Shown in pieces: positions 1 through 23,714 of a stretch of DNA of 23,714 nucleotides. Every line of letters begins with the position of its first letter. Position 1 is the stretch's first letter. Origin of the DNA: a virus; the IMG/VR virus record IMGVR_UViG_3300020468_001082, positions 1 through 23,714 of that record; one strand, written 5' to 3'. Position numbers and translations under genes: made by a program. Below the pieces are notes generated by a model. It did not search any database. It was not told where the DNA came from and worked only from the letters and a program-made list of their open reading frames with translations.

Positions 1-420
1 GGTGTTATCTTCATGAGTGAGATTGCTATTGAATTTCAAAAGCACGGAGTAAAAGAACCAATTGCTATACCACAGAATATTGAACTACGTTTCTGGTTAG
101 GAATAATTGAAGAAGCAGATTATTTCTTAGGTTGTGATAGTGTAGGTCAACATATGGCTTATGCTTTAGACAAACCGGCAACAGTGGTAGTTGGAAGTAC
201 GTTTAAAGAAAACATTTCTTACCCAGATGTAAAAAACTTTGATGTATTAGACATGGGTGAAGGTGCTAGAGTCTACAGTCCAATTAGAATTACAATGGAC
301 GAATTATCAGACAGAACTAATGAAGGCATTATGTGGATGAATGATAAGATTGAAGAAGTAATTGTTGAAAGTTGCTTGAAAGGTGCTGGACTCAAGAAGG
401 ATGACAAAAAGAAAAAGTAG
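1..420 (+). CDS. GT9-like glycosyltransferase (ADP-heptose:LPS heptosyltransferase type), 3' part only
   Basis: The reading frame is open from base 1, so the gene starts upstream of the window and only about the last 139 codons are visible. The visible part resembles the C-terminal nucleotide-sugar-binding half of glycosyltransferase family 9: the segment EADYFLGCDSVGQHMAYAL followed by KPATVVVGST matches the family's 'xxDSGxxHxAxAxxxPxVxLFGxT' region, where Asp, Ser and His lie near the donor sugar nucleotide. GT9 enzymes move heptose from ADP-heptose to LPS core. The tail is Lys/Asp-rich (KKDDKKKK). The last 20 bases overlap the next gene, suggesting translational coupling. Together with hldE and hldD further along, a heptosyltransferase role is attractive, but the acceptor and the exact sugar are inferred. 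Another GT-B glycosyltransferase family is possible because the N-terminal half is absent. Confidence 0.65.
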   Translation, partial: GVIFMSEIAIEFQKHGVKEPIAIPQNIELRFWLGIIEEADYFLGCDSVGQHMAYALDKPATVVVGSTFKENISYPDVKNFDVLDMGEGARVYSPIRITMDELSDRTNEGIMWMNDKIEEVIVESCLKGAGLKKDDKKKK

Positions 421-1300
421 ACTTTTCGTTTTTGGTTGTAGTTTTACAATGTATGCGTGGCCAACGTATGCAGATTTCTTAGGATACGAATTTGACCATT
501 ATGAGAACTGGGGATTTCCTGGTTTAGGTAACCGTGCGATAGCAGAAAGAGTTGCCGAATGTCACATAAAAAATAAATTTACAAAAGATGATACAGTGAT
601 TGTACAATGGAGTACACACATAAGACATGACTGGCATACATTTAAAAGAAGTAAATTACAACGTGGTGATGCTATTAGAAACACAGAAGAGATAGGATGG
701 AAAACTAAAGGCAGTATTTTTAATTACTTGAATAGAGAAAATTGTTATGATGACAAATGGATAGAAACTTTTTGGGATGAACATAGTTATTTTATGCATG
801 GACAAAATAATATTATTTTAACACAAGGATTATTAGAAAGTACAGACTGCACTTATAGAATGTTAAGCATAGGAGACATGGAAAAGTTAGGAACTGATAT
901 GCCGGATTTCCCAGGCTTCGGAGAAACAACACAAGAACAAGTTGATGTGTATAAAGACAAAACAGAATTACAAGTATATAAAAATATAGATAAGACTAAC
1001 TGGTTAGAACCTTTAGGATTGTTTGCATGGAAAAATAAAAAAGAACAATATACATTTTATGACCCTAATACTAAAAAAGATTGGGTTGAAATGCACCCTA
1101 GTCATTGGCAACATTACAAATATTGCAATGAAATAGTTCGTCCAAGTTTGGGTATTAAACACAAAAATAACGATAAACAAGTTAGTACAGTTAATACTTT
1201 AGATAAACTTAAAGTTGAAAATAAGGACCTTTTAAGTTTTGAAAAAGGCATTTTAGAAAATATAGTTGAATATAAGCATATAGGATATTTAGGATTTTAA
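401..1300 (+). CDS. SGNH/GDSL-hydrolase-like protein
   Basis: A protein of about 299 aa. The N-terminus LFVFGCSFT looks like block I of SGNH hydrolases, with the Ser of GCSFT as candidate nucleophile. A middle segment (VIVQWSTHIRHDW) sits where block III is expected, and EMHPSHWQHYKYCNEIV near residues 228-245 resembles the block V region carrying the catalytic His. SGNH enzymes are esterases or acetyl transfer/removal enzymes acting on sugars and lipids. No signal peptide or membrane segment is seen. I chose ATG 401, seven residues before the GCSFT-containing strand; a GTG at 383 in frame would add six residues, and neither has a well-spaced Shine-Dalgarno. It overlaps the GT9-like gene by 20 bases and is followed after 1 base by the carbamoyltransferase, so the three look co-transcribed. 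The substrate is unknown; a glycan O-acyl group is inferred from context. Confidence 0.6.
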   Translation: MTKRKSRLFVFGCSFTMYAWPTYADFLGYEFDHYENWGFPGLGNRAIAERVAECHIKNKFTKDDTVIVQWSTHIRHDWHTFKRSKLQRGDAIRNTEEIGWKTKGSIFNYLNRENCYDDKWIETFWDEHSYFMHGQNNIILTQGLLESTDCTYRMLSIGDMEKLGTDMPDFPGFGETTQEQVDVYKDKTELQVYKNIDKTNWLEPLGLFAWKNKKEQYTFYDPNTKKDWVEMHPSHWQHYKYCNEIVRPSLGIKHKNNDKQVSTVNTLDKLKVENKDLLSFEKGILENIVEYKHIGYLGF

Positions 1301-1301
1301 T

Positions 1302-3116
1302 ATGAAGAAACCAAGTCAGTGGATAGCGGGAATAGCCAGAGGACATAACGCAGGTGTATGTTTGTTGAAAGATGGTAAAGTAGTATTTTCTATAGAAGAA
1401 GAAAGATTAAGTAGACACAAATACGACGGTGGACCATATGCGTCCATGATGAAAATTTTAGACTATACGGACAAATTAGATTATCTTGTTATAGCACATA
1501 CACAAAACCTAGATGCAACAGCAGGTAAAGTAGACTTTACAGGTGATGATGTTTATACAGGACTTGCACGTAAAATGGGATTAATTGATCGCAATCCTAA
1601 ATTGTTACCTAAACACCCACAAGTTGTTGACTTGAGTTATTTCCATCACAAATTACACGCCGCATTAAGTTTTTACAATAGTGGATTTGAAGATGCAGTT
1701 GCAGTCATTGTTGACGGAGCAGGAACTTTCTTTAGTGCAAACATGGGAGGAGATCCAAACAACAACACAACACTATGGGAAACTGAATCAATTTATAACT
1801 GCGATTATCCTGTAGATTTTAAAACCTTATATAAACACTTAGGTACAACAGGACCATTGCTAGGAGCAGAATATCAAAACTTTAGCGGAGACTTTTTTGC
1901 AGAAAAAGATAACATACCAGAAATTGTAATAAGCGAAACAGCAGGAATAGTAAAAACATATGAAGCGGTAACAGACTATTGTGGATTTAGTTTTATTGAA
2001 GCAGGAAAAACAATGGGACTATTCCCATATGGAGAACATCCTAAAGAAGTTCCTGCATTATTTACGAAAGGACAAACACATCCATTAAGTGATAGAAATG
2101 TTATTGTACCAACATATCCAAACGGTGCATTAGTGAATAGAAATTATTTTGAATTTTTAAGAGATAGACATGACCAAGATGAAGATGTTACAAAATTAAA
2201 AAATCGCAGAGACATGGCTTATGCAGTACAAACACAAACACAAGAACAAGTTACAAATTTAATTAAAAAAGCAGTAGCAATGAGCGGTAAGAAAAATGTT
2301 GTATTAAGTGGCGGTTATGGATTAAATTGTGTTGCAAATTATCATTACCTTGAAGCATTAAAAAATGAAGGAATTGACTTATATGTTGAACCCGTAAGCA
2401 ATGATGCAGGAACGGCCATGGGTGCGGCACTGTTACAATACAGAACTATTGCAAGAGATAGGACTATAAATGAACAAGTTGATACTTTGTACAATGGTCC
2501 TATCTATAATTACGATGAAAAAACATTTAAAAAATTAGCAGAAACTTATGAAGCAAAAATTGACACTGAAATTGAAAATGATTCAATAGTAGAACTTTTA
2601 AACAACAAAAATATTGTTGCTATATTCCAAGGTGGAAGTGAAAATGGTCCACGTGCTTTAGGTAATAGAAGTCTATTGTTTGATCCTAGTTATGCTGATG
2701 GTAAAGATTATGTTAATAAAGTAAAACGTAGAGAATATTTTAGACCATTTGCAGGAACAATTCTGGAAGAAGATGCACATGAATGGTTTGATTTAAGAGG
2801 CATGAAAAGTTCTCCAACAATGATGTACGCAGTAAACTGCCAACCAGGCATGGGTGAAAAAATTCCTAGCATTATTCACGTAGATGGTACTTGTAGAATA
2901 CAAACTGTAAATGAAAAACAGAACAAAAATTACTATGATTTGATCAAAGCATTCAAGGAAAAAACAGGACTTCCAATAGTGTTTAACACTTCCTTCAATT
3001 TAGGTGGTGATCCACTGGTAGAAACACTAGAAGATGCACTGCATACCCTAGCAAAAAGCGACATAGAGTACCTATATTTGCCTGAGTACAAGACACTTTT
3101 TACAATTTCCAACTAG
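1302..3116 (+). CDS. NodU/CmcH-family O-carbamoyltransferase
   Basis: 604 aa, the usual length for this family (NodU, NolO, TobZ, CmcH). These enzymes make carbamoyl-adenylate from carbamoyl phosphate and ATP in an N-terminal Kae1-like domain and pass the carbamoyl group to a hydroxyl in the C-terminal domain. Visible signatures: GIARGHNAGVCLL near residues 10-22; HHKLHAAL at 115-122, the HxxxH metal-binding pattern; VVLSGGYGLNCVAN near 334 and SNDAGTAMGAA near 366, the ASKHA nucleotide loops; GGSENGPRALGNRSLL near 444; RREYFRPFAGTIL; and FNTSFNLGGDPLVE near 561. AGGA at 1291-1294 is a good ribosome-binding site 7 bases before the ATG. The gene looks intact. In bacteria such enzymes decorate Nod factors, antibiotics and LPS heptose (WapO of Pseudomonas); here the acceptor is unknown. 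Family assignment is firm. Confidence 0.93.
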   Translation: MKKPSQWIAGIARGHNAGVCLLKDGKVVFSIEEERLSRHKYDGGPYASMMKILDYTDKLDYLVIAHTQNLDATAGKVDFTGDDVYTGLARKMGLIDRNPKLLPKHPQVVDLSYFHHKLHAALSFYNSGFEDAVAVIVDGAGTFFSANMGGDPNNNTTLWETESIYNCDYPVDFKTLYKHLGTTGPLLGAEYQNFSGDFFAEKDNIPEIVISETAGIVKTYEAVTDYCGFSFIEAGKTMGLFPYGEHPKEVPALFTKGQTHPLSDRNVIVPTYPNGALVNRNYFEFLRDRHDQDEDVTKLKNRRDMAYAVQTQTQEQVTNLIKKAVAMSGKKNVVLSGGYGLNCVANYHYLEALKNEGIDLYVEPVSNDAGTAMGAALLQYRTIARDRTINEQVDTLYNGPIYNYDEKTFKKLAETYEAKIDTEIENDSIVELLNNKNIVAIFQGGSENGPRALGNRSLLFDPSYADGKDYVNKVKRREYFRPFAGTILEEDAHEWFDLRGMKSSPTMMYAVNCQPGMGEKIPSIIHVDGTCRIQTVNEKQNKNYYDLIKAFKEKTGLPIVFNTSFNLGGDPLVETLEDALHTLAKSDIEYLYLPEYKTLFTISN

Positions 3117-3127
3117 ACTGCTTTTCC

Positions 3128-3135
3128 GATAAATA
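3128..3135 (+). promoter_or_regulatory. T4-type late promoter (GATAAATA)
   Basis: GATAAATA followed by C is one mismatch from the T4 late -10 box TATAAATA, which is read by the gp55-type sigma and needs no -35 element. A transcript would begin about 6 bases downstream, leaving a short leader with an AAAGGGG Shine-Dalgarno (3143-3149) five bases before the ATG at 3155. It separates the glycan genes from the structural genes. Confidence 0.75.
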
Positions 3136-3154
3136 CATACATAAAGGGGTATAA

Positions 3155-3574
3155 ATGTTTAGTTTAGATAAGTTTTTTGGCAAGGGCACTAAAGGTACTG
3201 TACTACTTAAAAATGGTACAAATTTTAGTTATCACGGTCCTTGGAAAAAAGTAACAACAAATACTGAAATAGATAGGTTCTTAGTCAATGATTTTTGTGC
3301 CGCAGAATATACAATAGTCATAGATTTATCATCAAGTGCTAAAGAAATAATAAAGGCACTTGTAGTAGCAGGTCCTAATGATGCAAACGTAACCATATAT
3401 GGTAGATCAAATTTAAATCAAGACCTATTAACGTTAACAGCAACCGTAAGTGATTCAACTGTGACATTAATTGCAAATGCACACACATCAGCAGATAGTT
3501 CAGAACTACGTGGATCTAAGATTATATTTTCAGCAAATTACTATCAAAACCAAAATATACCAATAGCAGGGTGA
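3155..3574 (+). CDS. Small late protein, probably virion-associated, function unknown
   Basis: 139 aa; I do not recognise the family. It starts MFSLDKFFGKGTKGTVLLKN, is rich in Thr, Ser, Asn and Val with alternating hydrophobic residues, and looks like a small all-beta protein. No signal peptide, membrane segment, cysteine cluster or enzymatic motif is seen. It is preceded by its own late promoter and a strong AAAGGGG ribosome-binding site and followed by another late promoter and two fibre-like genes, so a structural or fibre-associated role is inferred from position and composition only. It could be a fibre chaperone or a decoration protein. Confidence 0.6.
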   Translation: MFSLDKFFGKGTKGTVLLKNGTNFSYHGPWKKVTTNTEIDRFLVNDFCAAEYTIVIDLSSSAKEIIKALVVAGPNDANVTIYGRSNLNQDLLTLTATVSDSTVTLIANAHTSADSSELRGSKIIFSANYYQNQNIPIAG

Positions 3575-3584
3575 AACAGATTCA

Positions 3585-3592
3585 GATAAATA
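3585..3592 (+). promoter_or_regulatory. T4-type late promoter (GATAAATA)
   Basis: GATAAATA, then TGAATAG, in the 39-base gap before the 346-aa gene. The predicted start point is near 3598. The leader carries GGAG (3602-3605) eight bases before the ATG at 3614. It probably drives both the 346-aa gene and the 2220-aa gene behind it, which lacks a late promoter of its own. Confidence 0.75.
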
Positions 3593-3613
3593 TGAATAGT
3601 TGGAGACAGAAAC

Positions 3614-4654
3614 ATGGCAATCACATATAATCCATTTGAATCAGATTACGGTTTTAAAAGTCCAGGCTTTTCTGTCGACGTCAACGGAAATGTTACACTT
3701 AGAAGTGTTACGTACACACTAGAACAAGAAGAAGCGGCAGTTGATAACCAGTTTGTAGTAAGACAACTAGGTGCTGTTCCTTCAGCAGAATTTACTATGG
3801 ATGAACAGTATGTAACTGGAACACAGATTTTACAAAACAATCCAACAATTACACTTACAAGAGGTACTACATATTCATTTAAGTTAATGACGTTACCCCA
3901 ACTTACTTTCAGTTTATTTTTTAGGACTGATGATAACCCTGTCGTTAACTTACAAGGTATTGGAAATTGTGCATACTACAACGATGGTGTTAGCCACAAT
4001 ACTAGTGCAACACCTCCTGTTACAACAACAGGTGAACAAGCACAAACAAAAGCAAATGATACAACAACTTTAAATTTAAGTCCAACTGCTCCTACTAATT
4101 TATATTATGGAAACGCCGACGGCAGTGTGTTTGGAACAATTAACACAGTTGACCCAACTATCACTGGTGTAGGTAGTTTTAGTAGTTTACTAGTTACAGG
4201 TGATGTTACTATGCAAGGTCAAGATGCTGATTTAGTGTTATCACCACAAGGTGCATACGGTACTGTTACTATAAATCCAGCAGGTGAAGGTACTATGAGT
4301 AACATGAACGTAAATGCACTTACTATGACAGCAAGTGAAAACGTTACATTCAATGGTGCAAACGCAAATTTAACACTTACACCAACAGGAACAGGTGCTA
4401 TTACTTTAACAAGTGCGGCGGCAGGTACAATTAATAACATGAGCATAGGACAAACTACACCTAAAGACGGATCGTTTGTAAACTTAAATGCCAGTTCTGG
4501 GTTAAATAACACTGTAATTGGAGATGTGACACCCAAGACTGCTACGTTTACATCTGCTGTTACTCAAGCAACTCCAACCACAGAGTTGCAGATAACGAAT
4601 AAAAAATATGTAGATAGCAAGGCAACCGCACTAGCGATTGCACTAGGAGTATAA
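3614..4654 (+). CDS. Tail-fibre-like structural protein with internal repeats
   Basis: 346 aa, very rich in Thr, Asn, Ser and Gly, as phage fibre proteins are. Residues about 195-285 contain two related segments of about 45 residues: GDVTMQGQDADLVLSPQG... and ENVTFNGANANLTLTPTG..., each followed by a short 'TI/VxN/S xxGT(M/I)xNM' stretch, consistent with a repetitive beta structure. Then come two short repeats of the form TTPKDGSF / VTPKTATF. The C-terminus ends in ELQITNKKYVDSKA, a motif type (NKKYVD) common near the C-terminal end of phage tail-fibre repeats, followed by a short possible trimerising helix. GGAG lies 8 bases before the ATG. The gene ends six bases before the giant structural gene, so the two are co-transcribed. 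Assignment to a particular fibre (long, short or whisker) is not possible from the sequence. Confidence 0.7.
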   Translation: MAITYNPFESDYGFKSPGFSVDVNGNVTLRSVTYTLEQEEAAVDNQFVVRQLGAVPSAEFTMDEQYVTGTQILQNNPTITLTRGTTYSFKLMTLPQLTFSLFFRTDDNPVVNLQGIGNCAYYNDGVSHNTSATPPVTTTGEQAQTKANDTTTLNLSPTAPTNLYYGNADGSVFGTINTVDPTITGVGSFSSLLVTGDVTMQGQDADLVLSPQGAYGTVTINPAGEGTMSNMNVNALTMTASENVTFNGANANLTLTPTGTGAITLTSAAAGTINNMSIGQTTPKDGSFVNLNASSGLNNTVIGDVTPKTATFTSAVTQATPTTELQITNKKYVDSKATALAIALGV

Positions 4655-4660
4655 AAGTAA

Positions 4661-7600
4661 ATGGCTAAGAAAAAAGTAAATGAATACGTATTTCAAACTG
4701 GTATTCCATTTTCTGACAGTAGACGTCCTAATGCGTATTGGTTAATTCAAAACAATGTTGAATTTATCAAGGACGAAGTCCGTGCCTACATAAACGATAA
4801 TATTACAAGACAGGCTGTTACAAGTCAATTTACTGTTACTAATGCAACCTATGATCCAACAACAGGATTCATGGTTGCTACTATAGGTTCACATAATTTA
4901 TTACCAGGCGACCAAGTTATTTTCGCAACAGGTTCAGTAACATTTACAACTGCTCAAGATGGTGGGTCTACTCAGTATGCTTATCCAAGAGCAACAGGCG
5001 CCGGTACAACAACAGGTTGGGATCCATGGTACAACAAGCCAGTTGTAATCACAGCGACAGGTTCTGATTCCATAACTTGTAAAGTAGGAAAGACTATTAA
5101 CCAGACTGCACATACTTTTGTAAGTGCAACTTCTCTAGGTGTAACTAACGCATTTAAAGATTACGTAAACAGTAATGATGCTAAATGTGAAAGAGATATG
5201 GGTTACAATCTTATTGGTGGTGATCCTAAAAATCCTGTACAAGATCAACCAGGTGGATTGTTATTTGATTTAAGATACAATGGTAATGAACAAGGAAGAT
5301 ATCTTGCATCAACATATTGGGACGGAACAATTCCACAGATTGATGGAGATAGAAATCCAGAAAGAGCGGCAAAACAATTTTGTACTTGGTTAATCCAAAC
5401 TCACATTTTTGGTAATACCGCATATACTACAAAACAAAGTCCAGTGGTTACATCACAAACTATTAATCTTGAATATGTTGCAGAAACAGATGCTTCAGCA
5501 AAGGTAGAAGAAATATTAGATGATGTAATAGGTGAAGTAATTTATTTTGGATTAGACAATATGCCTGCGTTATCAAACGCACAGGTTTCAAGTGTTAGAT
5601 TTCCAACAAAGGTCACACTTGATAACGTTTTATTAATTACAAACACAACAACAAATGAGGTACTGTTTAACTTTAGTGATCCAACAGCAGGAGGTAGCAC
5701 AGCCTACGTAACTGATTCTATTGAATTTACACCGTCATTTGAATATTTTAAAAAGTTTTTAGAAAATACAGATACCATTACAACAGTTTTCTTTGATAAG
5801 TCAACTGAAAACAAAACTTATCTTGCAAATGCAAGAACCATTATTACAAATAATAAAGAATTTATAAAAGATGAAGCAGTTGCTTGGGTTTTAGATAAGG
5901 TTAATACAGCAACTGGTGGATCAACATTTGATGGCTACACTTACACTGCCGCATTAATTGAAAGAGACACTGCAACAGAAATAGATGGTTTCGTTCATGA
6001 TATGCAATATGGTGGAAACGAAAAAACAAGACTACAAGCAAGTAAGTTTTGGGACGGTCCCACACCATTAATAACAGGAACTAGAACACCAGAAAAAGAA
6101 TTAAAAGAATTTGTAAGAGATTTAATTAATAATTATATCCTAACTAAAGCGGCATACAGTAGCAAACAAAGTCCAAGTGTTACAACACAAAACTTTAATG
6201 GCAGTAATGCAGAACTTGGGGCAACTGATAGAATAACTGAATTAACGACTATTATCACAACCACTATCACAGGTGGATTAACTACATTGCCTATTTTAGA
6301 CAAACCAATTATTAATGCACTTACAGACAAAATACAGATTTTTGTAGACCAAGGTGATTTACAAGTTAGACCATATAACTTTGGTACAGATGCTATTGAA
6401 AGACAAAGAGTTGCAAACTCGTTGTCCATGCTTGACGCTGACTTTGAATACGGATTACAGCCAACGAAATGGCAGGCAATTGGTACACAAAGAGGATATC
6501 CAAGTATTTACGAGGTGCCAGGAACAGATACACAGGTTGTATCAGTAACAACAGATGCTTCAGCAGGATCACAAGGCGTTGGTCAAAGTTTAATTACAGT
6601 AACAACAGCATCAGCACATGGCTTTGAACCGGGCGTTCCTATTACAATTAAAGCATTGGCTAACAGTGTAGCAGGGGCAAGTAGAGCAGAAGGCTCATTT
6701 ATTATTAATACTGTACCAACAAACTTTACATTTACATATTTTGCAAAAGCAAAAGTAGGAACCACTAACCCACAAACACTTTCAACTTATTACACACAAT
6801 TAAGACAAGGTGGATTTTACACAGGTGCGTCCATTGGTGGACAAAATGTTGAATTTAGTATTATATCACAAGGATCAAACGGATCATTTATTGCAACACT
6901 AGGTATTCCAAGCGGATCAGATCAAATAGCATACACAGGAACAGCACCAGAGATTGGTGCTCCACTTCAAGCAGTAGGCGGTGGTATTACATTAGGTTCA
7001 CAGGTAACTGGTACTGTAGGTACTGGTGGGATTGTTATTACTCCTGTAACTACAACAGATGTTGCATCAGGATCAAATCAGATTGTTGTAGAAAATGCTT
7101 CGGGCGTTGTTCCAGGTTTAGGTTTAAACAGAGGCGATGGATTTGCAACTTTTGTTACAAGTATTGTTGGAAACACAGTAACTTTATCAGATGCACTTAC
7201 AGCCGACTATGTTGGTAACACAGTCCTATATCAAGGACTAACAGGAAGCAATGATAGTTCAATTGGTAACGGTGCAACATTTGATGTGTCTAGATCAAGT
7301 GGAACATACACAGTCGTACTAAATCAGCCTGGACAAGATTATAAACTAGGTGATAATGTTGTTATAAGTGGACAACAATTAGGTGGTGCAGATACTACTA
7401 ACGATCTAAGATTAATTGTAACAGGCGTAGACACCGGTGGAGAATTACAAACATTTGACGATGAAGGTTCTGCTTTTGATGGTAACGGAACATTCACAAA
7501 CGTAGCAGGTGAACTACAAGGTGGTATAGGTACTGGTGGTAACTTTGATATTACATACACAAATAACGTTTACTCTGTATCAATGGCTTCTCCGGATACA

Positions 7601-10600
7601 TCAAGCGGTTACATAGAAGGTGATCGTATTAAGGTTGACGGTTTTGATGTGGGCGGACAAACAGTAACAAATGACTTGTTCATGAAAGTAACTGCAACTG
7701 GTACAGGAGGTTCTATAACTTCAGTAACAGCAAGTGGTACTGCTCCAGATGCCAGTGTAAACTATGCAAGTGTGGCTTACACATCAAACACTGCGGCAGG
7801 TGTTGGTGCTGACTTTAACGTTGAAAGAGTCGGAACAGGTGCAAACGTATTCATACCATCAGGTGGTACAGGCTATCTTGCAGGAGAAACATTTACAGTG
7901 CTTGGTTCAGAACTAGGTGGTCAAGACGGAGTAAACAATTTAACAATTACTGTTGCTACAATTGATATAAACGGAACAATTTTAACAGTTACTGATGCAG
8001 GTACAATGGTTAATACTAGAACCATTCCAAACTGGACTTCAGTTACAAACATAGTTGGTAATGGTGCAAAATTTGGTGTTAGTTTAGCAACACAAACTTA
8101 CACACTAGACCAAATTGACGTTGCTGGACAAGATTATGGTGTTGATCAAACTATTATAATTAGGGGTACAGACCTAGGTGGTTCAACTCCGGCAAATGAT
8201 GCCACACTTACAATAACAGCAGTAGGATCAAGTGGCGAAATTACTGCCGTAAATTTAACAGGTACTGGAGCGGCTGGTACAGGAAGTTACACAAATGTTT
8301 CTGGTAACAATGATTCCAACAGTGGTGCAAATGCAGTGTTTAATATTACACGTTCAGGCGGAACTTACAGTATTGTTACAGCAACCGATAACGGTAGTGG
8401 TTACAAAAAAGGTGACAGAATTGTTATTCCTGGTAACCAATTAGGAGGTGCAACTCCTACAAACGATTTAACTTTACGTTGTGATTTAAATTCAACTGAA
8501 GGTGACTTTTTAAATATACAAATTAGTGGAACAGCAGTTGCTGGAAATACTGCGGCGATGTACAGTTCAGTAACAATGTCTGAAGCGGCTACGCAGAATA
8601 TTTCACCAAGTACAACGATATCATATAGTTCATTGGCAACTGTACAGTGTGACTTTCCAACTGCACACGGACTTGTTCCAGGAAACACTTTCTTAATAAC
8701 TGTTGAATCAGACGATACGGTTAATAACCACAGTTTAGCGGCTGGTCCGTTCAGTGCAACGGCAGTTCCAACAACGAAAAGATTACAGTATCAGTGTAGA
8801 GCACCTGGTACAATTGACACTGGTACAGCAAACAGTGACCCAATACAGGGTTTCATTTATCCAAGACCAGATGCATTCTTTGTACACAGACCTTATGATG
8901 GAGGTGTACAATTAGGTACTGGTGGACCACAACACGGTTCACAAGCAATTAGACAGAGTAAAAAATATATTAGATACCAATCAGGTAAGGGTATCATGTA
9001 CACAACGGGTGCCTTGTTTGCTCCAAGTTACGATCTATTACAAGTGACTGCAAACGCAACAGCAGTTGGTTCAACAATTACTTGTACAACAGATGATACG
9101 GATCATGGTTTACAAGTGGGTGGTGGTATTAGACTAATAGGTATTAACACTGTTGGTTATGATGGCGACTACATTGTATCAGATGTAAACAATGAAAGAG
9201 AATTTGAAGTATTAGCCACAAGTGCATTAGGATCAACAACTCCAGAATTAAGTGCCAAGGCACAGGTATCAGTAAAAACATTCCATGGTGCAACTGTACG
9301 TTCAGGATGTTTTGATGATCAAAACGGTATTTTCTTTGAATATGATGGCACACAATTTAGTGCTGTTCAAAGAACTGCAACATTACAGTTAGCAGGTGTT
9401 GTTGATATAGCGGTAGATACCAATAGTGTTACTGGTACTGGTACAAGATTTAGAGAACAATTAAAAGCAGGTGACAGAATTGTTATCAAAGGTATGACAC
9501 ACGTAGTAACGGATGTCATTAGTAATACAAGTATGTCAGTTGCACCTGACTTTAGAGGTGTTACAGATGTTCTTTCAAGTAAGTTATGTTTGATTCAAGA
9601 TAAGAAAACAGAACAAAAAGACTTTAACAGAGATAAAATGGACGGTACAGGCGCAAGTGGATACAACATTGACATCAGTAAGATGCAGATGGTTGGGATA
9701 CAATACAGTTGGTACGGTGCTGGATTTATCGATTATATGCTCAGAGGAGCAGATGGTAACTTTGTGTTTGGTCACAGAATGAGAAACTCAAACGTAAACA
9801 CAGAAGCATTTATGAGAACGGGTAATATGCCGGTTAGATATGAGGTAACCAACGAAGGACCTGTTGGTAAATTAAGTGCAGACGTAACAGATGTTGCAAC
9901 AGTATTACCGTTAGAAGACGCTTCTTTCTTCCCACCAGAAGGAGGAATAGTTTACATAGATAATGAGATGATACAGTTTACTGGTGTTGATGGGAAAAAT
10001 CTTACAGGTTGTACACGTGGCGCACAGATGTCTAACTTTGCCTCAGGCGCAACAAGAACATATTCGGCGGGAACAGCAGAACCACATACTAGAAACACTG
10101 GAGTACCGTTAATTAGTAACACAATTAGTCCAATTATATCACACTGGGGATCTGCTTATATTACAGATGGTGGATTTGACTTTGATAGAGGATATTTGTT
10201 TAGTTATAAAGCAACAGGAACAAGTGTAAGTACAACAAGATATACTTCTTTCTTGATTAGACTAGCACCTAGTGTATCAAACGCGATTGTTGGTGACTTA
10301 GGTGAAAGAGAATTGTTAAACAGAGCCCAGTTGCTACTTGATGGACTAGAGGTTACTTCAGAACCAAATGCTTCAGGACAAAAAGGTGGTATTGTTATTG
10401 AAGGTGTGTTGAATCCACAGAATTATCCTGTTAATCCAAATGACATTGGTTGGGAAGGTATATCAGGACTAGCGTCAGGAGGTCAACCAAGTTTTGCTCA
10501 GATCGCCGCGGGTGGATCTGTTAACTGGAACGGTGGTGCAACACAGACAACTGCAACAGCAACAGTGGCAACAGATATCGACAGTGGTTTTAACTATACC

Positions 10601-11323
10601 AGAGGACAACAGTACAATGATAGATATAGTCCTATTACGATTGACTACTCACCAATACAAACAGTTGGTACTCCGTTGGTAGGATCATATATAGAATCAC
10701 AAAATCCAACTAATGCCTTTAATGCAAACCAATATACTGTAAGTGGAGTAGGACCATTAGAAGGTAACGGCTTTAGATATAGAATATTCTACACAGGTCC
10801 TAATGGAACTAACAGAGCAAGTGGCTTATCTACGACAAGCACAAATTTGAAATTTATTTACAAAACGTACACAGGATTTACAAACAAATTATTGTTCACA
10901 AAAGCATCTTGGGACGCCTCAGGAGCAGGACAAGGTACAGAGGTTGCATCAAGTGACTTGAATTGGCCAGCAGGTACATTTGTACAGTCGGTTAATGCAT
11001 TAAATCACAGTGGTACAGAGTTTTACGAAGTTACATTTAACCAAACATCGGTTGCAACTATAAGTGCTGGTGATACTGTGACGTTCTTATTTGGTAATCC
11101 ACCTTATGCACAGCCAGGTGAAACAATATTTTCATTTATTGCACAACCAGGTGAAAGAGCAACACTTGATCTAGGTGACATTAAAGAATTAACTAATACA
11201 ACACTAGGTGGAAGAGGTACTTTTCCAAATGGTCCAGACGTATTAGCGATTAACGTTTATAAAACTGCGGGATCGGCCGTAGATGCAAATATTATTCTAC
11301 GTTGGTCGGAGGCACAGGCTTAA
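4661..11323 (+). CDS. Giant virion structural protein, probable tail-fibre or appendage protein (2220 aa)
   Basis: 2220 aa, Thr/Gly/Asn/Ser-rich, with no signal peptide or membrane segment. Regions in order: an N-terminal module (about residues 22-310) with RRPNAYWLIQNNVEFIKDEV and FDLRYNGNEQGRYLASTYWDG; a second divergent copy (about 396-560) with NNKEFIKDEAVAWVL and HDMQYGGNEKTRLQASKFWDG; a beta-rich stretch; five tandem repeats of about 87 residues (about 866-1300); then a non-repetitive C-terminal half with QYSWYGAGFIDYMLRGADGN near residue 1685 and the YIDNEMIQFTGV / LTGCTRGAQ motif, as found in large structural proteins of marine T4-like phages. AGGAG (4645-4649) precedes the ATG by 11 bases. 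The 3' end overlaps the cupin gene on the other strand by 32 bases. Virion location is inferred from family resemblance and late-gene context; the exact part of the particle is unknown. Confidence 0.8.
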   Translation: MAKKKVNEYVFQTGIPFSDSRRPNAYWLIQNNVEFIKDEVRAYINDNITRQAVTSQFTVTNATYDPTTGFMVATIGSHNLLPGDQVIFATGSVTFTTAQDGGSTQYAYPRATGAGTTTGWDPWYNKPVVITATGSDSITCKVGKTINQTAHTFVSATSLGVTNAFKDYVNSNDAKCERDMGYNLIGGDPKNPVQDQPGGLLFDLRYNGNEQGRYLASTYWDGTIPQIDGDRNPERAAKQFCTWLIQTHIFGNTAYTTKQSPVVTSQTINLEYVAETDASAKVEEILDDVIGEVIYFGLDNMPALSNAQVSSVRFPTKVTLDNVLLITNTTTNEVLFNFSDPTAGGSTAYVTDSIEFTPSFEYFKKFLENTDTITTVFFDKSTENKTYLANARTIITNNKEFIKDEAVAWVLDKVNTATGGSTFDGYTYTAALIERDTATEIDGFVHDMQYGGNEKTRLQASKFWDGPTPLITGTRTPEKELKEFVRDLINNYILTKAAYSSKQSPSVTTQNFNGSNAELGATDRITELTTIITTTITGGLTTLPILDKPIINALTDKIQIFVDQGDLQVRPYNFGTDAIERQRVANSLSMLDADFEYGLQPTKWQAIGTQRGYPSIYEVPGTDTQVVSVTTDASAGSQGVGQSLITVTTASAHGFEPGVPITIKALANSVAGASRAEGSFIINTVPTNFTFTYFAKAKVGTTNPQTLSTYYTQLRQGGFYTGASIGGQNVEFSIISQGSNGSFIATLGIPSGSDQIAYTGTAPEIGAPLQAVGGGITLGSQVTGTVGTGGIVITPVTTTDVASGSNQIVVENASGVVPGLGLNRGDGFATFVTSIVGNTVTLSDALTADYVGNTVLYQGLTGSNDSSIGNGATFDVSRSSGTYTVVLNQPGQDYKLGDNVVISGQQLGGADTTNDLRLIVTGVDTGGELQTFDDEGSAFDGNGTFTNVAGELQGGIGTGGNFDITYTNNVYSVSMASPDTSSGYIEGDRIKVDGFDVGGQTVTNDLFMKVTATGTGGSITSVTASGTAPDASVNYASVAYTSNTAAGVGADFNVERVGTGANVFIPSGGTGYLAGETFTVLGSELGGQDGVNNLTITVATIDINGTILTVTDAGTMVNTRTIPNWTSVTNIVGNGAKFGVSLATQTYTLDQIDVAGQDYGVDQTIIIRGTDLGGSTPANDATLTITAVGSSGEITAVNLTGTGAAGTGSYTNVSGNNDSNSGANAVFNITRSGGTYSIVTATDNGSGYKKGDRIVIPGNQLGGATPTNDLTLRCDLNSTEGDFLNIQISGTAVAGNTAAMYSSVTMSEAATQNISPSTTISYSSLATVQCDFPTAHGLVPGNTFLITVESDDTVNNHSLAAGPFSATAVPTTKRLQYQCRAPGTIDTGTANSDPIQGFIYPRPDAFFVHRPYDGGVQLGTGGPQHGSQAIRQSKKYIRYQSGKGIMYTTGALFAPSYDLLQVTANATAVGSTITCTTDDTDHGLQVGGGIRLIGINTVGYDGDYIVSDVNNEREFEVLATSALGSTTPELSAKAQVSVKTFHGATVRSGCFDDQNGIFFEYDGTQFSAVQRTATLQLAGVVDIAVDTNSVTGTGTRFREQLKAGDRIVIKGMTHVVTDVISNTSMSVAPDFRGVTDVLSSKLCLIQDKKTEQKDFNRDKMDGTGASGYNIDISKMQMVGIQYSWYGAGFIDYMLRGADGNFVFGHRMRNSNVNTEAFMRTGNMPVRYEVTNEGPVGKLSADVTDVATVLPLEDASFFPPEGGIVYIDNEMIQFTGVDGKNLTGCTRGAQMSNFASGATRTYSAGTAEPHTRNTGVPLISNTISPIISHWGSAYITDGGFDFDRGYLFSYKATGTSVSTTRYTSFLIRLAPSVSNAIVGDLGERELLNRAQLLLDGLEVTSEPNASGQKGGIVIEGVLNPQNYPVNPNDIGWEGISGLASGGQPSFAQIAAGGSVNWNGGATQTTATATVATDIDSGFNYTRGQQYNDRYSPITIDYSPIQTVGTPLVGSYIESQNPTNAFNANQYTVSGVGPLEGNGFRYRIFYTGPNGTNRASGLSTTSTNLKFIYKTYTGFTNKLLFTKASWDASGAGQGTEVASSDLNWPAGTFVQSVNALNHSGTEFYEVTFNQTSVATISAGDTVTFLFGNPPYAQPGETIFSFIAQPGERATLDLGDIKELTNTTLGGRGTFPNGPDVLAINVYKTAGSAVDANIILRWSEAQA
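7256..8566 (+). repeat. Five tandem protein-coding repeats of about 260-270 bases inside the giant structural gene
   Basis: Each unit begins with a G-x-G-A-x-F-x-V/I strand, then a 'GxxYxxGDxIxIxG' segment, then a hallmark LGG(x4)ND: QLGGADTTNDL, DVGGQTVTNDL, ELGGQDGVNNL, DLGGSTPANDA and QLGGATPTNDL. It ends with a 'GxIxxVxxxGxA' strand. Units start near 7256, 7519, 7790, 8046 and 8312. DNA identity between units is clearly lower than protein similarity, so the duplication is old. A repetitive shaft or beta-prism stack is the natural reading. Confidence 0.8.
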
Positions 11324-11699
11324 CTTCTTCTGGTTTTTGACTATCACCAGGTATAATCCTATAATTATCTTCAACAGAGTCAGCAGTACTAACCTCAGTT
11401 ACTGAACTATTAGGTTCTAGTGCTTCTAATTGGTGTGGTTGTAGTGGAGGATTGTGCCAAGTATCCCCAGGATTGAGTTCTTTACTATAAAGTTTCGCTT
11501 CTTGAGTGTCTATATACCTTAATAAAAATTTTCCTTGATTAACAAACCAAGATTCTTCCTTCTCTTTATGGAAGTGCATAGAAAACTTTGCACCTTTCTT
11601 TTCAAATACCATAATTTTACCACAATATTTGTCATTGGTTGCCCATATCAATTCATATCCCCAACCCTTAGGCACTTTTCCTTCTAATCGATTACTCAT
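11292..11699 (-). CDS. Cupin-fold protein (sugar-phosphate isomerase/epimerase-like)
   Basis: 135 aa, a single small cupin barrel. Cupin motif 1 is visible as HFH at 42-44, Glu49 and Gly56 (HxHx4Ex6G). Motif 2 is LNPGDTWHNPPLQPHQLEA (76-94) with His89 as the last metal ligand. The end carries VTEVSTADSVEDNYRI, the 'EVST..xxDxxR' pattern seen in mannose-6-phosphate isomerase-type cupins. The residues for a divalent metal are all present. It is the last gene of the heptose operon; its ATG overlaps the stop of the 243-aa gene in ATGAGTAA (8 bases). A role in isomerising or modifying an activated heptose is inferred; a RmlC-type epimerase is less likely because the chain is short. Its 3' end overlaps the giant fibre gene by 32 bases on the opposite strand. 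Confidence 0.8.
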   Translation of the reverse strand: MSNRLEGKVPKGWGYELIWATNDKYCGKIMVFEKKGAKFSMHFHKEKEESWFVNQGKFLLRYIDTQEAKLYSKELNPGDTWHNPPLQPHQLEALEPNSSVTEVSTADSVEDNYRIIPGDSQKPEEVKPVPPTNVE

Positions 11700-12423
11700 C
11701 TAGGTATTTTCCTTTAATTGAATTATAACTTCCTTTAAATTTACTTTGAAACTTAAGGTTTGACTTGTAACTCTCAATAAATTTTGCATCATCTTCATCT
11801 TTTACCGTATAATTTATTTTATCTAATTTTACAGGCTTGTACATTGCAATTGGCGTGCCTTTTTTCAGTAAAAATTCACCTTTTTTCTTAATTAATAATT
11901 GTTGGTTAATTTGGTGACTCCATTCTGTATATGTTAGTCCTGGAAGACACTCAAAATCTTCACTAAAATTGTAAAACATAGGCAGTTGCATCATGCCCCA
12001 GCCTTTACTTGTTTTTACTCTCCACGGACAATCTGTTTTTGCTACAACCATTACTTCATTTTTTACATTTTTTGGTGTATGGTCTAGAAACTGTTCTTTG
12101 AAATGCAATGACATTGTAAAACCTTCATTGCTACATTTCCAACCAAAGTCTTTTTCACTGACATTAAGATAAAAGTCTGCCCATAATGGAATAACAAAGG
12201 CGTCTTTGTAAAAATCAACTATGCCAGGACAATTTTTAAACGTTCCTTTGTCAAATGGATTGTCTTCTTCCAGCCATCTTGGCATTTTCTTGAACCAATC
12301 AGGAAGAAACTTGTTTGCTGGTTGTACTGGTTCTAATTCCGTAAGGCCAGGAACAGTACTCCACCACTCAACTTTAGGTTTTTTACTGCCTATCAATCCA
12401 GTCAATAACGTATTCAAACTCAT
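11692..12423 (-). CDS. Conserved-looking phage protein of unknown function (243 aa) within the heptose operon
   Basis: I do not recognise a functional family with certainty. Features seen: an aromatic-rich N-terminus with VEWWSTVPGL and LPDWFKKMPRWL; a FKNCPGIVDFYKDAFVIPLW segment near residues 62-81; then DCPWRVKTSKGWGMMQLP near 131-148, a conserved-looking core of Cys-Pro-Trp-Arg plus Gly-Trp; and KKGTPIAMYKP near 187-197 before a Lys-rich tail. No signal peptide, membrane segment or nucleotide-binding loop is seen. Similar proteins of unknown function occur in marine phages by my recollection, which should be checked. Its first 41 bases overlap the 3' end of hldD and its stop overlaps the cupin ATG, so it is translated as part of the operon. 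AGGA lies about 11 bases before the ATG. The context suggests a job in sugar or glycan handling, without proof. Confidence 0.75.
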   Translation of the reverse strand: MSLNTLLTGLIGSKKPKVEWWSTVPGLTELEPVQPANKFLPDWFKKMPRWLEEDNPFDKGTFKNCPGIVDFYKDAFVIPLWADFYLNVSEKDFGWKCSNEGFTMSLHFKEQFLDHTPKNVKNEVMVVAKTDCPWRVKTSKGWGMMQLPMFYNFSEDFECLPGLTYTEWSHQINQQLLIKKKGEFLLKKGTPIAMYKPVKLDKINYTVKDEDDAKFIESYKSNLKFQSKFKGSYNSIKGKYLDE

Positions 12424-13201
12424 AGTTTAAAATATCCTGTAATTTCTTATTATCAGCACAGGTATATGCTTGATAATTTTTTGCTATTTCTTTTGGCATT
12501 GGAATAAGGTCAACACCTACACTATATTTGTGTGCAATTTTATATGCAATGGTTTTAAAACTTACTGCTTCTCCTGTACCAACGTTGAAAATACCACTTT
12601 GATCAACGTCTAACATTTTTTCGTGTATTTTACAAACGTCTTCCACGCTTACAAAATCACGTTTGTAGTTTCCACTGTTTTCAAACAGTTTAATATCTTG
12701 ATCTGCTTTTGCTTGTTTGGTAAATTTACTTACAGGACTCATTTGATCACCTTTATGATCTTCTCCATTCCCATAAACATTAAAATATCTAAAACCTTGT
12801 ATGCTGATTTTAAAGTCTTTAATATAACTTTGCACAAACCTATCAACAAGATACTTTGACCAGCCATATGGACTTTCAGGATGTAAAGGTGCGTTCTCAT
12901 TAAAGTTATCAGTATTGCCATATAAGTTTGCAGTACTAGAGTATTGCATACTTGTACCCATCATGTCACAAAGTTCTATAAGTTTCATAGTGAAATCTGT
13001 GTTTTGTGTCATGATCTTTTCAACATCTGTTTCTGTGGTACTGCTTATGGCACCACAATGTATGACTCTATCACATTGTGAAGGATCAGGATACTTATTA
13101 GGTATGTAAGTCCACCCTTCGACCTGATGTCCTGCATTCACTAGATGACTTGCAACTGCATTTCCTATAAAACCATCTGTACCAGTAACTAAAATTTTCA
13201 T
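12383..13201 (-). CDS. hldD: ADP-L-glycero-D-manno-heptose 6-epimerase-like SDR enzyme (HldD)
   Basis: 272 aa, an extended short-chain dehydrogenase of the NAD(P)-sugar epimerase type. Residues 7-13 give the GxxGxxG nucleotide loop (GTDGFIG). GAISSTTETD near 50-59, SSTANLYG at 88-95 and Y112-G-W-S-K116 (YxxxK) give the catalytic Ser/Thr-Tyr-Lys set. GFRYFNVYGNGEDHKGDQMS near 134-155 and KRDFVSVEDV near 182-191 are closely HldD-like (bacterial RFNVYGP.E.HKG.MASV). HldD converts ADP-D-glycero-beta-D-manno-heptose to the L-glycero form, the last step of ADP-heptose synthesis. It is shorter than E. coli HldD (310 aa). Its ATG overlaps the hldE stop by four bases (ATGA). The neighbouring hldE makes the assignment stronger; specificity for the heptose epimer rather than a related sugar is inferred. 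Confidence 0.88.
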   Translation of the reverse strand: MKILVTGTDGFIGNAVASHLVNAGHQVEGWTYIPNKYPDPSQCDRVIHCGAISSTTETDVEKIMTQNTDFTMKLIELCDMMGTSMQYSSTANLYGNTDNFNENAPLHPESPYGWSKYLVDRFVQSYIKDFKISIQGFRYFNVYGNGEDHKGDQMSPVSKFTKQAKADQDIKLFENSGNYKRDFVSVEDVCKIHEKMLDVDQSGIFNVGTGEAVSFKTIAYKIAHKYSVGVDLIPMPKEIAKNYQAYTCADNKKLQDILNYEFEYVIDWIDRQ

Positions 13202-14448
13202 TGTTTCATCTTTTCTATTGTTTCAGTTGTACTATGTCCTTCAATAGTTGGAAAAATTACAACTTTTGCAAGTTCATTACCAACAGTGGTTTCAACTGTA
13301 TAGTCTCCACCTTTAACAATAATATCAGGACGTATTTTCACTATTTCATCTATTGGTGTATCACCGTCAAATATAACAACATCGTCAATAAATCCTAATT
13401 GTTCCAAAGTTTCTTTACGTTTAAATTCGCTATTAATGGGTCTAGTTTCTCCTTTTAAACGTTTTACACTACTGTCGCTATTAATACCTACTATCAAACG
13501 TTTACCAAGCGTTGCGGCGTGTCTAAGAAGTTTTAAATGGCCAGTATGCAGTATATCAAACACTCCATTAGTCCATACAACTCCTCTGTTTAAGTCATCT
13601 TCTGTTACCACAGTGACTCCTCTTTTTTCAACTACACGTGAAGCACCATAACAAGCAAGGCTACATGAATCTGGAACACTTTTTCCTTGGTTTATTCCAT
13701 GTGCGATTATTGCCATTACAGTATCGCCTGCTCCTGACACATCAGCGACCTCTTGTACTTCTTCTTTACAATGCCAATTATCTTGTGCATTGATAACGTG
13801 TATTCCGTCTGCACCTGCTGTAACAACAAGCCAGTCCCATTTATATTTTAATAAATTTTCTCTTGCATTTTCATATGAAAATTCTCCAAACCATTCTACA
13901 TATTCTTTCATGTTTGGTTTAACTAAAAAAGCACCAGTGTAGAATGAAGGATCTTGTTTAGGATCAACTAAAACCATTGCACCTTTTTCTAATAATTTAC
14001 TTACAGTATCTTTCCTAACTGCACCTTTATTATAATCACTGATTACAACTGTATCATTTTGCTGAACAGCATTTAAAAATTCTTTTTCTGCGTCATCACA
14101 TTCACATATTGAATCAGTATCGAATCTACAAATTTGTTGTCCTTGTGTGCTTACTATACGAACTTTACTTGTTGTGGCTTCTAAACAACTTGTTAAACAG
14201 GAACAAACATTTGTGACTAATAAAAGTTCTAAAAATTTATTTCCTTGTTTGTCTTTACCTAATGGTCCATACAAATCAACCGGACCATTTATACTTGCAA
14301 GATTTACTGCTAAATTTCCTGCACCGCCAACATTACATCTATAATCATTTTCTAATAAAACCGGAACAGGCGCTTCTGGACTTATACGGTCCACTGATCC
14401 TATTCTCCATTCGTCAAGCATTACGTCACCGTAGACTAAAATGGCCAT
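13198..14448 (-). CDS. hldE: Bifunctional heptose-7-phosphate kinase / heptose-1-phosphate adenylyltransferase (HldE)
   Basis: 416 aa (E. coli HldE is 477). The N-terminal PfkB/ribokinase domain (about 1-285) shows GDVMLDEWRIGSVDRISPEA with the HldE-typical RISPEAPVPV, NVGGAGNLAVNLA near 39-51, and the catalytic loop DVSGAGDTVMA near 233-243 with its Asp. The C-terminal nucleotidyltransferase domain (about 290-416) begins VVWTNGVFDILHTGHL, including the HxGH motif, and continues with VGINSDSSVKRLKG, RPINSEFKRKETL and IIVKGGDYT. It phosphorylates D-glycero-D-manno-heptose 7-phosphate at C1 and, after removal of the 7-phosphate, joins it to AMP. Both domains look complete. A GGAG ribosome-binding site (14454-14457) sits 5 bases before the ATG, and the ATG shares one base with the NUDIX stop (TAATG). 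GmhA and GmhB are not in the window. Confidence 0.95.
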   Translation of the reverse strand: MAILVYGDVMLDEWRIGSVDRISPEAPVPVLLENDYRCNVGGAGNLAVNLASINGPVDLYGPLGKDKQGNKFLELLLVTNVCSCLTSCLEATTSKVRIVSTQGQQICRFDTDSICECDDAEKEFLNAVQQNDTVVISDYNKGAVRKDTVSKLLEKGAMVLVDPKQDPSFYTGAFLVKPNMKEYVEWFGEFSYENARENLLKYKWDWLVVTAGADGIHVINAQDNWHCKEEVQEVADVSGAGDTVMAIIAHGINQGKSVPDSCSLACYGASRVVEKRGVTVVTEDDLNRGVVWTNGVFDILHTGHLKLLRHAATLGKRLIVGINSDSSVKRLKGETRPINSEFKRKETLEQLGFIDDVVIFDGDTPIDEIVKIRPDIIVKGGDYTVETTVGNELAKVVIFPTIEGHSTTETIEKMKQ

Positions 14449-14888
14449 TACTTCTCCAATAGTTGAATTAAATCAAATACAGTTTCTAATTTAGTTTGAT
14501 TTGTTTTGTTTTGTAAAGTGTTTTTAAGTCCCATGTGTAATGGTTTTGGCCATTTATTAAAACTTGCCCATGCATAACCATCATGTTCTTCATTTAATAT
14601 AGGAATAAACTCTTCGTTGACAACAACAAGATATGTGTGGAATTTAAATTTTTCATCTGTGCTTACAAAAGTTTCTAAAGGAATTGTTTTGGTAATTTTT
14701 GGTAAGTTGCCAATTTCTTCTTTTATTTCTCTCTGTAGGCTTTCCCATGGAGTTTCTTTGGTGTTGTTAGTACCACCTACTAAACCCCATACGTTGTTTT
14801 GTTTGCTCTGTACTCTATGTAAAAATAAAAATCTTTTGGTTTTTAATGAATAGAATAAGGCTCCGCTACAAATAATATCTTGACTCAT
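14448..14888 (-). CDS. NUDIX hydrolase
   Basis: 146 aa. The Nudix box GX5EX7REUXEEXGU is present at residues 39-61: Gly39, Glu45, then REIKEEIG at 53-60 with the metal-binding Glu57/Glu58. Only the final hydrophobic position is replaced by Asn-Leu. The upstream strand LFLHRVQSKQNNVWGLVGG is typical. Such enzymes hydrolyse nucleoside diphosphates linked to another group, for example nucleotide sugars, ADP-ribose or oxidised dNTPs. It is the first gene of the minus-strand operon with hldE, hldD, the unknown gene and the cupin, starting 12 bases after the gp15 stop and sharing one base with the hldE ATG. Position suggests a nucleotide-sugar or pathway-intermediate substrate; the sequence does not settle it. 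No Shine-Dalgarno is evident, and a 7-bp inverted repeat overlaps its start. Confidence 0.9.
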   Translation of the reverse strand: MSQDIICSGALFYSLKTKRFLFLHRVQSKQNNVWGLVGGTNNTKETPWESLQREIKEEIGNLPKITKTIPLETFVSTDEKFKFHTYLVVVNEEFIPILNEEHDGYAWASFNKWPKPLHMGLKNTLQNKTNQTKLETVFDLIQLLEK

Positions 14889-14911
14889 ACTATTAATTAT
14901 TTAAAATAGTA
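14888..14911 (-). promoter_or_regulatory. Inverted repeat over the gp15 stop and NUDIX start
   Basis: TACTATT (14888-14894) pairs with AATAGTA (14905-14911) around a 10-base loop, covering the gp15 stop codon and touching the NUDIX ATG. There is no T-run after it, so it is not an intrinsic terminator. TTTAAATA on the minus strand (14905-14898) within it resembles a weak late -10 box ending 9 bases before the ATG. It may be a control element or chance in AT-rich DNA. Confidence 0.3.
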
Positions 14912-16322
14912 GGTGCCAAGTGCCGTTTCGGTATTCGCCTTCGAAAGATAGCACCCATTCTTCGCCAGTCCATTTATATTGGATGCCTGTATTTAGATTA
15001 GTTTGGTAAATTATCTCATTATTTGCACTTGCATCAAACAGTATTGACCATTTAGATCCGTCCCATTCAACAATGTCGTTATTACTAGCAACAAAGTCAG
15101 TGTTATCTGCATTCTTCCAAGCATCAGGACCATCTGTATTGCTTGTACTTCCTATGTCTCCTAACAATAAGAATCTTGTACCTGCTGTTTTTTGTACTGT
15201 TGGATTAAAAGTAGTCGGGTCTATTATATAATCAATTTTACTTCTATTTCCTGTTGACCCTGCAATAACCTTATCTGTTGGGAAAGTGTCAGTGTCCCAA
15301 TTTATAATTAAGTTTCTATCATCTGTACTGTCAATAGCAACACTACCATTAATGCTTGTTGTTCTTCCAGTTCTTGATAATTGTAACTGACTAAGACCTG
15401 ATCTAAATTTACCAGGCATTGCTTCAACATATTGATTCCAAGTAACACCACCTATTTTACCTTTGTGAATTAATTTAGCAACATTACCCATTACTAATAT
15501 ATCTAAATTATTATAAGTTGTTACTCTTACACTTGCAGTATCTTTACGTTTCACCTTACTGCTTTCTTCAAGATCAGTTGTAGGACTTTCTGCACCACCA
15601 TCACTATATGCTTTAAGTTCTGGCATAGTTTCACCTAAGTCTATTGTACCTCGACTTTCATCAAAAATACTCATCACTATATTTGTTATGACTCCAAGTT
15701 TTTTAACTTTAGTAGGAGGTGAAATGTATATTGGTGTTTTTAATCCTAATTGGCTAACATCTATTTCGTTTTCTGTTCCCACAGGAATACTTCTTGAACT
15801 AAAGTTTACGTTTTCTAGTTCAACAACACTTAAACTTGTCCAGTCTACATAGTTATCAGTGGTTTGTATTTCTAAACTAGGATTAAACATCATTAAAATT
15901 TGTTCCATAATTTGTAATTTTTGATCAGTGTTTGTAGACCAAATATCTGCTGTCATTTCTAATGTATATGGTGTTGGCATTAAACGTTCAACTGTCACGT
16001 TTTTACCTTGCGTGTTTAAATATTCTTTTCCTGCACTATCATATGTGCGTTCTCTTAAATGAACTTTACTTACAAATGTGCTATCACTTACTCTATCTCT
16101 ATCTAATTGTAATCCTGATATGTAGACACTTATACGTGGAGCAGATGGGATTTTGTTTTCAGAGTTATCTCTCATTATGTGGCCAACCTGTCTAGTTATA
16201 TCTCCGTACATGACAGGAACTTTTACTAAAGCACCTTTACCATCTTTATAGGTAAAATTACTCAACAACCTAATCATTTGAGTAACGTATCTTCTTATTT
16301 GACCATCATAGAAATGTTGCAT
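14901..16322 (-). CDS. 15: Tail sheath stabiliser / tail completion protein, T4 gp15 homologue with C-terminal extension
   Basis: 473 aa, much longer than T4 gp15 (272 aa). Residues 1 to about 225 match the gp15 family: FYDGQIRRYVTQMIRLLSNF at the start (T4: FYNSSFRRYATLMGDLFSN), VPVMYGDITR, PRISVYISGL, PTPYTLEMTADIW, and QIMEQILMMFNPSLEI. gp15 forms the ring that caps the tail and joins it to the neck. The extra C-terminal 250 residues include LAKLIHKGKIG-like and WNQYVEAMPGKF segments and end in two W-rich modules, NNDIVEWDGSKWSILFDA (about 410-427) and IQYKWTGEEWVLSFEG (about 446-461). It lies directly behind gp14 (one shared base, 16322) in the same transcript. gp15 identity is firm; what the extension does is unknown. 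Confidence 0.88.
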   Translation of the reverse strand: MQHFYDGQIRRYVTQMIRLLSNFTYKDGKGALVKVPVMYGDITRQVGHIMRDNSENKIPSAPRISVYISGLQLDRDRVSDSTFVSKVHLRERTYDSAGKEYLNTQGKNVTVERLMPTPYTLEMTADIWSTNTDQKLQIMEQILMMFNPSLEIQTTDNYVDWTSLSVVELENVNFSSRSIPVGTENEIDVSQLGLKTPIYISPPTKVKKLGVITNIVMSIFDESRGTIDLGETMPELKAYSDGGAESPTTDLEESSKVKRKDTASVRVTTYNNLDILVMGNVAKLIHKGKIGGVTWNQYVEAMPGKFRSGLSQLQLSRTGRTTSINGSVAIDSTDDRNLIINWDTDTFPTDKVIAGSTGNRSKIDYIIDPTTFNPTVQKTAGTRFLLLGDIGSTSNTDGPDAWKNADNTDFVASNNDIVEWDGSKWSILFDASANNEIIYQTNLNTGIQYKWTGEEWVLSFEGEYRNGTWHLLF

Positions 16323-17485
16323 TAATTATCCGCCTTAGGTTTAAGTGCTTTTGAAATTGCTTGTCTTTCAATGACAGTATCACCACCAATGTTTGTTGTT
16401 TTTGTGTTGTTAATAAACGAACCTTTTTGTGTATTCTTAGTAGGACTGTTAGTTAAGTTGTGTCTTACTGCATCTTCAACTTTTACCCAACGTCTACTAT
16501 CAAATCTAAATAATCTATTTGGCATAAAATCTGTCCTTAAAAAATAATCTCCCTCAATACTTGCAGTTGGGAAACTTATACCATGACCAAATACCTCACC
16601 GTTCGGTGCTAATCCGTCACCTATTAAGTAACCTTGATATCCACTACGTTCTGGAGTTTGATTTACTCTACTTGCATCTAGGTTACCACTTGCAACACTG
16701 GCATCAATTGTTGCTTCATCTGTTGTTACAAGTTCTGGATTATTTTCTGCATCTACTTGTAACGTGTATAAGTGTGATGTGTCATATCCTGACTTAGGTG
16801 CATCTGCTTCTGCTTGTGATACAACCGCATCATTAACTTGCATTTCTCTTTCATATGTTGATAATACATCTCTTAAAGTTTGTGATGAACCTTCTTCAGT
16901 TGGTAAGTCAAGTATTTCTTTAAATTCTTGTGAATCAACAATCTGTTTCATTTTGATTCTGTATAAATGCGGATACCAAGTTTGTGAAAATCCTTCACTT
17001 GCACGATTTACATCTTCAACTACATAAAATCTTTTTAACGCAACACTATAATCATTAAGTGCGTGTTCATCTTTAAGGTGTGGTAATTCTAATACATCAC
17101 CTGACATTATTTTTCTGCCTAAAGTTTTTACACTATAATTTATAGGCAATGTCATGAACAAGGTATCATTCTGTAAAAATAAACCAAATTGGCTCATGTC
17201 AAAATCTACATCTTGCACATTATAAATTCCACGCATTACATATACGTCAGGATCATACTTCCTATCACGGTTTTCCATGAAAAGCATATCCTGAATATTT
17301 GTTTCCTTGACCGCATTGTATCTAGGTTGATCTGCTGTGGCTTCTGTTTCGTCCGGATTCTTTGGTCCAAGATATTTGTGTACAAATACGTCTGTACCAC
17401 CCACAGTGAACATCTCCTGTATGGTTTTATCTAGGAATTCGTAATCTTTACCCTTTTCAGGTTTGTATAAACTCAGTCTCGGCAT
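16322..17485 (-). CDS. 14: Neck protein, T4 gp14 homologue
   Basis: 387 aa from the ATG at 17485 (MPRLSLYKPEKG). An in-frame ATG at 17509 would add eight residues but lies inside the late promoter, so the inner start is preferred. T4 gp14 is 256 aa. The N-terminal half (IQEMFTVGGTDVFVHKYLGP, IQDMLFMENRDRKYDPDVY, QFGLFLQNDTLFMTLPINY, GDVLELPHL...YVVEDV) follows the neck-protein gp14 pattern found in T4-like marine phages. gp13 and gp14 form the neck/head-completion complex that lets tails join heads. The C-terminal part has a linker and a module with ASIEGDYFLRTDFMPNRLFR and RRWVKVED (about 306-338). No Shine-Dalgarno is seen; the late promoter box ends 8 bases upstream, giving a nearly leaderless mRNA. 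It overlaps gp15 by one base. Confidence 0.82.
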   Translation of the reverse strand: MPRLSLYKPEKGKDYEFLDKTIQEMFTVGGTDVFVHKYLGPKNPDETEATADQPRYNAVKETNIQDMLFMENRDRKYDPDVYVMRGIYNVQDVDFDMSQFGLFLQNDTLFMTLPINYSVKTLGRKIMSGDVLELPHLKDEHALNDYSVALKRFYVVEDVNRASEGFSQTWYPHLYRIKMKQIVDSQEFKEILDLPTEEGSSQTLRDVLSTYEREMQVNDAVVSQAEADAPKSGYDTSHLYTLQVDAENNPELVTTDEATIDASVASGNLDASRVNQTPERSGYQGYLIGDGLAPNGEVFGHGISFPTASIEGDYFLRTDFMPNRLFRFDSRRWVKVEDAVRHNLTNSPTKNTQKGSFINNTKTTNIGGDTVIERQAISKALKPKADN

Positions 17486-17493
17486 AGTAATTG

Positions 17494-17501
17494 TATTTAT
17501 C
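17494..17501 (-). promoter_or_regulatory. T4-type late promoter for gp14-gp15 (GATAAATA on minus strand)
   Basis: On the minus strand this reads GATAAATA followed by CAATTACT and then ATG (17485). The expected transcript start is only about 3-4 bases before the ATG. It lies back to back with the gp13 late promoter, separated by 5 bases. Confidence 0.75.
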
Positions 17502-17506
17502 GTTCG

Positions 17507-17514
17507 CATAAATA
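17507..17514 (+). promoter_or_regulatory. T4-type late promoter for gp13 (CATAAATA)
   Basis: CATAAATA followed by CATATAAG and then ATG at 17523. One mismatch to TATAAATA. The expected transcript start is about 3 bases before the ATG, with no room for a Shine-Dalgarno. With the opposing box it forms the inverted repeat GTATTTAT...ATAAATAC (arms 17493-17500 and 17508-17515). Confidence 0.75.
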
Positions 17515-17522
17515 CATATAAG

Positions 17523-18281
17523 ATGACAGATATTGTAACCCAAAAACAAGAGATATTCGATTATGTATCCGCAATGCTAGGCGGTGGTATGATCGATGTG
17601 GAATTAGACCCACAACACTATGAAATATCACTACGCACAGCATTTGACAAATTCCGTCAACGTTCTGATAATTCTGTAGAAGAAAGTTATATTTTCCTTG
17701 ACACAACAATAGATCAAAACGATTACACTTTAGCAAATGAAATAGTTGAAGTAAGAAAAATATTTAGACGTTCAATTGGTTCAAGAACTGGTGGTGGAGA
17801 TGGTGGTACATTATTTGAACCATTTAATTTGGCATATACAAACACATACCTTTTAGCAAGTTCTAACATGGGTGGATTAGCAACTTACAATATGTTTGCT
17901 AGTTACCAAGAACTAGTAGGTAGAATGTTTGGTTCATTTATAGAATTTAAATGGAACACAACAACAAAGAAACTTACTCTATTACAAAGACCTAGAGCAG
18001 AAGAAACACTATTATTGTATTGTTACAATCATAGACCAGATAGCGAACTTATGAAAGATTACCTTGCAAAACAATGGATCAAAGATTATACTCTAGCAAA
18101 ATGTAAGTATATGCTAGGCGAAGCAAGAAGTAAATTTGCCACTATTGCAGGTCCACAAGGTGGTTCAACTTTAAATGGTGATGCTCTTAAGCAAGAGGCA
18201 CAGGCAGAACTTGATAAACTAGAAGAAGATCTTAAACTACAAGTTGCAGGTGGAATGGGTTACGGTTTCACAATCGGTTAA
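17523..18281 (+). CDS. 13: Neck protein, T4 gp13 homologue
   Basis: 252 aa from ATG 17523 (MTDIVTQKQEIFDYV). The longer open frame back to 17463 crosses the promoter and is not used in this call. The pattern MLGGGMIDVELDPQHYEISL, SVEESYIFLDT, NDYTLANEIVEVRKIFRR, QWIKDYTLAKCKYMLGEAR, and IAGPQGGSTLNGDALKQEA matches the gp13 neck protein of marine T4-like phages (T4 gp13 is 309 aa). It works with gp14 to seal the filled head and form the tail-docking site. It is transcribed away from gp14, whereas in T4 genes 13, 14 and 15 run in one direction. No Shine-Dalgarno precedes the ATG. I see no terminator behind it. Confidence 0.83.
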   Translation: MTDIVTQKQEIFDYVSAMLGGGMIDVELDPQHYEISLRTAFDKFRQRSDNSVEESYIFLDTTIDQNDYTLANEIVEVRKIFRRSIGSRTGGGDGGTLFEPFNLAYTNTYLLASSNMGGLATYNMFASYQELVGRMFGSFIEFKWNTTTKKLTLLQRPRAEETLLLYCYNHRPDSELMKDYLAKQWIKDYTLAKCKYMLGEARSKFATIAGPQGGSTLNGDALKQEAQAELDKLEEDLKLQVAGGMGYGFTIG

Positions 18282-18288
18282 AAAGTTC

Positions 18289-18317
18289 TTGACATCCACT
18301 AAATCATAGTATATACT
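18289..18317 (+). promoter_or_regulatory. Sigma70-type promoter for the dNMP kinase gene
   Basis: TTGACA (18289-18294) and TATACT (18312-18317) are separated by exactly 17 bases: a perfect -35 and a one-mismatch -10. The start is expected near 18324, giving a leader of about 21 bases with AGGA (18332-18335) 9 bases before ATG 18345. It is the only clear host-type promoter I found in the intergenic gaps of this window, and implies early transcription by unmodified host RNA polymerase. Confidence 0.85.
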
Positions 18318-18344
18318 AATAAGACAACATTAGGAAATATTCGT

Positions 18345-18956
18345 ATGATAATAGGCATTTGCGGATTAATTGGATCCGGAAAAGACACAGTAGCACAAAC
18401 ATTAATTGACAAACATAATTTTGTTAAAACATCCTTTGCAGATAGATTAAAAGATGCAGTAGCAGTAATGTTCAATTGGAACAGAGAACTGTTAGACGGC
18501 AAAACTGATGAATCACGTGTTTGGCGTGAACAAAAAGACGAATTTTGGAGTGCTGAAACAGGTCGCGAAATTACACCTAGACTAGTTTTACAGGAATTTG
18601 GTACAGAATGTATGCGTAATGGTTTCTTTGATGGTATATGGGTAAGTTTAACTAAACAACATTTACTACAAAACAAGAATCAAAACTTTGTAATTACAGA
18701 TGTAAGGTTTCCAAATGAAGCAAAGATGATACTTGAAACAGGCGGGCAGGTATGGCGTGTAAAACGTGGAATAGATCCTATGTGGTTTAGAGTTTATCAA
18801 GATATTGGTGTAGAACCTAAAGACGTTCACCCTAGTGAATGGGCATGGGCAAACACACACTTTGATGTTGTTATTGAAAATAACGGTACATTAGAAGATC
18901 TTAAAAATCAGGTACAAGGTCGCCTTGTTTCCAACGTGACCCCACACGTTGCATAG
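18345..18956 (+). CDS. 1: Deoxynucleoside monophosphate kinase (T4 gp1-like)
   Basis: 203 aa; T4 gp1 is 241 aa. The Walker A loop GLIGSGKDT lies at residues 7-15 and is followed by VAQTLIDKHNFVKTSFADRL, the usual Asp-Arg-Leu segment of this kinase family. VITDVRFPNEAKMI near 120-133 is the conserved 'TDVRFPNE' motif, and DVVIENNGTLEDLKNQV near the end is the family's C-terminal signature. The enzyme phosphorylates dNMPs to dNDPs to feed phage DNA synthesis in the cytoplasm. It has its own sigma70-type promoter, unlike the late structural genes around it. The last 56 bases overlap the HNH gene on the opposite strand. The chain is shorter than gp1 but its motifs are complete, so it is probably active. 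Confidence 0.88.
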   Translation: MIIGICGLIGSGKDTVAQTLIDKHNFVKTSFADRLKDAVAVMFNWNRELLDGKTDESRVWREQKDEFWSAETGREITPRLVLQEFGTECMRNGFFDGIWVSLTKQHLLQNKNQNFVITDVRFPNEAKMILETGGQVWRVKRGIDPMWFRVYQDIGVEPKDVHPSEWAWANTHFDVVIENNGTLEDLKNQVQGRLVSNVTPHVA

Positions 18957-19254
18957 TCCTTTGGCAATTAGCACACACAGTTTTTAAATTACTAAAATGA
19001 CAATCATTTAAGTTACCATTAATATGGTACACATTAAATTGTACTTGCTCTCCTTTGAAGCCACACTTGTCACAACTATCTTTTTGTCTATATCCGGCCT
19101 TGTACCAGTTAGGTACGCCATGACCTTTTCCATTATGCATACAGGTTTCACACTGCTTTCTATAATAAGTCTTGTTACCTTTCTTATAGTTTATAGCCGC
19201 TGGTCTTTGTTTACAATAATTACATAAGGGTCTGCTCATAATAGTATTTACCAT
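18901..19254 (-). CDS. HNH-endonuclease-like zinc protein (probable free-standing homing endonuclease)
   Basis: 117 aa. Two zinc-type Cys pairs occur early (CNYC and CETC), then CDKCGF, then the core VYHINGNLNDCHFSNLKTVC with CANC: His-Asn-Gly-Asn with downstream Asn and the CxxC pair, the pattern of small phage HNH proteins. Such genes often move between phages by cutting a neighbouring sequence. It lies between the dNMP kinase and sheath genes, against the direction of both, and overlaps the kinase 3' end by 56 bases. I used ATG 19254, which has GGGGG (complement of 19264-19268) 9 bases upstream and a possible minus-strand late box TGTAAATA (19288-19281). An inner ATG at 19239 gives 112 aa. 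The C-terminus is short (QGDLVPDF). Nuclease activity is inferred. Confidence 0.82.
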   Translation of the reverse strand: MVNTIMSRPLCNYCKQRPAAINYKKGNKTYYRKQCETCMHNGKGHGVPNWYKAGYRQKDSCDKCGFKGEQVQFNVYHINGNLNDCHFSNLKTVCANCQRTMQRVGSRWKQGDLVPDF

Positions 19255-19280
19255 ACCTTTTTGCCCCCTTTTTCAGGCGA

Positions 19281-19288
19281 TATTTACA
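19281..19288 (-). promoter_or_regulatory. Possible late promoter for the HNH gene (TGTAAATA on minus strand)
   Basis: On the minus strand this reads TGTAAATA, two mismatches in the first half of the late box but with TAAATA intact. The predicted start, about 6 bases further, would leave a leader holding the GGGGG ribosome-binding site before ATG 19254. A second poorer box, GGTAAATA (19252-19245), would instead serve the inner ATG. Confidence 0.4.
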
Positions 19289-19307
19289 CTAGATTTTGGA
19301 ACATTCG

Positions 19308-19315
19308 TATAAATA
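19308..19315 (+). promoter_or_regulatory. T4-type late promoter for tail sheath (TATAAATA)
   Basis: A perfect TATAAATA followed by CTAATAA. The predicted start is near 19321. The leader includes AGGAG (19336-19340), eight bases before ATG 19349. The full consensus fits the high expression expected of a sheath gene. Confidence 0.88.
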
Positions 19316-19348
19316 CTAATAACGAAAGATCCAATAGGAGAACAAAAA

Positions 19349-22300
19349 ATGGCAAATTTAGTATCACCAGGTGTACAGGTCAGTGTTATAGACGAATCGT
19401 TCTATACCCCGGCTGAACCAGGCACTACGCCGATGATTTTTGTTATCACTGCACAGGACAAAACAAACGGCAGTGGTACAGCAACAGCATCAGGCACAAC
19501 AAAAGCAAAAGCGGGAACACCATACTTAATAACTTCACAAAGAGAGTTAACAGAGACTTTCGGTGATCCGACTTTTTATACAGATTCAAACAACAATCCA
19601 ATTCATGGTGGAGAACTTAATGAATATGGATTACAAGCGGCATATTCTTATTTAGGTGTAGCCAACAGAGCATTCATTACTAGAGCAGATGTAAACACTG
19701 CTGAATTACAAGCGAGTGCAACAGCACCAGCGGCAAATCCTGCGGCAGGTACTTACTGGTTTGACACTAGCAATTCAAGATATGGTATATTTGAATGGAA
19801 TGGTGCATCTGCTACAACAACAGGTGGACAATCATTTACAAATAAGATTCCGTATGTAATAACAGACAAAAACGAACAAGTAGGAAACGTAGTAACAGGT
19901 GACCCTAAAACATCTGTTGGAGCAATTGGTGATTATGCTCTTGTAACTACAACTACTGTTAATAAATTATACTACAAAAACTCCGATGGTGCGTGGGTTA
20001 AAGTTGGAACTAGTACATGGGTAGGTAGCCATCCTGCTGTGACTGGATCTACAAGCAATCCAACTGTAACAGGCTCAGCAACAATGGTGATTAACTCAAC
20101 TACAATTACAGCAAGTGGTACTGCATTGTCAGATGTCGTAAGTGACATTAACGGTGCTGGTATTTCAGGTGTAAGTGCAAAAGCAGTTAATGGTAGATTA
20201 GCAATTTTCTCAACAACAAACAACATTGTGATTGCTGAAGGTAACGGATTATTAGCAGAGGTAGGAATAACAGCAGGTACATATTACTTGCCTAAATTAG
20301 CAATAGCACCTCACACTAATGTTCCTGAATTTAAAGCAACAGATACAAATCCAAGACCAACTGGATCTATTTGGTTTAAAACTACACAAAGTAACTTAGG
20401 TGCAAACCTTAAAGTTAAAAACTTTAACGGAAACACAAACCTTTGGACAGATGTAGTTGCTCCGATTTATGCAAACAATATGTCGGCACTTAAAGCACTT
20501 GATTCAACAGGCGGTGGATTAAATCTAGCAGTTGGTACTTTATATGTACAATCAAACACAACTGAATCAACGGCTATTGAAGCAGACTTTAAAATCTTTA
20601 GACGTAAAAACACAGGTTCAACTACTATAACTTCAAGCATAATTGCGGCACAGGTTTCAGCAGGAACTTATGCATTTACAATTAGTGAATCAACTACAAA
20701 TTCAAACACGATGACAAGTCCAGTAACAGTAAGTATTCAACCTACTGGGGCGGCAACTGACTCAGAAATACTAGCGGCAGGAATTAATGGTGCTGGTTTA
20801 ACAAATGTTAGTGCAAGTGTTGATTCAAGCAACAGAGTTGTTATTAGTCATAATGACGGTGGTGACATTAGATTTGTAGACACAAACGGTGTTTTAGCAT
20901 TATATGGTTATGCGGCATACGTGAGTGCATCAAGTGGTACAGCAAACTTATACTTTGTACCAGGTACATCTAGTGCAACTAATCCTAAGCAGTTCTTAGC
21001 AAGTAACTGGCAGGTATTAACTTATACTGCAAGTGCAAATGCTCCAACTGCCTTAACAACAGACAATACTTTATGGTACAGTTCTGTTATTGACGAAGTA
21101 GACATTATGATACACAACGGAACAGACTTTGTTGGATATCAAAATTATCAATCAGGAAGTATTAACTACAATACAACTGATCCATTAGGTCCACAGGTTA
21201 GTGCAACAGCACCAACTACACAATCAGATGCTAGTGCGTTAGTAGAAGGAGACATTTGGATTTCAACTGCTGACTTAGAAAACTATCCTAAGATTTATGT
21301 GTGGAACGCAACTACTTTAAAATGGATATTAAAAGACAACACGGATCAAACTACAGAGAACGGTGTTTTATTTGCTGATGTAAGATACAATACTACTGGT
21401 GCAACAAGTGGCACAGCAGGAACTATTGTTTCATTGCTAACAAGCAACTACATGGACACTGACGCTCCAGATCCAGCACTATATCCAAAAGGTATGTTGT
21501 TATGGAACACAAGAAGAAGTGGATTCAACGTTAAGAAATTTAGAAGAAACTACGTTGATACTACTGCAAACAACTTACGTGGTAGTGATGCAGGCAACAG
21601 TATGTCAGCATACTACGAACACAGATGGGTAACTGAAAGTGCAAATCAATCAGATGGCGCAGGTTCATTTGGTAGAAAAGCACAAAGAAAAGTAATTGTA
21701 CAACAATTACAAGCGATGGTAAACAGCAACCAAGAAATTAGAGATGATGAATCAAGAATCTTTAACTTACTTGCTTGTCCAGGTTATCCAGAACTAATTG
21801 GTGAGATGAAATCATTAAACAGTGATAGAGGCTTAACAGCATTTATCGTAGGTGACTCTCCATTCAGATTAACATCAGATGCAACAACTTTAAACAATTG
21901 GGGTAAAAATGTTAATTTGGCAACAGAGGACAATGATAAAGGACTTGTTACAAGTGATGAATACTTAGGTGTGTTTTATCCAAGTTTATTCACAAGCGAC
22001 AACGCGGGTAATAATGTAACAGTTCCAGCATCACATGGTATCTTAAGAACCATTGCACTCAGCGATCAAGTATCTTATCCATGGTTTGCTCCAGCAGGAA
22101 CAAGACGTGGTGGAATAACAAATGCAAGTGCTACAGGTTTCATTGACAGTGAAGGTGAATTTAAGTCAATCGCACTTAACGAAGGACAAAGAGACACACT
22201 TTACTCTAACAATGTAAACCCAATAACATTCTTAACTGGTGCAGGACTTGTTAACTTTGGTCAAAAGACTAGAGCCGCAAATGCTAGTTCACTAGATAGA

Positions 22301-22612
22301 ATAAATGTAGCAAGACTTGTGATTTACTTAAGATCACAACTTAACAAGTTGGCGAAACCTTATATCTTTGAACCAAACGATAAGATTACACGTGATGAGA
22401 TCAAAGCACAGGTAGACTCACTAATGTTAGAGTTAGTAGGTCAAAGAGCACTGTATGATTTCTTAGTAGTGTGTGACGAAAGTAACAACACACCATCAAG
22501 AATAGACAGAAATGAACTATATGTAGACATAGCGATAGAACCAGTGAAAGCAATAGAATTTATTTACATTCCATTGAGACTTAAAAACACTGGAGAAATA
22601 GCGGGCCTATAA
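19349..22612 (+). CDS. 18: Contractile tail sheath protein, T4 gp18 homologue with large insertion
   Basis: 1087 aa versus 659 in T4. The N-terminus (MANLVSPGVQVSVIDESFY, TPMIFVITAQD, LITSQRELTETFGDP, LNEYGLQAAYSYLGVANRAF) and the C-terminal third (KVIVQQLQAMVNSNQEIRDD, FNLLACPGYPELI, YPWFAPAGTRRGG, INPITFLTGAGLVNFGQKT-like text, LNKLAKPYIFEPND, VKAIEFIYIPLRL) are clear sheath signatures; the sheath contracts to drive the tube through the cell envelope. Between about residues 120 and 750 lies an insertion with repeated W-rich modules (near 124, 331, 564 and 631) and two flagellin-IN-like segments (about 245-311 and 452-521). It has a perfect late promoter and AGGAG. The tube gene follows after 30 bases. 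Identity is firm; the insertion probably forms surface domains on the sheath. Confidence 0.95.
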   Translation: MANLVSPGVQVSVIDESFYTPAEPGTTPMIFVITAQDKTNGSGTATASGTTKAKAGTPYLITSQRELTETFGDPTFYTDSNNNPIHGGELNEYGLQAAYSYLGVANRAFITRADVNTAELQASATAPAANPAAGTYWFDTSNSRYGIFEWNGASATTTGGQSFTNKIPYVITDKNEQVGNVVTGDPKTSVGAIGDYALVTTTTVNKLYYKNSDGAWVKVGTSTWVGSHPAVTGSTSNPTVTGSATMVINSTTITASGTALSDVVSDINGAGISGVSAKAVNGRLAIFSTTNNIVIAEGNGLLAEVGITAGTYYLPKLAIAPHTNVPEFKATDTNPRPTGSIWFKTTQSNLGANLKVKNFNGNTNLWTDVVAPIYANNMSALKALDSTGGGLNLAVGTLYVQSNTTESTAIEADFKIFRRKNTGSTTITSSIIAAQVSAGTYAFTISESTTNSNTMTSPVTVSIQPTGAATDSEILAAGINGAGLTNVSASVDSSNRVVISHNDGGDIRFVDTNGVLALYGYAAYVSASSGTANLYFVPGTSSATNPKQFLASNWQVLTYTASANAPTALTTDNTLWYSSVIDEVDIMIHNGTDFVGYQNYQSGSINYNTTDPLGPQVSATAPTTQSDASALVEGDIWISTADLENYPKIYVWNATTLKWILKDNTDQTTENGVLFADVRYNTTGATSGTAGTIVSLLTSNYMDTDAPDPALYPKGMLLWNTRRSGFNVKKFRRNYVDTTANNLRGSDAGNSMSAYYEHRWVTESANQSDGAGSFGRKAQRKVIVQQLQAMVNSNQEIRDDESRIFNLLACPGYPELIGEMKSLNSDRGLTAFIVGDSPFRLTSDATTLNNWGKNVNLATEDNDKGLVTSDEYLGVFYPSLFTSDNAGNNVTVPASHGILRTIALSDQVSYPWFAPAGTRRGGITNASATGFIDSEGEFKSIALNEGQRDTLYSNNVNPITFLTGAGLVNFGQKTRAANASSLDRINVARLVIYLRSQLNKLAKPYIFEPNDKITRDEIKAQVDSLMLELVGQRALYDFLVVCDESNNTPSRIDRNELYVDIAIEPVKAIEFIYIPLRLKNTGEIAGL

Positions 22613-22615
22613 TAT

Positions 22616-22623
22616 GATAAATA
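22616..22623 (+). promoter_or_regulatory. T4-type late promoter for tail tube (GATAAATA)
   Basis: GATAAATA begins four bases after the sheath stop. The predicted start is near 22629. The leader carries AGGAG (22632-22636) six bases before ATG 22643. The tube gene can therefore be expressed separately from the sheath, as well as by read-through. Confidence 0.8.
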
Positions 22624-22642
22624 AAAGTAATAGGAGCAAATA

Positions 22643-23278
22643 ATGGCAATTTCAACACTCTCAAGATTAACAGTGCCTTTAGATAGCAACGCAAGTGCAT
22701 CTACTCAAGGCTTGTTAATGCCTAAACTGCAATACCGCTTTAGGGTATCGCTAGAAAATTTTGGTGTAAGTGCCCCAACAACGGAACTTACAAAACAAGT
22801 AGTAGATGTTACAAGACCAAACGTATCCTTTGAGCAAATTACACTAGATGTTTACAACTCAAAAGTATATTTGGCAGGTAAACATACTTGGGAACCAATC
22901 ACACTTAACTTACGTGAAGACGCATCAAACAACGTTCAAAAATCAGTTGGTGAGCAATTACAGAAACAATTTGATTTCTTTGAACAGTCTAGTGCAAGAT
23001 CAGGAGCGGATTATAAATTCGTAACCAGAATTGAAATACTAGATGGTGGTAATGGTGAGCAAACACCTGATGTGCTTGAGACTTTTGAATTGTACGGTTG
23101 TTATCTTGAGAGTGCAAACTACAATACATTGGCTTATGCAACTTCAGACCCAGTATCAATTGCACTTACAATTAGATACGATAATGCAATCCAAACTCCA
23201 GAAAATACAGGAATTGGAACAGCAGTAGGTAGAGCAATTAACAGTTCTGCGGCAACTGGTGTAAGTTCAGGTACATAA
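22643..23278 (+). CDS. 19: Tail tube protein, T4 gp19 homologue
   Basis: 211 aa; T4 gp19 is 163 aa. Recognisable parts: MPKLQYRFRVSLENFGV near 26-42, the tube-fold entry strand; VVDVTRPNVSFEQITLDVYN near 53-72; SKVYLAGKHTWEPITLNLRED; and ETFELYGCYLESANYNTLAY with PVSIALTIRYDNA near the end. gp19 hexamers stack into the rigid inner tube of the contractile tail. It follows the sheath gene as in T4 (18-19) and has its own late promoter and AGGAG. The C-terminal 30 residues are a Gly/Ser/Thr-rich tail. A strong intrinsic terminator lies 23 bases after the stop. Confidence 0.93.
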   Translation: MAISTLSRLTVPLDSNASASTQGLLMPKLQYRFRVSLENFGVSAPTTELTKQVVDVTRPNVSFEQITLDVYNSKVYLAGKHTWEPITLNLREDASNNVQKSVGEQLQKQFDFFEQSSARSGADYKFVTRIEILDGGNGEQTPDVLETFELYGCYLESANYNTLAYATSDPVSIALTIRYDNAIQTPENTGIGTAVGRAINSSAATGVSSGT

Positions 23279-23301
23279 TAATAATTAAAATATTAGAGAT
23301 T

Positions 23302-23325
23302 AAAGGCGCTAAGGCGCCTTTTTTC
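23302..23325 (+). terminator. Intrinsic terminator after the tail tube gene
   Basis: AAAGGCGC (23302-23309) pairs perfectly with GCGCCTTT (23314-23321) around a TAAG loop, and the second arm runs into six Ts (23319-23324). The stem is GC-rich in otherwise AT-rich DNA. It would end transcripts from the sheath and tube promoters, and the next gene has its own late promoter. Confidence 0.92.
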
Positions 23326-23352
23326 TTCTTAAAATCACCATCATTTTATTTG

Positions 23353-23360
23353 GATAAATA
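23353..23360 (+). promoter_or_regulatory. T4-type late promoter for the second tube-like gene (GATAAATA)
   Basis: GATAAATA followed by TTAGT and then ATG 23366. The expected transcript start falls at or within a base of the start codon, so the mRNA should be leaderless; no Shine-Dalgarno fits in the five bases between. Confidence 0.75.
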
Positions 23361-23365
23361 TTAGT

Positions 23366-23714
23366 ATGGCAAATAAGATAACTCCATTTCTAAATAATCT
23401 AGTACAAGGGGCATTGAACCCTAAAGGTAACCTTGGTGACTATCAACATGGTGCAAGATTATATGTTGATGATGCCTTTAGACTAGCACCAAAGGTAAAA
23501 TTTCTTTATCACGTAACGTTTAATATAAATGCAGACGCAAGTTCTGTTATTCCACAACTAGCACAAAAACATAGAAATGAAATCAATATGCTGGTCAAGT
23601 CAGTTGACCTACCTAAGTATGATATTTCAACTGAGGTTAAACATCAATACAATAGAAAACGTGTGGTACAAAAAAGATTAGACTATGCACCCATTAACAT
23701 AGTATTCCATGATG
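23366..23714 (+). CDS. Second tail-tube-like protein (gp19/gp54-fold), 5' part only
   Basis: The frame starts MANKITPFLNNLVQGALNPK and stays open to the window end, so about 116 codons are seen. The segment GARLYVDDAFRLAPKVKFLY leads into YHVTFNINADAS, then MLVKSVDLPKYDISTEVKHQ, NRKRVVQKRLDYAPINIVFH: the 'VKSxDLP...YNRKxxxxxxxxYxPIxIxFHD' arrangement of tail-tube-fold proteins. Similar proteins follow gp19 in marine T4-like phages by my recollection. It could be a tube-like baseplate or tail-end protein (as gp54 and gp48 are in T4), or a head-tail connector; the sequence seen does not decide. It is separated from gp19 by a strong terminator and has its own late promoter directly against the ATG. 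Confidence 0.78.
   Translation, partial: MANKITPFLNNLVQGALNPKGNLGDYQHGARLYVDDAFRLAPKVKFLYHVTFNINADASSVIPQLAQKHRNEINMLVKSVDLPKYDISTEVKHQYNRKRVVQKRLDYAPINIVFHD

Follow-up and report, generated by a model that had tools for sequence, protein, structure and literature searches.

A glycosyltransferase and carbamoyltransferase pair beside Cys/Gly-rich proteins: a candidate virion-protein maturation cassette in tailed phages

What does a phage decorate when it encodes a glycosyltransferase and a carbamoyltransferase among its tail-fibre genes? The window analysed here, an entire IMG/VR record of 23,714 bases, begins with three consecutive plus-strand reading frames for a GT9-like protein, an SGNH-like protein and a carbamoyltransferase, joined by a 20-base overlap and then a 1-base gap (Table 1). 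An initial annotation had described this arrangement, which the ORF positions bear out, and had assigned the products to the GT9-like, SGNH-like and NodU-family carbamoyltransferase classes, which domain matches and predicted folds support. A 2220-residue virion structural protein separates these genes from a second enzyme block on the opposite strand. The small conserved protein that follows the carbamoyltransferase adjoins it in most non-cyanophage relatives but gave no family match in Pfam or PHROG searches; a family search with the next product likewise gave no match. The T4-type late promoter motif TATAAATA occurs once in the window and once in the relative L006, fewer sites than expected by chance, and late expression therefore gets no support from it.

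Table 1. Genes at and downstream of the enzyme block, in window coordinates
Feature	Positions	Strand	Evidence
GT9-like (GT-B) glycosyltransferase, C-terminal 139 codons	1..420	+	PF01075 E=0.09, phrog_8954 E=1e-60, relative's fold
SGNH/GDSL-fold protein (hydrolase or O-acyltransferase class)	401..1300	+	motifs, model, Foldseek
NodU/TobZ-family carbamoyltransferase, Kae1-like and YrdC-like halves	1302..3116	+	PF02543, PF16861, motifs
Small conserved protein, probable fibre component	3155..3574	+	synteny
Probable fibre or virion protein	3614..4654	+	synteny
Virion structural protein, 2220 aa	4661..11323	+	phrog_5838 E=5e-241
Cupin protein, counterpart of cyanophage T4-GC 307	11292..11699	-	PF00190 E=3e-7, phrog_7851
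phrog_7084 protein in minus-strand run with cupin, HldD, HldE	11692..12423	-	phrog_7084
HldD-like ADP-heptose 6-epimerase	12383..13201	-	E. coli HldD best PDB match, E=8e-39
HldE-like fused heptose-7-P kinase and heptose-1-P nucleotidyltransferase	13198..14448	-	TIGR02198 E=1e-68, TIGR02199 E=2e-44, both under curated cut-offs
NUDIX hydrolase, ends minus-strand run	14448..14888	-	PF00293 E=2e-13

The GT9-like frame is open at its 5' end because the record begins within the gene. Its Pfam match is weak: the fragment and its relatives reach at most 18 bits, under the PF01075 gathering cut-off of 22 bits. Run against the PDB, a profile of the GT9 alignment yielded chance matches only, so that the assignment depends on fold. 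The annotation had proposed completing the gene. A full-length relative (L006, positions 8154-9116) gave a structure model (pLDDT 91) with the predicted fold of a GT9 enzyme, its closest matches being 3tov, WaaC, WaaF and TibC, all GT9 proteins or heptosyltransferases. The DSxGxH motif of the family, which lies within the window's fragment, aligns with DTGLSH/DSGLMH, the D-[ST]-x-x-x-H donor-lobe motif of the WaaC/WaaF type. The N-lobe catalytic Asp of WaaC/WaaF (D13) is not conserved and an invariant Arg (GGAGR) is aligned there, so that the sugar and the mechanism may differ. By predicted fold the window enzyme is most likely nearest to the heptosyltransferases, with ADP-heptose as its putative donor.

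The overlap with the SGNH-like gene is counted from its ATG at 401; an in-frame GTG lies at 383. In L006 the corresponding ATG is at 9100, while GT9 codes up to 9116 and has its stop at 9119. The SGNH-like product matched nothing in Pfam, PHROG, NCBIfam or named phages. The best Foldseek matches of its model (pLDDT 79) were all SGNH acylhydrolases (E 5e-4, probability 1.00; TM about 0.53-0.63 on the shorter target). Segments FGCS..T, GxGN and ExHPS are invariant in the family and may correspond to SGNH blocks I, III and V, with Ser14, Asn44 and His232 invariant and ExH instead of DxxH at the acid position.

In the carbamoyltransferase both domains, Carbam_trans_N (PF02543, 81.5 bits, E=1e-22) and Carbam_trans_C (PF16861, 194.7 bits, E=1e-57), score over their cut-offs, and PHROG 1601 is matched at E=2e-161; against the NodU equivalog NF041651 the protein reaches 142 bits, for a curated cut-off of 1000. 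It has the invariant motifs of the solved carbamoyltransferases (H15, H115/H116/H119, D138, GPRALGNR, KxREyFRPFA, HVDxxcRxQTV, FNTSFN), and those for metal, ATP and carbamoyl phosphate (HHxxH, D, GPRALGNR, KxREyFRPFA, NTSFN) are invariant across 20 relatives. In all 155 loci that have both, GT9 and carbamoyltransferase genes are on one strand and 0-3 genes apart, an adjacency that is thus not due to chance. The SGNH gene is present in 95 of the 160 loci with a carbamoyltransferase, some of which hold two copies. The three genes had been read as one decoration block; the pair is indeed fixed, whereas the SGNH gene is optional, and most loci have GT9 and carbamoyltransferase alone between fibre genes, with or without SGNH.

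Is the decoration then tied to heptose, as had been suggested? The GT9 fold speaks for this link, as do the window's HldD- and HldE-like proteins, whose best matches are heptose enzymes. The HldD-like protein matches TIGR02197 at E=1e-63 (215 bits, under the 275-bit cut-off) and keeps Y..K and FRYFNVYG. HldD/HldE are however not constant, and the expected co-occurrence was found in part: 34 loci have them and 17 that span carbamoyltransferase to neck genes do not, the loci being defined partly by the presence of HldD/HldE. When a neck gene is required in the locus the count is 3 with and 17 without, a drop that occurs because most HldD/HldE-positive loci stop before the neck genes. HldE is missing from the 219-kb and 161-kb contigs, which have just a nucleotidyltransferase domain of another kind. 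The ADP-heptose pathway (GmhA, HldE, GmhB, HldD) is incomplete, with HldE and HldD only in the window record, no GmhA (SIS_2) in 50 related records and a GmhB-like phosphatase in only some relatives, adjoining the pair in L175, L239 and L240. The last is an archaeal MAG (Woesearchaeota, DPANN) that has the core trio besides the phosphatase. We considered its heptose operon as strong support and downgraded it to weak, given the measured base rate of archaeal HldA-type kinases, which are common in its phylum.

Much stronger than the link to ADP-heptose genes is that between the pair and a triad of Cys/Gly-rich proteins. Encoded by three successive genes just upstream of GT9 and outside the window, they contain about 10% Cys and, for the most part, 15-20% Gly; the window phage is expected to have them from relatives whose carbamoyltransferases are 91-95% identical. 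Taking genes with at least 7.5% Cys as Cys-rich, we found exactly three of them upstream of GT9 in 55 of the 57 carbamoyltransferase-seeded viral loci that extend 6 kb or more on that side, and none of the 177 Cys-rich genes in the 80 loci lies elsewhere than in the 6 kb preceding GT9. A reciprocal search with the Cys/Gly-rich alignment alone gave 78 loci, with GT9 in 68 of 68 informative ones and carbamoyltransferase in 64, the other four ending before that gene is reached (the A3 search is biased towards near relatives of its query). An inverted enzyme block, seen in 10 loci, still adjoins the triad. All 11 phages or contigs with the triad have GT9, and 10 named phages without GT9 have no triad homologues. 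Phages and one archaeal MAG alike show the linkage. The pair of AG-345-P14 and AG-345-O18 adjoins Cys-rich proteins that match neither the triad profile nor Pfam or PHROGs, and in one lineage, L073/L074, a scan of the whole 345-kb contig showed the pair and no Cys-rich protein. A Gly_rich_2 match, Phage_tail_APC genes (tail-fibre assembly chaperones) in between and large fibres on both sides suggest that the triad proteins are probably tail-fibre-tip proteins. Several of their Cys positions are nearly invariant. Their profile found nothing in the PDB, and we found no description in the literature of this unusual probable fibre-tip type.

Taken together, the gene order, folds, conserved motifs and triad linkage lead us to propose a cassette for the maturation of fibre-tip proteins through glycosylation, probably with heptose, and carbamoylation, a proposal whose chances we regard as even. 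The GT9-like enzyme and the NodU-family carbamoyltransferase would form a virion-protein maturation pair, in which the former may move a sugar onto the Cys/Gly-rich tip proteins encoded a few genes upstream. This sugar would most likely be heptose, activated by HldE/HldD where the phage encodes them and drawn from the host where it does not. The carbamoyltransferase could then O-carbamoylate it from carbamoyl phosphate and ATP via carbamoyl-adenylate, and the SGNH protein, where there is one, would add an acyl group or take one off. Fibre tips so decorated might be changed in stability or host binding, and thus in adsorption. Adjacency to a gene is no proof of substrate, and we infer which acceptor and sugar are used, in what order the steps run and how adsorption is affected. 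Virion glycoproteins, which the initial annotation had listed as an alternative, become the better reading; modified phage DNA was also considered as acceptor and no support was seen. More tentatively, and with rather more doubt than belief, we can envisage a mobile protein-maturation cassette that tailed phages have in common with at least one DPANN archaeal MAG. In it the carbamoyltransferase and a GT9-like enzyme whose active site has changed would jointly act on Cys/Gly-rich adhesins to give a novel carbamoyl-sugar or Cys-linked modification.

The initial annotation had instead favoured LPS, and the pair could place carbamoylated heptose or another sugar on host LPS or capsule and so block superinfection. 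The phage's own HldD/HldE and a GT9 fold closest to LPS heptosyltransferases agree with this, as does the 7-O-carbamoyl heptose of P. aeruginosa LPS (PMC7168646); in their treatment of these clusters, Sullivan 2010 and Iyer 2021 (PMC7824862) put neighbouring cyanophage genes down to LPS or capsule, and that treatment holds no mention that we found of the Cys/Gly-rich neighbours. Yet the block sits among the tail-fibre genes, essentially always by the three Cys/Gly-rich proteins even if inverted, 17 loci from carbamoyltransferase to neck genes have no HldD/HldE, and the archaeal MAG also has the core trio, all of which argue against LPS as the main acceptor. To our knowledge archaea have no LPS. 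Synechococcus phages likewise carry the block although the LPS of marine Synechococcus is free of heptose (PMC4515613), and the glycosyltransferases in the HldE-bearing sugar clusters of S-SM2, P-TIM68, S-T4 and Sf-CH8 are different ones, none of them a GT9 of the window's family. We thus consider host-surface decoration unlikely, if still worth weighing.

Two further readings have in our view only a small chance of being right. Carbamoyltransferases, 2OG-Fe(II) oxygenases, halogenases, cupin and HAD phosphatase might together make a halogenated amino-acid or sugar compound: Trp halogenases and 2OG oxygenases adjoin the pair in S-SSM7 and in the 345-kb contig, the solved relatives are antibiotic carbamoyltransferases, and Iyer 2021, in its account of part of the cyanophage cluster, offers capsule decoration or a secondary metabolite, the latter for S-SSM6a. 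Halogenases and oxygenases are however optional, and the constant triad would be left unexplained. The second, equally improbable, has cysteines rather than hydroxyls as acceptors, through S-glycosylation or S-carbamoylation. HypF carbamoylates a Cys thiol and the carbamoyltransferase is weakly similar to it, and high Cys is shared even by the Cys-rich proteins outside the triad profile; the O-carbamoyltransferases TobZ, GdmN and NodU nevertheless match far better, the nearly invariant Cys positions are also compatible with metal binding or disulfides, and we know of no GT9 enzyme that glycosylates Cys. That the pair merely hitchhikes in a hypervariable cargo slot unrelated to the fibre genes beside it is very improbable, for although the slot also holds SGNH, nitrilase, halogenases, oxygenases and a second carbamoyltransferase and one GT9-positive lineage does without Cys-rich proteins, the linkage is reciprocal, survives inversion, and extends to Cys-rich proteins outside the triad profile and to the archaeal MAG.

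If the fibre-tip maturation proposal is correct, many marine and freshwater tailed phages would decorate their host-recognition tips post-translationally with their own enzymes, and genes filed under LPS or secondary metabolism would be virion-maturation genes. It would also account for heptose-type enzymes in phages of cyanobacteria with heptose-free LPS. Candidate acceptors are the Cys/Gly-rich proteins of the cultured phages P-SSM2, S-CAM1 and S-SSM7.

Among known systems the nearest are the cyanophage clusters T4-GC 302-308 (P-SSM2, S-CAM1, S-CAM3, S-SSM7/S-SSM6a, Sf-FS3), which comprise GT9-like, carbamoyltransferase, split HldE, HAD phosphatase, cupin and HldD genes and, like the window's relatives, have Cys-rich genes upstream. 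Carbamoyltransferase abuts split hldE in P-SSM2, S-CAM1 and Sf-FS3; in S-SSM7 the two are five genes apart in one cluster. The window differs in its fused HldE, in having HldD/HldE on the opposite strand past the 2220-residue protein and in the inserted SGNH gene, and its uncultured relatives differ in having no psbA, which we looked for in 28 contigs to assign a cyanobacterial host. The GT9-like gene of these clusters is annotated 'hypothetical'. The O-carbamoyltransferases TobZ, GdmN, NovN and NodU share the two-part architecture and conserved motifs and act on antibiotics or Nod factors. WapO, by description, combines a NodU-family carbamoyltransferase with heptose pathway genes for 7-O-carbamoylation of P. 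aeruginosa LPS core heptose, whereas the phage acceptor is probably a virion protein. A protein acceptor is found with TibC, which heptosylates the adhesin TibA, an autotransporter (PMC4358343). The phage GT9 differs from it in the Arg at the WaaC-type catalytic Asp position, and its acceptor is putative. We know of no carbamoyltransferase in the TibC system, but both enzymes have a GT-B heptosyltransferase-type fold, and TibC is encoded with its own adhesin, as the phage GT9 would be.

The window, a complete 23,714-base IMG/VR virus record, is a fragment of a T4-like myovirus carrying tail sheath, tail tube and neck genes. Its coordinates confirm the layout of GT9-like, SGNH-like and carbamoyltransferase genes, with their short overlap and gap, reported in the initial annotation. 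Fibre genes, including that of a 2220-aa virion protein, separate this block from a run of cupin, unknown, HldD-like, HldE-like and NUDIX genes on the opposite strand. The HldE of the window is a fused kinase-nucleotidyltransferase; that of cyanophages is split, with reversed gene order.

Coordinates of the features in the window and in loci of relatives (L-numbers)
Feature	Location	Remark
GT9-like gene	window 1-420	5' end cut by record start
SGNH-like gene	window 401-1300	20-base overlap with GT9, counted from SGNH ATG
Carbamoyltransferase	window 1302-3116	1-base gap after SGNH-like gene
Fused HldE	window 13198-14448	
Cys/Gly-rich triad	L006:3362-6283; L005:5172-7969; L002:7861-10724	examples
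Inverted GT9-(SGNH)-carbamoyltransferase block	L120, L122, L123, L125, L127, L128, L131, L144, L150, L151	
Gly-rich, nearly Cys-free neighbour	L168:6565-7743; L169:4579-5742	S-CAM8; S-SSM5
Halogenases and oxygenases around the pair	L074:3204-12972	
Woesearchaeota cassette	L240:8037-13305	
HAD phosphatase (T4-GC 306)	L002:14912-15256	
Nitrilase-type hydrolase	L006:7309-8118; L010:7268-8098	

GT9 and carbamoyltransferase are constantly accompanied by probable fibre-tip proteins and not by LPS genes. Directly upstream of GT9 in relatives lie three genes (the triad) for proteins of about 240-400 aa with about 10% Cys, mostly 15-20% Gly and a nearly invariant CCC motif, with tail-fibre assembly chaperones between and after them; the first protein of L006 matches Gly_rich_2 (E=5e-6), and two triad proteins were detected in P-SSM2. 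Such a Cys content is unusual for virion proteins assembled in the cytoplasm. The triad lies outside the window, and we infer it for the window phage from relatives with carbamoyltransferases 91-95% identical. Exactly three Cys-rich genes occur in 55/57 viral loci whose upstream sequence extends for 6 kb or more, and the 177 Cys-rich genes of 80 loci all lie upstream of GT9, none more than 6 kb away. When the Cys/Gly-rich alignment served as sole query, the reciprocal search gave 78 loci from the best 80 matches, a sample favouring close relatives; GT9 was present in 68/68 informative loci and carbamoyltransferase in 64 of these, the other four ending before it. Inversion of the enzyme block with respect to the triad is seen in 10 loci, where the two remain adjacent. 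Our literature search, of incomplete coverage, found no published description of the triad.

Among named phages the triad profile matched S-CAM1, S-CAM3, P-SSM2, S-SSM7 and Sf-FS3, each of which has GT9; ten GT9-negative phages gave no match. Scanned for Cys content over nearly its whole length, the S-CAM1 genome has the triad as its only proteins above 8% Cys; the same scan found none in S-SM2, S-CAM8 or HTVC008M. In AG-345-P14 and AG-345-O18 the genes ahead of the pair encode Cys-rich proteins with a Cys content of 9-11%, one of them 758 aa long, without a match to the triad profile, Pfam or PHROGs. The carbamoyltransferase of GT9-negative S-CAM8 and S-SSM5 adjoins a 30-33% Gly, nearly Cys-free protein, which suggests that carbamoyltransferase goes with Gly-rich fibre proteins and GT9 with Cys-rich ones.

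The initial annotation had suggested that the three-gene block and the ADP-heptose cassette form a two-part system, to be checked by co-occurrence across phages. Co-occurrence is constant for the pair, on the same strand with 0-3 genes between in 155/155 loci holding both, but not for the remainder: SGNH is present in 95/160 carbamoyltransferase loci (duplicated in some), and HldD/HldE relatives were found in 34 loci, which form 21 clusters at 85% identity, and are missing from 17 (11 clusters) that reach the neck genes, counts being of contigs rather than independent events, with clusters supplied where computed. Whole-contig searches gave an HldE-type match in 32/50 records and GmhA in none of the 50; in 219-kb and 161-kb contigs HldE was missing, and the match was to a nucleotidyltransferase domain of another kind. 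S-SM2, P-TIM68, S-T4 and Sf-CH8 carry HldE within other sugar clusters, without GT9 of this family. The heptose link is real, not obligatory. The closest relatives also have a nitrilase-type carbon-nitrogen hydrolase directly upstream of GT9 (PF00795, checked on L006 only).

A scan of 84,980 prokaryotic species genomes gave 9 loci, eight of which appear to be phage sequence placed in MAGs by binning, all with Cys-rich genes. The ninth, L240, is a contig of archaeal chromosomal character in a Candidatus Woesearchaeota MAG and encodes, in order, a 591-aa Cys/Gly-rich protein (probably membrane-anchored, with a hydrophobic N-terminal segment), GT9, carbamoyltransferase and a GmhB-like phosphatase, the last also following the pair in L175 and L239. 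This may be a binning error; however, archaeal genes flank the cassette on the same contig, namely a TruB/dyskerin-type protein (Pfam) and what we take to be enolase, L10e and UvrC. The gmhA-hldD-hldA-gmhB-hldC operon of this MAG adds little, because HldA-type kinases are frequent across the phylum; GT9 of the GGAGR type scored highly in 1/371 genomes, this MAG.

Family searches gave no match for the SGNH gene; its model (pLDDT 79) matches SGNH acylhydrolases by fold, and Ser, Gly/Asn and His blocks are conserved, the acid position reading ExH instead of DxxH. Both Pfam domains of the carbamoyltransferase score well over cut-off; the enzyme also matches antibiotic carbamoyltransferases of solved structure, and its family motifs are invariant across 20 relatives. 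Best matches of HldD and HldE are heptose-specific, with scores below NCBIfam equivalog cut-offs. The cyanophage 'phosphoheptose isomerase' T4-GC 306 is, by sequence, a short HAD phosphatase (EcbF/BcbF-like) and likely misannotated.

We propose that the pair would glycosylate and carbamoylate the Cys/Gly-rich tips, because of its constant triad partner, the heptose-free LPS of Synechococcus, archaea, which are not known to have LPS, and the TibC precedent. Heptose would be the most likely sugar; the HldD/HldE matches and the GT9 fold support this part of the initial annotation, and the loci without HldD/HldE count against it. Donor, linkage, order of steps and biological effect are what we infer. 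One exception to the triad linkage, a 345-kb contig (L073/L074), has the pair and no Cys-rich protein on scan; four Trp halogenases (PF04820) and two 2OG-Fe(II) oxygenases surround its GT9 and carbamoyltransferase. Iyer 2021 (PMC7824862) reads the same cyanophage cluster as serving capsule decoration or production of a halogenated secondary metabolite. Sullivan 2010 (PMC3037559) reads it as LPS genes, and LPS was also the acceptor favoured initially; the constant fibre-tip neighbours and a Synechococcus LPS without heptose (PMC4515613) argue against this.

The GT9-like enzyme can be set beside known heptosyltransferases. The GT9 fragment of the window matches Pfam weakly (E=0.09), and L006, whose carbamoyltransferase is 95% identical, holds a full-length GT9 whose model (pLDDT 91) has as best solved structures a Veillonella GT9, WaaC, WaaF and TibC, the last a heptosyltransferase acting on protein. 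The invariant DSxGxH of the family aligns with the donor-lobe DTGxxH of E. coli WaaC/WaaF, whereas their N-lobe catalytic Asp (MGD/VGD) is replaced by an invariant Arg (GGAGR). The modelled enzyme thus resembles heptosyltransferases in fold, but its donor and mechanism may differ from theirs. TibC, which has a GT9-type fold, is a precedent for heptosylation of a protein adhesin (PMC4358343), and the phage enzyme, sharing this fold, would likewise have a protein as its presumed acceptor.
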